From Desulfobacula sp. (lineage in GTDB: Bacteria; Desulfobacterota; Desulfobacteria; Desulfobacterales; Desulfobacteraceae): 64,000 bases of DNA. Position numbers and translations under genes: made by a program. Below, one piece after another: positions 1-64,000 of the stretch. The stretch is taken from positions 1-64,000 of the forward strand of contig JABGOU010000017.1 in the NCBI GenBank assembly GCA_018645325.1. The letters are read 5' to 3'. The notes under the pieces are model-generated. The model was given only the letters and a program-made list of their open reading frames with translations, made no database searches and had not been told where the DNA came from. How positions within the stretch are numbered: the stretch's first letter is position 1; each line of letters starts with the position of its first letter.

Positions 1-312
1 AGGGAACTTGAAAATGCAATTGAACATGCTTTTGTTCTTTGCAACTATAATCAAATTGAATTAGCAGATTTACCAGTGGAACTCAGAGAGACTCAAATGG
101 AAAAAACAGTCAACACTTTTAACCAATATGACAAAACTGATCAGATGAAAAGTAATTATCAGCCCCATTCTTTGACAAGGGAATCCTTGGTTAATTTGCT
201 TGACGATTGCGGTTGGAATAAAGCAGAAGTTGGAAGACGGATTAATAAAAGCAGAACAGCAGTTTGGAAATATATGAAAAAATGGGATATCCCATTACAA
301 AGAAAATTATAA
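1..312 (+). CDS. Sigma-54-dependent transcriptional activator, C-terminal end (partial)
   Basis: The gene is cut by the window edge and reads in frame from base 1. The first residues, RELENAIEHAFVLC, match the end of the AAA+ sigma-54 interaction module of NtrC-type activators. After a polar linker of about 45 residues comes a Fis-type helix-turn-helix (GWNKAEVGRRINKSRTAVWK) just before the end. The family binds enhancer sites and hydrolyses ATP to open sigma-54 promoters. The input domain and ATPase core lie outside the window, so the signal is unknown. The first ATG or GTG inside the fragment is not the real start. I am confident of the family and have no evidence for the target genes. Confidence 0.8.
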   Translation, partial: RELENAIEHAFVLCNYNQIELADLPVELRETQMEKTVNTFNQYDKTDQMKSNYQPHSLTRESLVNLLDDCGWNKAEVGRRINKSRTAVWKYMKKWDIPLQRKL

Positions 313-316
313 AAAA

Positions 317-345
317 GTCTTAGCAACTTTTAGAATTGCTAAGGG
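317..345 (-). terminator. Hairpin between the activator and the response-regulator gene
   Basis: CTTAGCAA at 319-326 pairs with TTGCTAAG at 336-343. Read on the minus strand the stem is followed by a run of six T, as in an intrinsic terminator, so it could end transcripts of the convergent response-regulator gene. On the plus strand it follows the activator stop by a few bases but has no T run. The distance of 150 bases from the response-regulator stop keeps confidence moderate. Confidence 0.4.
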
Positions 346-494
346 TTCACTCAAAAATAAGTTACCAATTTTTGCGCGTGACCTTTAGGTTAGGAGTTGA
401 GTCACCTGTTCCGACAGGGCATGGCTGTTGTGGTGACCCCCTGCAAGCGGCATTTGCTTTAACAAATTAAAGCTTTAAAATTATTAAATGGACG

Positions 495-875
495 CTATTC
501 AAGCATTCTTTCAATATGCGTGATAAGTTTTTCAGTGGTGATGGGTTTAGCAAGGGTCGGACGGCCCTCTATAATTCCTTCTTGAAATTCTGCTTCTGCT
601 TCAGTTACAATTGCCGTTAGAAAAACAATGGGAATGTCTTTAAGATCCTTTTCCTGGGAAATCTTTTTACATATTTCAGTCCCATACATATCCGGCATGA
701 CCACATCCAAAATAATTAAATCCGGTTTAAACTCCCGGGCAGCAGACAGCGCCATGCGGCTTTTGCTCTCCGTTTTAACTTCATATTCACCCGTTTTTTC
801 AAGATTTATTTTCACCATCCAGCAAAAAGTCTTCTCATCATCCACAATCAATATCTTTTTTTTTCCCATCTTCAT
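495..875 (-). CDS. Single-domain response regulator (CheY-like receiver)
   Basis: The 126-residue protein is one receiver domain without an output domain. The acidic pair is in ILIVDDEK near residues 8-15, the phospho-acceptor Asp in LIILDVVMPDMYG near 57, the Thr in FLTAIV and the conserved Lys-Pro in LAKPITTEKL near 109. Such proteins carry phosphoryl groups between kinases or bind partner proteins. It lies 96 bases downstream of the REC-PAS histidine kinase on the same strand, so the two are probably co-transcribed partners. The stop codon is TAG. What it controls cannot be read from the sequence. Confidence 0.9.
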   Translation of the reverse strand: MKMGKKKILIVDDEKTFCWMVKINLEKTGEYEVKTESKSRMALSAAREFKPDLIILDVVMPDMYGTEICKKISQEKDLKDIPIVFLTAIVTEAEAEFQEGIIEGRPTLAKPITTEKLITHIERMLE

Positions 876-971
876 TCTCCCCTGCTAAACCGGATATTCC
901 GGAGTCAAAATTAAAGATTGATTATTGACATAACTGCTTTGTTCTTTTCTTATCCACTATTAAGAGACTGT

Positions 972-2645
972 TTAAACCTTTAGCATCACGATGACTTTGG
1001 CGCCGCCCTTTGGTCTGTTTTTTATCTCGATCCTCCCGTCATGCATATCGATGATACGCTTAACAATGGATAAACCCAGGCCTGTCCCTTCCTCCCGCAG
1101 CCGGGTGGTAAAGAAAGGATTAAATATTTTGTCTAAATTTTTTGCTTCGATTCCCATACCCGTATCTTTGATTTCAATAATTGCAACGGGGCCCCGGGGT
1201 TTTGAATAAGTGCTTATTTTTGCAGGCAAATCAGATTTCAGGTTGGACAAATTTTGGATATATGTTTTAATTATCAGCTTGCCACCCGTGGGCATGGCCT
1301 CGGCAGCATTGATAAAAAGATTGATAAACACCTGTTTGAGTTTATTGCGGTCTAAAGCCGCACAAGGGAGTGGATGGTTTAAATCGGTATCAATCTCGAT
1401 GTGACGGCGTTCAAATTCATGTTTCACCAGCATTAGCGATTCCTCCACAATTGCGTTTAAATTTTGAGGCGAAAGCTCCAATGGCTTGGCGCTGGAGAAG
1501 TCAAGTAAATCCTTGACAATCGTATCGGCGCGGTCCACTGCATTTACCATAAAATTTAATGTCTGAGTGACGTTTTCGTCATCCGTTGAAACGGCCTGTG
1601 CAAGGTAGTCGATCCCCTGCATGATAATGGCCAGCGGGTTTTTCACCTCATGGGCCACACCACTGGCCAGACGTCCGACCAGCTCCATTTTCGCGGCTTG
1701 AATCAACTGGAACTGGGTATCTTTAAGTTTAAGATAGGCCTCTGATAAAGATGCCTGGACCTTTTTGCGTTCTTCGATCTCAGCCTTAAGCTTTATATTG
1801 GCCATCATCAGTTCAGTGGTCTGTTCGTGACGTTTGGTAATATCACGCAATGAGGCAAGATAGGCACCTTTGCCTTCCCATTGGGTTTGGGCGATGCGCA
1901 TTTCCACAATCACCTTATTCCCATCGCTTCGAATGACATCTAGCTCCGTTGACTCCCCTTTGCATACAGGAAATCCGAACAGCTCATCCTCAGCAAATTC
2001 TGCTTTCCGATCAAAAAGCAATCTAGCGGCTGGATTTATCAACTTAATGTACCCTTTGTGATCCAAGACAACAATTCCATCCACCACCTTTTCAACGATA
2101 TTGCGAAAGCTTTCCTTACTGCGCAAAAGCTTTTGCTCTACATCCTGCCGCTTGGCAACTTCGTCCTGCAGCTCCAGCATTTTTTTTTCAAGTTTTTGCA
2201 CCAGACGTTCGCTGTAAAGTTTAAGAATCTCAGCTTGGGGATCCGGCTCCATTGGTGTACGCTTTGCTTTTTGATCCTGTTTTATTTTGTTAATGACGCC
2301 CATTAACTCATCAATACCGGCCGGTTTCTGAATAAAGGCATCTGCTCCTATTTTGTCCGCCAATATCTTATCCTTGGTATCGATATAGGTACCGCTGTAT
2401 AAAACAAAAAAGACGTCCTTAATTTTTTCATTACCTCTTACTGCCCGGCAGAGCTGATATCCATCCATGATGGGCATTAAAATATCGGAAATGATCATCT
2501 CAAAACCTGGGCCTTGCGACGTCTGCAACATGTCAAGGGCTTGGGCCCCGTTACCGGCTGAAAACACCTTGTGGTCAAAGCGTTCAAGTTGCTTTTGCAG
2601 CAATTTGAGATTCTGCTTTTCATCATCCACAATTAGTATTTTCAT
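972..2645 (-). CDS. Histidine kinase with N-terminal receiver and PAS domain
   Basis: The 557-residue cytoplasmic protein has no membrane segment. It starts with a receiver domain (about 1-125, ILIVDDEKQN), followed by a coiled coil (about 135-185) and a PAS domain (about 180-290). A dimerisation and phospho-acceptor helix with His in GVAHEVKNPLA follows (about 315-385). The catalytic ATPase domain (about 430-557) has N box NLFINAAEAMP, G1 DTGMGIE and G2 GTGLGLSIV. Its own receiver suggests that it is switched by another kinase or by feedback. The gene upstream of the stand-alone response regulator is a natural donor to it. The PAS ligand is unknown. Confidence 0.9.
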   Translation of the reverse strand: MKILIVDDEKQNLKLLQKQLERFDHKVFSAGNGAQALDMLQTSQGPGFEMIISDILMPIMDGYQLCRAVRGNEKIKDVFFVLYSGTYIDTKDKILADKIGADAFIQKPAGIDELMGVINKIKQDQKAKRTPMEPDPQAEILKLYSERLVQKLEKKMLELQDEVAKRQDVEQKLLRSKESFRNIVEKVVDGIVVLDHKGYIKLINPAARLLFDRKAEFAEDELFGFPVCKGESTELDVIRSDGNKVIVEMRIAQTQWEGKGAYLASLRDITKRHEQTTELMMANIKLKAEIEERKKVQASLSEAYLKLKDTQFQLIQAAKMELVGRLASGVAHEVKNPLAIIMQGIDYLAQAVSTDDENVTQTLNFMVNAVDRADTIVKDLLDFSSAKPLELSPQNLNAIVEESLMLVKHEFERRHIEIDTDLNHPLPCAALDRNKLKQVFINLFINAAEAMPTGGKLIIKTYIQNLSNLKSDLPAKISTYSKPRGPVAIIEIKDTGMGIEAKNLDKIFNPFFTTRLREEGTGLGLSIVKRIIDMHDGRIEIKNRPKGGAKVIVMLKV

Positions 2646-2890
2646 GAGATTTCATGTACCTGTTTATGTGGGAAGTTTTTTAACTGATATTATTAATATT
2701 CTGAGTTATAAAAGAATATTTTTTTCATATTGGCTATATGCCAACATGCAGGTTAACAAAGTCAAGAATAAACCTAAATCCACCACCTGATGATTGAGAA
2801 CCTTATGGCAAATTCAATTCTTCCAAAGCGCTTATTTTTACCCGTTTCACAAAAATTCAAATGCTCATGCTGATACCCGAGGGTAAAAGC

Positions 2891-4180
2891 TTAATTTAAA
2901 AATAGTGAACAAGCCAGGATTGCAAACAACACGCCGGCCACATCTGCCGTTAGGGCTGTCACAAGGGCGTGTCGAATCCTTCTTATCTGAACTGATCCAA
3001 AATACACAGCCATCACATAAAATGTGGTTTCTGTTGATCCCTGCAATGTAGAAACCAGAAGCCCTGTATAAGTGTCCGGCCCTATGGACGGGTCATTAAT
3101 AATAGAGGCCAGGATTGCATAGGCACCAGACCCGGAAAGCGGCCTCATTAAGGCCATGGGCAATGCCTCAGCCGGAAGACCAAAATTGGCTGTAACACTT
3201 GAAAGAGCATTTACGATAATCTGCAACCCTCCACTGGCCTTGAGCATGCCTACTGCAACAAGGATGGCAACCATGTAGGGAATAATTCTCAATGCCACCT
3301 GGAATCCTTCTTTAGCCCCTTCGACAAAGACCTCATAAATTTGAACCTTTTTAACCAGGCCAAATCCTAAAAATCCAACCATTAAACTGGGTAAAATCCA
3401 GGGCGATACGCTCCGTCCAAAAAGTATTGCCACTGGAATAAGGGAAGATAGAATCCCAAGAGCCAGGAGAGTGACCCACAAGGGATATCCATCAGATGCG
3501 TCTTTTAGCGTATCATCCGTTGATGAGTCTTTTGCCCCTGTTTCACTATCTTTTATATGGGTGATCTGTTTTTGTGGGAAAAACCTCTGATAAATTTTGG
3601 CAGCCATAATGGCAACGCTTGTAGAACCTATGGTGGCAAATAAAGTGGTCGGTAAAATAGCAGCCGGATCAATGGAGCCTGCTGCAGCCCTCAGGGCAAT
3701 TACACCCGTGGGCAGAAGCGTAACCGAAGATGTATTTATAGCCATGAAAAGTGCCATTGAATTCGTAGCCTCCCCTTTCACGGGATTGAGCCTGTCAAGC
3801 TCCTGCATGGCCCTTATGCCAAAGGGGGTGGCTGCATTACCCAGCCCAAGGGCATTAGCCGCAAGGTTTAAAATCATGGCGCCCATGGCAGGGTGATCAG
3901 GTGGCACATCCGGAAAGAGCCTGACCATTAAAGGCCTTATCAATTTTGCCAGAATGGTCAGCATTCCACCTGCTTCAGCCACTTTCATCAACCCAAGGAA
4001 TAGAGCCATCACCCCTACAAGACCGATGGCCAGGTCAACAGCAGCACCAGCAGAATCAATCATTGCCTTTGAAAGGATCTCCATGGGCATCTGATCTGCC
4101 TGACCCGGAACAAAAATAATCTGCTGCCATCCAGCATAGATAAAAGCTAAAAAAACAATAATGATAAATATTTTATTCAT
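2891..4180 (-). CDS. SpmA/SpmB-like nucleoside-recognition (Gate) domain membrane protein
   Basis: The 429-residue integral membrane protein looks like SpmA and SpmB of spore formers joined in one chain. The first half has the Gate-domain motif NLAANALGLGNAATPFG. The second half repeats the fold with RPLSGSGAYAILAS and GLLVSTLQGSTETTFYV. A charged loop of about 40 residues, near 200-240, separates the halves. Non-sporulating bacteria carry such fusions, but the transported substrate is not known; Gate domains belong to nucleoside-transporter-like and other carriers. It stands alone on its strand with no obvious partner. Confidence 0.8.
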   Translation of the reverse strand: MNKIFIIIVFLAFIYAGWQQIIFVPGQADQMPMEILSKAMIDSAGAAVDLAIGLVGVMALFLGLMKVAEAGGMLTILAKLIRPLMVRLFPDVPPDHPAMGAMILNLAANALGLGNAATPFGIRAMQELDRLNPVKGEATNSMALFMAINTSSVTLLPTGVIALRAAAGSIDPAAILPTTLFATIGSTSVAIMAAKIYQRFFPQKQITHIKDSETGAKDSSTDDTLKDASDGYPLWVTLLALGILSSLIPVAILFGRSVSPWILPSLMVGFLGFGLVKKVQIYEVFVEGAKEGFQVALRIIPYMVAILVAVGMLKASGGLQIIVNALSSVTANFGLPAEALPMALMRPLSGSGAYAILASIINDPSIGPDTYTGLLVSTLQGSTETTFYVMAVYFGSVQIRRIRHALVTALTADVAGVLFAILACSLFLN

Positions 4181-4395
4181 TTCACCTTTTTCATTTAAAA
4201 TAATTTCTATTGTTTCCCACGCTTAACATAAGTTCTCCTTTCTTAATAGACCATTTTTTTAAAATATCATAAAAAATGTTCTTGATCATTTCGCATGGAT
4301 AGCTGCCCCCGGATTTGAAGGAACTATTATTTGAATCTTTTTAAATAAAGATTGCCAAGTGATAATTTGAATTATAAACAAAGAACATTAAAAAT

Positions 4396-5706
4396 ATGGA
4401 GGCCATTGAACCCTTGAAGTCAAATAACCAGAATACTAAAACCTTCCAAACCAAAAGCCTTTCAAATAAATTTTCAATCCAATTAAATAATCGTGGCGTA
4501 AACGAATATACCAAGGTCAGTTTTCCTGTAAAATATGGGCTTTTTTCAAGGTTTGAAACCAGAGATTATATATTTGAATTTAATCTTAATCATGAAATCA
4601 GGCATGCGAAATCCAAAAAAAAAGACTGGCTCCATCCATCCGAATGGCTTAAAAGAACCATGGGAAATGACTGGGTCTATTATTCCACTGGTGGTTATTC
4701 AGGAGTTTTTGAGGCTCTGGGGGAATATTATCTGCCCAACCTTATGTATCCTACAAATTCACTTCTTGGCGGCAGGCCTTTTAAAGAAAACCAAATAGAT
4801 TGTATTGTAAAAAATTGGTATCAAATCATATCACAATTACCAGATACAGGTATGCCGGAAAAATTTTCCAGGTGGATTCAATCCATCCGGCAAAAAACCC
4901 CTGAAGAATTGCATAAAAAGGCTCAAAAGCTGTTTGAAATATCCGGCTCAAGGGTGACTGTGATGCCGCCAGATGCCCGGCATGTTGATTATAATATAAT
5001 CCCTTTAACTATTTCTGACGGGTGTCTGTATAAATGCCGGTTTTGCAAAGTAAAAAATAATAAAAAATTCTCAATACGATCCAGACAGGATATTGATAAC
5101 CAGATCATCCAACTCAGGAAATTGTATAACCGGGACATCATTAATTTTAATGCCTTGTTTTTAGGGGAACATGATGCATTAAATGCACCTTGTGAATTAA
5201 TTCTTAATACAGTGCAGGATGCCTATGATGCTTTTGAGTTCCAGACATCAATCATGAAAAAAGCCTACCTGTTTTTGTTTGGGAGTGTGGACTCTTTTTT
5301 AAATACTGACGAAATTCTTTTTAAAACCCTCAATGGTCTTCCTTTTCAAACCTTTATCAATATCGGCCTTGAATCATATGATCAGGCAACATTAGATCTT
5401 CTGGGCAAACCTTTGAACAAAAAACAGGTGAGACATGCATTTGAAAAAATACAAGTTATAAATAATACATTCCCCAATATAGAAATCACCTGCAATTTTG
5501 TCATGGATGAAAGTCTTCCTGATTCTCACTATGAGGCTTTAATGACCCTTATCAGAAAAAGTGTCAACAGACCAAGGCCCAAAGGATGTGTTTATCTGTC
5601 TCCTTTGAAATTCGGAAGTCCCTCCCGCCAGGTGCTCTATGATTTTTATAAACTAAAGTCCTTAAGCCGGTTTCCCACCTTTCTATATATTATACAGCGG
5701 CTGTGA
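4396..5706 (+). CDS. Radical SAM protein of unknown function
   Basis: The 436-residue protein has the radical SAM cluster motif C-x3-C-x2-C (CLYKCRFC, Cys210, Cys214, Cys217), unusually far from the N terminus. About 200 residues of unassigned sequence precede it. The TIM-barrel part after it contains NIGLESYDQATLDLLGKPLNK, typical of the Elp3/HemN-like SAM-binding region. There is no B12-binding domain and no extra cysteine cluster that I can see. No Shine-Dalgarno sequence precedes the ATG; a GGAGG lies inside the first codons, so translation may begin a few codons later. The gene is alone between opposite-strand operons. The reaction cannot be deduced. Confidence 0.75.
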   Translation: MEAIEPLKSNNQNTKTFQTKSLSNKFSIQLNNRGVNEYTKVSFPVKYGLFSRFETRDYIFEFNLNHEIRHAKSKKKDWLHPSEWLKRTMGNDWVYYSTGGYSGVFEALGEYYLPNLMYPTNSLLGGRPFKENQIDCIVKNWYQIISQLPDTGMPEKFSRWIQSIRQKTPEELHKKAQKLFEISGSRVTVMPPDARHVDYNIIPLTISDGCLYKCRFCKVKNNKKFSIRSRQDIDNQIIQLRKLYNRDIINFNALFLGEHDALNAPCELILNTVQDAYDAFEFQTSIMKKAYLFLFGSVDSFLNTDEILFKTLNGLPFQTFINIGLESYDQATLDLLGKPLNKKQVRHAFEKIQVINNTFPNIEITCNFVMDESLPDSHYEALMTLIRKSVNRPRPKGCVYLSPLKFGSPSRQVLYDFYKLKSLSRFPTFLYIIQRL

Positions 5707-5752
5707 AAATTTCATCCCCTACTGAAAAATATTATTAATTGTTCAGCCCTTT

Positions 5753-6568
5753 TCAATCTTCAGGCCAGAGGTCGTAAAAATGATTGACAGGCCCATGACC
5801 TTTACCTGTTTTATATTCTGCCCCTGCTTTAAGGGCGCAGGTAATATAAGCTTTGGCATTCTGGACAGCAGTTTTGAGCCCAAACCCTTTGGCAAGATTG
5901 GCACATATTGCTGAAGACAGTGTGCACCCCGTACCGTGGGAATTTGGGGTATCAATTCGTTTACCAGGCAGCTTTGTCATGGTATCTGTATTTTTTTGGT
6001 ATAAAAAATCACAACTGTCAACATTGTCGAGATGACCACCTTTGAGCAGGACACTGGGACATCCCAGACCTGCAAGATCCCTTACTGCCCATTCCATATC
6101 TTCCTTGGTTTCAACATCACGGCCCAGCAAAATAGAAGCTTCCGGCAGGTTGGGTGTTATAATGGTCACCCTGGGAATAAGGATGGTTTTCAATGCATGT
6201 ACTGCATTATCACGGAGCAGTTTATCCCCGCTTTTGGAAATCATTACAGGGTCAAGGACAATATTGGAACTATTCCATTGAACAAGTTTTTTAGCCACCA
6301 TTTCAATGACTTCAGGGGAATGGAGCATACCTATTTTTACTGCATCCGTGCCAATGTCTGAAAGCACTGCATCAATCTGTTGTCCGATAAATTCGGGTGG
6401 AACCGGAAAAATACCCGTGACCACCCGGGTATTTTGTGCAGTCAGGGCAGTAACAGCAGACATGCCAAAACAGCCCAGAGCACAAAAAGTTTTTAAATCA
6501 GCCTGAATACCGGCACCACCACCGCTGTCCGAGCCTGCAATGGTCAATGCCCTATAATAATATTTCAT
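5753..6568 (-). CDS. thiD: Hydroxymethylpyrimidine/phosphomethylpyrimidine kinase
   Basis: ThiD phosphorylates hydroxymethylpyrimidine (HMP) twice to HMP-pyrophosphate, the pyrimidine half of thiamine. The 271-residue length is normal. The N terminus ALTIAGSDSGGGAGIQADLKT is the substrate-binding ribokinase-fold signature, and DTPNSHGTGCTLSSAI near residue 210 holds the anion hole and catalytic Asp region. A clear AAGGAG precedes the ATG, and the start overlaps the end of thiE by four bases. It is the last gene of the thiamine operon. Confidence 0.95.
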   Translation of the reverse strand: MKYYYRALTIAGSDSGGGAGIQADLKTFCALGCFGMSAVTALTAQNTRVVTGIFPVPPEFIGQQIDAVLSDIGTDAVKIGMLHSPEVIEMVAKKLVQWNSSNIVLDPVMISKSGDKLLRDNAVHALKTILIPRVTIITPNLPEASILLGRDVETKEDMEWAVRDLAGLGCPSVLLKGGHLDNVDSCDFLYQKNTDTMTKLPGKRIDTPNSHGTGCTLSSAICANLAKGFGLKTAVQNAKAYITCALKAGAEYKTGKGHGPVNHFYDLWPED

Positions 6569-7206
6569 GATCTTTTCTCCTTTTGAAATTGAGTTTTTTC
6601 AAAAAAGCTGACCAATTTTGTTGTTGCATTAAAAACATCCTTTGCTGAACAAATTGCAGATACAACTGCAATAGAATCTGCACCTGATTTTATAACATCC
6701 TGGGCATTTGATGCATCAAGCCCGCCTATGGCCACAAGGTGATGGCGCGAATAATCTCTTATTCTTACAAGTCCTTCAAGGCCCCATGGGGCTTTTGTAT
6801 CTGTCTTGGTTGGAGTTGGAAATACAGGGCTGACCCCAAGGTAATCAACTTCCAGATCCTGTGCCTTTTGTACATCTTCCCAGGTTTCCACGGACAGACC
6901 TATAACAGCCTTGGGACCCATCAGCCTGCGGGCATGTTCATAGGGCATATCGCTCTGGCCAAGGTGAACACCATCAGCTTTTACGGCCAGGGCAATGTCA
7001 ACCCTGTCATTGATGATCAAGGGAATTTTTTCAGGTTTCAGTATGGAAACAAGATCAAGCGCTTTTTTCAAAAACATCCGGGTGCCAATATTTTTTTCCC
7101 GGAGCTGAACACAGGAAACACCAGCCTTTACAGCATCTATAACAATTGATTCAAGGGATTTTGCCTGGCAGGCGTTCTGGTCTGTTACAAGATAAATTCC
7201 TTTCAT
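6565..7206 (-). CDS. thiE: Thiamine-phosphate synthase
   Basis: ThiE couples HMP-pyrophosphate and thiazole phosphate to thiamine phosphate. The 213-residue TIM barrel has the expected motifs: YLVTDQNA at the start, QLREKNI, IINDRVDIALAVKADGVHLGQSDMP, GLSVETWEDV, DYLGVSPVFPTPTKTD and AIGGLDASN. AAGGAAG lies just ahead of the ATG. The gene is sandwiched between thiM and thiD with only an eight-base gap and a four-base overlap, so the three salvage enzymes are translated from one message. Confidence 0.95.
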   Translation of the reverse strand: MKGIYLVTDQNACQAKSLESIVIDAVKAGVSCVQLREKNIGTRMFLKKALDLVSILKPEKIPLIINDRVDIALAVKADGVHLGQSDMPYEHARRLMGPKAVIGLSVETWEDVQKAQDLEVDYLGVSPVFPTPTKTDTKAPWGLEGLVRIRDYSRHHLVAIGGLDASNAQDVIKSGADSIAVVSAICSAKDVFNATTKLVSFFEKTQFQKEKRS

Positions 7207-7214
7207 GATCTTCC

Positions 7215-8012
7215 TTAATCGTTAAAGAGTTCCTTAATATGGGTTTCAGACAATTGATAAAGAGCATCAATAAAATTCACCTGAAGTGTTCCAGGACCCG
7301 GGGCATTTTGTCCTGCCATTTCCCCTGCAATGCCCATAACTGCCATGGCATGGGCTGCTGCCATATCAAATTCCTGATTGACTGCAGCAAAAGCGCCGCA
7401 AAGGGCTGTGGCAGTGCAACCAAGGCCTGTGACTCGAGGCATCATGGCATGGCCGTTTTTCACCTGAATTATTGCGTCTTGTGATACAATATAATCTTTT
7501 TCACCTGAAATGCAGACCACACAGTTAAATTCCTGTGCCAGGGATTTAGCGGAGTCAATGGCCTGATCAGAAGCATTGGTACTGTCTACCCCTTTTGTTC
7601 TCTGATCTTTTTTGCAAAGGGCTATTATTTCAGACCCATTCCCCCGGATAATGGATGGGGACGATGCCTGGATAAGTTCTCTTGCAGTACGGGTTCTGTA
7701 TTGGGTGGCACCAACCCCCACAGGATCTATGATGATGGGAATCTGCCTTTGTAAAGCTTTTTTGGCTGCCTTGAACATGGCCTCAATCCAGGCATCGCTC
7801 AAGGTTCCTATATTGATAACCAGGGCTCCTGCAATCCCTGCCATATCTTCCACTTCAGGCACGGCATGGGCCATAACAGGGGAAGCGCCTATGGCAAGAA
7901 GAGCATTGGCCGTAGTGTTCATTACCACATAATTTGTGATATTGTGCACCAGGGGAGCATTTTTTCTTATTTTTTCAACGTCTTTTATAATACTTGATGG
8001 GTTGATTTTCAT
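7215..8012 (-). CDS. thiM: Hydroxyethylthiazole kinase
   Basis: ThiM phosphorylates 4-methyl-5-(2-hydroxyethyl)thiazole, allowing the thiazole half of thiamine to be salvaged. The 265 residues include [21 protein letters not shown] near the N terminus, the family signature; [20 protein letters not shown]; and the active-site region [16 protein letters not shown] near 195. AAGGAGAA precedes the ATG. With ThiE and ThiD it makes a route that uses only imported or recycled precursors. No ThiC, ThiG, ThiS or ThiH occurs in this operon. Confidence 0.95.
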
Positions 8013-8023
8013 TGGGGTTCTCC

Positions 8024-8959
8024 TTATTTCCAGTTATGGATGAGCATTGCTGCATCCACTTTATTTTTAATGAGGCCGTATTCCAGGGCAAAATCGGCAA
8101 ATGCCTGCCATTTAACTATGTTGTGACCGGATTTGACTGCAAAATAAGGCCGGGTAAGTTCAAAGGCCTTGGTTTCAATATTTTTATCTGCCTGGGGTAC
8201 GGCGGACAGATAAGTTGCCAGGGCATCGTCAGGATCTGCCTTTGTATAGGCAAAAGCTTTTTCAATAGCAGTTACAAAGCCTTTGACAACGTCTGGTTTT
8301 TCCCTTAAGATTTTTTGCCCGCAGACAAAAATCAATTCTTCATAATCCGGGATTCCCCATTTTTCCAATTCAAAAAACTCTGCCTTATACCCGTGCTGGG
8401 CCATGCCAACTGTTTCATAGGTCTTAAAAGGTCCCATAACGGCATCCACTTTATTGGAGACCAGGGCCGGCAGGATGGTAAATCCCACATTCACAGGAGT
8501 GTAATCCTGGATCTTGTTGATGGAGGCAAAAGCTTTTAAGAGAACATCCATAAGCCCGGGTACGGTATAGCCAATCTTTTTATGGGACAAGTCTTTGGGA
8601 GTTTTGATTCCCCTGCCCTCAAGGAAAAGCAGGGTTGTCAATGGATGAACCACAAGGGGTGCCACCACCTTGACTGGAAGGCCCTGATCTGCAGCAATAA
8701 TGGTCTGGGGCTGATATGAAACTGCAAGATCCATAGTGCCGGCTGCTGCAAGTTTCAACGCATCTGAGGTTTCAGATGGGCTGATGATATTCACGGAAAG
8801 CCCCTGTTCAAAAAAATATCCTTTTTCTTTTGCCACATAAATGGGCAAATGATCCACATTGGGAAACCAGTCCAGCATGAGGTTGAGTTTTTCCCCTGCC
8901 ATAAGGCCAGGACTTCCTATCAAGGTGGCCAGCAGAATAATACCAATAATTTTTTTCAC
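8024..8959 (-). CDS. ABC transporter binding protein for a thiamine pyrimidine precursor (ThiY/NMT1-like)
   Basis: The 311-residue exported protein has a signal peptide ending near LMAGEKLNL. Its mature part is of the NMT1/THI5-like fold: [23 protein letters not shown] at the start, then [23 protein letters not shown]. ThiY proteins bind formylaminopyrimidine or HMP outside the cytoplasmic membrane. The place under a TPP riboswitch, with a permease, an ATPase and thiD, supports a pyrimidine precursor as ligand; the exact molecule is an inference. Translation starts at GTG, set by the AAGGAG upstream. Confidence 0.85.
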
Positions 8960-9055
8960 CTTTTATTCTCCTTTATTATTTTATGTAATTGTTCAGCCCG
9001 TTAAAAAAAATATCTCCAAAGCGGGTTCAAGCCTAATAGCTGAATAATTACCATT

Positions 9056-9793
9056 TTATTTCCATTTTATAATTTTTCTTTCCATGACACCCACCAGCCA
9101 CCACATGGCAAGACCCATGGCAGTGAGCCATAGGATAGCGGCAAAGACAAGGCCTACCTGAAGCCTTGCATTGGATTGAATCATGAGAAAGCCTAAGCCT
9201 TGCTGGGCTCCCACCCATTCCCCAATCACGGCCCCTATGGTGGCCACTGTTACCCCTACCTTCAGACCGGCAAAAAAACGAGGCAAAGCCCAGGGCCAGT
9301 AAAGCAGGACCAGGGTTTTAAAAAAAGACGCTCCCATGAGGCGGAACAACACCCTGAACTCAGGATCACAGCTTTTGAAGCCTTCCAGCAGGCTTACGCA
9401 GATGGGGAAAAAAATAATGATCCATGCCATGAAAACTTTGGAAGCAATCCCATAGCCAAGCCATACCACCAGAAGCGGGGCCAAAGCAAACACGGGTATG
9501 GCCTGGGAGGCCACAAGGAAAGGAGTAAGCGCCTTTTCCAGGGCAGGCTTTGCAAACATGACAATGGACAAGGGTATTGCAGTACACAATGCCATGCAAA
9601 TACCCAATAAGATTTCCGTAAATGTTATGACGGCATGTGGCAGAATAACAGGAGCCTGGATCAGGGCAATGGCAAATATACTTGAAGGGGGCGGGAGGAT
9701 AAACACGGGCACAGCAAGTATTCTGACACAGACCTCCCAGAGTCCCAGGATAAGAGCCACAAACAGCACTGCCAGCAAATTAACCCGGTTCAT
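9056..9793 (-). CDS. ABC transporter permease for a thiamine precursor (ThiX-like)
   Basis: The 245-residue membrane protein of the SsuC/TauC/ThiX class has about six membrane helices. It carries the EAA-type cytoplasmic loop that contacts the ATPase, in FRLMGASFFKTLVLLYWPWALPRF near residues 145-170. The start overlaps the end of the ATPase gene by 14 bases, and the binding protein follows about 96 bases later. Together with its neighbours it forms one importer regulated by the upstream TPP riboswitch. Confidence 0.88.
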   Translation of the reverse strand: MNRVNLLAVLFVALILGLWEVCVRILAVPVFILPPPSSIFAIALIQAPVILPHAVITFTEILLGICMALCTAIPLSIVMFAKPALEKALTPFLVASQAIPVFALAPLLVVWLGYGIASKVFMAWIIIFFPICVSLLEGFKSCDPEFRVLFRLMGASFFKTLVLLYWPWALPRFFAGLKVGVTVATIGAVIGEWVGAQQGLGFLMIQSNARLQVGLVFAAILWLTAMGLAMWWLVGVMERKIIKWK

Positions 9794-10541
9794 GGTTCAA
9801 ATCTCCCTCAAGCTTGTCTAGGACATCTGCTTTTATATCCAATAATGCCGGATCATTAAACTTTCTGGGTTTGGGTGAATCCAGAATGAAATGCCTGAAT
9901 ATGGTCATGGGCATGGGGCTGAGCAGATAAATTTCATCTGCCAGCAGCAGGGCTTCCTCAATATCATGGGTAATCATGAGAATTGTTTTTTTAAATTCGG
10001 TCTGGAGAAGTAACAAAAGGGATTGAAGACTTCTCCTGGTGATGGTATCAAGCGCTGATAAAGGCTCATCCAACAGGATAAGATCCCGGTTGAACATCAG
10101 GGTTCTGACCAGAGCACACCTCTGACGCATGCCGCCGGACACCTGGTTGGGCATGTGTGACTCATATCCATTCAGTCCCAGGCGCTTAAAAAGGATACAA
10201 GCCTGGTTTTCAGCAGCTTTGATATCCTTGCCACGGGTTTTTGCAGGCAGCAAGGCATTGTCCAAAAGGGAAAACCAGGGCAAAAGCATATCCTTTTGCT
10301 GCATATATGCTGCATGATGGCTCAGGTTTGAAAGGGGTTCATGGTTCCATGAAAGTCTTCCCCCATCCAAATGTATGACACCTGTCAGGCCGTCGAACAA
10401 GGTACTTTTCCCACAGCCGGAAGGCCCCACCAGGACATGAAACCTGCCCTTATCAACTATGAGATCAAACCCGGAAAAGATCTTCTGGTTTTTAAAATAC
10501 TTTGTGAGATCAGATACCTGGAGCATAAAACAATCAACCAT
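9780..10541 (-). CDS. ABC transporter ATPase for a thiamine precursor (ThiZ-like)
   Basis: The 253-residue nucleotide-binding subunit has Walker A GPSGCGKST near 38-46, a Q loop in AAYMQQKDMLLPW, signature VSGGMRQRCAL, Walker B LILLDEPLSALD and the switch His in MITHD. It is closest to the nitrate/taurine/thiamine-precursor type ATPases. It is the first gene after the TPP riboswitch, so its translation or transcription is the direct point of control. No strong ribosome binding site is visible. An internal ATG at 10526 (MLQVSDL) is an alternative start that fits the family N terminus better. Confidence 0.88.
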   Translation of the reverse strand: MVDCFMLQVSDLTKYFKNQKIFSGFDLIVDKGRFHVLVGPSGCGKSTLFDGLTGVIHLDGGRLSWNHEPLSNLSHHAAYMQQKDMLLPWFSLLDNALLPAKTRGKDIKAAENQACILFKRLGLNGYESHMPNQVSGGMRQRCALVRTLMFNRDLILLDEPLSALDTITRRSLQSLLLLLQTEFKKTILMITHDIEEALLLADEIYLLSPMPMTIFRHFILDSPKPRKFNDPALLDIKADVLDKLEGDLNHEPG

Positions 10542-10611
10542 TCGTTAAAAAAATAAATACCAATGTGCAAATTGAATAAAGGCGGATGTAAATCCAAGGT
10601 AAATGAAGGGG

Positions 10612-10712
10612 ATCGACTTTCCTTCGCCAGCATGACCTGGATCAGGTTCCAGGGGTCGAAACAAAATTTTTAGTTTCCTCTCAGCCGATATTATCGGCTC
10701 CCCCAGTCCACC
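10612..10712 (-). promoter_or_regulatory. TPP riboswitch (THI element) of the thiamine operon
   Basis: Read on the minus strand, the conserved TPP aptamer core is plain. GGGGGAGCC and GGCTGAGAGG form the first arm with the CTGAGA motif. GACCCCTGGAACCTGATC carries the ACCTGATC motif, and the GCTGGCGAAGGAAAGTC end closes the structure. It lies about 70 bases ahead of the ATPase gene. In this class TPP binding represses the downstream genes. I do not see a clear terminator between aptamer and gene, so control may act on translation. Confidence 0.93.
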
Positions 10713-10911
10713 AATGCATATTGCATAAGTAACAAAGAAGATATCACGGACCCGGCCAACTTGTCAATCACCAGATGGATATTGCTATTTTTGCCCTGAT
10801 AACTTGAAAAAACGATAATGATCAAGTAAAATTTCTTTGAAAAATTTTTTAGCTGTGGAGCTGAAAATGTCTATGAAAAAAATAACAATTTATTTATTCA
10901 GGTGAATTTAA

Positions 10912-12345
10912 ATGACTATTCGCGATAAACTCAGCGATAAAATCGCTATCATGGATGTCACATTGGATGAATCTATTTATCCAAGAGAAAAGATTGATCA
11001 CACGCGTGTCCATATTTTTTCTGAAAATCTAAGGGAGGGCTTTAAATTTGACCCCATTGAAGTTCAAATTCATCCTGACAAAAAAGGAAAATACCGGATA
11101 TTGGATGGGGTGCATAGATGGAACGCTCATAAAGAAGTTGGTTTAACTGATATATCCGTAATTATAAGAGATTTAAAAGCAATTGATCCTTTGCTTTATG
11201 CCGCCAAAATGGCAATTGGACCAAAGCAGCTCACTGAAAAGGAAACCAGATCTACTGCTCGACGCGCTTTTAAAAAAAATCCCGGATTAACCTCTTCAGA
11301 AATTGGCAAGCTTATTGGAAGATCCCGGCAAACTATTGACAATTATATTGCCGATTTAAGAGCGGTTCAACAAATTAAACTTGATCGAAAAATCTGGCTA
11401 ATGAACCGCTTAGGAATCCCTCAAGACAGAATTGCCAGGCGTTTAGGGGAAACCCGAGATATTATCCGGAGCCATTTGGGGGAAATGCCAATATTGGCAA
11501 AATCCCCATTTGCCGATTTATCCCTTGGATTAACCATTCCCCAGGTGGCAACCAAACATAATTGGAGTGAACCCATGCTGTGGTCACTTGTTTTAGAGGG
11601 ACAAAATGATCAAGCTCGTTTTAAAGCGTTGGGCTGGGGGTTGCGCACATGGGATTTGTGGAACTTCAATGAGTGTGATTCCCGGTTCGGAGATGACTGG
11701 CCTGGGCGTATTCCCGCCCAGATGATCGGGCACATTCTTTTTTATTTTTCCCATCCCCGTGACCTGATTTTTGATCCAATGGCAGGTGGCGGTGTAACAG
11801 CAGATACCTGTCTGGCATTAGGCAGAAAATGCTGGAGCCTGGATATGGAAGACCGGCCGGACTCTCGCCCTGAAATTGAACCCTACTACTGGGACATGGG
11901 GATTAAAAGCTGGGGAAATACCATCCTTGGGGGCAGGGAAAAGCCGGACCTGATTATTTTTGATCCTCCCTATTTTCAGAAAAAAGCTGCCGACTATGGA
12001 GAGAAAAGCATTGCCCAGATGTCCCGAAGTGCATACCTGAACTTTCTGGATAATTTTTTCAGGTTCCTTAAAAAAACAACCAAGAAAACAACCCGGCTTG
12101 CCTTAATCAATTCTGACTGGCGTGACTTTCAAAGCTGTCCTGCTTTAGAAGAAGAAACGCAAAACGCGATCCTCTTAACGGATTATTATAAAATATTGGA
12201 GGGGGCAGGCTGGGAATTGACCCATATCATACAGGCACCATTGTCCTCAGAACGGTTTAATGCGATCTCTGTCAGTGCCATGCAGAAGAAAAAAATTCTG
12301 GGCGTTACCAGCCGATATATTCTCCTGCTGAAGCAAAAAAGCTAA
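10912..12345 (+). CDS. ParB/sulfiredoxin-like domain fused to an adenine-type DNA methyltransferase
   Basis: The 477-residue protein has a ParB N-terminal-like nuclease/NTP-binding domain (about 15-95) with YRILDGVHRWNAHKEVG. A helix-turn-helix in LTSSEIGKLIGRSRQTIDNYI (about 120-145) follows, then a Rossmann methyltransferase (about 265-477). SAM motif DPMAGGG is at Asp288 and catalytic motif DPPYF at Asp351, which suggests N6-adenine (or N4-cytosine) methylation. Such fusions occur in phages and mobile islands, usually without a matching nuclease, and none is seen here. It lies just upstream of a HigBA pair. A 91% identical remnant of its 5' end lies at 32698. Confidence 0.82.
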   Translation: MTIRDKLSDKIAIMDVTLDESIYPREKIDHTRVHIFSENLREGFKFDPIEVQIHPDKKGKYRILDGVHRWNAHKEVGLTDISVIIRDLKAIDPLLYAAKMAIGPKQLTEKETRSTARRAFKKNPGLTSSEIGKLIGRSRQTIDNYIADLRAVQQIKLDRKIWLMNRLGIPQDRIARRLGETRDIIRSHLGEMPILAKSPFADLSLGLTIPQVATKHNWSEPMLWSLVLEGQNDQARFKALGWGLRTWDLWNFNECDSRFGDDWPGRIPAQMIGHILFYFSHPRDLIFDPMAGGGVTADTCLALGRKCWSLDMEDRPDSRPEIEPYYWDMGIKSWGNTILGGREKPDLIIFDPPYFQKKAADYGEKSIAQMSRSAYLNFLDNFFRFLKKTTKKTTRLALINSDWRDFQSCPALEEETQNAILLTDYYKILEGAGWELTHIIQAPLSSERFNAISVSAMQKKKILGVTSRYILLLKQKS

Positions 12346-12622
12346 ATAATAATTACATGTCCGGATATCAAAAGGTTTTCAAGAATTCAGAATCAATTAG
12401 ATAAATACTATAGTGAAAGAAATGAGCATTTTAGGCAGTACCCGAAACAGGCGGGCAAAAAAAATTTGGGGCAAAGAAAGGGTGACACCAACTTTTGATG
12501 AAAGTAAGAACTGCAAAGATCCAATGTATTGATAATAGTTATTTTACTAAATTCTTAAACCGCAATAATCATGGAACATTTTAGATTAACTGATGAATGC
12601 TTCTATCCACCTATAAAAAATA

Positions 12623-12651
12623 TTGACGATTGACGTAATACGTCATATTAT
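12623..12651 (+). promoter_or_regulatory. Promoter and palindromic operator of the higBA operon
   Basis: TTGACG at 12623-12628 and TATTAT at 12646-12651 are separated by 17 bases, a good sigma-70 promoter. The spacer holds the perfect palindrome TGACGTA-A-TACGTCA (12631-12645), placed where a HigA dimer could block RNA polymerase. The expected start of transcription falls at or within a base or two of the higB ATG (12658), so the message may be leaderless; there is no Shine-Dalgarno sequence before this ATG. Confidence 0.65.
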
Positions 12652-12657
12652 ATTAGC

Positions 12658-12972
12658 ATGATTAAATCTTTTAAAAATAAAGATACGGCAAAGCTTTTTA
12701 ACGACTTGGATGTAAGAAAATTCAGGAGTATATCCAGGGCCGCCAGAATAAAGCTTGAAGTGTTGAATGCAGCCGTTTCTTTAAGCAGTTTAAGGGTACC
12801 ACCAGGGAATAGGCTTGAACAATTAAAAGGTAATAGAAAAAATCAACACAGCATTAGAATCAATGACCAGTGGCGCATTTGTTTCATTTGGAAGGAAGAA
12901 AATGCCCATGATGTTGAAATTATTGATTATCATAAGGGGGAAAAATTATGGGAAAAAAATTATCTCCAGTAA
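12658..12972 (+). CDS. higB: HigB-type toxin (RelE/ParE-fold mRNA interferase)
   Basis: The 104-residue basic protein of the HigB/plasmid-maintenance killer family has GNRLEQLKGNRKNQHSIRINDQWRICF, with the arginine-rich strand that binds RNA, and ends in VEIIDYHKGE. The toxin-first order with the antitoxin second is typical for HigBA. The 3' end overlaps the antitoxin gene by 25 bases, giving translational coupling. HigB cleaves mRNA on the ribosome; activity here is inferred from the intact length and motifs. Confidence 0.9.
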   Translation: MIKSFKNKDTAKLFNDLDVRKFRSISRAARIKLEVLNAAVSLSSLRVPPGNRLEQLKGNRKNQHSIRINDQWRICFIWKEENAHDVEIIDYHKGEKLWEKNYLQ

Positions 12973-13274
12973 CACCAGGCGATGTGCTCATAGAAGAATT
13001 TCTAAGACCAATGGGCATTAGTCAGAGTCAATTGGCAAAAGATATCAACGTTCCACCAAACAGGATAAGTCAAATCATTCATGGCAAAAGGGAAATTTCT
13101 GCGGACACAGCACTAAGGTTAGGCAGATATTTTGGAATCGAACCAGAATTTTGGTTAAATTTGCAGCTCCGTTATAACATGAAAATAACTATAAGTAAGA
13201 TGGGGGGGAAAATTGAAAAGGAGGTAAAAGTCCATTTTTCAAATACACACGGTCAAAATTTTTCTCCTACATAG
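12948..13274 (+). CDS. higA: HigA-type antitoxin with XRE helix-turn-helix
   Basis: The 108-residue protein starts with KLSPVTPGDVLIEEFLRPMG and carries an XRE-type helix-turn-helix (SQSQLAKDINVPPNRISQIIHG, about 24-45). The conserved LRLGRYFGIEPEFWLNLQ follows. It should neutralise HigB and repress the operon through the palindrome upstream of higB. The last 20 residues are not typical of the family and may reflect a shifted end. The stop codon is TAG. Confidence 0.9.
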   Translation: MGKKLSPVTPGDVLIEEFLRPMGISQSQLAKDINVPPNRISQIIHGKREISADTALRLGRYFGIEPEFWLNLQLRYNMKITISKMGGKIEKEVKVHFSNTHGQNFSPT

Positions 13275-13568
13275 TATTGCAATCTGCCGCCTTGTTACAA
13301 ACTTGCGACACAACTTATGACATCCCTCAATAAACTTTTGTCCCATCAGTTCGGACATATGGGCCACAATCCAATTTGTGACTAAATCGTGGGCTACAAA
13401 ATCCCAACAAAAAAGTACTAACGGACGTGCCACAAATTTTTGTGGTTGATTTCCGGTGTTTTTTAGAAAAAGAAAACCCCACAATGTGTCTATTTTTAAA
13501 CCCTATTTTCTTACCTTGTTTCTATGTGTACTGACATTTCAAAGACTCAGTGCCGGCAAAAATTGGTA

Positions 13569-13760
13569 ACCCCATATGTTGTATATGAATGTTTTTCAGT
13601 TTTGAATTTTTGATTCAACTGGTGCTCTTTATAACTCTGTGGCAGCTGTTCAGGATGATTTTTCATATTCAAGTTGATAAAGTACCAATATATCAAAATT
13701 ATTTTGATATTTTTCTCCGGGATCTGAACAAAATTATCTCAATCTCCAATTATGTTGAAT
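13569..13760 (+). repeat. Dispersed intergenic repeat, longest copy (copy D)
   Basis: The 718-base gap between higA and the hybrid kinase holds no convincing gene. This stretch resembles several other gaps by eye. Its first half (ACCCCATATG, GTATATGA) matches 38288-38372. Its second half (TTTCATATTCAAGTT, TCTCCGGGATCTGAACA, ATCTCCAATTATGTTGAATGG) matches 45326-45420, parts of 16725-16817 and 27505-27555. The copies are diverged with short insertions. Function is unknown. Nothing else is recognised in 13275-13568 or 13761-13992. Confidence 0.45.
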
Positions 13761-13992
13761 GGAAGCTTCGCCCGCTCGCTTGTGGCGGTTTACCATATAC
13801 TTGAATGGAAAATTTTTGCAAAACAAATGCTGCTCCTATAGGTACTTATACCTATTGTGCTTACTACAAAAATATGTTCTGTTACAAAGATTGAATATGA
13901 AATTGACCTGAGAAAAAATAAAATATTTTTGCCTTTAAACATTTTTAAGATGCATAAAATATTTTAGATCACTGAATTTGGAGCTTTGCCAT

Positions 13993-14106
13993 ATGATTCA
14001 AAAAACCACCTATGAAGAATTAGAAAAATGGATTCAGGAATTAGAAAAACAAAATCCAAGGGTCTTATTAATAAATATCATGGAGACATGTAACAAATAT
14101 GTCTGA
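13993..14106 (+). pseudogene. 37-codon remnant of a histidine-kinase N terminus
   Basis: This short frame begins MIQKTTYEELEKWIQELEKQ, the typical opening coiled coil of the PAS kinases in this lineage, and ends a few bases inside the following kinase gene in another frame. The following gene begins with its own version of the same opening (MSEKPNYEAYEQRIIELS). It therefore looks like the head of a second kinase whose body was lost, or a duplication with a frameshift. Use as a coupling leader peptide cannot be excluded. Confidence 0.4.
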
Positions 14107-16651
14107 AAAGCCTAATTATGAAGCATATGAACAAAGAATCATAGAGTTATCGACTCAACTTTCCGAAAGCAAAAAACTTGAGAAAGCACTGCAGGAGAGT
14201 GAGAAGAAGTATCGCCACATAGTGGAATCCACCGATGATTGGGTCTGGTCCGTTGATATTAAAGGTATTCATACCTTCACGAATAAATCAATAGAACAAC
14301 ACTTGGGTTATAAGGTAGAGGAGAGTACAGGCAGTGATTCTTTCCAATTAATGCATCCTGACGACAAAGATGGTATTCAGAAAACATTTCAGGAATCAGT
14401 AGACCAGAAGAAAGGATGGTCTGATCTTGTAATACGTTGGATTCATAAAGATGGATCAATTCGATACTTTGAGAGCTCTGCTCATCCAGTTTTCGACGGT
14501 GATGACAATCTGATCGGCTTTAATGGTATTGATAGGGATATCACTGATCGCAAACAGATTTTAGAACGAACCGAACGTTTGAATAGTTTAAATGAAAGAT
14601 TGCTTGTCTCAGGCGGACTTAACTATAAAGTTAAACTAATCACTGAAGAAATAATAAAAATATTTAAAGCAGACTTTGCTCGAATTTGGATGATTAAACC
14701 AGGAGATTTATGTGATTCTGAATGCAAGCATGCTAAAATCACAGAAGGGCCAGATGTATGCCGCTATAGAGAACGTTGTCTTCATCTTTTAGCCAGTTCA
14801 GGACGTTATACTCATATAGACGGTGGACACGGGCGAGTGCCATTCGGAAGTTACAAAATTGGAAAGATTGCTTCAGGGGATGAACCTAAATTTCTTACTA
14901 ATGATGTTGTAAATGATCCTCGTGTTAGCGATCATGAATGGTCCATAAAGCTCGGTTTAGTTTCCTTTGCGGGTTATAGGCTTCTTTCCGATGACGGTGG
15001 TGTTATTGGAGTTTTGGCTTTGTTCAGTAAACAAGCAATTTCTCCAGAAGAAGACGCTCTGCTTGAAAATCTTGCCGCCACGACCACCCACATCATCCAG
15101 AAAGCCAAGACAGAGGAAGCACTGCGGATATCCCATGAAAGATTTATTACTGTTTTGGATGGTATTGATGCTACCGTTTATGTGGCCGATATGCAGACCT
15201 ATGAAATCCTGTTTATGAACAAGTTCATGAAAGATACCTTCGGAAAAGATCTGGCTGGTAAAATATGCTGGAATGTTTTTCGGGGAGAATCCGGCCCTTG
15301 CAAGCATTGCAAAAATTCCAGCTTAGTAGACAAAAATGGAATGCCCACAGGGGTTAAAGTCTGGCAGGATGAAAATCCAATCACAGGAAAATATTATGTT
15401 AATCATGATAGGGCTATCCAATGGACAGATGGACGATTGGTTAAACTTCAAATAGCGACAGATATTACTGACCTTAAAACGATGGAAGAAGAACTTCGTC
15501 AGGCACGGAAAATGGAATCCATAGGTACTCTTGCCGGTGGTATCGCCCATGATTTTAACAATATTCTTTTTCCCATAATGGGCCATACTGAAATGCTGTT
15601 GGAAGATATCCCTGAAGACAGCCCATCCCGAAATAGTCTTAAGGAAATTCACACCGCCACCTTAAGAGCTAAAAACCTGGTAAAACAAATCCTTACATTT
15701 TCTCGTCAAGAAAGAAGTGAATTAAATCTGATGAAGATACAACCAATCATAAAGGAAACGTTAAAACTCATCAGGGCTACAATCCCTACAACAATTGAAA
15801 TCAAGCAAGACATTCAAACTGACTGTGGTGCAGTCAAAGCTGATCCAACACAAATTCATCAAATTGTAATGAACCTTGCAACCAATGCTTATCATGCTGT
15901 GGAAGAAACTGGTGGAGAATTGAATATAAGATTGAAAGAAGTTGAATTTGGAGATCTTGATTTGTTTAATCCAGACATAAATCCGCCTAAATATGCTCGC
16001 TTAAGCATATCGGATACAGGCAAAGGCATGGATAAAGATATAATAAAGAAAATATTTGATCCTTTTTTCACCACTAAAGAAACAGGTAAAGGCACAGGGA
16101 TGGGACTGTCAGTTGTTCATGGTATTGTAAAAAATATGAATGGTACTATCAAGGTTGACAGTAGACCTGACAAAGGCACTGAATTTCATATATATCTGCC
16201 ATTAGCAGAGGCTGTGATAGAACAACAACAGGCAACCAATGAAGCATCATACATCCAGAATGGTACTGAACACATTTTGCTTGTGGATGATGAGAACATT
16301 GTAGCGACAGTAGTGAAACAAATGCTGGAGCGTTTGGGTTATCAGGTTACAGCACGTACCAGCAGTATAGAAGCACTTGAAGCTTTCCGTGCATCATCTG
16401 ATAAATTTGATATAATAATTACTGATATGCAAATGCCTAATATGTCTGGCGACAAACTTGCATTTGAACTGACTAAAATACGTCCTGATATTCCTATATT
16501 GCTTTGCACAGGTTTTAGTGAAACCATGTCTGAAGAAAAAGCATTTTCTATGGGTATTAAGGGTTTTCTATTAAAACCGATTGTATTGAAAGATCTTTCC
16601 CAGAAAATACGGGAAGTCCTGGATAGTAACAAGAATAAAAATACAAATTAA
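14099..16651 (+). CDS. Hybrid sensor histidine kinase: PAS, Cys-rich GAF, PAS, kinase, receiver
   Basis: The 850-residue cytoplasmic protein has an N-terminal coiled coil (1-35), PAS (about 35-155), GAF (about 165-335) and a second PAS (about 345-460). HisKA follows with His484 in GGIAHDFNNI, then HATPase (about 580-705) with DTGKGMD and GTGMGLSVV, and a C-terminal receiver (about 722-840) with phospho-acceptor in IIITDMQMPNMSG. The GAF domain contains four cysteines in a C-x3-C-x11-C-x5-C pattern (LCDSEC, then VCRYRERC). That hints at a metal, heme or Fe-S sensor, although this is inference. No separate output gene is nearby. Confidence 0.9.
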   Translation: MSEKPNYEAYEQRIIELSTQLSESKKLEKALQESEKKYRHIVESTDDWVWSVDIKGIHTFTNKSIEQHLGYKVEESTGSDSFQLMHPDDKDGIQKTFQESVDQKKGWSDLVIRWIHKDGSIRYFESSAHPVFDGDDNLIGFNGIDRDITDRKQILERTERLNSLNERLLVSGGLNYKVKLITEEIIKIFKADFARIWMIKPGDLCDSECKHAKITEGPDVCRYRERCLHLLASSGRYTHIDGGHGRVPFGSYKIGKIASGDEPKFLTNDVVNDPRVSDHEWSIKLGLVSFAGYRLLSDDGGVIGVLALFSKQAISPEEDALLENLAATTTHIIQKAKTEEALRISHERFITVLDGIDATVYVADMQTYEILFMNKFMKDTFGKDLAGKICWNVFRGESGPCKHCKNSSLVDKNGMPTGVKVWQDENPITGKYYVNHDRAIQWTDGRLVKLQIATDITDLKTMEEELRQARKMESIGTLAGGIAHDFNNILFPIMGHTEMLLEDIPEDSPSRNSLKEIHTATLRAKNLVKQILTFSRQERSELNLMKIQPIIKETLKLIRATIPTTIEIKQDIQTDCGAVKADPTQIHQIVMNLATNAYHAVEETGGELNIRLKEVEFGDLDLFNPDINPPKYARLSISDTGKGMDKDIIKKIFDPFFTTKETGKGTGMGLSVVHGIVKNMNGTIKVDSRPDKGTEFHIYLPLAEAVIEQQQATNEASYIQNGTEHILLVDDENIVATVVKQMLERLGYQVTARTSSIEALEAFRASSDKFDIIITDMQMPNMSGDKLAFELTKIRPDIPILLCTGFSETMSEEKAFSMGIKGFLLKPIVLKDLSQKIREVLDSNKNKNTN

Positions 16652-16689
16652 TTGCCTACATCTTGTGGTAGGAGAAAATTATTCTTGGT

Positions 16690-16825
16690 TCAACTTTATG
16701 AACCTTGCAGCACTATCGCAAGCCATTCTTCCATATTAAACGATATAATAAAAATTTAGAGTCGCATATTTCAGGGAATTATTTTTCAGGATTTGAGCGG
16801 CTGTAAAGTGTATCTCCAATTATGT
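16690..16825 (+). repeat. Dispersed intergenic repeat, partial copy (copy C)
   Basis: This lies in the 365-base gap after the hybrid kinase. TGAACC, AAGCCATTCTTCCATATT and TATCTCCAATTATGTTG line up with the corresponding blocks at 45296-45410 and 13660-13757. A shorter piece, TGAACCAAAACTATTGTCAGAAGC, recurs at 17716-17740. Between the blocks the similarity is weak. No gene is recognised from 16826 to 17016. Confidence 0.35.
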
Positions 16826-17016
16826 TGCCAGTTTTACCCCGCTTGATCCTGCAAACCCCGCCCCAATATTTTAAGTAATGCCCCGCCAGTTCTCCGTTTA
16901 GGACTAAAATTAGGTAACCGCTCAACAATAAGGACCATTCCTACCTAAATTCATCAACTACTAAAAGTGTGGCACACCAATAATAAATTAGCCAATGCGG
17001 AACTATTATTTATTCC

Positions 17017-17540
17017 CTAATACAATGAAAGGATTCCATCCTCATGCCCCATATAGATGCTTCCATCCTCAGAAATCACAGGAGATCTGTTAAACCAACC
17101 AATTGCATTACCAGAAGGAGAAGTTAGCTGCCAGGCATCAATCTCCCATTTCAATACTCCATCAGACTGTATAGCATAGAGCTTAGCCCCCCCATCCGTA
17201 ATAAGTACAGTTCCATTACCATCAATTGCCACAGACGAACCATTTAGGGAATTAGAGAGCAAATATTTCCATTTAAGGGTTCCTTCAGGATTAATGGCAT
17301 AGAGATAGTAATCATTTGTTCCTATATATATTGTACCATCTGAGGCAGTCCTGGCTTGTATGGATTAGGGGTATAGTATAGCGTATAACCAGTTGCAGCT
17401 GTGATAGATGTCCAGGAGAGTGATATATCAAGTCCTGACGTTGAGACACTAAGAGATGGAGCATCAATGGCAAATGCGTTGACAGTCAGAGCAATAGATA
17501 AAATAATACCAACCCATCCTGCTAAGAGTTTCTTTTTCAT
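17017..17540 (-). pseudogene. Remnant of a secreted FN3 and PQQ-like beta-propeller protein
   Basis: The frame starts at 17540 with a good signal peptide (MKKKLLAGWVGIILSIALTV, cut after AFA). A fibronectin type III start follows (DAPSLSVSTSGLDISLSW, GYTLYYTPNPY), which then runs into a stop near 17322. From about 17345 the neighbouring frame continues with PQQ-type propeller repeats (SDGTIYIGTND, YLYAINPEGTLKWKY, GTVLITDGGAKLYAIQSDG) to 17017. A deletion with a frame change has joined the two parts, removing most of the FN3 domain, and the propeller is itself cut short. The intact signal-FN3 head is very like that of the secreted protein at 38746. Confidence 0.65.
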
Positions 17541-17781
17541 TTCGATGTTCCTTCTGAGATTTTGTATATGCATCTTGATTACGTACATTCTAACTTACGT
17601 CACAATTAAATTGGCACTTGCTTTTTGTCAATAGAATTTTAAAAGATTATTAAAGAGTTGAAATGTGCATCCACCCCTAATCGAGAACAACATGTTCAGT
17701 GTTTGAATTACAATATATGAACCAAAACTATTGTCAGAAGCTATTCTCTCGCATAATTTTTATAGATCGTTTGAAATACTC

Positions 17782-18066
17782 TCACAAATTCACACCATCA
17801 ATTATTTTTAAAGGATCTTTGCTTCCCCCGTTAACAAGAACAAGAGCGGGTGCTCTTCTGGATACAACATCCATGCCCATTTCCCAGGCTGCAGTAATCA
17901 TATCCATATGCATCATTTTTGCCATATCCGGTTGAGACTTGAGTAAACTTTTCATCCAATCTATGACGTGTGAACTTAATTCGGTGACCTTTTCTTTTTC
18001 AACCGCCTTGCTTTTATAATTTCGTATGGATCGCCTGTACCGCAAGAAATGTTCAGTCTGTTGCAT
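17782..18066 (-). pseudogene. Nitroreductase-family remnant with internal deletion
   Basis: The 94-residue frame starts like a nitroreductase, FLRYRRSIRNYKSKAVEKEK, then jumps straight to VTELSSHVIDWMKSLL. The FMN-binding stretch that normally lies between (an arginine-alanine-proline-serine-rich loop) is missing. It continues MDVVSRRAPALVLVNGGSKD and ends early, so the second half of the fold is also absent. It cannot be a working flavoprotein. It sits just downstream of metF at the edge of the GC-rich module and may mark a recombination border. Confidence 0.6.
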
Positions 18067-18114
18067 TGCGGCTGACCTTCAGGGTTTCGTAATAACCTTG
18101 TGAACGCATGGGTT

Positions 18115-19050
18115 TTAGTCAACAACCGGTCGGGGCAGTACATTTGCCCTTTCTGCAATTTCAGGCACCCTGTGCTCCCATTCAATGGCCATTAGATGGA
18201 CACCGGCCACACCTTCCATCTCTTTGAATTCTTCAATCTGTTCCAGCGAAAACTTGATACCTTCCTCTGACTGGTCTTTCTTAGCCACCCCTCTAAGGCG
18301 TTTGATCAAAGGTTCGGGTATATCCATACCCGGAACAAACTTGGACATGAAATTGGCCATACCCGCACTTTTCATGGGTGTGACACCGGCCAGGATATAG
18401 CACTTTTGGTGAAGCCCCATATCCACTGCCTGTTTCATAAAATCACGGAATTTCTCCATATTGAAAATGCATTGTGTCTGGACAAAATCCACACCTGCTT
18501 TTATTTTTTTGGCAAGCCTGAACACCCGGTATTCATAAGGATCCGCAAATGGGTTGGCAGCGGCTCCGATAAACAGTTTCGGCGGACCGTCAATGTCCTC
18601 GCCATTCATGAATTTACCCTCGTCCCGCATTTTCTTCACCATGGCGATCAGCTGCATGGAATCGATATCATAGACACCTTTTGCCTCGGGATGATTCCCG
18701 AAGCCCTGGTGGTCACCGGACAGACACAGCATATTCCGGATACCCATGGCATAGGCCCCTAAAATATCACTCATCATGGCCAGGCGGTTCCTGTCCCGGC
18801 AGACCATCTGAAAATTGGGTTCAAGCCCCTTTTCCATCATCAAAACAGAGCCGGCAATGGAAGACATGCGAACCACGGCCGTCTGGTTGTCCGTCATATT
18901 AACGGCATCCACAACCCCCACAAGGTGACTTAATTTTTCATTTAAATGGTCGACATTGGCGCCTTTCGGGGGGCCGCATTCTCCGGTAAAAGCAAAATGG
19001 CCCGCATTTAGAATCTTTTCCAGATTGCTGCCTGATTTAAGCTCACTCAT
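18115..19050 (-). CDS. metF: Methylenetetrahydrofolate reductase
   Basis: The 311-residue TIM barrel interconverts 5,10-methylene- and 5-methyl-tetrahydrofolate with FAD. Recognisable parts are FTGECGPPKGANVDHL (position of the catalytic Glu), DAVNMTDNQTAVVRMSS, LCLSGDHQGFGNHPEAKGVYDIDS (FAD/folate loop), FIGAAANPFADP, VDFVQTQCIFN and YILAGVTPMKSAGMA. It has no NADH-binding extension, and the metV gene in the same operon suggests a MetF-MetV complex using ferredoxin or another donor. It is the last gene of a six-gene minus-strand operon. Confidence 0.9.
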   Translation of the reverse strand: MSELKSGSNLEKILNAGHFAFTGECGPPKGANVDHLNEKLSHLVGVVDAVNMTDNQTAVVRMSSIAGSVLMMEKGLEPNFQMVCRDRNRLAMMSDILGAYAMGIRNMLCLSGDHQGFGNHPEAKGVYDIDSMQLIAMVKKMRDEGKFMNGEDIDGPPKLFIGAAANPFADPYEYRVFRLAKKIKAGVDFVQTQCIFNMEKFRDFMKQAVDMGLHQKCYILAGVTPMKSAGMANFMSKFVPGMDIPEPLIKRLRGVAKKDQSEEGIKFSLEQIEEFKEMEGVAGVHLMAIEWEHRVPEIAERANVLPRPVVD

Positions 19051-19126
19051 CGCTAGTTTCTCCCTCTTATTTATCTATACGGTATCCGGCTCATTATAAT
19101 GGTGGCCTGCGGATACACGGATTGTA

Positions 19127-20575
19127 TCAAGTTTTCCGGGTGTCATGGAAAATCAGTGACTTAACGGTCACAGGGAACACCTGGTTTTTCACCAGCGGCT
19201 CACCGATGTCGATCCAGTCGCCATCCTTAAGATCCAGTTCATCCAGAGTGAGCAGATTTTTTTTAAGACCTGTTTCCCGGCGGATGACGTTTCCCACACC
19301 GCAGGCAATATCGGCCTGAAAAATGAGAATGATGGGAATGTTTTTCCCGATTGAATTTGCCAGTGCCGACTCAATAGATTTTCCGAACAATACCAGCTTC
19401 TGGTAGGAATTGCGGGTGAGACCCTTAAAGTAGAGCGCCACTGTATCGGCCCCCTCGGACAGATCAAACCGCTTATAAGACTTTTCAATTTCAGATGTGA
19501 TATGGGCAAGGCTTAATTTGTCCTGTTCCACGTCAACCCTGAGCACCGGTACATTCCACATGGGAAAACTAAGCTGGTCGTCCATAAATCCCGAGGAGCC
19601 CGATATGGATAATGTATGGGAGCCGGCACCGATTACCGTCGCCCTTATCTTGTTTTCAGGTTCAAAGACCGGTCCAGGAAGCCCTGGGAGCAGCGCCTTA
19701 ATTTCAGCGGCAAGATATACACCGATATCGTTGTGCTGATACCCATTGCACCGGTACAGCAATTCAGAGACACCGCCTGAAAAGGTGTATTCATCGACTT
19801 TCCTGGAAAAGTCCAGATCGTCGGTCACCATCAAATCTTTGGCAAGATCTGAGACAGCCGGACCATTTATGACCTCTACGAGGGTTTGGGCCAGTACGGC
19901 AGTCATTTTCTCAAGCCATTCTTCAGGGATTACATCTCCCACATCATAGTGCACCCCCAGATGGGTCATCACTTTTTTGGCAGCGTCACTGGCCCGCAGA
20001 ATTTTTCTTTTGGCATCCACGGCCAGCAGCCGGCCGCCCACAGCAATGCTGCTGGTGGATACGACCTGTCCGTTGCAGGAGATGGCCATATTGGATGTAC
20101 CGCCGCCAATATCACAGGAAAGTACGGTATTCGCATTTTTCTTCGAGCGGTCGACAGCACCTGAACCCATCGCCGCCATCAGGCTCTCAAAATTGGGTCC
20201 CGCAGTTGCAGCGACAAATTTACCTGCATCGCTGGACAAGGCGGCAGCGATCGCTTCCGCATTCTGCTTTTTGGCTGTCTCGCCTGTGATGATCACAGCC
20301 CCGCTTTTGACATCATCCTGTTGGATTCCCGCACGGTTGTATTCATCTTTGAAAAACCGGGTCAATTGCTCGACATCTATAGTCTGATGGTCCTTTAAGG
20401 GCGTATCGATAATCTCTCCCTCATAAACGACCTTGCGGTCAACAACATGGAATCGCCGGGTTGGGGAGGTTTCATCTCTTTTGAGCAGTAGGTTTGAAAA
20501 AGCCAGATGGCTGGTGGATGATCCCACATCAATCCCGACACTGAGCAGTTCTATCTCATTAATTTCCATGGACAC
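19127..20575 (-). CDS. EutA-like reactivating factor of the ASKHA ATPase family
   Basis: The 482-residue protein matches EutA, the ATPase that restores ethanolamine ammonia-lyase by helping damaged cobalamin to leave. The actin-fold motifs are intact: phosphate 1 GIDVGSSTSHLAF (about 13-25), phosphate 2 CDIGGGTSNMAI (about 148), and adenosine motif VIGAGSHTLSISG (about 312). No EutB, EutC or microcompartment gene is in the window. Instead it lies between metV and metF, so it may serve a different corrinoid enzyme, such as a methyltransferase system. That client is inference. Confidence 0.8.
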   Translation of the reverse strand: MSMEINEIELLSVGIDVGSSTSHLAFSNLLLKRDETSPTRRFHVVDRKVVYEGEIIDTPLKDHQTIDVEQLTRFFKDEYNRAGIQQDDVKSGAVIITGETAKKQNAEAIAAALSSDAGKFVAATAGPNFESLMAAMGSGAVDRSKKNANTVLSCDIGGGTSNMAISCNGQVVSTSSIAVGGRLLAVDAKRKILRASDAAKKVMTHLGVHYDVGDVIPEEWLEKMTAVLAQTLVEVINGPAVSDLAKDLMVTDDLDFSRKVDEYTFSGGVSELLYRCNGYQHNDIGVYLAAEIKALLPGLPGPVFEPENKIRATVIGAGSHTLSISGSSGFMDDQLSFPMWNVPVLRVDVEQDKLSLAHITSEIEKSYKRFDLSEGADTVALYFKGLTRNSYQKLVLFGKSIESALANSIGKNIPIILIFQADIACGVGNVIRRETGLKKNLLTLDELDLKDGDWIDIGEPLVKNQVFPVTVKSLIFHDTRKT

Positions 20576-20579
20576 ATCC

Positions 20580-21251
20580 TTAAAGCGGTTTGTTAAAAGG
20601 CCGGACCAGTTTTCTGGGCCCTGCGCCTCCGGCAGGCTGCCAGTTTTTCGGTTCTCTAACTTTCATCAGATAGTGGAGCTGATTGGTCTTTTTAAGCTTG
20701 TAGTAAATCATGGCCCAGGCACAGGGTATCTTTTGATCAACCTCGCAGCTTCCGTTACTGGAACCGCCGCAGGGTCCATTAAAAAGGGTTTTTGCACACC
20801 TTGCAATGGGACATATCCCACCAGTTACGCCCAGCATACAGTCCCCGCAGCCCTGGCACATCTCCTGCCAGACACCCGGCTCCACATTAGAGCCCATGAA
20901 CGTGGTATTGATGGCCGGAATAACGGGCAAAGAATCGAAAATGGACGCCATGGTCTGAACACCTGCTCCGCAGGCCAGGGTCAGCACTGCATCCGTGTTT
21001 TCTGGAATTGTCAGATACGTATTCAGCCAGTCCGGTTCACATTGACGCTCAACGGTATGCACGTTAAATTTGGGTTTTCCGGCTTTGTAATGCCGGATAT
21101 GGTTTAGATCCGTTGCCAACTCATGGGCCTGTCTGTCTCCTCCGGTGAGACAAACGGAAACGCACCCGCCGCAGCCCAGGACAAAAATATTTTTATAGTC
21201 CGCAATGCTTGCGACTATTTCTTCCAATGGTTTAAGATTGCCGACGATCAT
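20580..21251 (-). CDS. metV: MetV-like cysteine-rich partner of methylenetetrahydrofolate reductase
   Basis: The 223-residue protein is of the MTHFR C-terminal/MetV family. An N-terminal CGGCVSVC near 28-35 is followed by a Rossmann-like middle (VLTLACGAGVQTMASIF). A cysteine cluster comes next, CQGCGDCMLGVTGGICPIARCAKT, then GPCGGSSNGSCEV near 165-185, which should hold zinc or an Fe-S centre. In acetogens MetV links MetF to its electron donor. The gene starts four bases inside the preceding ferredoxin gene and ends four bases before eutA-like, so the set is tightly co-translated. Confidence 0.85.
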   Translation of the reverse strand: MIVGNLKPLEEIVASIADYKNIFVLGCGGCVSVCLTGGDRQAHELATDLNHIRHYKAGKPKFNVHTVERQCEPDWLNTYLTIPENTDAVLTLACGAGVQTMASIFDSLPVIPAINTTFMGSNVEPGVWQEMCQGCGDCMLGVTGGICPIARCAKTLFNGPCGGSSNGSCEVDQKIPCAWAMIYYKLKKTNQLHYLMKVREPKNWQPAGGAGPRKLVRPFNKPL

Positions 21252-21700
21252 ATTGCACCACCTCTCATATCTGGGGAACGCCCTTTCAGAAAATGGGCCT
21301 TTGCAGCCCGGGTCACCTCATCCCGATGTTTGGAACAGGTCGGTTCACCCGATGTGCCCAGTTTCTCAGATAATGTCCGCTTGTAATCCATTGTATATAT
21401 TGGAACGCCACAAACGCTGCAGTAGACCAGTTCAAGGGATTTTACCGCATCCCAGCCGTTCTCGAGCATAAATTGAAATTCTATGGCTTCCTGGGGACAG
21501 ATACGCCAGCAGTTGCCGCAGCGCGCACAGCGTGCCATATTATGGGAAAGTACGCGGTTTGCATCTGAATCTTCCGCGCGCAATGCATTTGCCGGGCAGT
21601 TCTGGACACAAGCCAGGCACCCGTTACACTGATCGTTTACTTGAAAATAGCGCATGACGTTTGACTCCGTCTGTTCTGTTGTTATTTTTCCTTGATTCAT
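21248..21700 (-). CDS. 2x[4Fe-4S] ferredoxin with extra CxxC motif
   Basis: The 150-residue protein has two full C-x2-C-x2-C-x3-C motifs, CNGCLACVQNC (about 26) and CARCGNCWRIC (about 57). A CSVCG with a later Cys in EPTCSKH may add a zinc or rubredoxin-like site. This arrangement resembles ferredoxin subunits that sit on MetV- or Hdr-type complexes. It should carry electrons between MetF-MetV and the AOR-linked polyferredoxin encoded next to it; the pairing is inferred from the operon. Confidence 0.82.
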   Translation of the reverse strand: MNQGKITTEQTESNVMRYFQVNDQCNGCLACVQNCPANALRAEDSDANRVLSHNMARCARCGNCWRICPQEAIEFQFMLENGWDAVKSLELVYCSVCGVPIYTMDYKRTLSEKLGTSGEPTCSKHRDEVTRAAKAHFLKGRSPDMRGGAI

Positions 21701-21709
21701 CTACTAGAT

Positions 21710-22189
21710 TCATCTCCTCATACCAGCGGTGCGTTTTAACGCAGATACCCTGGCCTGGTCGTATTGAATCATGGTGGGATCCTTTAATGTTAATGCCCCT
21801 GGCTCGCAAAAATGAACGCACAAGGGATCTCCCCCGCAAAGATCACATTTAAACGGCCGCCCCCGATCCTCATCAAACCCGATGGTGCCGAAACTGCAGG
21901 CGTTAAGACACATCTTACAGCCCACACATTTATTGTAATCAATGACGGTCCGCACCACCTGGTCATAACTTCTGCTGATGGCCTCTTTGGGACATGCCGC
22001 AATGCAGGGTGCGTCTTCACAGTTCTGGCAGACCAGGGGCAGATACCGGTCGCATTCATCCATCTCGATCACGCGAATACGGGATTTTTCCGGGTTGCAG
22101 ACCCCGGCTTTCAGGATTGCACAGGCCGTCTGGCACATCCTGCAACCGTTGCATTTATTTGGATCTGATGTCAGTATTTTCATGGTCAT
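21710..22189 (-). CDS. Polyferredoxin, AOR/DMSO-reductase type electron-transfer subunit
   Basis: The 159-residue protein has sixteen ligand cysteines for up to four [4Fe-4S] clusters: CNGCRMCQTAC, CQNCEDAPCIAAC, CVGCKMCLNAC and CDLCGGDPLCVHFC. It belongs to the HybA/HycB/CooF-like group that partners molybdenum or tungsten enzymes. It is adjacent to the shrunken AOR-like gene. Its close relative at 25920 is adjacent to the full-length AOR, so the locus holds two AOR-ferredoxin pairs facing away from each other. Confidence 0.88.
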   Translation of the reverse strand: MTMKILTSDPNKCNGCRMCQTACAILKAGVCNPEKSRIRVIEMDECDRYLPLVCQNCEDAPCIAACPKEAISRSYDQVVRTVIDYNKCVGCKMCLNACSFGTIGFDEDRGRPFKCDLCGGDPLCVHFCEPGALTLKDPTMIQYDQARVSALKRTAGMRR

Positions 22190-22231
22190 GGGCTCTCATC
22201 ATTTTTATATATTAGTATGTAACAATTATTT

Positions 22232-23356
22232 CTATTTTAACCGACTCCACAGATCATCAATCCGAAGCGGGTCAAACACCTTTGCCTTTTTTACCACAGC
22301 CTTCCGGGTCCATCCGTTTTCCCGGTAATCCTCGGCCGTCCGCCCTTGTTTTGCGGCAATCCCCTCCCTTAGGTTGTAGATGCGTTCCATGGCAATACAG
22401 CGGTAGGCAATCTCTTTTAATTCATCTTCATCCAGGGCAAGTCCGGTATTGAGCAGAATCCTGTCGGCAGCGGCTTGAAAATTGAGTTCACTGCCGTTGG
22501 CACCGTTCTTTGTTCCTGACGGCAGCCCGAGGCACTGTACCCCGAGACACTGCATAAGGGTCTGTTTTATTTGTGTCAGATCAACGGATCCTGCCGGACC
22601 TTCAATGGTTTCCGGATCTTGGATGTCCGTCTCCGGGCGGTTCTGGGTCAGCGGTTCATCAATCCCTTCAAGTAACTTTTTCTCATAGGCAATAATGCCT
22701 TCGGGGTCCTTTACTTCCAATGCTATAGTACCACTGCAGGCCAGGGCCACGACGTTTTTTGCCGCTAAGACTTGTGCCACGCCGCTTTTGTCCGGCTCCA
22801 TATCCTCCACATCCTTGGACAAGGCCAAACAGGCATCTGCGGCAAAAAACAGATCATCCCCGTTTTTTTGGATACAGATTAGCTGCGCTTCATACCCTAA
22901 GGCCTCTTTACGGAGTATTGCACGCTGGTCAGATAAACCGTTATCCTTTAAACCGGGTACCACTTTAAACTCAATGCGGCCGTCACAGATCAGCATACAG
23001 GTTTCCTTTTCAGCCCGTCCCTTCAACACCACGTGTTCAAAACCGGCCCGACGCATTTGCCCGGCAAAGGGACCGTCTACGCACGCTCTGGCCATAAGCC
23101 CAGTGGCAGCGGTTTTGCTTGTCAAAACAGCCGCCCCAAGGGGCGCGCTCAACGTACCGCTCAGATATCCCGCACTGACGATGCATATGTTATCGGCGGA
23201 ACCCGGGTCGACCATTTTGGGCGCTTGCTTGCAAAAAAGGTAGGTGGCAACACCACTGCCGCCAAGGAATCTTTGCTCAAGATCCATTGATACCGGAAAC
23301 GTTTCCACCTCACACCGGCCAAGGTCCACCAGTGCAATTTTTCGGTCCGTCGTCAT
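22232..23356 (-). CDS. Shrunken aldehyde:ferredoxin oxidoreductase-like subunit, probably non-catalytic
   Basis: The 374-residue protein has the AOR N-terminal domain (about 1-215; DRKIALVDLGRCEVETFPVS, LSAPLGAAVLTSKTAATGLMARA) but the rest is cut to about 150 residues against more than 400 in the family. The [4Fe-4S] ligands present in the partner gene (C-x2-C-x3-C plus a distant Cys) are gone, and the pterin-contacting GGRG is GGSG. It keeps the C-terminal MERIYNLREG. It reads as an intact compact gene, not random decay, so a structural or regulatory subunit is possible. Divergent from the complete AOR. Stop codon TAG. Confidence 0.78.
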   Translation of the reverse strand: MTTDRKIALVDLGRCEVETFPVSMDLEQRFLGGSGVATYLFCKQAPKMVDPGSADNICIVSAGYLSGTLSAPLGAAVLTSKTAATGLMARACVDGPFAGQMRRAGFEHVVLKGRAEKETCMLICDGRIEFKVVPGLKDNGLSDQRAILRKEALGYEAQLICIQKNGDDLFFAADACLALSKDVEDMEPDKSGVAQVLAAKNVVALACSGTIALEVKDPEGIIAYEKKLLEGIDEPLTQNRPETDIQDPETIEGPAGSVDLTQIKQTLMQCLGVQCLGLPSGTKNGANGSELNFQAAADRILLNTGLALDEDELKEIAYRCIAMERIYNLREGIAAKQGRTAEDYRENGWTRKAVVKKAKVFDPLRIDDLWSRLK

Positions 23357-23438
23357 ATCCTTTCCTCCTCATTTATCACGGAAAGCCTTTTTAAATTATC
23401 TGTCAAGCCATCTGAATTTTAAACTTGACAAAGTTGAA

Positions 23439-23450
23439 TTCTGTTCGCTA
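23439..23450 (+). promoter_or_regulatory. Candidate IclR operator half-site in the divergent AOR promoter region
   Basis: The roughly 300-base region between the two divergent AOR transcription units contains TTCTGTTCGCTA followed by an AT-rich stretch. The same twelve bases occur at 27430-27441, just after the iclR gene. TGTTCG-type half-sites are common in operators of IclR-family regulators. The two copies and their positions are what suggests control of the module by its own IclR protein. No clear -10/-35 pair stands out. Confidence 0.35.
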
Positions 23451-23653
23451 TATTGAATAATTAAATATCAAATGGCCATCACAGATGTCAAGTAAAAACA
23501 GCAATATCTGGCCGAAAGTGTTTCGTTATTTGATATTTTGGACAAAAAAATAGGGTCTAAAACCGAGAAAAGATTCATTATAGAGAACAAGTCCAAGCGA
23601 CAAAAAACACCATAGTGAACTTTTCCGATAACTCAAAAAGGAGATGGGTAACA

Positions 23654-23947
23654 ATGGCAAGGGAAGAGAATCAATTAACCGGCGCGGAAAGTCTGCAGAA
23701 AACAAGGACATTCGGCAAAGTCAGGTGCCACAACCCAAGTTGTATGGAGCGCATCGTTCCTGAACAAGGCGCAGACCATGCCAAATGCGCAACCTGCGGC
23801 ATGGAGTTTCGTATTTTCTGGATCAATCCCAAACTACCGAGAATCAGAGGACCGGTCTGGGACGTGAACAGAAAGATCGCACAGGATCGTTTCAAAGAAG
23901 TCACTGAGGCTAAATTAAAAGCGGCTGAAAAAAAAGGGGGCAAATAA
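23654..23947 (+). CDS. Small zinc-ribbon-like protein ahead of AOR
   Basis: A 97-residue protein, with the start set by GGAG eleven bases before ATG at 23654. A longer frame from 23615 lacks such a site. It contains VRCHNPSCMERIVP and HAKCATCGMEFRIFW, a C-x4-C and C-x2-C pair that should bind zinc, and a basic, lysine-rich C terminus. The stop is two bases ahead of the AOR ATG, so it is certainly co-expressed with AOR. I know no function; a maturation or assembly role for the tungsten enzyme is possible. Confidence 0.7.
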   Translation: MAREENQLTGAESLQKTRTFGKVRCHNPSCMERIVPEQGADHAKCATCGMEFRIFWINPKLPRIRGPVWDVNRKIAQDRFKEVTEAKLKAAEKKGGK

Positions 23948-23948
23948 A

Positions 23949-25889
23949 ATGGCATTAGACAGAAAGATCGCCTATATCAATCTGACCACCGGCGACATTG
24001 AGGTAAAGCCCATACCTATGGAAGTTAGGAAAAAATTTCTGGGCGGCAGGGGCCTTGACGCCTACCTGCTATACAACCATACGGAAAAGGGGTGTGATCC
24101 ACTTGGACCCGACAACGCGCTGATCATCAGCGGAGGAATTCTGTGTGCCACTTTAGCATCCGCCACCGCCAGAACCCATGTAATGGCAAAATCGCCCCTT
24201 ACCGGGCTTCTAGGAAGCTGCAACATGGGTGGTTTTTTTGCACCTGAAATGGCCTGGGCCGGATTCCACCACCTGGTCATAAAAGGCAAAGCGGAAAAAC
24301 CATGCTATATTTATATTAACAACGGTGAGATCGAAATCAGGGATGCGGCCAACATCTGGGGAAAAACCGTTACCGACACCCAGTGGGCCATTCATGATGA
24401 ATTGAATGACAAAGAAGTGAAAAGCCTTGTCATTGGACCTGCCGGTGAAAACCTTGTGGCTTATGCCAACGTGATGACCGGTGTCAAAAATGCCGGCGGC
24501 AGAACCGGTATGGGTGCTGTCATGGGATCCAAAAACCTGAAGGCTGTGTCCTGCCGCGGCACCATGGATGTCAAAATCACCCATCCCATGGAAGCGCTGG
24601 AATACAATAAAAAATTCATCGAACAGATCACCGGTGCAAAAGTAAACCAGACCCAGGGCACTTTGGGCACACCCTTTATCTGGGGCGCAACCAATTCCTG
24701 GGGCGGTGTCAGGACGGAAAATTTCAGGTACAACCAGCTGGAATATGCCGATGACATCGAGCCGGAACGCATTGATGAAATTGCCACTGAAACCATGGGA
24801 CCCTACCATATGGCCGGCTGCTTCGGCTGCCAGGTTCACTGCCGGGCCCAGTATAAAATCCCGTCGGGAAAATACAAGGGAAAATACGACGAAGGCCCGG
24901 AATATACCTCCCAAGGTGCTTTTGGCGCAGAAGTCGGGTGCCGGAGCGCGGAAACGGTTCTGGCGGGCAACCATCTTGTGGATCAGTTCGGTATGGACAA
25001 CCTTGAAACCGGAAGCATGATTGCATGGGCCATGGAATGTTTTGAAGAAGGCCTTATCACCAAAGAGCAGACCGACGGTATTGATTTGAGCTTTGGTAAC
25101 GATGAAGCTGTCCTGGAAATGATCGAGCGCATCTGCTACCGCAAAGGATGGCTGGGCGACGTTCTGGCCAAAGGCGGTATCCCGGCCTCTAAAAATGTGG
25201 GAAAAGATTCCTTTGATTATCTCATCCAGGTGAAAGGTATGGCCAACCTGCACTCGGACGAACGTGGCACACCCGCCCTTGCACTCAATATTGCGACCTC
25301 ATCCAGAGGGTCCGACCATCTGAGAAGCCGGCCGGCCATCGACCTCTACCACCTACCGGAAAAGGTTCTGCGCAAAATCTACAGCACACCGGTTCCCTAT
25401 GACGGCCCCTTAAGTTCAGAACATACCGAATATGTGGGCAAACCCTGGCAGGTCTTCTGGCAGGAAAACTGCTACATGGCCGTGGACAGTCTGGGTATCT
25501 GCAAATACCACACCACTTTCCTGGGTGCCACCCTGCCCAATTTCGAAAACTGGCCCAAGGTGCTTTACTTAAACACGGGAATTGAGATGACGCCCGAGGA
25601 AATCTGGGAAGTCGCAAGAAGAAACAACATGATCGAACGGTTGTTCAATCTTCGGGAGGGGGCAACCCGTAACGACCCGGAAAAAGGTGATGTGCTGAAT
25701 CATCGCTATCATGATGAACCTTGTAAGAGGGGGGCCATCGACGTCATCGGAAAATATATTGTCAAAGACAAATTCGATGCTATGGTCGATGAATTCTACG
25801 AACACAAAGGGCTGGACAAAAACGGTATTCCCAAAAAGAGTACACTTAAAGAACTTGGCCTTGAAAACGAACCCTCACACCTGGTGTAA
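23949..25889 (+). CDS. aor: Aldehyde:ferredoxin oxidoreductase, tungsten/molybdenum enzyme
   Basis: The 646-residue protein is full length for the AOR family, which oxidises aldehydes to acids (or the reverse) with a W- or Mo-bispterin. The pterin-binding FLGGRGLDAYLL is at 29-40. The [4Fe-4S] ligands are Cys291, Cys294 and Cys298 (GCFGCQVHC) and Cys518 (SLGICKYH). Also typical are VMTGVKNAGGRTGMGAVMGSKNLKA and MIERLFNLREG. The substrate is unknown; AOR relatives also act on aromatic acyl-CoA compounds. It is preceded by a zinc-ribbon gene and followed by a polyferredoxin, its likely electron acceptor. Confidence 0.92.
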   Translation: MALDRKIAYINLTTGDIEVKPIPMEVRKKFLGGRGLDAYLLYNHTEKGCDPLGPDNALIISGGILCATLASATARTHVMAKSPLTGLLGSCNMGGFFAPEMAWAGFHHLVIKGKAEKPCYIYINNGEIEIRDAANIWGKTVTDTQWAIHDELNDKEVKSLVIGPAGENLVAYANVMTGVKNAGGRTGMGAVMGSKNLKAVSCRGTMDVKITHPMEALEYNKKFIEQITGAKVNQTQGTLGTPFIWGATNSWGGVRTENFRYNQLEYADDIEPERIDEIATETMGPYHMAGCFGCQVHCRAQYKIPSGKYKGKYDEGPEYTSQGAFGAEVGCRSAETVLAGNHLVDQFGMDNLETGSMIAWAMECFEEGLITKEQTDGIDLSFGNDEAVLEMIERICYRKGWLGDVLAKGGIPASKNVGKDSFDYLIQVKGMANLHSDERGTPALALNIATSSRGSDHLRSRPAIDLYHLPEKVLRKIYSTPVPYDGPLSSEHTEYVGKPWQVFWQENCYMAVDSLGICKYHTTFLGATLPNFENWPKVLYLNTGIEMTPEEIWEVARRNNMIERLFNLREGATRNDPEKGDVLNHRYHDEPCKRGAIDVIGKYIVKDKFDAMVDEFYEHKGLDKNGIPKKSTLKELGLENEPSHLV

Positions 25890-25919
25890 CCGGCAGGCCG
25901 TATAGAAAAGGAGAACACA

Positions 25920-26429
25920 ATGCAATCAAATAGCAAGGTTTTATTGATTAATCATGAAAAATGCACTGGATGCAGGCTTTGTGAACAGGTTTGTGCGGTG
26001 AAGCATCACGGCGCATCCAACCCGAGTCGAAGCCGCATTCGCGTGTTGAAATGGGAGATGGAAGGACTTTACGTCCCTGTCTCCTGTCAACAATGCCAGG
26101 ACGCCCCCTGTCTGAAAGGATGCCCTGTCGGCGCCATTTCCCGCAACGAAGAGCTGAACCGGGTCGAAGTGGATTACGACGTTTGTATCGGCTGCCGGAC
26201 CTGTGTTTCGGTTTGTCCTTTCGGCGCAATGCACTACAATGCCATCGACGGAAAAGTCGCCAAATGCGATCTTTGTGACGGTGATCCCCAGTGTGCCAGA
26301 TTCTGTGATATAAAGGCTATTGAGTACACGGATGGCGGTGATGTCAGCATTGAGAAAAAAAGAGTGGCTGCGCTTCGCCTGTCAACGGTAAAGAAACAGG
26401 CAGCGGCTCTTGACGAACATACTGCTTAA
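25920..26429 (+). CDS. Polyferredoxin partner of AOR
   Basis: The 169-residue iron-sulfur protein has four cluster motifs, CTGCRLCEQVC, CQQCQDAPCLKGC, CIGCRTCVSVC and CDLCDGDPQCARFC. It is homologous to the protein at 21710, with the same motif order and spacing. A well-placed AAGGAG precedes the ATG, 31 bases after the AOR stop. It should take electrons from the AOR. A strong terminator lies about 75 bases after the gene. Confidence 0.9.
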   Translation: MQSNSKVLLINHEKCTGCRLCEQVCAVKHHGASNPSRSRIRVLKWEMEGLYVPVSCQQCQDAPCLKGCPVGAISRNEELNRVEVDYDVCIGCRTCVSVCPFGAMHYNAIDGKVAKCDLCDGDPQCARFCDIKAIEYTDGGDVSIEKKRVAALRLSTVKKQAAALDEHTA

Positions 26430-26503
26430 GGACCGACTCAAAAATAACTTGATTTTTTGTAACGATCCTAATCAGATTTTCTGAGAGCGGTTGAAAAACT
26501 CGG

Positions 26504-26540
26504 GGCCCCATTAGGTTGATTTAATTTAATGGGGCCTTTA
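26504..26540 (+). terminator. Intrinsic terminator after the AOR-ferredoxin unit
   Basis: GGCCCCATTA at 26504-26513 pairs perfectly with TAATGGGGCC at 26527-26536, with a thirteen-base loop, and is followed by a short TTTAT tail. It separates the zinc ribbon-AOR-ferredoxin unit from the iclR gene, which should have its own promoter. Confidence 0.75.
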
Positions 26541-26578
26541 TACTCCGGTATCATTTAGATAACTTATTATGGTGAACA

Positions 26579-27343
26579 ATGGCAAAAAAATATCAGGCCC
26601 CAATTGTTAAAAAGGCATTTACCATCCTGGACGCCATATCCAAAAGCACCCAGGGACTTCGAATCAGTGAGATTTCTTCAAATCTTGACATCAGCAAAAG
26701 TACGGTTCACGGCATTACGGCCGCCCTGGAAGATGTGGGCGCCGTCATGCGGGACTCGGTATCCAAAAGATACACCATTGGTCTTACCCTTATGACGCTG
26801 GGCAAAGCCGCCTATGAACGGATCGATTTTAAAAACATTGCACGCCCTGTCATGGAAGATCTGATGGAGCTGTGCAAGGAATCGGTTTTTTTGGGCGTCC
26901 GAAACGGCGAGAAAGTCACTGTGATTGACATTGTTGAATCCAGGAAGGATTTTAAAATCAGTTCTCCCATCGGCACCACCCTGCCGTTAATGGCCGGCGC
27001 CGTGGGCAAACTGTTCTTATCCCAGATGGAATCCCATGACCTTGAAAAGTATATGCATGCCAACCCACTGGTAAAATTCACCGCCAACACCATTATTGAT
27101 TTCGACCTGTATGCAAAAGAACTTGGGAAGGTCAGACAGTCAGGCATTGCCACTGATGATGAAGAATATCTATCCGGTGTCCGTGCCGTGGCCGCCCCCA
27201 TCAAAAAATACGGTGCCCACATTCCGGCCCTCTGGGTCGTCGGTTTCAAGGCATCCATGTCGGATAAAAAGATGTCCGCCATTATCGAGCAGACACGGTC
27301 CGCAGCTGAAAAAATCAGCAAAAAGCTGGCCCTCGAGTTCTGA
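26579..27343 (+). CDS. IclR-family transcriptional regulator
   Basis: The 254-residue protein has an N-terminal winged helix (about 5-65; VKKAFTILDAISKSTQGLRI, LDISKSTVHGITAALEDVG). The C-terminal IclR ligand-binding domain (about 80-250) has LMELCKESVFLGVRNGEKV, SPIGTTLPLMAGAVGKLFL and GIATDDEEYLSGVRAVAAPI. These regulators often sense aromatic or small organic acids and control catabolic genes. Its place at the end of the AOR/MetFV module, with the same GC-rich composition, makes it the probable regulator of the module. No strong ribosome binding site is seen. Confidence 0.9.
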   Translation: MAKKYQAPIVKKAFTILDAISKSTQGLRISEISSNLDISKSTVHGITAALEDVGAVMRDSVSKRYTIGLTLMTLGKAAYERIDFKNIARPVMEDLMELCKESVFLGVRNGEKVTVIDIVESRKDFKISSPIGTTLPLMAGAVGKLFLSQMESHDLEKYMHANPLVKFTANTIIDFDLYAKELGKVRQSGIATDDEEYLSGVRAVAAPIKKYGAHIPALWVVGFKASMSDKKMSAIIEQTRSAAEKISKKLALEF

Positions 27344-27429
27344 TTCCGGACCCCGATGCCATCCAACATGCCATGGCCAGGGTCATCGCTGTTGCGTCAT
27401 TCAATTAAAAATAGACAGGATATCAAGTT

Positions 27430-27441
27430 TTCTGTTCGCTA
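27430..27441 (+). promoter_or_regulatory. Second copy of the TTCTGTTCGCTA motif after iclR
   Basis: This twelve-base motif is identical to that at 23439-23450 and also followed by an AT-rich tail (ATTTGAT here, ATTGAAT there). It lies 87 bases after the iclR stop, at the GC-rich/AT-rich border. It may be an operator or simply part of a duplicated border sequence. Confidence 0.3.
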
Positions 27442-27504
27442 ATTTGATCCACTCAACTTTTTAATACATCAAAAACATTTTTACAAAATTTGAAAAATTT
27501 TTTC

Positions 27505-27555
27505 CTAGAAGTTGAACAAGAATCAATTTGTCTTCAATTATGTTGAATGAGATTT
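27505..27555 (+). repeat. Dispersed intergenic repeat, short copy (copy E)
   Basis: Within the 319-base gap before the sensory operon, the stretch with TTCCTAGAAGTTGAACAA and TCTTCAATTATGTTGAATG lines up with the 3' part of the repeat at 13715-13760. Nothing else is recognised in this gap apart from the motif at 27430. Confidence 0.35.
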
Positions 27556-27662
27556 TGATTTTTTTTGCTATATCCTATTTATTATTGTATTGTCATAATG
27601 TGTCAATTTTATAGTTTAATAGATCAAATAATTTTTAGCGAAATTAAAAATGGTTCATTCGT

Positions 27663-28412
27663 ATGAAAATATATTTATTTGTTATAAAATCATTCAGGCT
27701 CTTATTTATAGTATGTTTCTTTATTTTAATTCATTACGATTCAATATTTGCTGATGGAAATAAAGGAGCTGTTTTTATTTCCGGAATACAAAATGAGCAA
27801 ACACATGCAGTCGCAAAAGAAGTGCTTTGGGAAGCCTACCGAAAGATTGGGTATGAAGCTAATTTCGAATTTTACCCAGGTTACAGATCAATTGATATGG
27901 CCAATAGCGGTGAGTCTGATGGAGATATCGCTCGTATTGATGGAACACATAAAAAGTTTACAAACCTGGTGCGTGTGCCCACACCAATAATTCATTTTAA
28001 GGGAGTCGTTTTTACAAAAAAAATAACTAAGAAAATAACCAACTGGAAAGATTTAAAAGGACTTCGAATTGGTATCATCCGTGGTATTCGATACTCAAAA
28101 ATTGGCACGAATGGATTGTCTCCGTTTTTTGCAGAAAATATGACACACTTATTCAAATTATTGGATCAAGATATGATCCAGATCGCAATAGCCGTTTTAA
28201 TGGCAGGAAAAATAGAAATCTCCAGAAATTATAAAGGAAGCGGGATTCACTCAATTGGTGAAGCATTATACACAGGCAGATTGTATCATTATGTTAATAA
28301 AAAACAACAACATCTTGTCCCTGATTTGTTTAGTACTCTGCAAAATATGGAGAAACAGGGAGAAATACAAAAAATTATAGATACAACAGTTAATGACATG
28401 ACCAAAAATTAA
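27663..28412 (+). CDS. Periplasmic amino-acid-type solute-binding protein, likely sensory
   Basis: The 249-residue exported protein has an N-terminal hydrophobic signal segment (LLFIVCFFILIHYDSIFA). Its body is like family 3 binding proteins: AKEVLWEAYRKIGYEANFEFYPGYRSIDMANSGESDGDI near 45-85, then NWKDLKGLRIGIIRGIRY. No permease or ATPase gene is near. It is the first gene of a unit with two kinases and a second binding protein, so it more likely presents a ligand to the membrane kinase than feeds a transporter. Confidence 0.75.
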   Translation: MKIYLFVIKSFRLLFIVCFFILIHYDSIFADGNKGAVFISGIQNEQTHAVAKEVLWEAYRKIGYEANFEFYPGYRSIDMANSGESDGDIARIDGTHKKFTNLVRVPTPIIHFKGVVFTKKITKKITNWKDLKGLRIGIIRGIRYSKIGTNGLSPFFAENMTHLFKLLDQDMIQIAIAVLMAGKIEISRNYKGSGIHSIGEALYTGRLYHYVNKKQQHLVPDLFSTLQNMEKQGEIQKIIDTTVNDMTKN

Positions 28413-28486
28413 TTTTTAATTAAACGGTATGAAATTGTGTTTCAATGATCTGAATCTGAATGGAAAATTAAAAAAAAAATTCAATT

Positions 28487-29857
28487 ATGAATATAATTAA
28501 ATCAAACAGCATCCGGCATCGATTTACTTTTGCCTTAGCGACTGTAATCACATTGGTCATGTTGGTATTTTCTGTGGGAGTTATTCTCTATAACAGCCAA
28601 TCTGTCGAAAAAGATTTGCATAAACAGATGAACAAGCTCACAGTTTTTTCAACGGAAAGCTTATCAATTGCTCTATGGCAATTTAATTATGGCTATATCA
28701 AAGACTATATTAATTCCTTGTTATTGTATGAAGATATAGCTTTCGCAAGCGTTCTTGTTAAAAACAAGGAAATCGTCAAAAAAGTTCGTCCTGGTTTCAA
28801 AGAATTATTATTTTCAGAGTTCAGCACATCATCAAGATTTATTTCAAAGGAAACCGCTATAATCCATAATGGTGTTTCCGTCGGTGTGATGCGTTTGGTA
28901 ATTTCCAGAGGCCGTATCCGAAATCTTATCATTTCAACCAGTACACTGACAATTTTGACTTTGCTACTCGTAAATTTGACAGTTTTTGGAACCAATTATT
29001 TCTTATCAAACTGGTATCTGTTTAAACCCTTGGCCAAATTGGAAGGATCTGTAAAGGAAATTTCTTCCGGAAAATTAGATTCACCTATTGATGTTAGCGG
29101 CAATGACGAGATAGGGCAACTGGCTCAATCCTTTAAACATATGATGGACAACATTAAAAACATTACAGCATCACGTGATGAATTGAACCATGAAATCCAA
29201 GAACGAAAACAAGCAGTAAATCTGATCAAAGCCGCACTAAAAGAAAAAGAGGTTCTTTTTAAAGAAATTCATCACCGTGTAAAAAATAACATGCAGATCA
29301 TTCAAAGTCTTCTTAGTTTACAATCTAATAAAATTTTTGACCCAAAACATAAAAAACCACTCATTGATTCAAATAATCGGATTAAATCCATGGCCTTGAT
29401 TCATGAAATACTATACCGGTCAGATAATATGGCAGTGCTGGATATACAAACTTATTTTAATGAGATCGTGCAGCATCTTTTCAGAATTTATCGTGAACCA
29501 GGATGTAATGTGGCCTTTAATTTAGATATAGATACCGTCCAAATGGGCATGGATATGAGCATTGCCTGCGGCCTTATCCTCAATGAACTGGTCAGTAATG
29601 CCTTGAAATATGCATTTATCTCAGATTCAAAAGGCGATCTGTTCATATCTTTAAAAACAATATCCGCCAATGAAGTGTTGATGACAGTCAAGGATAATGG
29701 GCCAGGTCTCCCCACAGATTTAGATTTGAATACCAGCGATAGTCTTGGTTTGAAAATTGTAAAAATACTTGTTGCAGGACAATTAAAAGGTAATGTAAAA
29801 GTAAAGAATGATAAAGGCGCTTTATTTGAAATTTGTTTTCCTTTTTCAATAGGATAA
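28487..29857 (+). CDS. Membrane histidine kinase with HAMP and HisKA_2 domains
   Basis: The 456-residue protein has a first membrane segment at about 12-34 (FTFALATVITLVMLVFSVGV), a periplasmic part of about 110 residues and a second membrane segment at about 150-175. HAMP lies at about 176-230. The HisKA_2 phospho-acceptor is in FKEIHHRVKNNMQIIQSLLSLQS near 263-285. A HATPase domain with ILNELVSNALKYAF and DNGPGLPTDLD follows. The gene ends seven bases before the hybrid kinase. HisKA_2 kinases usually pass phosphate to a receiver encoded beside them, here the N-terminal receiver of the next protein. Confidence 0.88.
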   Translation: MNIIKSNSIRHRFTFALATVITLVMLVFSVGVILYNSQSVEKDLHKQMNKLTVFSTESLSIALWQFNYGYIKDYINSLLLYEDIAFASVLVKNKEIVKKVRPGFKELLFSEFSTSSRFISKETAIIHNGVSVGVMRLVISRGRIRNLIISTSTLTILTLLLVNLTVFGTNYFLSNWYLFKPLAKLEGSVKEISSGKLDSPIDVSGNDEIGQLAQSFKHMMDNIKNITASRDELNHEIQERKQAVNLIKAALKEKEVLFKEIHHRVKNNMQIIQSLLSLQSNKIFDPKHKKPLIDSNNRIKSMALIHEILYRSDNMAVLDIQTYFNEIVQHLFRIYREPGCNVAFNLDIDTVQMGMDMSIACGLILNELVSNALKYAFISDSKGDLFISLKTISANEVLMTVKDNGPGLPTDLDLNTSDSLGLKIVKILVAGQLKGNVKVKNDKGALFEICFPFSIG

Positions 29858-29863
29858 AAGAGA

Positions 29864-31786
29864 GTGTGTGGAATGAAAAAAACTAAAATTCTGATTGTAG
29901 AAGACAATCCAATTGTTGCTGAAGATCTAAAAATCAAGCTGACTCATCTGGGATACGATATCACAGAAATAGCCTATTCAGGTGAGCATGCCCTTGAATC
30001 TGTAGAACGTCAAAAACCTGATATTGCTCTAATGGATATAAGACTGGGTAAAGGCATGAATGGCATTGAAACTGCTTCAAAATTAAAAAAGATCCATTCT
30101 ATTTCAGTGATTTATCTTACAGCCCATGCCGATGACGATACAATTTCTCAAGCAAAACTTACAGAACCATATGGCTATATTGTTAAGCCATTTGATGACA
30201 CACAAATAAAATCAGTGATAGAGATTGCTGTATTCAAGCAACAATCAGATCGTAGATTAAGAGAAAGCGAACAATGGTTTCAGACAACCCTGAGCAGCAT
30301 TGGAGATGGTGTTATTGCAACGGATATGTCTGGTTGTGTCTCCTTTATGAACCCAGTAGCAGAAACGCTTACGGGATGGGTGCATTCGGATGCCATAGGA
30401 AAGCCTTTGGATGAGGTATTCAATATTATTAATGAAGAGACCCGGGAAACTTGTGAAAATCCTGTATTAAAGGTGATCGAAACCGGCCAAATTGTTGGAT
30501 TGGCTAATCACACCCTGTTGGTATCCCGTGATGGCATAGAAAGGCCTATCAAGGATAGTGGAGCCCCAATTTTGCTGGACGGAAGCGATCCAGTCGGCGT
30601 AATTTTGGTCTTCCAGGATGATTCAAAGGCAAGAAAAGCGGAAGCAGCTCTCAGGCAAAGCCAGAAACTGGAAGCCATTGGAAACCTGGCAGGTGGAATA
30701 GCACATGATTTTAACAATATCTTAACATCCATTATGGGGTTCACTGAACTTTCATTGCAGGATCTTCAACATGAAACGGAACTGCACGACAATCTCACAG
30801 AAGTCCTTACCGCCGGAAAAAGAGCCAAAAGTCTGGTAAAACAGATTCTTACATTCAGCAGAAAAGGTGAGCAGGAAAAACACAACATTCAAATGAATTC
30901 AATATTGGTTGAAAATATGAAGATGCTTCGATCAACTATCCCATCCAATATTACAATTACTGAAGAAATAAGTTCTGAGCCGATCACAATACATGCGAAT
31001 GCTTCTCAAATGAATCAGGTGATAATGAATCTCGTTACAAATGCTGTCCATGCGATAAATGATAACGGGCTTATAGACATAGGTCTTGAGTTGATACAAC
31101 TTGATAAAAGTAATGTGGAACAATATCCGGATATGATGCCGGGAAGTTATGCCAAAATATATGTCAGCGATACAGGATGCGGTATATCAAAAGAAAATTT
31201 AAATGCTATTTTTGATCCGTATTTCACAACAAAAACACCGGATAAGGGAACGGGATTAGGATTGGCTGTTGTGCATGGAATTGTGAAAATTCATGACGGC
31301 CACATTACCGTTTATAGTGAGCCTGGGAATGGAACAACATTCCACGTGTACCTTCCCACAACAACACAATCTTTTAAAAAACCCGCTATTCAGACCGAAA
31401 CAGATATCCCCCAGGGGTGTGAGCGAATCCTGTTTGTCGATGATGAACCGGCTATCACAAAACTGCAAAAAAGATTTTTGGAACGACTGGGGTATGCTGT
31501 TACAGCTAAAACCAGCAGCCTTGATGCTTTAAAAACCTTTCGCCGGAACCCGGATCTGTTCCAACTGGTGATCACAGACATGACCATGCCTGAAATGACG
31601 GGAGATCAACTGTGCCAGGCGGTAAAAGAAATCAAGCCGGACATACCTGTAATTTTGTGCACAGGATTCAGTGAAAAAATTAATGAAAAAACTGCTTTGG
31701 ATTTCCCAGTTGATGGTTTTTTAATGAAACCTATCGATATAAAAAAAATGGCGGAAACTGTTCGAAATGTATTGGATAAAAAATGA
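29864..31786 (+). CDS. Hybrid histidine kinase: receiver, PAS, kinase, receiver
   Basis: The 640-residue soluble protein begins with a receiver (about 1-120; ILIVEDNPIVAEDL, DIALMDIRLG, GYIVKPFDD). PAS (about 130-255) and HisKA (GGIAHDFNNILTSIMGF, about 282) follow, then HATPase (DTGCGIS, GTGLGLAVV) and a second receiver (about 515-635; LVITDMTMPEMTG). It is set up as the middle of a phosphorelay fed by the HisKA_2 kinase upstream. The last receiver has no DNA-binding partner nearby. Its stop overlaps the start of the next gene by four bases. Confidence 0.9.
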   Translation: MCGMKKTKILIVEDNPIVAEDLKIKLTHLGYDITEIAYSGEHALESVERQKPDIALMDIRLGKGMNGIETASKLKKIHSISVIYLTAHADDDTISQAKLTEPYGYIVKPFDDTQIKSVIEIAVFKQQSDRRLRESEQWFQTTLSSIGDGVIATDMSGCVSFMNPVAETLTGWVHSDAIGKPLDEVFNIINEETRETCENPVLKVIETGQIVGLANHTLLVSRDGIERPIKDSGAPILLDGSDPVGVILVFQDDSKARKAEAALRQSQKLEAIGNLAGGIAHDFNNILTSIMGFTELSLQDLQHETELHDNLTEVLTAGKRAKSLVKQILTFSRKGEQEKHNIQMNSILVENMKMLRSTIPSNITITEEISSEPITIHANASQMNQVIMNLVTNAVHAINDNGLIDIGLELIQLDKSNVEQYPDMMPGSYAKIYVSDTGCGISKENLNAIFDPYFTTKTPDKGTGLGLAVVHGIVKIHDGHITVYSEPGNGTTFHVYLPTTTQSFKKPAIQTETDIPQGCERILFVDDEPAITKLQKRFLERLGYAVTAKTSSLDALKTFRRNPDLFQLVITDMTMPEMTGDQLCQAVKEIKPDIPVILCTGFSEKINEKTALDFPVDGFLMKPIDIKKMAETVRNVLDKK

Positions 31787-32529
31787 AAAACTTATTTTTA
31801 TTAATGATCTTTTTATTGTTCTTTACCGGCTCCGTTGTTTATGCCGGCGAACCTTTAAAAATTTATGCTCCACCGTCAATATGGGCACAAAAAGACGGTC
31901 AGATACTCACCGGTCCGATTATTGATCTGGTCGTAGAACTATTTGACGAATTCAACATAAGGGTAGAAACTCAAATTCTCCCATGGGCAAGGGCCATTGA
32001 TCAGATGAAATCTGGTGAACTGGATTTGATTCCGGTTATTTTTCATACACATGAAAGGGCTAAATTTATGGAATTCACAATTCCATACGTCGATGTTCCG
32101 ACTGCTGTCTTTGTACCTCCTGGAAAGTCATTTCAGTTTAACACACTCGACGATTTAAGAGGTCGCCGAGGGCTGATGGTGAGAGAGGACAGCATATCAG
32201 CGGAGTTCAAAGCCTTTGAACCCGAATTAAACATTGTCAAGGTGACAGATTATGAACAAATTTTTAAGATGCTGGGTGATAACCGTGCAGATTATGCGGT
32301 TGCAGCAAAATATGGATTTATTATCCATGCAAAAAAATTAGGTTATGAAGATAAGATAGAGCTATTACCCGTGCCTGTTGCCATCAGAAACCTTTATTTT
32401 GCTTTTTCAAAAAAATCAAAATTTTTAACCTTTTTACCTGCAATAAATGAAAAGCTGAAGCAACAAAAAATTAATGGAAGTGTGGAAAAGATGGTAGAAG
32501 AGGCGATTCGTTTAGCTTCAGAACGATAA
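31783..32529 (+). CDS. Periplasmic solute-binding protein, family 3-like
   Basis: The 248-residue exported protein has a clear signal peptide (LFLLMIFLLFFTGSVVYAGEP). The binding-protein fold follows: PLKIYAPPSIWAQKDGQILTGPIIDLVVELFDEFNIRV, PWARAIDQMKSGELDLIPVIFHTHER and DDLRGRRGLMVREDS. It is co-translated with the hybrid kinase through an ATGA overlap. Like the protein at 27663 it has no transporter partner, so the operon has two extracellular ligand binders at its ends and two kinases between. Confidence 0.8.
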   Translation: MKNLFLLMIFLLFFTGSVVYAGEPLKIYAPPSIWAQKDGQILTGPIIDLVVELFDEFNIRVETQILPWARAIDQMKSGELDLIPVIFHTHERAKFMEFTIPYVDVPTAVFVPPGKSFQFNTLDDLRGRRGLMVREDSISAEFKAFEPELNIVKVTDYEQIFKMLGDNRADYAVAAKYGFIIHAKKLGYEDKIELLPVPVAIRNLYFAFSKKSKFLTFLPAINEKLKQQKINGSVEKMVEEAIRLASER

Positions 32530-32587
32530 GTAAAGAATAGTACACTGTGAATCGGTGTAATGAAATTTGCGTTTTATGCTTAATATT

Positions 32588-32677
32588 TTATTTGTCGATT
32601 TTCGCGTGAAGTGTCGGTCTGGAAATATTCAACAATTTGGCAGCCTGGGAACGATTACCATTGGTTGTTTTAAGAGC
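32588..32677 (-). pseudogene. Remnant of a Fis-type helix-turn-helix from a sigma-54 activator
   Basis: Read on the minus strand, these thirty codons give ALKTTNGNRSQAAKLLNISR followed by PTLHAKIDK and a stop, the usual last helix-turn-helix of an NtrC-family activator. A stop codon lies directly upstream in frame, so the rest of the gene is gone. It abuts the methyltransferase remnant on the other strand, so the gap 32530-33046 is a junction of two broken genes. The remainder of the gap (32854-33046) shows nothing recognisable. Confidence 0.65.
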
Positions 32678-32697
32678 TTATTTAATCAGGTAAAAAA

Positions 32698-32853
32698 ATG
32701 ACTATTCGCAATAACGTCAGCGATAAAATCGCTATCTTGGATATCACATTGGATGAGTCTATCTATCCAAGAGAAAAAATTGATCATAAGCGTGTCCATA
32801 TTTTTTCTGAAATAGAAATTAAAATACAAATTGGAATGGGGAAAATTGTTTGA
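32698..32853 (+). pseudogene. 5' remnant of a second ParB-like/DNA methyltransferase gene
   Basis: The first 115 bases match the start of the gene at 10912 with about ten differences (roughly 91% identity), reading MTIRNNVSDKIAILDITLDE and on to VHIFSE. Similarity also reaches about 20 bases upstream (TTATTTAATCAGGT against TTATTTATTCAGGT). Then it ends abruptly and the frame runs to a stop at 32853 after 51 codons. The HTH and methyltransferase domains are absent. This is a truncated duplicate, so the fusion gene has moved or been copied within this genome. Confidence 0.8.
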
Positions 32854-33046
32854 TTGGGTAAGACACCTTTTTGGTTTTCCAGATTTTTCATCGACAAAAA
32901 GACTTGTTACATCATTGGCTTTGTAGGGTCATTAATACCTCTACCCTTGGCAGCCAGCTGAATCTGCTTATATTATTTCGATGATCTGATTTTGTTGGGA
33001 CGAAAACATGATTTTAATTTCACATAAATAGTATTAACAGGATTCC

Positions 33047-34024
33047 ATGGACCCTTTCCTCTTATCACTTGAAGCCACGAGATCACTCGTTTTTAAAATG
33101 GGATCTATAATGTTCATAAGTCTTTTCGGGATCGAACTGTTCATGCAAATGGGCTTGATGAAATACCTTAAACCCATTGGAACGCCAGTGGCAAAACTTG
33201 CAAATCTACCCTCTGAAAGTGCATTAAGCTTTCTGGCAGCAATCGGGTCGATGATTGCTGCCCATACGATGTCCGCTCAATTTTATGCGGATAAAAAGAT
33301 CTCAGACCGTGAACTTTTGTTGACCGGAGTTTTGAATACTGTTCCTTTTCACTTTAAAGAGACGCTGACATTTCAGTTACCCATTGTCCTCCCACTTTTA
33401 GGGTTCCGCCTATGCATGATTTATATTGCAGCTTTCTGGTTGACTGGAATACTTAAACTTGGGTTTGTCATTTTATGGGGACGCATCCGTCTGCAACCCG
33501 CTGTGCAATCTGGGGATGCTTTCGATAACCCGGAATGTGATCCAATGGATTCTGATTGTGTTCCCAGATCGTTAAAACAATTATTAGTGGACACATGGTT
33601 TGCCCGGAAAAAGATGTATATTCGCATGGTAACGCTTCTGGCGAGTGTCACTTTTTTGATTCAACTCCTTTTGAATTCTGGACTGTTGGGCAGGCTTGAA
33701 GGATTGATAGCTCCCATAACATCTGTGTTTGATCTTCCTGCTGCAGTGATCGGTCCGATAAGTGCCTACATCTTCAGCCCGACAGTAGGAATCACCTATA
33801 TGTCGAATCTGATGGGCCAACATGTGGTGACCTCTTATCAGGCCATTGTTTCACTTTTGGCCGGCGGACTTCTGATGATACCGGTGACCCGGATCAGGCG
33901 GACCCTTCCCAGGTATACTGCTATCTACGGACTTAAAAATGGGACTACCATATGTGCTCTTACCACAGGTTTCAGTATGCTGGCAAGGATACTCATTCTG
34001 ATCGGGGTCCTGATCTTTTTTTAA
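33047..34024 (+). CDS. Gate-domain (nucleoside-recognition) membrane protein
   Basis: The 325-residue membrane protein has about eight hydrophobic segments. Gate-like stretches are PSESALSFLAAIGSMIAAHTMSAQFY and SAYIFSPTVGITYMSNLMGQ. A polar loop of about 40 residues (160-200), including DNPECDPMDSDCVPRS, splits two halves. It resembles the nucleoside-recognition-domain permeases of archaea and anaerobes, whose substrates are unknown. It is not closely like the SpmA/B-type protein at 2891 apart from the domain class. Only weak ribosome-binding bases (CAGGA) precede the ATG. Confidence 0.7.
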   Translation: MDPFLLSLEATRSLVFKMGSIMFISLFGIELFMQMGLMKYLKPIGTPVAKLANLPSESALSFLAAIGSMIAAHTMSAQFYADKKISDRELLLTGVLNTVPFHFKETLTFQLPIVLPLLGFRLCMIYIAAFWLTGILKLGFVILWGRIRLQPAVQSGDAFDNPECDPMDSDCVPRSLKQLLVDTWFARKKMYIRMVTLLASVTFLIQLLLNSGLLGRLEGLIAPITSVFDLPAAVIGPISAYIFSPTVGITYMSNLMGQHVVTSYQAIVSLLAGGLLMIPVTRIRRTLPRYTAIYGLKNGTTICALTTGFSMLARILILIGVLIFF

Positions 34025-34026
34025 GA

Positions 34027-34509
34027 TTAATAATAATTTCTTAATTTCGGGTCATTCAGACGACCTGCTTCTTCAAACGGTATTCTTGGAAAGGCCTTTG
34101 TAAAAGCTTTTGCAAATAGCCCTGTACCGTTTTTCCGGATTTTGCCGTCATCACCATAAACTCTGATCCGGTACAATCCGCTGCTGGGTGATTTGCTTCT
34201 GAAAATAAATCCACACAGATCTTCTTTGGCCAGTTTTTCTAATCGGCCCTTAATCCAGGTCTTCATTTGATCGGTTTTATCCACAGAAGTTTTCTGGGTC
34301 ACGAGTCTCGGATTTTCAGTGGATCCCACCAGCCGAACAGCCTCTCTTGGGATTGGCATACCGCACTCAACTTCCGGGCATACCGGTACATATTCCGTAA
34401 ATAGTCCAAGTGTTTGTGTGAGATACCGATCATGGCTGTGTCCGCCGTCATACCGGACTTTGTTTCCCAGCAGACAGGAACTAATGCCGATTTTAATGGG
34501 TGCAAACAT
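34027..34509 (-). CDS. DUF523 family protein
   Basis: The 160-residue protein has the DUF523 signature: IGISSCLLGNKVRYDGGHSHD at the start, VPVCPEVECGMPIPREAVRL near 40-60, CGFIFRSKSPSSGLYRIRVY near 98-118. The conserved cysteines suggest a metal or thiol chemistry role, but the family has no established function. AGGAG in good position sets the start at 34509; an ATG six codons upstream has no such site. It lacks the DUF1722 extension found in the E. coli YbgA type. Confidence 0.88.
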   Translation of the reverse strand: MFAPIKIGISSCLLGNKVRYDGGHSHDRYLTQTLGLFTEYVPVCPEVECGMPIPREAVRLVGSTENPRLVTQKTSVDKTDQMKTWIKGRLEKLAKEDLCGFIFRSKSPSSGLYRIRVYGDDGKIRKNGTGLFAKAFTKAFPRIPFEEAGRLNDPKLRNYY

Positions 34510-34718
34510 TTGATTCTCCTGTACCAATGATGTAAACCTGCTTTGATTTATAGTGTCGCTATAAACTATCGCATTGACAGTATGGTATTCAGTATATAAG
34601 TTTTAAGTATTATTGACACTCATTTTTATGATGCATCATTTCTTTTTTGTCAATATGCGTGGGGTAGTCTCGTATGATTAACTTAATTTTACTGATGTCT
34701 GATTAAAAAGGAACCGAT

Positions 34719-36257
34719 ATGAATAAAAAAATTCAAATTCCTGTTTTGGTAACAGGCGCAACAGGATATGTTGCCGGTCGGCTGATTCCACTTTTATTGA
34801 CATCAGGTTACCGGGTAAGGGCCATGGGCCGTTCCATAGCAAAAATGGCTGACCGCTATTGGGGACAAGATCCTAATGTCGAATTGGTAAAAGGTGATAT
34901 TCTTGATGTCGACTCACTACGGAAGGCAGTAAATGGGTGTGGGACAATTTATTATCTTGTCCATTCAATGATTTCTCAAAAAGGGGAATACCGGCATGCG
35001 GATCGGATTGGTGCAAAAAACATGGTTCAAGCGGCTGCAGATGAACATGCACACCACTTGATCTATTTAGGTGGCCTCGGCGACATACATCATAAAAACA
35101 TCAGCAAACACCTGATTTCCAGAAACGAAGTGGGACAGATTCTTCTTTCCGGTTCGGTCCCGGCAACGGTACTAAGGGCTGCAATGATATTGGGATCAGG
35201 CAGTGCCAGTTTTGAAATTTTAAGATACCTGGCTGAACGGTTGCCGGTCATGGTTACGCCCAAATGGGTTAGTATGCCGACTCAACCCATTTCCATTACA
35301 AATATACTGGGGTATCTTAAAGGTTGCATGGAACATCCGGAAACCAGAGGGAAAACGTTTGATATCGGCGGTCCAGATATTGTCGCATATCGGGATCTGT
35401 TCCGTATCTTTGCCAAAGAAGCCGGATTGCCGTCCCCTTTCATGATACCGGTTCCGGTACTGACACCCAGATTATCATCCCTATGGATCCATCTGGTGAC
35501 ACCGGTTCCAGCCGCCATTGCTCAACCATTGACAGAAGGGTTAAGTCTTCCGACCACATGTACAGAAAACAGTATCACTCAAATTATTCCACAAAAATTG
35601 GTCAGCTGCCAGGAGGCAATTGCCAGAGCTCTTGATCGGATTAATCAAGAACAGGTTGATACGTGCTGGACTGATGCCGGAGAAATCACATATCCGGAAT
35701 GGACCTATTGGGGAGATTCATCGTACTCCGGTGGAACCATCCTTAAATGCGGGTATCGGGCTAGTGTAAACGGAAGCACTCATGCTCTATGGGCCTCTGT
35801 TGTAAAGCTGGGTGGAGAGACGGGTTATTATGGTGCCGATTTTTTGTGGAAGATTCGTGGTGTTATTGATGTGTTTACAGGTGGTGTTGGCTTGTCCCGT
35901 GGCAGGCGTTCAAAAGAAAGGCTCCAAGTAGGTGATGCACTTGATTTTTGGAGGGTATTAAACCTTGAGGATCCTTCAAAACTATTGTTGCTGGCAGAAA
36001 TGAAAACACCAGGTGAGGCATTATTGGAGATTAATATCAATGATCTGGGAAATGCTCAAAGCGAAATTGTGCTGCTATCCCGATTTTTGCCCAAAGGGTT
36101 GATGGGCATCATTTATTGGTATGTGCTCTATCCCTTTCATCAATATGTCTTTACCCGGATGATCAAAGGCATGGTTAATACATCGGGATTGAAATTCGTA
36201 ACCCGTCCTGAAAGATTCACGCCCAAAATAACGAAAACATGTACCCTGTCGGATTAA
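34719..36257 (+). CDS. NAD(P)-binding SDR-type protein with DUF2867 domain
   Basis: The 512-residue protein joins an atypical short-chain dehydrogenase (about 1-300) and a DUF2867 domain (about 320-500). The first part starts with the nucleotide-binding VLVTGATGYVAGRLIPLLL and has YYLVHSMISQKG and ILRAAMILGSGSASFEILRYL. The second part shows WGDSSYSGGTILKCGYRASV and DFWRVLNLEDPSKLLLLAEMKTPGEA. Such fusions are widespread, and a reductase or epimerase role on an unknown substrate is the most that can be said. AAAAGGAACC precedes the ATG. Confidence 0.85.
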   Translation: MNKKIQIPVLVTGATGYVAGRLIPLLLTSGYRVRAMGRSIAKMADRYWGQDPNVELVKGDILDVDSLRKAVNGCGTIYYLVHSMISQKGEYRHADRIGAKNMVQAAADEHAHHLIYLGGLGDIHHKNISKHLISRNEVGQILLSGSVPATVLRAAMILGSGSASFEILRYLAERLPVMVTPKWVSMPTQPISITNILGYLKGCMEHPETRGKTFDIGGPDIVAYRDLFRIFAKEAGLPSPFMIPVPVLTPRLSSLWIHLVTPVPAAIAQPLTEGLSLPTTCTENSITQIIPQKLVSCQEAIARALDRINQEQVDTCWTDAGEITYPEWTYWGDSSYSGGTILKCGYRASVNGSTHALWASVVKLGGETGYYGADFLWKIRGVIDVFTGGVGLSRGRRSKERLQVGDALDFWRVLNLEDPSKLLLLAEMKTPGEALLEININDLGNAQSEIVLLSRFLPKGLMGIIYWYVLYPFHQYVFTRMIKGMVNTSGLKFVTRPERFTPKITKTCTLSD

Positions 36258-36293
36258 TTTTCAGACAAATTATTTTAAGACCAGGAAAGAAAT

Positions 36294-36437
36294 ATGAATG
36301 ATAAACAAAAATAGGCATTGGCACAGCTCAAAACATTTTCGACTGATCCCGCAAATGCAATGGTCTGTGTTCGTGTAGATACTTTCTTTGTGGTCAGTGA
36401 ATTCCAGAATGTGGTAACAATAAAGGTCTTCCCATGA
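36294..36437 (+). pseudogene. 47-codon reading frame with in-frame amber, upstream of uvsE
   Basis: An AGGAAAG sequence precedes ATG at 36294. The frame reads MNDKQK, then TAG at 36312-36314, then ALAQLKTFSTDPANAMVCVR and on to a TGA that overlaps the uvsE ATG (ATGA at 36434-36437). Start signal, length and coupling overlap all look like a real small gene, broken only by the amber codon. As the genome probably decodes amber as pyrrolysine in mttB, read-through is conceivable, but a simple pseudogene is more likely. Confidence 0.35.
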
Positions 36438-37348
36438 CAAATGGGGCTATCAGATTTGGATTGTGCTGCATATTCAAAGAACAACCGATAAAATTCAGAC
36501 GGATTACTGCAAAGTATCTCTCAAAGTTCTCAGATGAGGAACAAAGGAATCGATTGTCGGATATTTGTTTATCCAACTCCAGAAATTTATTGAAGGCACT
36601 GGCTTTTTGCTATCAACATAAGATAGGCGACTTCAGGATCAACAGCCAGATTCTACCGTTAAAAACCCATCCTCAATTCGGATACGATATTGTACGATTA
36701 CCAAAGGCAAACCAGATTATTCAGAATTTCCTGGCCTGTGGTGAGTACAGTCGGGAGCATAATATACGAACCACTTTTCATCCGGATCAATTTATTGTTT
36801 TATCTTCTCTAAACCCGGATGTTGTAAAACGATCCATTGCAGACCTGGAATATCAGGCAAAAGTTTCGCAATGGGTTAATGCAGATGTGATCAACATCCA
36901 TGCGGGTGGCGTCTATAATGACAAACCTTCTGCCTTGAACCGGCTCCGCATCGCAATCGACAGCCTGCCCGATGCGGTTAGAAAACGGCTGACCCTGGAA
37001 AATGACGATAAAAGTTATACCCCAGAAGATCTTTTACCGGTCTGCAGAGATATGGAAGTTCCATTGGTTTATGATGTCCACCACCACAGGTGTTTAAACG
37101 ACAATCTGACGATCAGGCAAGCAACGTATCTATCGGTCGATACCTGGAATCGGGAACCACTGTTTCATTTATCATCCCCCATTAATGGATGGTATTCACC
37201 CGATATAAGAAAGCATCATGATTTTATAGATCTGAACGATTTTCCCCGAATTTGGATGTCCATGAAGATCACTGTAGAAGTGGAAGCAAAAGCAAAAGAG
37301 GTGGGAGTTTTAAAATTAATGGAAGAATTATCTTTTAAAAAAAAATAA
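36434..37348 (+). CDS. uvsE: UV damage endonuclease (UVDE)
   Basis: The 304-residue TIM-barrel nuclease nicks DNA 5' of UV photoproducts in an alternative excision pathway. The sequence has the family order: IRFGLCCIF at the start, RTTFHPDQFIVLSSLNPDVV, VINIHAGGVYNDKP, RLTLENDDKSYTPEDLLPVC, VPLVYDVHHHRCL and HDFIDL. The His, Glu and Asp residues in these segments are the metal ligands. The ATG overlaps the stop of a short upstream frame. A terminator directly follows the stop codon. Confidence 0.93.
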   Translation: MTNGAIRFGLCCIFKEQPIKFRRITAKYLSKFSDEEQRNRLSDICLSNSRNLLKALAFCYQHKIGDFRINSQILPLKTHPQFGYDIVRLPKANQIIQNFLACGEYSREHNIRTTFHPDQFIVLSSLNPDVVKRSIADLEYQAKVSQWVNADVINIHAGGVYNDKPSALNRLRIAIDSLPDAVRKRLTLENDDKSYTPEDLLPVCRDMEVPLVYDVHHHRCLNDNLTIRQATYLSVDTWNREPLFHLSSPINGWYSPDIRKHHDFIDLNDFPRIWMSMKITVEVEAKAKEVGVLKLMEELSFKKK

Positions 37349-37378
37349 GGCAGAGCTTCAAAGACGCTCTGCCTTTTT
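37349..37378. terminator. Bidirectional terminator between uvsE and a small minus-strand gene
   Basis: GGCAGAGC (37349-37356) pairs with GCTCTGCC (37366-37373). On the plus strand five T follow, and on the minus strand the stem is followed by TTATTTTTTTTT. It can end uvsE transcripts and those of the 46-residue peptide gene at 37388, which supports transcription of the latter. Confidence 0.8.
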
Positions 37379-37387
37379 AGGGTTCAC

Positions 37388-37528
37388 TTATCCGGCTACG
37401 TCTATTCCAGGGTCACATCCAAGGCTTTCATCAGGGTTTTCACATTCGAAATTATTATGTCTTGTATCTACGTGGCCTTCACTTGTTTCCTTATTATTTT
37501 CTACGTAATCTTCTAATTTGTTAGTCAT
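37388..37528 (-). CDS. 46-residue acidic peptide, unknown
   Basis: The peptide begins MTNKLEDYVENNKETSEGHV, has FECENPDESLGCDPG near the end and stops at 37388. GAGGTG seven bases ahead of the ATG is a strong ribosome binding site, and a terminator follows the stop. Upstream, TTGAAA and CATTAT about 18 bases apart (minus strand, near 37610-37645) could be a promoter. It is hydrophilic, very acidic, has two cysteines and no signal peptide or membrane segment. It is too short to assign. A modified-peptide precursor or a small regulatory protein are only possibilities. Confidence 0.55.
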   Translation of the reverse strand: MTNKLEDYVENNKETSEGHVDTRHNNFECENPDESLGCDPGIDVAG

Positions 37529-37650
37529 TTTATCACCTCATGTATTTATTTAAATTTTATCATTTTCCTTTAAGCCTCTGCCTTTTTCTTTGTGCTTGAC
37601 TATAATGTATGATTTTATATTGATTTTTCAATAAGAGATAAATAAGAGTT

Positions 37651-37675
37651 TAATGATAGTTAAATACTATCATTA
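37651..37675 (-). terminator. Inverted repeat at the end of the LuxR-type gene
   Basis: TAATGATAGT (37651-37660) and ACTATCATTA (37666-37675) are perfect ten-base arms around the loop TAAAT. The right arm contains the stop codon of the LuxR-type frame. There is no long T run on either strand, so it may be a weak terminator or a binding site for a dimeric regulator. Confidence 0.4.
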
Positions 37676-38107
37676 ACGTGAAGACATTGATAAAAGAAAT
37701 GATCGAAGATTGGCCTGCCTGTTTCTCAGTCCCAGCTTATGACGCAGGTTTTTCCTGTGAAAACTAATGGTTGTTTCAGAAACAAACAAGATGTCAGCTA
37801 TTTCTGATGTGGTCTTTCCATCCTTGACCAGTGAAGCCACCTGAAGCTCCTGGGGAGTAAGCATAACACCCGCATTGTTAAAATTCTGCATCAAAGGAGA
37901 AATAATATCCTTCAAATGATCATCAAGAATATTGACGAGGGTTCTATCCTTCTCACTCAAACGTCCCTCCCTTTCCCGGTTAATAATCTGCCTTATCCCA
38001 GAGGCAACTGCCATAGCATCTTTGATCCCATCACCAACCGCAGCTTCACAAATATCCAGGTAGTTCATCTGATTAAAGTTGACGTTTTCAGGGCGACCAT
38101 TTGCCAT
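37673..38107 (-). pseudogene. PAS-LuxR regulator remnant
   Basis: The 144-residue frame has a LuxR-type helix-turn-helix at the C terminus (LTPQELQVASLVKDGKTTSEIADILFVSETTISFHRKNLRHKLGL). The first 50 residues, GRPENVNFNQMNYLDICEAA, are a typical slice of a PAS domain that stops before its core. The same frame stays open upstream to about 38205 (KWFILETNQAW, NFSMANGR) but has no start codon there. So a PAS domain has lost both its beginning and end and been joined to the linker of a LuxR regulator. It may still make a DNA-binding protein from the ATG at 38107. Confidence 0.55.
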
Positions 38108-38287
38108 GGAAAAATTTTTCCAAGCTTGGTTCGTCTCAAGGATAAACCATTTTTTGACAAGATATTTAGCATAGATTGGTATTTTCTGGTCATTCAGGAA
38201 ACGAGTTGTCTATAATGCAGTAAGATGAGGCAGTATTTAAAGGCGTGTGCTGGCTTTTGTAAGACTCAGGCAAAACAAATTAAAGAC

Positions 38288-38372
38288 ACCCCACATATGG
38301 TATATGACCTTTTTTCAACCTTAAAATTTCAATTCAATTTTATAAACCTGTGATGGTGTTCCGGTTATTTTA
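38288..38372 (+). repeat. Dispersed intergenic repeat, 5' part (copy F)
   Basis: This lies in the gap of about 540 bases between the LuxR remnant and the FISUMP gene. CCACATATGGTATATGA, AATTCAA, TATAA, CTGTG and TGTTCCGG follow in the same order as in 13569-13655. The rest of the gap (38373-38745) is AT-rich with no gene recognised. Confidence 0.4.
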
Positions 38373-38745
38373 CCACAGTGTTTTTTATATATATACATCA
38401 CATTTCTTCAAATTCAGGGAAAATTATTTCCATAGCTTGAAGCAAAATTTCCTCTATCTCAATAAAATTTAAAAATTTTTTGCCTACACTTGCCCCTAAA
38501 GCAGGATTTTAAAACTATATTTGTTTAAATAGTTTTGAAGAGGCACAAAGAATTGTCTTTAAATATATTAAAATATATTATATCAAAAGAAGGAAACATT
38601 CCGCTAATGGCAGGAAATTGACTGCTCATAATGAGCAGAAATGGTACAACCTTAAAAAATGTGGTTTAACTTTGTCTTCATTTTTTTTGGCTATCTTAAT
38701 AGCTCAAAAAGTATCAGTGAATATTTATTTAACTGGGGAGTATAC

Positions 38746-39693
38746 ATGAAATCTAACGTCAAACACTTCATCGCAACGATTTGTTTCATTTTTTTATTTG
38801 CAGCTAATGCCAGTGCAGTAGTTCCTTCCGCACCAATATTAACCGCTACCACAAGTGGCTTGGCAGTTAGCCTTTCATGGAGTGCCGTCGCTGGGGCAAC
38901 TGGCTATATTTTATATTACGCTCCATATCCGGCTGCAACAACTATTGGTAGCGCGGATATGGGTTCACAAACGAGTTTTTCAACAACGCTTCCCAATGGA
39001 TCAGCGTATTACATTGCGATCAAAGCCTACAATAGCAGCGGAAGTAGTGAGTACTCCAATATATCTAACTTTACCATTTCCACTTCCACATCTTCAACGG
39101 TAACCGACAATGAAGGCAACGTTTATAATACGGTAACCATAGGTTCCCAGGTATGGATGAAAGAGAACTTGAGAACAACCAAATACCGTGACGGCACTGC
39201 CATAGGCACGATCACATCAACCAGTTCGATTTCTAGCGAGATCTCGCCAAAATACCAATGGGTGTATCTTGATAATGAGAGCAATGCGTCAACTTATGGC
39301 AGGTTATATACCTGGTATGCCGCAACGGACAGCCGAGGTCTATGCCCTCCAAACTGGCACCTGCCAACCGATACAGAATGGACCACGCTCATTGATTATC
39401 TGGGAGGAGAAAGTGTTGCGGGCGGCAAGATGAAAGAAGCCGGAACAACTCACTGGACTAGCCCCAATAAAGGAGCAGACAACAGTAGTGGATTCACAGG
39501 GCTTCCGGGTGCTTACCGCAGCCCCAATGGACAATTCGTCTCAGGCGGCAGCGATGGTTACTGGTGGTCGGCCACGGACTACACCAAGATTTCATTTGCG
39601 TGGTACCGCAACTTGAGTATCTACAGTGGCACAGCATGGCTTAGTTACAGCTCAAAGCAAACGGGTATGAGTATTCGCTGTCTCCAGGATTGA
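38746..39693 (+). CDS. Secreted fibronectin type III plus FISUMP-domain protein
   Basis: A start at 38746 is set by GGGGAG six bases upstream; a longer frame from 38659 has no such site. A signal peptide (FIATICFIFLFAANASA) leads to an FN3 domain (about 27-115; APILTATTSGLAVSLSWSAV, GYILYYAPYP). Then comes the Fibrobacter succinogenes major paralogous domain (about 120-315; NVYNTVTIGSQVWMKENLRT, YTWYAATDSRGLCPPNWHLP, TGMSIRCLQD). FISUMP proteins are surface or secreted proteins of unknown role, best known from Bacteroidota and Fibrobacter, so transfer is possible. Its FN3 head is paralogous to the broken gene at 17017-17540. Confidence 0.85.
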   Translation: MKSNVKHFIATICFIFLFAANASAVVPSAPILTATTSGLAVSLSWSAVAGATGYILYYAPYPAATTIGSADMGSQTSFSTTLPNGSAYYIAIKAYNSSGSSEYSNISNFTISTSTSSTVTDNEGNVYNTVTIGSQVWMKENLRTTKYRDGTAIGTITSTSSISSEISPKYQWVYLDNESNASTYGRLYTWYAATDSRGLCPPNWHLPTDTEWTTLIDYLGGESVAGGKMKEAGTTHWTSPNKGADNSSGFTGLPGAYRSPNGQFVSGGSDGYWWSATDYTKISFAWYRNLSIYSGTAWLSYSSKQTGMSIRCLQD

Positions 39694-39729
39694 CTATTTG
39701 CCTAATTGTTTAGTTAGGGTTTGAAAAAG

Positions 39730-39760
39730 ACGGCCTATCCAGAAACGGTAGGCCGTTTTT
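39730..39760 (+). terminator. Intrinsic terminator after the FISUMP gene
   Basis: ACGGCCTA (39730-39737) pairs with TAGGCCGT (39749-39756), followed by five T. It ends the FISUMP transcript 37 bases after its stop codon. The next 350 bases up to the riboswitch contain only a doubtful 67-codon frame. Confidence 0.85.
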
Positions 39761-40111
39761 GTGTTCAAGCAGATTAACGTTTACCGTTTCTATCTTTTGC
39801 CGGACAAAGAGAGAGAATCAAGTTGGTCTCCGTGAACGGCATCTTGAAAAATTTGATTTTGAATTTTCCTGTGTTGAATTTCCCATCAAGGCCTAAAAAA
39901 CAGTCCATACCAGATATGGTATTTTGGAAATATTCAAAAAGCCTGGACTGGTAAAAGAAATGCTCAGTAGTTTGTCGAATTTGACTCCTGACAAATGGCC
40001 AAAAGAATGTCAGATTACTGGGATTGGTTACATAGATAATAAAGTTTTTATTTTCATACCATATAAAAAATCCTTGACATATAGTTTGATATTTAGCATA
40101 AAAATTTTGAT

Positions 40112-40271
40112 TCTAGGTGCCTTTTAGAAAAGGCTTAAAAGGGAACCTTGTGAAAATCAAGGACGGACCCGCCGCTGTAATCGGAGACGAACGCTGCAAA
40201 CGTGTCACTGGTCATTTGACTGGGAAGGCGCAGCAAGTAGGATGAACCGAAAGTCAGAAGACCTACCTGGG
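40112..40271 (+). promoter_or_regulatory. Cobalamin riboswitch 1 (ahead of cbiK)
   Basis: The conserved B12 aptamer is clear. GGTGCC and GGCTTAAAAGGGAA open the structure. CGGACCCGCCGCTGTAATCGG and GACGAACGCTGC form the core arms, and the B12-box-like CACTGGTCATTTGACTGGGAA lies at 40206-40226. GGCGCAGCAAGTAGGATGA and GTCAGAAGACCTACCTG close it. It is followed by a strong terminator before cbiK. Cobalamin binding in this class lowers expression. Confidence 0.93.
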
Positions 40272-40332
40272 AATTTATAAAAGGTTATATTGACGGTAAC
40301 AACATAACCTTAATTTATGGATAAAAAACGCT

Positions 40333-40373
40333 ATCCTGACCAATCTATATTTGATTGGTCAGGATTTTTTTTT
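40333..40373 (+). terminator. Riboswitch-linked terminator ahead of cbiK
   Basis: ATCCTGACCAATC (40333-40345) and GATTGGTCAGGAT (40353-40365) form a perfect thirteen-base-pair stem followed by nine T. Its place between the cobalamin aptamer and cbiK indicates control by premature termination. Confidence 0.9.
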
Positions 40374-40467
40374 GCCTGAGTCTGATGGATTTCACTGCAT
40401 TGCCCTGGCGGGAAGGTAAGCGGGTAAAATAAATCTGATTCACGCTAAGTGTATAAAGGAGAAAAAA

Positions 40468-41349
40468 ATGAAACAAAAAAAATGGGTTTTAATTTTAGCA
40501 ATCACAGCTTTATTCCTTTCTGCTGCCTGTTGCTATGCATCCGACGGTCATGGGCATGAACAGAACAAAAAAGTGGGTATTCTTCTGGTGGCTTTCGGCT
40601 CCAGCGAAGCATCTGCACAAATTTCTTTTGAAAAAATTGATGATCGGGTTAAGGCCAGGTACCCTGGGATTCCTGTTAACTGGGCATATACATCCCATAT
40701 TATTCGCAATAAACTTGCTAAACAGGGAAAATATCTGGACTCTCCTGAAGTGGCTTTGGCCAAAATGATGGACCAAAAGTATACCCATGTGGCGGTTCAG
40801 TCCCTCCACACCATCATTGGAGCTGAATATGATGATTTAAAGAAGACCATCAATGCGTATAAAGTGATGGAAGGGTTTCAGAAAATTATTTTAGGCTATC
40901 CCTTGATGGCAACCCAACAGGATATGGAACGAACCGTTGATGCTGTTTTAGCGACCATTCCCAAAGAAAGAAAAAAAGATGAAGCCATTGTATTAATGGG
41001 ACATGGTACCCATCACCCGGCCAATGCCTTTTATGCCGCCTTGATGTTTCAGCTTCAACTCAAAGATCCCAATATCTTTGTGGGAACAGTTGAAGGATAT
41101 CCTGAAATTGATATGATCCAGGGATTGTTACAGAAAAAAAATCTAAAGAAAGTCTGGTTGATGCCGTTGATGTCCGTTGCGGGCGATCATGCAAAAAATG
41201 ATATGGCCGGAGATGAAGAGGACTCCTGGAAATCTATCTTAACAAAAGCAGGTATTCAATGCATTCCGGTTCTAAAAGGGACTGCTGAGTATGATGTTTT
41301 TGCCGATATTTGGGTTGATCACATTGCCGGGCCGTTGCAGCACTTTTAG
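40468..41349 (+). CDS. cbiK: Periplasmic cobaltochelatase CbiK
   Basis: CbiK inserts Co2+ (or Fe2+) into sirohydrochlorin. The 293-residue protein carries a signal peptide (WVLILAITALFLSAACCYA) as in the periplasmic CbiK form of Desulfovibrio, followed by a His-rich DGHGHEQ. The chelatase motifs are GILLVAFGSSEASAQ, VQSLHTIIGAEYDDL, VLMGHGTHHPANAFYAAL (metal-binding His), GTVEGYPEID and MPLMSVAGDHAKNDMAGDEEDSW (second metal His). Expression is under cobalamin riboswitch 1 and its terminator. AAAGGAG precedes the ATG. An outer role in cobalt or tetrapyrrole handling is inferred, since corrin synthesis is cytoplasmic. Stop codon TAG. Confidence 0.93.
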   Translation: MKQKKWVLILAITALFLSAACCYASDGHGHEQNKKVGILLVAFGSSEASAQISFEKIDDRVKARYPGIPVNWAYTSHIIRNKLAKQGKYLDSPEVALAKMMDQKYTHVAVQSLHTIIGAEYDDLKKTINAYKVMEGFQKIILGYPLMATQQDMERTVDAVLATIPKERKKDEAIVLMGHGTHHPANAFYAALMFQLQLKDPNIFVGTVEGYPEIDMIQGLLQKKNLKKVWLMPLMSVAGDHAKNDMAGDEEDSWKSILTKAGIQCIPVLKGTAEYDVFADIWVDHIAGPLQHF

Positions 41350-41429
41350 AATAATAAGTCTGTAAATAATTTATTTTACTGAGTAAATATTATCATATAC
41401 TAAGATACAAATGTGTTGAATTGACGTTT

Positions 41430-41586
41430 TCAGGTGCCTTGGTAAAGGCTTAAAAGGGAACCCTGTGAGAGTCAGGGACGGACCCTCCGCTGTAATCGAA
41501 GACGAACGCTGCAAAAATGTCACTGGTCATTTGACTGGGAAGGCGCAGCAAGTAGGATGACGAGAAAGTCAGAAGACCTACCTGGA
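41430..41586 (+). promoter_or_regulatory. Cobalamin riboswitch 2 (ahead of cobO and the porin)
   Basis: This is a near-copy of riboswitch 1: GGTGCC, GGCTTAAAAGGGAACC, CGGACCCTCCGCTGTAATCG and GACGAACGCTGCAAA. About 44 bases, from GTCACTGGTCATTTGACTGG to AAGTAGGATGA, are identical. It then has GTCAGAAGACCTACCTGG. The high identity of the core points to a recent duplication of the regulatory unit. It is followed by a longer leader of about 300 bases with a terminator at 41758. Confidence 0.93.
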
Positions 41587-41757
41587 AAATGTGAGACCGT
41601 TGGAGTTGAGTATTCTGTAGAAGAGATGTTCAATCAGTTAAACTTGCCAGGATATTTTGCCGGGTACAAAAAGTTTATTATCTCGAATGCAGCGGTCTTG
41701 TGAAGTGTTTTTGCAGGGGAATGCAGACCTTCATATCATCTCATGGATAAAAAAGGG

Positions 41758-41797
41758 AAATCCACGGATTGACATACTATCGGTTCGTGGATTTTTT
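41758..41797 (+). terminator. Terminator in the leader of cobO
   Basis: AAATCCACG (41758-41766) pairs with CGTGGATTT (41786-41794) and is followed by T residues to 41797. It lies between riboswitch 2 and cobO, as expected for B12-controlled termination. The stem is nine base pairs with a nineteen-base loop, weaker than the one ahead of cbiK. Confidence 0.75.
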
Positions 41798-41881
41798 GCG
41801 TTTATTGTCATAGCATGTTGGTTAATTGTTAGGTGATGTCAGGCTCAGAATTGAAGCATTATATTTTCGGGAGCGTTTGAA

Positions 41882-42403
41882 ATGGATAAAGGTTTGTTGA
41901 TTGTGAATACCGGTAATGGAAAAGGAAAAACAACTGCAGCCCTTGGTCAGGCATTCAGGGCTATAGGGCACAGAAAAAAAGTGTGTGTGATTCAGTTCAT
42001 TAAAGGTTCGGAAACATATGGAGAGCTTTTAGCTGTGGAAAAATATAAGGATCTTATTGACATATTTGTCACGGGAAATGGTTTCACCTGGCAATCCGAC
42101 GATGCTGCAGCGGACCAGGCATGCGCAATGAAGGGATGGCAACTGGCAAAACAGCAACTCAATTCGTCGGAATATTTTATGGTGATCCTGGATGAACTGA
42201 CCTATCTGATGACCTTTGGGTTTCTCGGAACAGATGTAATTTTGAAGAACATCAAACAAAGAAGAGAGGATCTTCACGTGGTGGTGACTGGACGATACGC
42301 GCCAGATAAACTCATTGAAGCCGCCGATTTAGTGACGGAGATGCAGGAAATAAAACATCCATATAGGATGGGGGTGATGGCCCAGGAAGGAATAGAATTT
42401 TAG
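41882..42403 (+). CDS. cobO: Corrinoid adenosyltransferase, CobO/BtuR type
   Basis: The 173-residue P-loop enzyme transfers the adenosyl group of ATP to cob(I)alamin. The nucleotide loop is GNGKGKTTAALGQAFRAIG (about 11-29), followed by VCVIQFIKGSETYGE, VILDELTYLMTFGFL (about 100-115), VVVTGRYAPDKLIEAADLVTEM and HPYRMGVMAQEGIEF at the end. GGGAG precedes the ATG. It follows cobalamin riboswitch 2, so it is made when cobalamin is low. Stop codon TAG. Confidence 0.95.
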   Translation: MDKGLLIVNTGNGKGKTTAALGQAFRAIGHRKKVCVIQFIKGSETYGELLAVEKYKDLIDIFVTGNGFTWQSDDAAADQACAMKGWQLAKQQLNSSEYFMVILDELTYLMTFGFLGTDVILKNIKQRREDLHVVVTGRYAPDKLIEAADLVTEMQEIKHPYRMGVMAQEGIEF

Positions 42404-42459
42404 CATTTTATTAAATATAACCTGAAAACAATTAATGTATTGAAGTTTAAGGAGAAAAG

Positions 42460-43488
42460 ATGAAAAAATTAGTGACCATTGTTGCAACTATCGCAGTGTT
42501 AATTAGCTCTGCCCATGCCGCAGATTGGAATTTTTACGGTTCTGTCATGGTCAGCACCTTTTATGAAAATGTGGATATTTCAGGCGCAGATACCACAAAT
42601 CTTGCTATGGGACTAAATAGTGACTCCGTCATCGGTGCCGAGGTTAATGTAAATGATGAAGTGGGCGGTGTGTTTGAATTTGAAGCCGGTAACGGAAATG
42701 TAGAAATAAGCTATTTATACGGAGTCTGGAATTTTGGTTATGGTTCTTTGCTTATCGGATTGGATGACGGTCCCCTACAACTCCCGGGGTCTGACCAGGC
42801 CTATGCTGACAATGCCGGACTTGGCGGTTGGGGTGAGATGGCAAGCCCTGGAAAAGGCCAGATAAAACTTATATTTGATGCCTTTAGACTGGCGTTTCGT
42901 ACGCCCAGTGTTGATTACAATGACGGTACAGATAATGTGGACATTAATACAGAAGTGATGCGTCCTTCCATTGAGGCCAGTTATTGGTTTGCCGGGGAGA
43001 ACTACAATCTTGGTATAACAGCTGGATACGGTACGTTCGAAGTCGGTAAAACTAATAAAAAAGATATTGATTCCTATGTGATTGGTATCGGCGGTGATGT
43101 GACCTTTGGCAGAGTAATCTTGGGTGCCGGCGTGTTTGGTGGTGAGAACGTGGGAAACCTGGTTGACACAGATGTAAACGGAGGCGATACCGGTGCCGGG
43201 CTGGCCAGATTTGACGGAACTCAGGTCATTAACAACAAGGCACTTGCCTGGAAAATCCATGCAACTTATATTTTTAATGACATGTTCGGTATTCAAGCTG
43301 GTTACGGATATATGGAAACCGAACTGGACAAACAGACCAAAGACGAAGTGAAATCCTACTATGTACAGTTCCCCATTACGCTCGCAGATGGCGTGTCCAT
43401 TGTTCCAGAAATTGGTACGATAGATTACAGTGAAGTGGGACAAAGCAAAACAGACTATTTTGGCGCTAAATGGCAAATCGATTTTTAG
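42460..43488 (+). CDS. Outer-membrane porin, cobalamin-regulated
   Basis: The 342-residue protein has a signal peptide (MKKLVTIVATIAVLISSAHA) and a mature part made of short alternating beta strands rich in Gly, Asp and aromatic residues (ADWNFYGSVMVSTFYENV). It ends in YFGAKWQIDF, with the terminal Phe used for outer-membrane insertion. This is the porin pattern of Deltaproteobacteria. A good AAGGAG precedes the ATG. With cobO it lies downstream of riboswitch 2, which suggests passage of cobalt or corrinoids across the outer membrane; that substrate is inference. Stop codon TAG. Confidence 0.82.
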   Translation: MKKLVTIVATIAVLISSAHAADWNFYGSVMVSTFYENVDISGADTTNLAMGLNSDSVIGAEVNVNDEVGGVFEFEAGNGNVEISYLYGVWNFGYGSLLIGLDDGPLQLPGSDQAYADNAGLGGWGEMASPGKGQIKLIFDAFRLAFRTPSVDYNDGTDNVDINTEVMRPSIEASYWFAGENYNLGITAGYGTFEVGKTNKKDIDSYVIGIGGDVTFGRVILGAGVFGGENVGNLVDTDVNGGDTGAGLARFDGTQVINNKALAWKIHATYIFNDMFGIQAGYGYMETELDKQTKDEVKSYYVQFPITLADGVSIVPEIGTIDYSEVGQSKTDYFGAKWQIDF

Positions 43489-43699
43489 TTTGAATTAGAA
43501 TAGTTCCCATGCTATCAGCACTGAAAAGAAGGCCTGGTGATATTAGCCGGGCCTTCCAACCGGTGCAAGATAAAGTCCGCAGTCTCTTGGACAGGACGTT
43601 ATTGAATAATTCATTTGCATAGGAACTTTTGTTCGGGTAACCTATTTATTGAATAGTCTTTGGGTATTCAATAAATTTAGTTTTCGGGAGAGTGAATTT

Positions 43700-45159
43700 A
43701 TGGGGAAATGGATTCTTTTAGGGGCTTTTCTAGGCTTTTTTATTTTTCATCCCTTTGTGATGATTATTAATCACATTATGAATGAACCAATGGTGATTCC
43801 TGGCCACTCTCTGTTAGATATTATTTTCTTAGAAGTGAAAATGATATTTTCTTCAAAAATGCTGACATGGAGCTTATCCTTTACAATTGCGGGTGCTATT
43901 ATTGGCCTTCTATATGGCAACGTCAAACAAACTATGGCTGCTTTAAAAATTTCAAAAAAGAAATATAGCGATATTTTTTATAATATTCCGGGTATGGTCT
44001 ATAGGGGAAAACATGACTGGTCAACGCAAATCATTGTGAATAGTGAAATGATTTGCGGTTATCTCCCGAATGAAATTGAAGACAAAAAAATAGGCTGGCC
44101 AAACCTCATCCACCCATATGACAAACAGAACGTTTTTAAAGAAGCAGTCAAGATAACAGAAAAAGCGTTGTCTATAACCCAAGAGTATCGAATCTTAGCA
44201 AAAGATGGGAGTACGCAGTGGGTCAGTGATCACAAAACATCGTTTTTTAAACCGGATGGGTCTTTTGCAGGTGTTGACGGCATTGTTTACAATATCACTG
44301 AACGAAAACATCTGGAAGAAAAATTGAAATCCTATAGTGAGCATCTTGAAGATCTGGTCAAAGAACGAACCGCTGAAATCAAAAACACCTACCACTCACT
44401 AGAAAAAAGTGAAAAAAGTACAGGCTCCTTGCCGATAATGCAGCAGATGTTATTTATACAATCAATTTAGAAACCGAAAAGATAACATATACAAGCCCAT
44501 CAATAAAAAAAATGTTAGGTTACACGACCGAGGAATGTCTTTCCCTCAGTGCTAAAGATGTTGTAACCACTGAATCATATACCATACAACGACAAAAACT
44601 ATTAGAGGCCCTCATAAATACAAAACAAGAGCCTGAATTTATGGAACTTGAGGCGATGCACAAAGATGGCCATATAATTCCTGTCGAAATCCATGTCAGC
44701 ATTGTATTTGACAAACAGGGCAATCCTGTTGAGATTTTAGGGGTATCACGTGATATAACCAAGCGTAAAAAGGCAGAAAAAAAATATCGAACCTTAGTAA
44801 ATACCATGCAAGAAGGTTTAGTTGGAGTTGATGCAAACTGGAATATTAATTTCGTTAACGATCGGTTTGTAGAAATTATTGGTTATCCAAAAGAACAATT
44901 AATTGGTAACTCATTTTATAAGTTAATTAGTAAAGATACTGTATCGGTTGCTGAGAAACAGCATGAATTGAGGATTGATGGGAAAAATAGTTTATATGAG
45001 CTTGAGTTGATTACCTCTGATAAAAAGAAACTGTCCGTGCTTTGCTCTCCAAATCCGTCATATGACATTAACTGTAACTATCTTGGTGGCTTCGGCTTAA
45101 TTTCAGACATCACGGAGCGTAAGATCATTGAAAAGGAAAAAGAGGAGAGCCAAAAATAA
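43700..45159 (+). pseudogene. PAS-domain sensor gene broken by a frameshift and lacking a kinase domain
   Basis: A start at 43700 is supported by GGGAG ten bases upstream. Two membrane segments (WILLGAFLGFFIFHPFVMII; WSLSFTIAGAIIGLLYG) are followed by a PAS domain (about 95-215) and a coiled coil to YHSLEKSEK. At about 44410-44417 an A run is one base short and the frame is lost. In the other frame the text continues KYRLLADNAADVIYTINLET with a second and third PAS (SDITERKIIEKEKEE) and stops at 45159. No HisKA or HATPase follows, so the product could not signal as a kinase even if the frame were restored. Confidence 0.75.
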
Positions 45160-45289
45160 TAATTATTATATATCTGGCTTTTCAAGGCTTACAGAAATTG
45201 CAGAATAGCAGGAGCATCAGTTTGATTTTTTAATTAAAATCTGTCTCAATATCTTGTGTCTGGTAAAAATAATATTTTGTCCTCCGGCA

Positions 45290-45425
45290 TTCCACTGAAC
45301 CAAAACCATTGTCATAAGCCGTTCTTTCATATTCCAGTTAATGTATATTCATCCAAATTAAAAAATTATTCCTCGGATCTACACAATAATGTTTTTGATC
45401 TCCAATTATACAATAATGGAATCTT
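45290..45425 (+). repeat. Dispersed intergenic repeat (copy A)
   Basis: This is in the 403-base gap between two damaged sensor genes. TGAACCAAAACCATTGTCATAAGCC, TTTCATATTCCAGTTAAT, TTATTCCTCGGATCTACACAA and GATCTCCAATTAT match blocks at 13660-13757 and 16695-16817 in the same order. Beyond it ATACCAGATGTTGTGATTTG (45481-45500) resembles the start of copy D. No gene is seen in the gap. Confidence 0.45.
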
Positions 45426-45562
45426 GATTGATTTTATTATCCCCTTCTCCGTATAGGGGATGGCTGAAAAAATAAAATTCAAAATACCAGATGTTGTGAT
45501 TTGTATTTTTCCCACAAACTGTTAAATGTTCAAAACAGATTTTTAATTTAAAGGTTCCCTAA

Positions 45563-46183
45563 ATGATTAAAAACAAGATCCTTTTGCTTAATTTATTTTT
45601 TTTATTGTTTTTATTTCCATCAATTTCTCATGCATCGTCCACCATAAAGAAAATATTAATTCTGTATTCTTTTCAGCCACGCATGCCCGCCTACGAATTA
45701 TTGGATAAAAATTTTCGTGATATCCATTTAAATAAAGACACCCGTGTGAAGTATTTTACGGAATATTTGGAGCAATCCAGATTCAGAGATGAAAAAAGTC
45801 TTAAGAAACAAGCTGATTTGATAAATCACAAATACAGAATTAATAAACCCGACATCGTCATTGCTGTAATGTCTCCAGCTTTAGATTTTATCCAAAAATA
45901 TTGCAATGATACTTTTTTCAAAACCCCTGTCCTTTATGCATTAATCGATGAAAAAATAGATCATAAGAAATTACAGATTAAAGCCACTGGTGTTAATCTG
46001 CATATTGATTTGGTTAAGACATTAAACACAGCCTTATCCGTTCAACCGGAGACACGTGATGTTTATGTTATCGCAGGGACATCTATACTGGGAAGTTCCT
46101 GGCAGGCACAAGCAAAAGAAGAATTCGGACAATCTTACAGTCAATTAAATTTCCACTATTTATCAAATTTATCGTGGGAGTGA
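45563..46183 (+). pseudogene. Extracellular ABC-substrate-binding-type sensor domain, truncated
   Basis: The 206-residue frame has a signal peptide (KILLLNLFFLLFLFPSISHA) and the first lobe of an ABC_sub_bind-like domain: KKILILYSFQPRMPAYELLDKNF, IVIAVMSPALDFIQKY, VYVIAGTSILGSSWQ. In kinases of this type a second lobe, a membrane segment and usually PAS follow. Here the frame stops after HYLSNLSWE, exactly where the following kinase frame begins, so a large internal deletion with a frame change has removed the middle. A secreted remnant protein could still be made. Confidence 0.6.
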
Positions 46184-47379
46184 TCCGGGATATCACCGAG
46201 GACAAGCGGGCTGGAAAAGAAAAAATCCAATTGGAAACCCAACTTAAGCAAGCACAAAAAATGGAATCTATAGGCACTCTTGCAGGAGGTATTGCCCATG
46301 ATTTTAATAATATCATGGCTATTATTCTTGGAAACACGGAGCTGGCTTTAGATGATGTTCCAAAATGGAATTCTGCTCATTCCAGCCTTGAAGAGATCAA
46401 GAAAGCCAGTCTCAGGGCAAAAAATATTGTCAAGCAGCTTTTAAGTTTCAGTCGTAAGACCGACCAGAAACTGCAACCCATTCAAATTACTTCAGTCATT
46501 AAAGATGCACTCAAATTTTTGCGGTCAACGATTCCAACCACCATAAATATTCACCGGGACATTCAAACCACTGAAGAAACGATCCTTGCTGACCCGACCC
46601 AGATCAACCAGATCATAATGAACCTGTGCATCAATGCTTCCCAGGCCATGGAACAGACCGGGGGAGACCTTAACGTCACAGTTGCAAAGGTAATTTTGGA
46701 TAATAATTCAGCCAAAGACTATCCTGACTTGAAAAGCGGCGATCATGTCAAGATAATGATAAGCGATACAGGCCCGGGCATAGATCCTGAAATCATCGGT
46801 CAAATTTTTGATCCCTATTTTACAACCAAGGAAGTCAGCAAAGGTTCCGGCATGGGGCTGTCCATTGTGCACGGCATTGTCAAGAGTCATAGCGGAACAA
46901 TTGCTGTTGACAGCAGCCAGGGTAAAGGCACTAAATTCATTATATTTTTTCCTTTGGCTACAGAAAAACCAATGGTTGAAGCCCAGACAATCCATGATAT
47001 TCCCCGAGGAAATGAAACCATATTATTTGTGGATGATGAACTATCCATTACAAAGATGGTGCAAAGGATGTTTGAACGACTGGGATACAAAGTTGAAACC
47101 ACCACAACACCGCGAGATGCTTTGGAACGATTCAGCTTAAATCCTGATAATTTCGATCTTGTCATAACTGACATGACAATGCCCCAGATGACTGGTGTTA
47201 AATTAGCTAAAAAGTTAATGGATATTCGAGAAGATATTCCCATTATCGTCTGTGCAGGTCACAGTACCCTTGTTAATGAAGAGAAGGCAAAAGAACTGAG
47301 TTTGGCAGCCTATATCATGAAACCAATTGACATGCAGGAAACAGCACAGACTATTCGAAAAGTGCTGGATAAAAAGTAA
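46174..47379 (+). CDS. Histidine kinase with receiver, N-terminally truncated
   Basis: The 401-residue frame starts at a GTG inside the tail of a PAS domain (GVIRDITEDKRAGKEK). It then has an intact HisKA (GGIAHDFNNIMAIILGN, His near 40), HATPase (NLCINASQAMEQ, DTGPGID, GSGMGLSIV) and a receiver with phospho-acceptor in LVITDMTMPQMTG. It overlaps the end of the sensor-lobe frame by ten bases. The original gene almost certainly joined both parts. The kinase-receiver half is undamaged and, if translated by coupling, would be a soluble kinase without sensor. It is closely paralogous to the kinase at 55311. Confidence 0.65.
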   Translation: MGVIRDITEDKRAGKEKIQLETQLKQAQKMESIGTLAGGIAHDFNNIMAIILGNTELALDDVPKWNSAHSSLEEIKKASLRAKNIVKQLLSFSRKTDQKLQPIQITSVIKDALKFLRSTIPTTINIHRDIQTTEETILADPTQINQIIMNLCINASQAMEQTGGDLNVTVAKVILDNNSAKDYPDLKSGDHVKIMISDTGPGIDPEIIGQIFDPYFTTKEVSKGSGMGLSIVHGIVKSHSGTIAVDSSQGKGTKFIIFFPLATEKPMVEAQTIHDIPRGNETILFVDDELSITKMVQRMFERLGYKVETTTTPRDALERFSLNPDNFDLVITDMTMPQMTGVKLAKKLMDIREDIPIIVCAGHSTLVNEEKAKELSLAAYIMKPIDMQETAQTIRKVLDKK

Positions 47380-47517
47380 AATCCCTTTTAATGGAAAAAT
47401 TTCGGGGCCAAACCATTATTAACGAAGCCTATGCCATAAACTGGATTGTAACTAAAAAACCGGGGTTTATCCCGGAACTCTTGATTTTACCCTGTTTATA
47501 ATGGTAGTTTCCCTTTC

Positions 47518-48369
47518 ATGAACACGGCTGCATCAAGAATATCACTTCACGGGGGGCACAGCGGTCAATTTTGTACCCATGCCAGGGATTTACTCGAAGA
47601 TATCATCCTGCGATATATAGACCTTGGATTCAAACAAGTTGGAATCACTGAACATATTCCGCCCATTAATGATGCTTTTTTATATCCTGATGAAAAAGCT
47701 ATTCATCTCACAGCTGTTGACCTGTACAAAAGATTTGAACATTATTTTAAAGTGCTCAAGGAGTTGAAACAAAAATATGCATCTAAAATAAAAATCTTTG
47801 TGGGGATGGAAACAGAATCCTATACAGGCTATGTCCGGCATATTAATAAACTCATCTCAAGGTTTAAACCGGATTATATTGTCGGGTCTGTCCATCATAT
47901 TGATGATATCTGTTTTGATTATTCCAGAGAAGACTATGAAAAGATCGTTTCTTTGTGCGGTTCCCATGACGCTTTATATGAAAAATATTTTGATCGGCAA
48001 TATGAAATGATAAAGGCGCTTAAGCCTTTTGTTGTAGGCCATTTTGATTTGATCAGAATCTATGATCAGGCCTATACCAAAAGACTTTTAAACCCGGACA
48101 TACAGCTCAAAATCCTGCGGAATCTAAAGCTTATCAAATCCTTGAACCTTGTCATGGATTTTAATCTGCGGCCCTTTACCAGGGGAGAAAAAAAACCCTA
48201 TATAGCGGACTCGATCCTTTTGCAAGCAAAAAAAATGGATATACCCGTGGTTCCGGGAGATGATTCCCATGGCGTTAACGAGGCAGGCAAAAATATTGAC
48301 ATGGCAATCAAGATACTAAAGTCCAGAGGGTTTAACACGCTTTGGCCTAAGCCTGTACTTTTAACCTGA
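47518..48369 (+). CDS. PHP-domain histidinol-phosphatase-like hydrolase
   Basis: The 283-residue protein is of the HisJ/HisK PHP type, which removes phosphate from histidinol phosphate in histidine synthesis. Metal-binding residues sit in ISLHGGHSGQFC near 8-20, GITEHIPP near 45, FVGMETESY near 97, DYIVGSVHHID near 121, VGHFDLIRIYD near 176 and VPGDDSHGV near 245. The first motif is HGGHS where HxHxS/T is usual. No ribosome binding site is obvious, and the neighbours are not histidine genes, so another phosphoester is possible. Confidence 0.8.
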   Translation: MNTAASRISLHGGHSGQFCTHARDLLEDIILRYIDLGFKQVGITEHIPPINDAFLYPDEKAIHLTAVDLYKRFEHYFKVLKELKQKYASKIKIFVGMETESYTGYVRHINKLISRFKPDYIVGSVHHIDDICFDYSREDYEKIVSLCGSHDALYEKYFDRQYEMIKALKPFVVGHFDLIRIYDQAYTKRLLNPDIQLKILRNLKLIKSLNLVMDFNLRPFTRGEKKPYIADSILLQAKKMDIPVVPGDDSHGVNEAGKNIDMAIKILKSRGFNTLWPKPVLLT

Positions 48370-48403
48370 TATCCAAAAAGAAAATAGAGAGATAACATAA
48401 GAA

Positions 48404-49159
48404 ATGACCCCAGAAAACCTTTCAATCATTCTTGTTGAGCCCCAGGGACCAATTAATATCGGTTCTGTTTGCAGAACCATGATGAATTTTGGTTTTACAC
48501 AGCTTCGGCTGGTAAATCCCACAAAACATTATAAATCCCTTTTGGCAAAAAAAATGGCTTTAACCGCCTTCACCGTTCTTGAGGATGCTTTGATTTTTGA
48601 GGATCTTCAGTCTGCCCTTTCAGATATACAGATCGCCTTTGGCACCACCAGGCGGTTTGGTAAATACAGAAAAAATTTTTTTACGCCATCAGGAGCTGCC
48701 AAAAAGATAAGGCAAACTTATGAGTCTATCAGTTGTGCCCTGGTATTGGGCCCTGAAGACACGGGCCTTGAGACAAAAGACCTTGATCTTTGTCAGCATT
48801 TTATCACCATCCCCACACATGATGCCTACAAGTCCATGAACCTGAGCCATGCCCTGGCTGTACTATTATACGAAATATCCTTAAAATCCGACATTGGAGA
48901 TAAATTTTTTGATCCTCAACCGAAAAAACTTGCCCAAGGTGAAGAAATTGAACATATGTTTCAGCACATGAAAAAAAGCCTTCTGAATATTGATTTTCTT
49001 GACAAACAGAATCCCGAACACCTGTTAAGAACGTTCAGACGTATTTTTGGTGAGGCAGGACTCACATCCAGGGAAGTTAAAATTATCAGGGGAATGATGA
49101 GCCGTATAGACTGGACAGAAGAGCAAAGAAGGGAAATGACCCATGTTCACGATAGATGA
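48404..49159 (+). CDS. RNA 2'-O-methyltransferase, TrmJ-like (SpoU family)
   Basis: The 251-residue protein has the SPOUT knot motifs: IILVEPQGPINIGSVCRTMMNFG (about 8-30), ALVLGPEDTGLETKDLDLC (about 112-130) and FITIPTHDAYKSMNLSHALAVLLYE (about 133-157). These match TrmJ, which methylates the ribose at position 32 of tRNA. The C-terminal helical part (RTFRRIFGEAGLTSREVKIIRGMMSRI) is also typical. The gene end overlaps the next gene by 17 bases. Target position is inferred from family resemblance only. Confidence 0.87.
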   Translation: MTPENLSIILVEPQGPINIGSVCRTMMNFGFTQLRLVNPTKHYKSLLAKKMALTAFTVLEDALIFEDLQSALSDIQIAFGTTRRFGKYRKNFFTPSGAAKKIRQTYESISCALVLGPEDTGLETKDLDLCQHFITIPTHDAYKSMNLSHALAVLLYEISLKSDIGDKFFDPQPKKLAQGEEIEHMFQHMKKSLLNIDFLDKQNPEHLLRTFRRIFGEAGLTSREVKIIRGMMSRIDWTEEQRREMTHVHDR

Positions 49160-49619
49160 TCTTCTAGAAATTGCCATAAAGATGGAAGAAAATGCCGGGG
49201 ATATTTACATCCGTTCCAGTAAAAAAATCCATAATAAAGAATTAAAATCCATGTTGAAATGGATGGCTGATCAAGAAACAAACCATGTTTTATGGTTTGC
49301 AAATCTGAAAAATAAATTTTCTCTTGAAATTAAAGAAGCCGATCTCAAGGAAATGGCCCCCAAAGTATTGCAGGACATGATGGGAGAAAAAACTCTCTCC
49401 CTTGAGGATGTGGATTTCAGTAAAATAAAAACAATTTCAAAACTGTTGGAAACCTTTATTTATTTTGAAAATGAAACCATCATGTTTTATGAACTTCTTG
49501 AAATGTTCATCCAGGAAACTGATGTACTAAAGGGATTAGAACAAATTATTCTTGAAGAAAGAAAACATGTCAAAGAACTAAAAAAGATGGTGTCATCCCT
49601 GCCTGAAGAATCAATCTGA
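49143..49619 (+). CDS. Ferritin-like (rubrerythrin-type) diiron protein
   Basis: The 158-residue four-helix protein has carboxylate and His ligands in two repeats: IKMEENAGDIYIR and WMADQETNHVLWF in the first, IYFENETIMFYELL and ILEERKHVKELKKM in the second. This is the ExxH-type diiron set of the ferritin-like fold. It lacks the rubredoxin domain of full rubrerythrins. Such short proteins may reduce peroxide or sense oxygen in anaerobes. Its start lies inside the end of the trmJ-like gene, so both are co-translated. Confidence 0.8.
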   Translation: MFTIDDLLEIAIKMEENAGDIYIRSSKKIHNKELKSMLKWMADQETNHVLWFANLKNKFSLEIKEADLKEMAPKVLQDMMGEKTLSLEDVDFSKIKTISKLLETFIYFENETIMFYELLEMFIQETDVLKGLEQIILEERKHVKELKKMVSSLPEESI

Positions 49620-49622
49620 TTT

Positions 49623-49970
49623 TTAAGGATGGGGCCGTACCTGATTGAAGACCTGTCCCAAATAATCGCAAATCATTTTTGGATCATCAATAAATGTTTT
49701 TCCTGTTACAAAACTTTTTTTAGCACCAAAAGGTGGTTTTACGCTTTCATCAAGAACCAGAACAGGACAGCCCTGATTCTCCTCTCCCAGACATTCAATG
49801 ACCTTTTGACGCGGTTTTTCATAGTCAACCCAAATGATTTCAATTTTGTCTCTCACTTCTGGCGAATAGGCAAAAAAACCCTCCACAACACCACAGTCGG
49901 GACAATAAAAAGGACCTTGATTATTTTCTTCAACCCAGGGGTTAAGCATGAAAAGAACGTGCTTGCCCAT
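49623..49970 (-). CDS. DUF3088 family protein
   Basis: The 115-residue protein matches DUF3088: LFMLNPWVEENNQGPFYCPDCGVVEGFFAY at the N terminus, then EIIWVDYEKPRQKVIECLGEENQGCPVLVLDES. The fold resembles thioredoxin, with the CPDC pair at the position of a redox CxxC motif. It stands downstream of the dimethylglycine-dehydrogenase-like gene. No function is established; a redox or thiol-transfer role is a guess from the motif. Confidence 0.75.
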   Translation of the reverse strand: MGKHVLFMLNPWVEENNQGPFYCPDCGVVEGFFAYSPEVRDKIEIIWVDYEKPRQKVIECLGEENQGCPVLVLDESVKPPFGAKKSFVTGKTFIDDPKMICDYLGQVFNQVRPHP

Positions 49971-50063
49971 TTTTCAATCTCCTCAATATATATTTTTAAA
50001 GGTTCCAGTCCGGGGCCAGGTATTTGCCAAACACCCGGACTGATCATTTGTTTCTTAAGCCTT

Positions 50064-52529
50064 TCAGGCTTTAATCCTTTTCATTTCAGGATCATAGAAA
50101 GGCTTAAGAGACACTTTGGCCGGATAAATTGTCCCGGCAATATTAATTTCCCATTTCCCTTTGTCAATATAATCCTGATCAACGGGTTCATCTGCCTCGA
50201 TCATAAACAATCCAACTGCGCCACCAAGGGTGTAGCCATAAGAGCCGGATCTGACATAGCCTGCCGCCTTTCCATTCCTGCTGACAACTTCAGCGTGGAA
50301 GATCAATGGTTCAGGGTCTTTTACCATCACCTGGGCCAGACGTCTTGTCATTCCTTTCTGGGACTTTTTCTTAATACAGGCCTCTTTGCCGATAAATCCG
50401 GCTGGTTTGTCTAATTTAATGGTAAAGCCCAGCCCTGTTTCGTAAGGGTCATCCATATTGTCCATGTCATGACCATAATCTCTATACCCTTTTTCCATTC
50501 TTAAACTGCCAAGCGCCTTCAGACCTGCGTGACAAAGACCAAATTTTCCCCCGGCTTCAACAATAGTGTCATACACATGGACAGCCTGTTCCGTGGGAAT
50601 ATAGAGTTCATAACCCAGTTCACCCAGATAGGTCATCCTGACACAAATGGCACGTCCGTATCCAATGGCAATTTCCTGTACGTGTCTATAAGGGAAGGCC
50701 TCATTTGAAACATCTGAAGGTGTGATGGACTGCAAAAGCTCACGTGATTTGGGCCCCTGAATATTTAGTTGAGCATAGGCCGATGTCATATCCGTAACAA
50801 AGGCATGGGCATCAGCCGGAATATGCCGCTTTAACCAGGTTTCAGCATGGCGGTGCATGGTATCTGTAACAACAACCAGAAATTTTTCTTGTTCCAGCTT
50901 TGCAACCGTGAGATCTGCTTCAAGTTTACCATCCTCATTCAGCCAGGGCGTATAGGTAATCTGGTTAAGTTTGCCATCAACCTCGTTTGCTGAAATATAA
51001 TTCAGCACTTTGCCGGCATCCCTGCCCTGGACGTAAAATTTTGACATAAAGGACATGTCCATAATGATCACGTTCTCACGGGCAGCCTTATGCTCTTTTT
51101 CCCAGTAGGCAAACCAGTCAGCTTTACCCCAGGAATGGTTTTCAATTTTGGCTTGTTTTCCTTTAGGCGCAAACCAGTCTGCACCTTCCCAGCCGCTGAC
51201 ATCCTTAAAATAAGCGCCCTGATCTTTTAAACGATCATAAACAGCAGATTTTTTAGCTCCCCTGGCCGTGATCATGGATTTATAAGGATAATGGGCTTTA
51301 TATACCGTACCAAGGGATTCAACAGTTCTATGCTTTCTATATTCAGGGTTATTCTGAAAGGTGTGCAGGCGATCAATATTAAAGCCTGTAATATCGACAT
51401 CGGGTTTTCCGTTCATGATCCAGTGGGCCATCATCTTTCCCAAACCCGGGCCCATGATAATGCCGACGGAATTTAATCCTGCAGTCACAAAATAATTTTT
51501 CAACTCAGGAGCTTCACCAATGATGGCCGAAAGATCAGCCGTAAAACTTTCCGGGCCGCAGAAAAATTTCTTAATACCCAGTTCTTTGGTTATGGGCACC
51601 CTTGACATGGCTTTTTCCAGAAAAGGTCCCATTCGATCCCAGTCCGGTTCAATCTCGCCAAAGGAAAAGGTATTGGGAACATGTTTGATTTTCCATGGGG
51701 CACATACGGGTTCAAAAAGGCCGATCATAAGCCCGCCCACTTCTTCCCGATAATATCCATAGTGAGACGGGTCTTCCAAAACCGGCATATTTTTCGGGAT
51801 ATTGTCGATCTCTTCTGTGATCAGATAATAATGCTCCGCTGCCTGGTTGGGGATATTAATGCCGTCAACCTCTCCTATCTGCCTTGCCCACATTCCTGCA
51901 CAATTGACAACAACATCAGCCGCAATATCCCCATGGTCGGTTTTTACTCCAGCAACCTCACCGTTCTTTTTGATAACACGGGTTGCAGATACCCCTTCAA
52001 TGATATTGACACCCTGATTCCTTGCACCCTTGGCCAAAGCAATGGTGGCGTCCACAGGATTGACCCGCCCATCCTCTTTTACATAAAACCCTGCCAGAAG
52101 ATCATCCACCTGGGCTAAAGGGAAGAGGTCCTTGATCTCTTTTGGTGAAATTTCATTTACATCAATACCGCAGTATCGGTTAAATGCCGCCACCCGGCGA
52201 TATTCTTCCAACCGGTCTTTGTTGCTTGCCGCTTCAATAAAGCCAACGGGCTTAAAACCTGTTGTCAATCCCGTCTCAGCTTCCAGACTATTATAAAGAT
52301 CCCGGCCATAAAGGCGCATTTCACAGGCTGTTTCAGACAAAGAACCAAATGTCACCATCAGTCCTGCTGCATGCCAGGTAGTTCCCGAGGTTAATTCATC
52401 CCGCTCTAAAAGCACCACGTCTTTGCAGCCCATATGGCCCAGATGATAGGCAATTGAACAGCCGATGATACCACCACCGATGATGACAACTTTCGCTTGT
52501 TTGGGTAAGTTTATATTTTTTTTATTCAT
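50064..52529 (-). CDS. Dimethylglycine/sarcosine dehydrogenase-like flavoprotein with GcvT domain
   Basis: The 821-residue protein starts at 52529 (AAGGAAAA ahead of ATG); an upstream-extended frame would run through a hairpin repeat. The N-terminal DAO domain has VVIIGGGIIGCSIAYHLG and SGTTWHAAGLM, where the His corresponds to the covalent FAD site of dimethylglycine dehydrogenases. An FAO_M domain follows (about 370-430). The C-terminal GcvT-like half (from about 430, MSFMSKFYVQGRDAGKVLNYI, GYRDYGHDMDNMDDPYETGLGF) should pass the C1 unit to tetrahydrofolate. Downstream of pyrrolysine mttB, it probably oxidises dimethylglycine or sarcosine from betaine breakdown. Substrate choice is inferred. 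Confidence 0.88.
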   Translation of the reverse strand: MNKKNINLPKQAKVVIIGGGIIGCSIAYHLGHMGCKDVVLLERDELTSGTTWHAAGLMVTFGSLSETACEMRLYGRDLYNSLEAETGLTTGFKPVGFIEAASNKDRLEEYRRVAAFNRYCGIDVNEISPKEIKDLFPLAQVDDLLAGFYVKEDGRVNPVDATIALAKGARNQGVNIIEGVSATRVIKKNGEVAGVKTDHGDIAADVVVNCAGMWARQIGEVDGINIPNQAAEHYYLITEEIDNIPKNMPVLEDPSHYGYYREEVGGLMIGLFEPVCAPWKIKHVPNTFSFGEIEPDWDRMGPFLEKAMSRVPITKELGIKKFFCGPESFTADLSAIIGEAPELKNYFVTAGLNSVGIIMGPGLGKMMAHWIMNGKPDVDITGFNIDRLHTFQNNPEYRKHRTVESLGTVYKAHYPYKSMITARGAKKSAVYDRLKDQGAYFKDVSGWEGADWFAPKGKQAKIENHSWGKADWFAYWEKEHKAARENVIIMDMSFMSKFYVQGRDAGKVLNYISANEVDGKLNQITYTPWLNEDGKLEADLTVAKLEQEKFLVVVTDTMHRHAETWLKRHIPADAHAFVTDMTSAYAQLNIQGPKSRELLQSITPSDVSNEAFPYRHVQEIAIGYGRAICVRMTYLGELGYELYIPTEQAVHVYDTIVEAGGKFGLCHAGLKALGSLRMEKGYRDYGHDMDNMDDPYETGLGFTIKLDKPAGFIGKEACIKKKSQKGMTRRLAQVMVKDPEPLIFHAEVVSRNGKAAGYVRSGSYGYTLGGAVGLFMIEADEPVDQDYIDKGKWEINIAGTIYPAKVSLKPFYDPEMKRIKA

Positions 52530-52548
52530 TGATTTTCCTTTCGCATAC

Positions 52549-52612
52549 GGGGTCAGGCTTCGCTTATTGTGGTTATTGAAATCAATAACCACAATAAGCG
52601 AAGCCTGACCCC
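52549..52612. repeat. 64-nt perfect hairpin repeat, copy 1
   Basis: Two 31-base arms pair perfectly around the loop AA, with the outer arm GGGGTCAGGCTTCGCTTATT and inner part GTGGTTATTGA. It lies between the mttB stop and the start of the flavoprotein gene. A second copy of the same length with the same twelve outer bases is at 61702. GGGGTCAG-ended hairpins of this kind are typical REP-like substrates of Y1 (RAYT) transposases, none of which is seen in the window. On the plus strand T residues follow. Confidence 0.85.
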
Positions 52613-52620
52613 TTTTTTTG

Positions 52621-54087
52621 TTAAATCCCCATTTGTTTTTCCGTTTCCACAACAATGGACCGGATCTTTGCAAGTACATCATCTGAAAGCTTTTCCGGTT
52701 TATGATTTTCCAGGATATATCTGACCTTTTCCATGGCTCTGTCATAAGCTGACATTGCACCTGCCTTTTCCCAGGTTCCCCTCATTTTGCGATCAATCAA
52801 TTCAGGTTTAGACTGGCTCCTCATATGTTTGAATGTGTGTTCGTGCATGAGATAATCCCCGCCCGGTCCCACCTCCTTGATAGGATCAATGGCAAGTGTC
52901 TCGTCATTTACAGGAACACCCTCAATTGTATGTTTAATCATACGAGCAAATTCACAATCTAAAACCAGCTGGCCGTAATCAAAAGTGATGCCGCTTTCAA
53001 GCATCCCGGCCCCATAAATCATATTGGCACCTGCCAATGCGGGTATAAGTCCGGTAAGGGTTTTTTCATGGCCAGTCTGGGTATCTGATATTTTACTGTC
53101 GCCCTACTGCCCGGCCACATAGCTTGGCAGGGCATAATATCGGGCAAGACGCGCCACTGCACCACTTATCACCGCACACTCAGGTGTGCCCACACTGGCT
53201 GAGGCAAGTTTTAAATCCATTGCAGTGGTGGAGCTTCCGTAAATAACAGGGGTTCCTCTCCGGGTAAGCTGTGCCAGCGTGATTCCGGAAAGAATTTCCG
53301 CATTATGATTCACAAGGGTGCCTGCCAGAGTTACAGGGGCTGTCCCGCCGGCCATGGCCATGGATAAAATATTACAGACCACATTGTTTTTCGCAGCTTC
53401 CATGATGATTTCACAACAGTCGGAAATCAGTTTTAACGGGCTCACAGGACAGGTTGTAAAAGAAACAAGAGGGCGTTTTTTAAATTCATTTACACCGCCG
53501 GCAATGGCTTCACCCATTTTAATGATTTTCTTTAAAAACTTACCGTTCCCCGGACCAAAAGCACAATGTTTTGTGGTATGGGTCAGATAAGCTTCAGCAT
53601 TGTGAAGGGGTACCGTATTCTGATTGACATCATGAGCACCAAGGGCTTTTTCGCAAAAATCAATTTCAGGAAGCGCATCAATTACTCTGGCGGAATCAAT
53701 CAAGTCTGATTTTACAGGACTTCTATTTTCTCCTGTATATGGATCATTTACCATGACGCCTTCACTGAAATTGGTAAAATAAACCCGGGTGGTTTCCAGA
53801 ACAATATCATGTCTGGGGTCACGGCCATACAGCACAACCTTGGGAGGCGCAGACCGAATGGCATCTTCCACCATTATTGGTGGAATCTTTACAATTTTTG
53901 TATCACGGTGAACAACAGCTCCACCCTCTTCAAAAAGATCCAGGGCATTTTCATCTTCCACAAAAATGCCTGTTTCATTGAGCACTTCAAGGGTTCCATA
54001 GTGAATCTCTTCCAGTTCATCATCTGTCAGAATATTGAGACTCAATCCGGATCCAAGCTGCCTTCCCGCATGAAAATTACGTTTCAT
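52621..54087 (-). CDS. mttB: Trimethylamine methyltransferase MttB with in-frame amber (pyrrolysine) codon
   Basis: Two frames in the same phase, 54087-53107 and 53103-52621, are separated only by TAG at 53104-53106. Text across it is PSYVAGQ-TAG-GDSKISDTQTGHEKTLTGLIPAL, as in archaeal MttB around its pyrrolysine. Counted from ATG 54087 (GAGGT upstream) the amber is codon 328 of 488 residues; in Methanosarcina the residue is near 334. MttB moves a methyl group from trimethylamine to its corrinoid protein. Length and all downstream motifs are intact, so this is read-through, not decay. No pyl genes or corrinoid-protein gene are in the window. Confidence 0.93.
53104..53106 (-). other. Amber codon probably decoded as pyrrolysine
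   Basis: TAG on the minus strand interrupts mttB at the catalytic site position. It lies within a conserved block, and the frame continues unchanged for 160 codons on the other side. The residue would form an adduct with the methylamine substrate in the known enzyme. It requires pylT and pylS elsewhere in the genome. Confidence 0.9.
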
Positions 54088-54185
54088 TTGGTTTTTACCT
54101 CGCAACTATCTGGTTAATAATTTTAAGATCTCCATTTTCAAATGGTTGAAATAAAGACTCTTTTTACTTTATGTAAAAAAAATAT

Positions 54186-54209
54186 ATGTTACTACTGTCA
54201 GGGTAACAT
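54186..54209. promoter_or_regulatory. Candidate operator in the mttB-trmB divergent region
   Basis: The perfect inverted repeat ATGTTAC-N10-GTAACAT lies about midway between divergent mttB and the TrmB-type regulator gene. Arms of seven bases one helical turn and a half apart fit a dimeric winged-helix regulator. The 243-base region is otherwise AT-rich with no clear promoter boxes. Confidence 0.45.
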
Positions 54210-54330
54210 TATTCTTGTTTTTTATTAACAAACTCTCTATATTTATGTCAAGTTCAAAACAATCTATGGAATGTAAAAAGAGGGGAATAATACAGCCGGC
54301 TCTTTTCTATACGCCGGACCAAAGGTTTTT

Positions 54331-55119
54331 ATGGTAAAATTAAATACACAATTAAAACTTGGACTGTCGGATTATGCACTTACCGCCTATATTTCTCTGA
54401 CATCCAACCACCCGGTTAACGGTTCCCAGCTCAGCCGTCAGTCCGGAATCCCCCGTGCCAGGATATATGATGTTTTAGAAACATTAATTGCCAAAGGTTT
54501 TGTTATTGAGTCCAGCAAAAGTATGTACACACCCATTCCTTCCGAAGAATTTATTGGAAGGCTGCGCCAGGATTTTGAAGCCGTATTATCTTCCCTTGAA
54601 AAAAAAATCAAAAAAGCCCGACAAAAACCAGAAATTGATGTCATCTGGACAATAAAAGGATATTCCGCTGCAATGGGCAAGGCTAAAGAGATGATAAATA
54701 ATGCAAAAATAGAAATTTATATCAGGTTATCGCCAAAAGAAGGGCATTATCTGGATTCAAAGCTATTGGCAGCCGAGTTGCGAGGTGTACAGGTCAAATA
54801 TATTGCCATGGCACCTATCCCTCAAAAATTTAAATTTCAAATAATTCATCCTTGCCCTGAACCTTGCGAACAGGATTCAACAACAAGATTTTTTGATATT
54901 GTTGTTGATAAAGAAGAAATTTTATGTGGAATGTTTATTGAGGGAGATGATGAAGGCTCAGTTATCAACTGGGGTCAAAATAAAAGGTTTGTATTGTCCG
55001 GCAGAGACAGCCTGCGACATGATTTTTTCCATTATTTTCTTCATAAGATCCAGAACGAAAAAAAAATACTCACCCGTAAAGAAAATCTTCTTTACGAATT
55101 TATCCAGAAAGATATTTAG
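54331..55119 (+). CDS. TrmB-family transcriptional regulator
   Basis: The 262-residue protein has an N-terminal TrmB winged helix (about 10-75; LGLSDYALTAYISLTSNHPVNGSQLSRQSGIPRARIYDVLETL). A coiled coil (SSLEKKIKKARQK) and a phospholipase-D-like ligand domain (IEIYIRLSPKEGHYLDSKLL) follow. TrmB proteins respond to sugars or other small molecules and are common in methylamine gene neighbourhoods of anaerobes. It is divergent from mttB with a shared palindrome, so it probably controls mttB and the flavoprotein gene. Stop codon TAG. Confidence 0.88.
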   Translation: MVKLNTQLKLGLSDYALTAYISLTSNHPVNGSQLSRQSGIPRARIYDVLETLIAKGFVIESSKSMYTPIPSEEFIGRLRQDFEAVLSSLEKKIKKARQKPEIDVIWTIKGYSAAMGKAKEMINNAKIEIYIRLSPKEGHYLDSKLLAAELRGVQVKYIAMAPIPQKFKFQIIHPCPEPCEQDSTTRFFDIVVDKEEILCGMFIEGDDEGSVINWGQNKRFVLSGRDSLRHDFFHYFLHKIQNEKKILTRKENLLYEFIQKDI

Positions 55120-55310
55120 AAACATTTAGTTTCACTATCAATCTTGTGCAAGATTTTTGGCCCTGGACAGGTCAAAAAAGATATTGGTAATTTACTATTG
55201 CCAGGAATGCAAAAAAACATTAGATATAATATAAAATTTTCAATTTCCTTTTTTTTATTAATTGACTCCTCAATTTCTTTTTCTTTATTAATTTACATGG
55301 GAGGTTTATT

Positions 55311-57209
55311 TTGCAGCAATATTGCCCATTAGAAGGGTTTAAAATTTTTAACAAACCTGAGTGGATTGATCAAAAGGTCAGCGATCGACTTGCGGTAAAT
55401 TATTGGATACTTGGCGAGTCTGTTGTCTATGCAAGACCAAAAGGATTTTCTGACTTGCCGGGAGTTAAAAATGCAATGGCTTTAAATGAGGATGTTGCAT
55501 CTTTTGTGTCATCGGGAAAAAATCCTTACATCCAAATCGAAGATTATTTATTTTTAAAAGGTTCTAGTTCTAAAGCAAGAAAATACTTTATTGAGAAAAT
55601 CAATAAAGACAATCGCAGGAAATCCATAATTTTCTGTAATACAACTCTTCCATTTAACGTTGCAATTAAACTGGCGCAAAAATTCAATACAACTAAAAAA
55701 TATGTTCATGTTGCTAAAAATTATAAAGATGCAATTGGGCATGCGAAAACACTATCTGATTATGTGCAAAAACCGGTTGACCCTCTAATTTCAAATATAT
55801 TGGAAAATTATAATTATAATGGCAATTCATTATCACCGGTTGAGATACAATCTGAAAAAAACTGGCAAATCAAAACCCCTGAATTTTCAAATCATGCTCT
55901 TGTAATCAATAAAAATATTTTACATTCAACATCCACTGGATTTTTAAGATCAAATCATATACCGCTAGTTGATAAGATGCGTTATCAATGCCTTAGCGAT
56001 TTGCCGGAAAATTCCAGCTTGGACTACATCATTATAAACGGCGGCGAATTAAAAGGCACCAGCCGATCAGCAAGATTTAAATTCATGCAGTCATTAAAGG
56101 AATGGCACAAGAAGTTTCCATTTCAAATGTATATTACCTACAATGCAAATATATTTACCCGGACTGCATTCCATATAGCAGGAACGGTGATGCCTTTTAA
56201 ATTGAGAGTCGCACAAAATCTAAAGCATGCACTAAAATTGGTTCATGATGATCAAAAAAAATCTTTACCCATAGAAATAAAAGAAACAAAAGCCGCTCCA
56301 ATAGACCAAAGAGATATTGAGAACCTGCTCGCTATGATAGGTAACATGAATTGGGAGGTTGAAGGATTTGAAAATTCTTTTAAAATATCTGAGGATCACC
56401 CATTTTTCTACGTTTATCAATCTATCAAGTTGATTAAAGAAGAACTGGATGATCTTTTTGCCGACAGGACTAGGCTTGAAGCTCAATTGCAACAATCTCA
56501 AAAAATGGAATCCATCGGAACCCTGTCCGGAGGCATTGCCCATGATTTTAATAATATTATGGGTATTATTCTTGGAAACACTGAGCTTGCCTTAGAAGAT
56601 GTTCCTGAGTCAAACCCTTCTTATAAGTACCTTAGCGAGATTAAAAAAGCAAGTTTGAGGGCTTCCAATATTGTAAAGCAGCTTTTAAGCTTTAGCCGCA
56701 AGACCCATCATAAACCGCAAATCATTCAAATTGCTACGCACATTAAAGATTCACTCAAATTTTTGCGATCAACTATTCCAACTCTTATAAATATTGAGCA
56801 GAATATTTTAATATCGGATGAAACCATTCTTGCAGACCCAATTCAAATCAACCAGATCGTCATGAACCTGTGCCTCAATGCTTCCCATGCCATGGAACAA
56901 ACCGGGGGAACCCTTACCCTTTCCATTGAAAAAGTGATTCTAGATGATCATTCAGTCAAAGACTATTCTGGTTTGAAGAGTGGTGATCATGTCAAGATAA
57001 TGATAGGCGACACAGGCCCGGGTATAGATCCCAAATTCATTGACAAAATTTTTGATCCCTATTTTACAACCAAGGAAATAGGAAAAGGTTCTGGCATGGG
57101 CCTGGCCGTGGTGCACGGTATCGTCAAGAATCACAATGGCGCGATCAGCGTTGAAAGTAGCCCAGGTAAAGGGTGTAAATTCAATATACTTTTTCCTATG
57201 ACAAAATAA
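55311..57209 (+). CDS. Soluble histidine kinase with unassigned N-terminal sensor
   Basis: The 632-residue protein starts at TTG, with GGGAGG seven bases upstream. The first 340 residues (FKIFNKPEWIDQKVSDRLAV, SSKARKYFIEKINKDN, DYIIINGGELKGTS) form a sensor-like part found in kinases of this group, and I cannot name it. HisKA follows (QQSQKMESIGTLSGGIAHDF, His near 409), then HATPase (NLCLNASHAMEQ, DTGPGID, GSGMGLAVV). No receiver is attached. The kinase half is nearly the same as that at 46174, whose gene retains a receiver; the two are recent paralogues. It lies between the TrmB regulator and the ABC genes. Confidence 0.82.
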   Translation: MQQYCPLEGFKIFNKPEWIDQKVSDRLAVNYWILGESVVYARPKGFSDLPGVKNAMALNEDVASFVSSGKNPYIQIEDYLFLKGSSSKARKYFIEKINKDNRRKSIIFCNTTLPFNVAIKLAQKFNTTKKYVHVAKNYKDAIGHAKTLSDYVQKPVDPLISNILENYNYNGNSLSPVEIQSEKNWQIKTPEFSNHALVINKNILHSTSTGFLRSNHIPLVDKMRYQCLSDLPENSSLDYIIINGGELKGTSRSARFKFMQSLKEWHKKFPFQMYITYNANIFTRTAFHIAGTVMPFKLRVAQNLKHALKLVHDDQKKSLPIEIKETKAAPIDQRDIENLLAMIGNMNWEVEGFENSFKISEDHPFFYVYQSIKLIKEELDDLFADRTRLEAQLQQSQKMESIGTLSGGIAHDFNNIMGIILGNTELALEDVPESNPSYKYLSEIKKASLRASNIVKQLLSFSRKTHHKPQIIQIATHIKDSLKFLRSTIPTLINIEQNILISDETILADPIQINQIVMNLCLNASHAMEQTGGTLTLSIEKVILDDHSVKDYSGLKSGDHVKIMIGDTGPGIDPKFIDKIFDPYFTTKEIGKGSGMGLAVVHGIVKNHNGAISVESSPGKGCKFNILFPMTK

Positions 57210-57495
57210 AATCCAATTATTGATACCCAATGCAAGGCGACAAGAAGTGACGAAAGAGGCCTAAGTCATACTCCCCAGGGAGGAACGACCGCAGTCAACG
57301 TAGCAGGTGGTACCTTGATGAAGGATCAGGGAACAAGTTTTAAAATCCCTTGACATCTGAAGGTGTTCTTTATACGTATCTTGGTTAGTAAAAACTACTC
57401 GGCCATTGATGTTTGTAATAAATTTAAAAGAACACTCCCGTAACAATTTGTTCCGGGATAATAAAAATCAATAGAAGATGAACAGGAGATTAATC

Positions 57496-58347
57496 ATGAA
57501 AAAAATGTTTCAAATCTGGGCTATGATCTCAGTGGTATTTCTTTTTTTTGCAGGCAATGCCATTGCTGGAAAATCCGCTCTTGAAGAAATCTATGCGGCC
57601 AAGACAATCGTTGTATCTACAGATGCCAACTACGCACCCCAAAGCTTTCTAAATGATAAAGGGGAGTTGGAAGGATTTGATGTCAGCGTTGCAAAGGAAG
57701 TTGCTAAAAGACTTGGAGTAAAGGTAAAATTCATTACCCCTGACTGGGATCTCATCACAGCCGGGAAATGGGGAAAACGATGGGATATTTCCATTGGATC
57801 CATGACCCCTACCAAGGAAAGAAAAAATGCTCTTTTGTTCACCCTGCCCTATTATAGTTCTCCAGCTCAGTTTGCCATTCATAAAGATAACACTGACATA
57901 AAAACTTTGGCTGATCTTGCGGGCAAACGAATTGGAATTGCCGGTGAAACAACCAATGAAAGATATCTTCAAAGAGATCTTTCCATTGAAGATGTTAAAA
58001 TTGTTTATCAGGACTGGAAACCAGGCAAGCTTCAAACCTATCCTACTGATGCCAATCACATAGAAGATTTATCCCTTGGAGACGGGCTGAGACTGGATGC
58101 AATTTTTTCTTCCAAACAAACCATTGCCGAGGCTATCCGTTCCGGATGCGGCAAAGGCTGCCCCATGAAAATGATAGGAGAACCTCCCTATTATGAACCC
58201 CTTAGTTTTGCCCTGGATAAAAGCCGGGCCAACAGCCAGACCCTGGTTGACAAACTCAACGAAGTTATAAAATCCATGAATGAAGACGGTACTTTGGTCA
58301 AGCTGTCTGAAAAATTCTATGGGACCAATTTGATCCCAAAATTATAA
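57496..58347 (+). CDS. Polar amino-acid-type ABC transporter binding protein
   Basis: The 283-residue exported protein starts at 57496, set by AGGAG seven bases upstream. The signal peptide (MFQIWAMISVVFLFFAGNAIA) precedes a family 3 binding fold: TIVVSTDANYAPQSFLNDKGELEGFDVSVAKEVAKRLG, ISIGSMTPTKERKNALLFTLPYY, LAGKRIGIAGETTNERYL. It serves the permease and ATPase that follow. The next genes include an MttB homologue, so a betaine-like amino acid is an attractive ligand, but this is inference. A long imperfect palindrome separates it from the permease gene. Confidence 0.88.
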   Translation: MKKMFQIWAMISVVFLFFAGNAIAGKSALEEIYAAKTIVVSTDANYAPQSFLNDKGELEGFDVSVAKEVAKRLGVKVKFITPDWDLITAGKWGKRWDISIGSMTPTKERKNALLFTLPYYSSPAQFAIHKDNTDIKTLADLAGKRIGIAGETTNERYLQRDLSIEDVKIVYQDWKPGKLQTYPTDANHIEDLSLGDGLRLDAIFSSKQTIAEAIRSGCGKGCPMKMIGEPPYYEPLSFALDKSRANSQTLVDKLNEVIKSMNEDGTLVKLSEKFYGTNLIPKL

Positions 58348-58392
58348 AATAAGAACCTTGAAGCGGTTTTTGATAAGGACCGCAAATGAAAT

Positions 58393-58520
58393 AAGTTGAG
58401 CAGAAATAGCGCAGGATTTTGGCCCATATACAAGGCGCATTAAAGGTTGCATACTATACGTATTCGGCCTTTGATGCAACAAAGTAGATGGGCCAAAAGA
58501 CAAGCAATTTCGTTCAAGTT
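58393..58520. repeat. Long imperfect palindrome between binding protein and permease genes
   Basis: Outer parts AAGTTGAGCAGAAATAG and CAATTTCGTTCAAGTT, then TTTTGGCCCAT against ATGGGCCAAAA, then GGTTGCAT against ATGCAAC, pair across about 128 bases. A looser version with CAAGGCGAC and GTAGCAGGTGG is at about 57225-57310. These look like extragenic palindromes that can fold in RNA. They may lower expression of permease and ATPase relative to binding protein. Confidence 0.55.
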
Positions 58521-58618
58521 ATAAACTTTGTGGTCCTAAGCCAGAATACATGGATTATTGGAGACCGCTTCTTTCTTTCCTTTATCAAGTCCCACCATTA
58601 AGATATAAGGAGCAGTGA

Positions 58619-59485
58619 ATGATGGCCAAGACAATGCACCCTGGAGCAGCCGGCATTCCTCTGGAAGCCCAACAGGTCCTACAGCAAATTGAAACAAAAA
58701 AAACGAAATACAAACGAAATATGGCTATTGCTTTTGCTGTTTTGTTTGTTTTTATGATAACCGGCCTTATTGTTCTGGGACTTGATTTTAAGTTCATGGC
58801 AAAATGGCTTCCCTTTATCCTTGCCGGAAGCGGTTATACATTTCTGGTAGCCTTTCTGGCCATATCCCTGGCCTGCATTCTTGCTGTGGTGGGAGCTCTG
58901 GGCCGGCTTTCAAAAAACCCTATTTTTAACAGTATCGCCACATCCTATGTATCCCTTATTCGAGGAACTCCTCTTCTGGTCCAGATTTACATGTGGTATC
59001 TGGCTCTGCCTCAGATAGGCAAAGCTCTGGAAGGGTATGGTATTCCTGGTATTCAGCGCCTCTTAACACTTCCTGCTGTGCCGGCAGGTATCCTGGCCCT
59101 TGGGGTCTGTTATGGTGCCTATATGACGGAAACCGTTCGTGCCGGTATCCAGTCCATAAAAATCGGTCAGACTGAAGCTGCAAAAGCTTTGGGCATGACC
59201 ACTTCCCAGACCATGAAAAGGATAATTTTTCCCCAGGCATTACGGGTAATTATTCCACCGGTTTCCAATGAGTTTATTGCCATGATCAAGGATTCTTCCA
59301 TGGTTTCTCTTATGGGGGTGTGGGAGATGTCCTATAGGGCACTAAAGATTGGAAGACGTCATTTCCAATCCCTTGAGATGCTGATCATGGTGGCATTTAT
59401 TTACTGGATCATGTGCGTTCTTTTACAATTTTGCCAGGAAAAAATTGAAAAACACATGGCCCGGGGCGACAGGAGGATATCATGA
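58619..59485 (+). CDS. Polar amino-acid-type ABC transporter permease
   Basis: The 288-residue membrane protein of the HisM/GlnP class has an N-terminal cytoplasmic stretch of about 35 residues ([20 protein letters not shown]), then about five helices. [23 protein letters not shown] and [23 protein letters not shown] are recognisable. The EAA loop is [31 protein letters not shown] near 183-213. AAGGAG is placed before the ATG pair at 58619. The stop overlaps the ATPase start by four bases (ATGA). Confidence 0.92.
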
Positions 59486-60246
59486 TGGAAAATTCAACTA
59501 CCATGGTAAAAATCACAAATGTTCACAAGGTGTTTGGTAAAAAACTTCATGTACTTTGCGGAATCAATCTTGAAGTGAAGAAAGGTGAGACTGTTGTTAT
59601 TCTTGGCGCTTCAGGTTCAGGAAAAAGTACGCTTTTGCGGTGCATCAATTTCCTTGAAGAACCAACGGCCGGAACTATTGAAGTAGATGGGATTACCATT
59701 ACTGCCGGCGAAGATGATAAGAAACGGGAGAATCATATTCTGGACATCCGTAAAAAAACAGGTATGTGTTTTCAGTCGTTTAATCTTTTCCCCCATATGA
59801 CAGTATTGGAAAACATTATTGAAGGACCCATAACCGTGCTGGGCCAGAAAAAAAAGCAGGCTGTTCTTTATGCTGAAGAACTTCTTGACTGGGTGGGACT
59901 GACTGAAAAACGCGAGGAACACCCTTCCCGTCTCTCCGGCGGCCAGCAGCAGCGGGTCGCCATTGCCAGAAGTCTTGCCATGAAGCCCAAAGTCATGCTG
60001 TTTGATGAGCCCACATCTGCACTGGACCCCGAACTTGTGGGTGAGGTAGTAGATGTGATGGAGCGTCTTGCCAAGGAAGGTATGACAATTATTGCAGTAA
60101 CACACGAAATGCATTTTGCCAGGGATGTGGCTGACCGAGTCCTGATTATGGACGAAGGGGTCTGGATCGAAGAAGGGACTCCGGAAAAAATTTTCAATAA
60201 TCCCGATCAAGAAAGAACCCGACAATTTCTGGCCCATATACTTTAG
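59482..60246 (+). CDS. Polar amino-acid-type ABC transporter ATPase
   Basis: The 254-residue GlnQ/HisP-type ATPase has Walker [10 protein letters not shown] near 38-46, a Q loop in [18 protein letters not shown], signature [13 protein letters not shown], Walker [20 protein letters not shown] and switch His in [13 protein letters not shown]. It completes the importer with the binding protein and permease. The next gene, an mttB homologue, begins 27 bases later on the same strand, so transporter and methyltransferase are one operon. Stop codon TAG. Confidence 0.95.
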
Positions 60247-60272
60247 CCAAAAAACGGATTAAGGAAAACACC

Positions 60273-61688
60273 ATGTTTGACGTGAAACCAGAGATAAGGG
60301 TAATGAACCGGGAACAGACTCAAAAGGTTCATAATGATGCGCTGGCGATCCTTGAGAAAACCGGTATTATGGTTGATGATCCCAAGGCTTTGGCCTTGTT
60401 TGAAAAAGCCATTGGGAAACAAAGCAAGAATCATCGCATCCGGATTCCCGAAGAGCTTGTCCAATGGGCAATAAATGCTGCCCCATGTGAAACAAAAATT
60501 TTTGACCGTCTGGGCAATCCATGTTTTACGCTTAATGGAGATGGAACAAGGGAAGCAGTTTTTGGGATCGGTGTAACCAACCTCCATTATCAAGACCCGC
60601 TTAAAAATGATATCCAGCCATTTTTCCGGCATCACATGGCTGCTGCCACAGGCCTGGGAAATAGTCTTGATAACTTTGATTTTATTTCAACGCCTGGGGT
60701 AATCCAGGATATTTCTTCTGAAACAGCCGATCTATATGGCGTCTTAGAAATGATGGCCAATACCACCAAACCTTTGGTGATACTTATTTCCGATTGGGAT
60801 TCTTTTAATCCGGCTTTGGATCTTTGTGAACATCTTGTGGGTGATATATCCACACATCCATTTCTTATACCCTATGTAAACCCGATTACGCCGCTCACCT
60901 TAAATTCTGAAACCACAATGAAAATGGATGCATCTATTAAAAGAGGACTACCCCTTATTTTTTCCAATTATGGCATGTCCGGGGCCACCTGCCCGATAAC
61001 ACCGGCTGGAACCCTGGCTCTTCTTACGGCGGAACTACTTGCAGGATTAACGTATAGTCAACTTGTGAAAGAAGGTGCCCCCATCATTTTAGGAAGCCTT
61101 CCTGCTGCCTTTGACATGAAGAAAGCCGGAAGTTTTTACTCTCCTGCCACATTATTATTGAATCTGGCCTGCGCAGAAATGATGACCTCCTATAAGATTC
61201 CCCACTGCGGGACCTCTGGTAGCGCTAATGGCTGGGGTGCTGATCTTCTTGCCGGGACAACCCTTTGTATCAACCATTTTTCAAGCTGTCTGGGCAAAGC
61301 CGGCATGATTCCTTTTGTGGGCGGCAGTTTTGACTCTCTGGTTTTTTCCCCTGAACTTGTGGTATATAGCGACGATGTGATTCACCAGTCAAGACTGTTT
61401 GCTTCAGGGTTTTCTCTGGATGATGACGCAGTGGGGTTTTCAGACATATCCAATATCGGGCCAAAAGGTAATTTTCTTTTATCAGACCTTACAGCCAAAC
61501 ATTTCAAGGATTCACAGTTTTCAAGTACAATCTGGCCGTTTTTAAGCCTTGATAAATGGAGAGAAAAACATGAACCTGATGCTAAAAAAATATTAAAAGA
61601 CAAAACGATAGAACTATTGAACAACCCTGTTGCCCCAAAAGACAAAGATGAGATCCTATTAAAAGGTGAAGCGTTTTTAAAAAATTAG
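60273..61688 (+). CDS. MttB-superfamily methyltransferase without pyrrolysine (betaine-type)
   Basis: The 471-residue protein aligns with MttB over its whole length (QTQKVHNDALAILEKTGIMVDD, CPITPAGTLALLTAELLAGLTY, GAPIILGSLPAAFDMKKAGSFYSP) and has no amber. Where MttB has pyrrolysine the text is HCGTSGSANGWGADLLAG. Such amber-free members demethylate quaternary amines such as glycine betaine, proline betaine or carnitine and pass the methyl group to a corrinoid protein. It is in one operon with an amino-acid-type importer, which would supply the substrate. The exact compound is open. It ends in TAG, a few bases ahead of a hairpin repeat. Confidence 0.87.
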   Translation: MFDVKPEIRVMNREQTQKVHNDALAILEKTGIMVDDPKALALFEKAIGKQSKNHRIRIPEELVQWAINAAPCETKIFDRLGNPCFTLNGDGTREAVFGIGVTNLHYQDPLKNDIQPFFRHHMAAATGLGNSLDNFDFISTPGVIQDISSETADLYGVLEMMANTTKPLVILISDWDSFNPALDLCEHLVGDISTHPFLIPYVNPITPLTLNSETTMKMDASIKRGLPLIFSNYGMSGATCPITPAGTLALLTAELLAGLTYSQLVKEGAPIILGSLPAAFDMKKAGSFYSPATLLLNLACAEMMTSYKIPHCGTSGSANGWGADLLAGTTLCINHFSSCLGKAGMIPFVGGSFDSLVFSPELVVYSDDVIHQSRLFASGFSLDDDAVGFSDISNIGPKGNFLLSDLTAKHFKDSQFSSTIWPFLSLDKWREKHEPDAKKILKDKTIELLNNPVAPKDKDEILLKGEAFLKN

Positions 61689-61701
61689 GGGTCAAAAATT
61701 A

Positions 61702-61765
61702 GGGGTCAGGCTTTCCTTATTGTCGTTGTTGAGTTCAACAACGACAATAAGGAAAGCCTGACCCC
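61702..61765. repeat. 64-nt perfect hairpin repeat, copy 2
   Basis: Same build as copy 1: two 31-base arms around a two-base loop (GT), outer bases GGGGTCAGGCTTTCCTTATT. Compared with copy 1, five or six positions of one arm differ, each with a matching change in the other arm, so pairing is kept. Extra partial GGGGTCA and TGACCCC words flank it on both sides (61688-61694, 61773-61780). It lies between the convergent mttB-homologue and thiolase genes. Confidence 0.85.
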
Positions 61766-61801
61766 CTTTTCACTGACCCCCTTTTCACCTTTTCATGCGC
61801 G

Positions 61802-62980
61802 TTATTTTTTTCGTTCCAAAATAACGGCCATGCCCTGACCACCACCAATACAAAGTGTTGCCAGACCATATCGCGAACTTCGCGCTTTCATTTCATATAA
61901 AAGTTTTGTTAAAATAGCGCCGCCTGAGGCAGATACTGGATGACCCAGTGCTATGGCGCCGCCATTTACATTAACCTTGTCAATATCCATTTTCAACTCA
62001 CGCATACAAGCCAGTGCCTGGGAGGCAAATGCTTCGTTCAGCTCAATGAGATCAATATCATCAATGGTCAACCCTGCTTTTTCAAGGGCCATCTTTGTGG
62101 CCGGGATAGGACCAATTCCCATGTAAGCTGGATCAACACCGGCAGAGGCATAGGAAACGATTGTTGCCATGGGCGATAGACCCAGTTCATCTGCTTTCTC
62201 CTTTGACATGACAACCAGTGCCGAGGCACCGTCATTCATACCGGATGCACTTCCTGCCGTAACAGTGCCCCCTTTTCTGAATGGGGGTTTCAATTTTTGC
62301 AGTGCTTCAATGGTGGTACCGAATCTGGGATGCTCGTCAGTATCAAATATTTTCGGATCACCTTTTCTCTGGGGAATTTCAACAGGAACGATCTGGTCTT
62401 TAAATTTTCCTTCTTTTATTGCTCGTTCAGCAAGCTTCTGGCTTCTCAAACCAAATTCATCCTGATCTTCTCTTGACACATTATATTTTTCTGCAACATT
62501 TTCAGCTGTTTCTCCCATAGTGTTTCCACTTAAGGGATCAAAAAGAATCAATTGATCCTGAAGCTGTCCATGTCCAAGTCGGTAACCCCATCTGGCTTTT
62601 TTCAACATAAATGTTGCATTGCTCATACTCTCCATACCACCTGCAACAATAATATCTGCATCACCGGATTTAATCACCTGGGCTGCCAGGGTAACTGCCT
62701 TGATACTTCCGGCACAGGCTTTGCTGATGGTAAATTGGGGTTTTTCCACGGGGATCCCTGCTTTTACTGCCACAACCCGTGCTGAGTTAATAGGAAGATC
62801 CCCAGTTCTATATCCTGATGCATAAATGACCTCATCAATCTGATCTCCGGTCAAACCTGCTCTTTTAATAACCTCTTTTATGGGAATGGGACCGAAATCA
62901 ATATCGGTCAACGGAGCAAGGGAACCACCAAATCCACCGATTGCAGTTCTGCAGGCACTGACAATTACAACTTCTTTCAT
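61802..62980 (-). CDS. Acetyl-CoA acetyltransferase (thiolase)
   Basis: The 392-residue enzyme condenses or cleaves acyl-CoA units. Catalytic residues are in place: nucleophile Cys in ISKACAGSIKAVTLA near 89, His in NGGAIALGHPVSASGGAI near 348, second Cys in ATLCIGGGQGMAVIL near 379. Also typical are NEAFASQALACM and GGMESMSNA. AGGAGGAG precedes the ATG. It is alone on its strand between unrelated genes. It may act in fatty acid or acetoacetyl-CoA metabolism. Confidence 0.94.
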   Translation of the reverse strand: MKEVVIVSACRTAIGGFGGSLAPLTDIDFGPIPIKEVIKRAGLTGDQIDEVIYASGYRTGDLPINSARVVAVKAGIPVEKPQFTISKACAGSIKAVTLAAQVIKSGDADIIVAGGMESMSNATFMLKKARWGYRLGHGQLQDQLILFDPLSGNTMGETAENVAEKYNVSREDQDEFGLRSQKLAERAIKEGKFKDQIVPVEIPQRKGDPKIFDTDEHPRFGTTIEALQKLKPPFRKGGTVTAGSASGMNDGASALVVMSKEKADELGLSPMATIVSYASAGVDPAYMGIGPIPATKMALEKAGLTIDDIDLIELNEAFASQALACMRELKMDIDKVNVNGGAIALGHPVSASGGAILTKLLYEMKARSSRYGLATLCIGGGQGMAVILERKK

Positions 62981-63239
62981 TTCTCCTCCTGAAAATATAA
63001 CATTAAATACTTTATCTTAAACATAGCTTTAATATAGCTGTAATATAAATAGTTGAGCGTGTCAACCAAAAACATTTGCGCATATATAGTTAATAATTTG
63101 TCGGTTTTATAAAGACTGAACTATTACTCTAATCCCAGGCATTTTTGACAAACCCGTTAAAAAAGTTATCCCATGGCCAGGTAGCAAATGAAAATTTAAT
63201 GGTGGATTTGGGCTGAATAATTACAGGCCTTTAATCGTA

Positions 63240-63701
63240 TCAGTTGCCGGGATAATATGATGCTATTGCTTCTATACTTTCTCTAAGAGCTAAAGCCACT
63301 TTTTCATCAGCATTCTGTTTGGCATTCATTGCTGTAACAATAACAGCATGGTGTCTTTTCAATCGTTCTTCATAATCTTTCTGGCTTGTTTTGACCCGTT
63401 GAGTCAAAAAATAATCACTGATTGTAAAGATTACATTCTGTGCATGTTTTTCTTTATTCATTACCCACCGGACCAGTTGATTCTGTGATTGTGCATCTGT
63501 CTTGCCTGATAATTTTACAATCATACTGGTGGCCTTTAGAACAGTTGTACTGTCTTCCAACATTTGTTCTATTCTTGCATGATCATTATAGATTCCGCAA
63601 GGTACCTGGCAATGGGCATATACTATATTAATCATAACAAACATGAGACACCAATTGATTATAAATGCTAACAACATCTTTTTAAGAGATAATTTTTTCA
63701 T
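63240..63701 (-). CDS. sodN: Nickel-containing superoxide dismutase
   Basis: The 153-residue protein has a hydrophobic leader (LLAFIINWCLMFVMINIVYA) followed at once by HCQVPCGIYND, the nickel hook of NiSOD (H-C-x-x-P-C-G-x-Y). Cutting after the YA would expose His1, whose amino group, with Cys2 and Cys6, binds nickel. The rest is the four-helix fold of NiSOD (KATSMIVKLS, KEKHAQNVIFTISDYF). AAGGAA precedes the ATG. Here an ordinary export signal seems to replace the SodX-type propeptide processing, so the enzyme would work in the periplasm. No sodX gene is nearby. Confidence 0.9.
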   Translation of the reverse strand: MKKLSLKKMLLAFIINWCLMFVMINIVYAHCQVPCGIYNDHARIEQMLEDSTTVLKATSMIVKLSGKTDAQSQNQLVRWVMNKEKHAQNVIFTISDYFLTQRVKTSQKDYEERLKRHHAVIVTAMNAKQNADEKVALALRESIEAIASYYPGN

Positions 63702-63791
63702 GTCTAATTCCTTGGTTGGTTATAAAAATTTTATCCGGCCCAATCCTTAGGACCGCAAATCTTAGGATTTTGGCGATTTAATATGGCTCAA

Positions 63792-64000
63792 TCAGAAAAA
63801 AACCACATTGTTCCTTCCGTTTTGCTTGGCTTTATACATTGCCTGATCTGCCCTTTTGATAAAATCATCTTTGGTTTCTTCTTCTACATACTGAGTTAGT
63901 CCAAAGCTGCAGGTCACCTGGGTTTTGACTGAAAATGAATATTCTTCAATTAATTTTCGAAGCTTTTCGGCAAAAGGAACAATTGCAGCCCTGTCATTTT
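63792..64000 (-). CDS. Diguanylate cyclase (GGDEF) C-terminal end, partial
   Basis: The minus-strand frame open at the window edge reads FAEKLRKLIEEYSF, TQVTCSFGLTQY and FIKRADQAMYKAKQNGRNNV before a TGA at 63792. This is the end of a GGDEF domain, including the SFG(L/I) strand and the ADQAMYKAK helix. Such enzymes make cyclic di-GMP. The GGDEF signature and any sensor domain lie beyond the window. Confidence 0.85.
   Translation of the reverse strand, partial: NDRAAIVPFAEKLRKLIEEYSFSVKTQVTCSFGLTQYVEEETKDDFIKRADQAMYKAKQNGRNNVVFF

Follow-up and report, generated by a model that had tools for sequence, protein, structure and literature searches.

An amber-interrupted mttB gene in a Desulfobacula genome, predicted to be read through with pyrrolysine

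Does the in-frame TAG of a putative trimethylamine methyltransferase gene in Desulfobacula sp. end the protein, or is it read as pyrrolysine? The gene, mttB, lies in a window of 64,000 nucleotides (the whole stretch of DNA that was analysed). It runs on the minus strand from an ATG at 54087 to a TAA ending at 52621, which gives 488 residues if the TAG is translated. Its frame shows a single interruption, the TAG at 53106-53104 (codon 328), and plus-strand frame 1 of 52621-54087 is filled with stops throughout. With the TAG as a stop, the product would have 327 residues; mechanical ORF calling divides the gene into two pieces of 333 aa and 138 aa. An earlier interpretation of the DNA (the sequence-only reading) had placed the TAG at 53104-53106 with both flanks in one frame, had given the local sequence as SYVAGQ, amber, GDSKISDTQTGHEKTL, and had expected automated annotation to split the gene. 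These statements agree with our analysis, which adds the strand, minus, that had been left unstated. The following features define the gene:

52621..54087, minus strand: mttB, predicted amber-coded trimethylamine:corrinoid methyltransferase (TIGR02369, PF06253, 7xcl/7xcm alignment)
53104..53106, minus strand: in-frame TAG, codon 328 (opposite X of 7xcl; TAG in 8/8 close orthologues including its own)
53007..53106, minus strand: match to Rfam PYLIS_3, pyrrolysine insertion sequence of mttB (78.1 bits, gathering 38, E 2.9e-14)

The read-through protein reaches 739.8 bits against TIGR02369, the trimethylamine methyltransferase equivalog model, more than 200 bits above the cut-off of 525, and 321.7 bits against PF06253. 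It aligns over its full length (residues 2-484, E about 1e-119) to the solved MttB chains 7xcl/7xcm, with codon 328 exactly opposite the X of the 7xcl chain, where the 7xcm chain has K. The X of 7xcl is taken as pyrrolysine. The TAG had been assigned to the catalytic pyrrolysine region of MttB and codon 328 described as close to the known position; the alignment places it on that very residue, and the 78.1-bit PYLIS_3 match begins at the TAG and extends onward. Because this stretch is also conserved coding sequence, the PYLIS_3 match is a site label and not proof of an RNA signal.

If the TAG were a genuine stop or had arisen from a sequencing error, mttB would be broken, in keeping with the two pieces from ORF calling and with the use of TAG as an ordinary stop elsewhere in the genome. 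Against this, codon 328 is TAG in 7/7 close orthologues from other genomes (90-93% identical). The dN/dS ratios against these seven orthologues (Nei-Gojobori method) are 0.052-0.067 upstream of the TAG and 0.071-0.121 downstream, which indicates purifying selection on both sides of the codon. Family model, TAG at the catalytic position and conservation among orthologues together identify the gene at 54087-52621 (minus strand) as a predicted pyrrolysine-type mttB. The position of the codon was also compared among 19 amber loci, with TAG at position 328 in 18 of them and at 333, by ungapped count, in one (L081). The amber context of the latter, AGG-amber-ADSK, marks the same site as 328, the value of 333 being an effect of a count uncorrected for gaps; five further loci in that comparison have no amber inside.

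The genome of the window (G000; 4.39 Mb in 157 contigs, 90.3% complete, contamination 3.0%) holds 17 MttB-type matches at E 1e-60 by hand count, five with one TAG and 12 without. In all five amber paralogues (the window gene and those on C134, C35, C57 and C88) the TAG falls at position 328 of the window MttB. A hand count over 38 genomes gave 115 MttB-type matches, 36 with a stop inside; this stop is TAG in 36/36, which again argues against a broken gene. Two of the 36 also have TGA, one of these two being a fragment that ends before position 328. Amber mttB occurs in 12/14 genomes with at least one pyl gene vs 0/24 without (38 genomes; Fisher p 3e-8), an association among relatives that are not independent and weakened by the fact that MttB matches at E 1e-60 occur in only 6 of the 24 pyl-free genomes. 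For the 20 genomes that do have such a match, the figures are 12/14 with pyl vs 0/6 without (p 7e-4). No amber MttB match was found in the pyl-bearing relatives G019 and G022 (79% and 81% complete, respectively), and a scan of viral sequences with MttB found no relative. In two relatives mttB lies near the pyl operon, ~2.6 kb (G005) and ~4.3 kb (G013) from pylT. G023, a member of the same order outside the genus, has ten amber MttB-type matches, two of them at contig ends and one with a TGA as well.

The genes for decoding such a codon were sought throughout G000. Contig C90 carries PylSc (C90:7149-7883, 319 bits, cut-off 178) and, directly after it with a 4-base overlap, PylC (393 bits, cut-off 248); an intact PylB lies on C103 (508 bits, cut-off 348). 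ARAGORN, run on a longer stretch of C90, found a 74-nt tRNA-Pyl(CUA) at C90:640-713 on the minus strand, with an anticodon arm (CATGGA-CTCTAAA-TCCATG) whose stem has six pairs. This tRNA gene stands directly after mtbB, a second amber gene, on C90, with TAG at codon 349 and a PYLIS_2 match of 77 bits. Hence the tRNA gene is present together with pylSc, pylC and pylB, three of the usual set of five protein genes for pyrrolysine, and pylSc, mtbB and mttB are open frames under purifying selection. The presence of tRNA-Pyl and PylSc genes speaks further against a broken mttB, which we regard as extremely unlikely. A genome-wide check for pylT, pylS and pylBCD had been proposed by the sequence-only reading, which had also made its claim depend on a pylT or pylS being present. 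Both tRNA-Pyl(CUA) and pylSc were found, as were pylC and pylB; the search recovered neither pylD nor an intact pylSn. There is good genomic support for describing the host as a candidate bacterial user of pyrrolysine, a description that is not new for the group (PMC8318568).

Several searches gave no usable match. A strict IUPAC pattern for pylT had no match in the whole genome, and a tRNA search of the window and two short loci returned no tRNA-Pyl; the early absence of pylT was a miss of the pattern and of the stretch chosen, as the ARAGORN result on the longer C90 stretch demonstrates. Weak PylSc-like matches of 23-27 bits were rejected, the search giving hits in 13/14 control genomes and exceeding the cut-off in one. 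We also dropped a PYLIS_3 match of 27 bits in an amber-free mttB homologue on C90 (gathering 38) and a mir-136 match (30 bits, gathering 64) from the same Rfam scan as the C90 PYLIS_3 and PYLIS_2 matches. The PylSc scan of named genomes gave two loci, one of them useful, and the aligned insertion regions of mttB and mtbB have nothing useful in common beyond the TAG.

The profile search for PylD in the 90.3%-complete G000 gave a best match of 23 bits (cut-off 150), and none was accepted; the weak PylD-like matches (20.9-23.4 bits) were rejected, all being partial, far below 150 and from a search that gives hits in 10/14 control genomes. Likewise, no intact PylSn was found in the assembly, where the single match is a remnant of 33 codons (25.8 bits, cut-off 51). 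Read at face value, these results would fit a decaying pyrrolysine system, in which pylD and pylSn are truly lost and the amber genes are read poorly or not at all, and so would the eroded cassette on C103 described below. The nearest relative, G014 (Candidatus Desulfobacula maris), points elsewhere. Its mtbB is divided between contigs C377 (JACNHV010000369.1) and C16, whose ends have an exact 55-base overlap, and the order on C16 after mtbB is pylT, a thioesterase-like ORF (label by eye), pylB, pylD and pylSn. On C90 of G000, mtbB is followed by pylT and the matching ORF; a second pylB then begins, of which 17 codons precede the contig end. The terminus of C90, MKIDRNKKKHIGILHKA, matches the start of the second pylB of G014, MKKVENKKKHAAILQKA, after which pylD and pylSn come next in G014. 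Furthermore, G014 DNA ~1 kb past pylSn matches G000 C23:2748-4044, and C23 also ends soon after, at 4300; its last 256 bases, taken as the other flank of the gap, have no match to G014. If the order is kept, ~3 kb would be unassembled between the ends of C90 and C23, with room for pylB-pylD-pylSn.

All 11 other PylSc-bearing genomes (of 38 searched) have both PylD and PylSn matches. Since C90 breaks inside pylB precisely where G014 has pylD-pylSn, C23 is a probable other flank and the 11/11 PylSc genomes are complete in this respect, the absence of pylD and intact pylSn is likely to reflect a gap in the assembly, a strong but indirect case. With pylSc, mtbB and mttB all open and under purifying selection, a system in decay appears very unlikely, and an assembly gap in a predicted functional system is preferred.

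The pyl genes of the relatives fall into more than one arrangement. Two types of tRNA-Pyl, of 73 nt and 74-75 nt, are tied to different pyl gene orders. The 73-nt type goes with pylT-pylSn-pylB-pylC-pylD-pylSc in several members of the genus, namely G004, G005, G013, G018, G019 (pylSc cut by the contig end) and G002 (wider spacing). Outside the genus, in G023 and G029, the 74-75-nt type goes with pylT-pylSc-pylB-pylC-pylD-pylSn; within the genus, the 74-nt type occurs in G000 and G014 with a rearranged cassette. G014 has both types (L059:7408-7481 and L060:7725-7797) but one PylSc match at E 1e-40. On C103 of G000 (L007 15594-15713), the pylSn remnant of ~33 codons, cut off and with one in-frame TAG, stands directly before the intact pylB, at the place where G014 has an intact pylT-pylSn-pylB. 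This surviving pylB has a dN/dS of ~0.23 vs G014, whereas no pylT was detected in this cassette: a pylT remnant sought beside the eroded pylSn gave 7-base matches only. The 73-nt-type cassette of G000 thus seems nearly erased, a second pyrrolysine cassette eroding gene by gene. Two other observations concern these cassettes. G010 (C11 and C205; 96% complete) has two tRNA-Pyl and two PylSn with contig ends close by, and gave no match to PylSc or PylD above the thresholds applied. A repeat of ~75 bases right after pylT in G014 (L059 7334-7411) has matches on C57, C80, C85 and C88 of G000 and was not found after the pylT of G000 itself.

Because the genome holds genes for a CUA tRNA-Pyl and PylSc, pyrrolysine is the predicted reading of the mttB TAG, and mttB likely encodes a functional trimethylamine methyltransferase (probability about 0.93). 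Charging, decoding, activity and substrate are what we infer from these genes, along the following lines. PylB, PylC and PylD, the last probably encoded in the gap, would make pyrrolysine from lysine; PylSc, normally with the help of PylSn, would charge the CUA tRNA; and the charged tRNA-Pyl would read UAG 328 to give the 488 residues. The pyrrolysine ring would then bind a methylamine, with transfer of the methyl group to a corrinoid protein whose gene lies in another part of the genome: none was matched on the contig of the window, and ten corrinoid-protein matches, two above cut-off, were found elsewhere in G000. TAG also ends ordinary genes. In a mechanical ORF set from 120 kb, TAG is the stop of 15/90 long non-overlapping ORFs, two of the 15 being the amber genes. 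For three neighbours in the window with a terminal TAG, the distance to the next in-frame stop is 12, 49 and 70 codons. Decoding would therefore be selective or incomplete.

The substrate is assigned by family only, as probably trimethylamine, and the surroundings of mttB bear on this assignment. The following features were identified around the gene:

50064..52529, minus strand: FAD-dependent oxidoreductase fused to an aminomethyltransferase (GcvT) domain (Pfam DAO 224, GCV_T 244, GCV_T_C 63 bits)
52549..52612, no strand assigned: perfect inverted repeat with 31-nt arms and a 2-nt spacer (GGGGTCAGGCTTCGC...), between mttB and the FAD-GcvT gene
54331..55119, plus strand: TrmB-type transcriptional regulator, divergent (PF01978 55 bits, PF11495 35 bits)
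57478..58347, plus strand: amino-acid type ABC substrate-binding protein, lysine/arginine/ornithine-like (TIGR01096 121 bits, below cut-off 256)
58619..59485, plus strand: ABC permease, transporter of 57478..58347 (ORF, label by eye)
59482..60246, plus strand: ABC ATPase, transporter of 57478..58347 (TIGR03005 EhuA 301 bits, below cut-off 345)
60273..61688, plus strand: MttB-superfamily methyltransferase without amber, glycine-betaine-methyltransferase-like class (PF06253 184 bits; TIGR02369 204 bits, cut-off 525)

The FAD-GcvT gene, which we take to be dimethylglycine/sarcosine-dehydrogenase-like, lies immediately downstream of mttB in the same orientation and adjoins it in 6/8 close orthologues, the remaining two being cut by contig ends. 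Its C-terminal half matches the NCBIfam models for GcvT and trimethylamine N-oxide demethylase, all below their cut-offs. This conserved pairing with DAO and GCV_T domains, together with five amber MttB paralogues in the genome and no corrinoid match on the contig, would suit a window paralogue that carries pyrrolysine and acts, with the adjacent oxidoreductase, on another N-methyl compound. The equivalog score, more than 200 bits over the TIGR02369 cut-off, favours trimethylamine, and the FAD-GcvT protein could take the products of amine demethylation without defining the substrate of MttB. To our knowledge, the amber MttB enzymes characterised so far all act on trimethylamine. We consider another substrate unlikely and retain trimethylamine as the predicted one.

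The TrmB-type regulator also stands beside mttB in G014, G005 and G021, the ABC permease is near mttB in the relatives G004, G010, G013 and G018, and the neighbourhood includes a histidine-kinase-like ORF (labelled by eye) on the strand opposite mttB. The 31-nt inverted repeat recurs in nearly the same form past the second MttB homologue (61702-61765) and is not present in the same mttB/FAD-GcvT spacer of G014. Its 17-base core occurs as two-arm copies on C95 and C136 and as single arms on C24 and C86; presumably it is a dispersed REP-like palindrome. Further away in the window are two cobalamin riboswitches (40098-40284 and 41416-41599, plus strand), fitting for a genome with many corrinoid methyltransferase genes, and a TPP riboswitch (10602-10714, minus strand).

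A broader reading would hold that the genus runs two pyl cassettes with two tRNA-Pyl types, that this organism is in the course of losing one of them but retains its pylB, and that its five amber MttB are split by substrate, the window one being coupled to the FAD-GcvT protein as an oxidative demethylase. Taken jointly, these propositions are speculative and probably do not all hold; if they did, pyrrolysine would serve an N-methyl metabolism wider than trimethylamine alone. The two cassettes, the two tRNA types and the apparent gene-by-gene erosion offer a natural series on the gain, duplication and loss of code expansion within one bacterial genus. The locus itself is a correct call, from DNA only, of a recoded stop at which routine gene prediction breaks the gene into two, and it extends the set of bacteria with predicted pyrrolysine use in methylamine metabolism by one Desulfobacula-related genome.

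Like the solved MttB structures 7xcl, 7xcm and 7xcn, which we take to be archaeal, from Methanosarcina, the window MttB is alignable over residues 2-484, with its TAG opposite the X of 7xcl. The archaeal pyrrolysyl synthetase is one chain. The non-pyrrolysine members (glycine betaine methyltransferase 9yce; 2qne) belong to the same superfamily as the window MttB without the amber, and G000 has amber-free MttB-type proteins of its own, namely the 12 at E 1e-60 and that of 60273-61688, which lies far below the TIGR02369 cut-off. In methanogens the methyl group goes on to coenzyme M (PMC8318568). Entry of the methyl group into the Wood-Ljungdahl pathway is a proposal of the same paper.

The closest comparison is with the Desulfobacula-related Deltaproteobacteria bbl-31/bbl-16, for which Kivenson, Paul and Valentine 2021 described an amber trimethylamine methyltransferase with pyrrolysine at 327 of 485 (PMC8318568). 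Also encoded in the bbl-31/bbl-16 locus are a transcriptional regulator, a binding protein for lysine, arginine and ornithine, two components of ectoine-type ABC transport and a glycine-betaine-type methyltransferase that lacks pyrrolysine. It has a cognate corrinoid gene within ten genes and proximal pyrrolysine synthesis genes, whereas the contig of the window has no corrinoid match and no PylSc, PylSn or PylD match. The FAD-GcvT gene and the eroded second cassette are features of the present genome, and the consulted portion of that paper contains no mention of them for bbl-31/bbl-16. Its survey of related genomes reports up to five trimethylamine methyltransferase copies per genome together with an amber dimethylamine methyltransferase; G023, in comparison, has ten amber MttB matches. 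These ten, the two tRNA-Pyl types and the eroded cassette may be less known, as far as a non-exhaustive literature search indicates. In its core, with pyrrolysine predicted at codon 328 of 488 here vs 327 of 485 there and much the same locus content, the window locus is very similar to the published Desulfobacula-related loci and is of an already known kind (PMC8318568).
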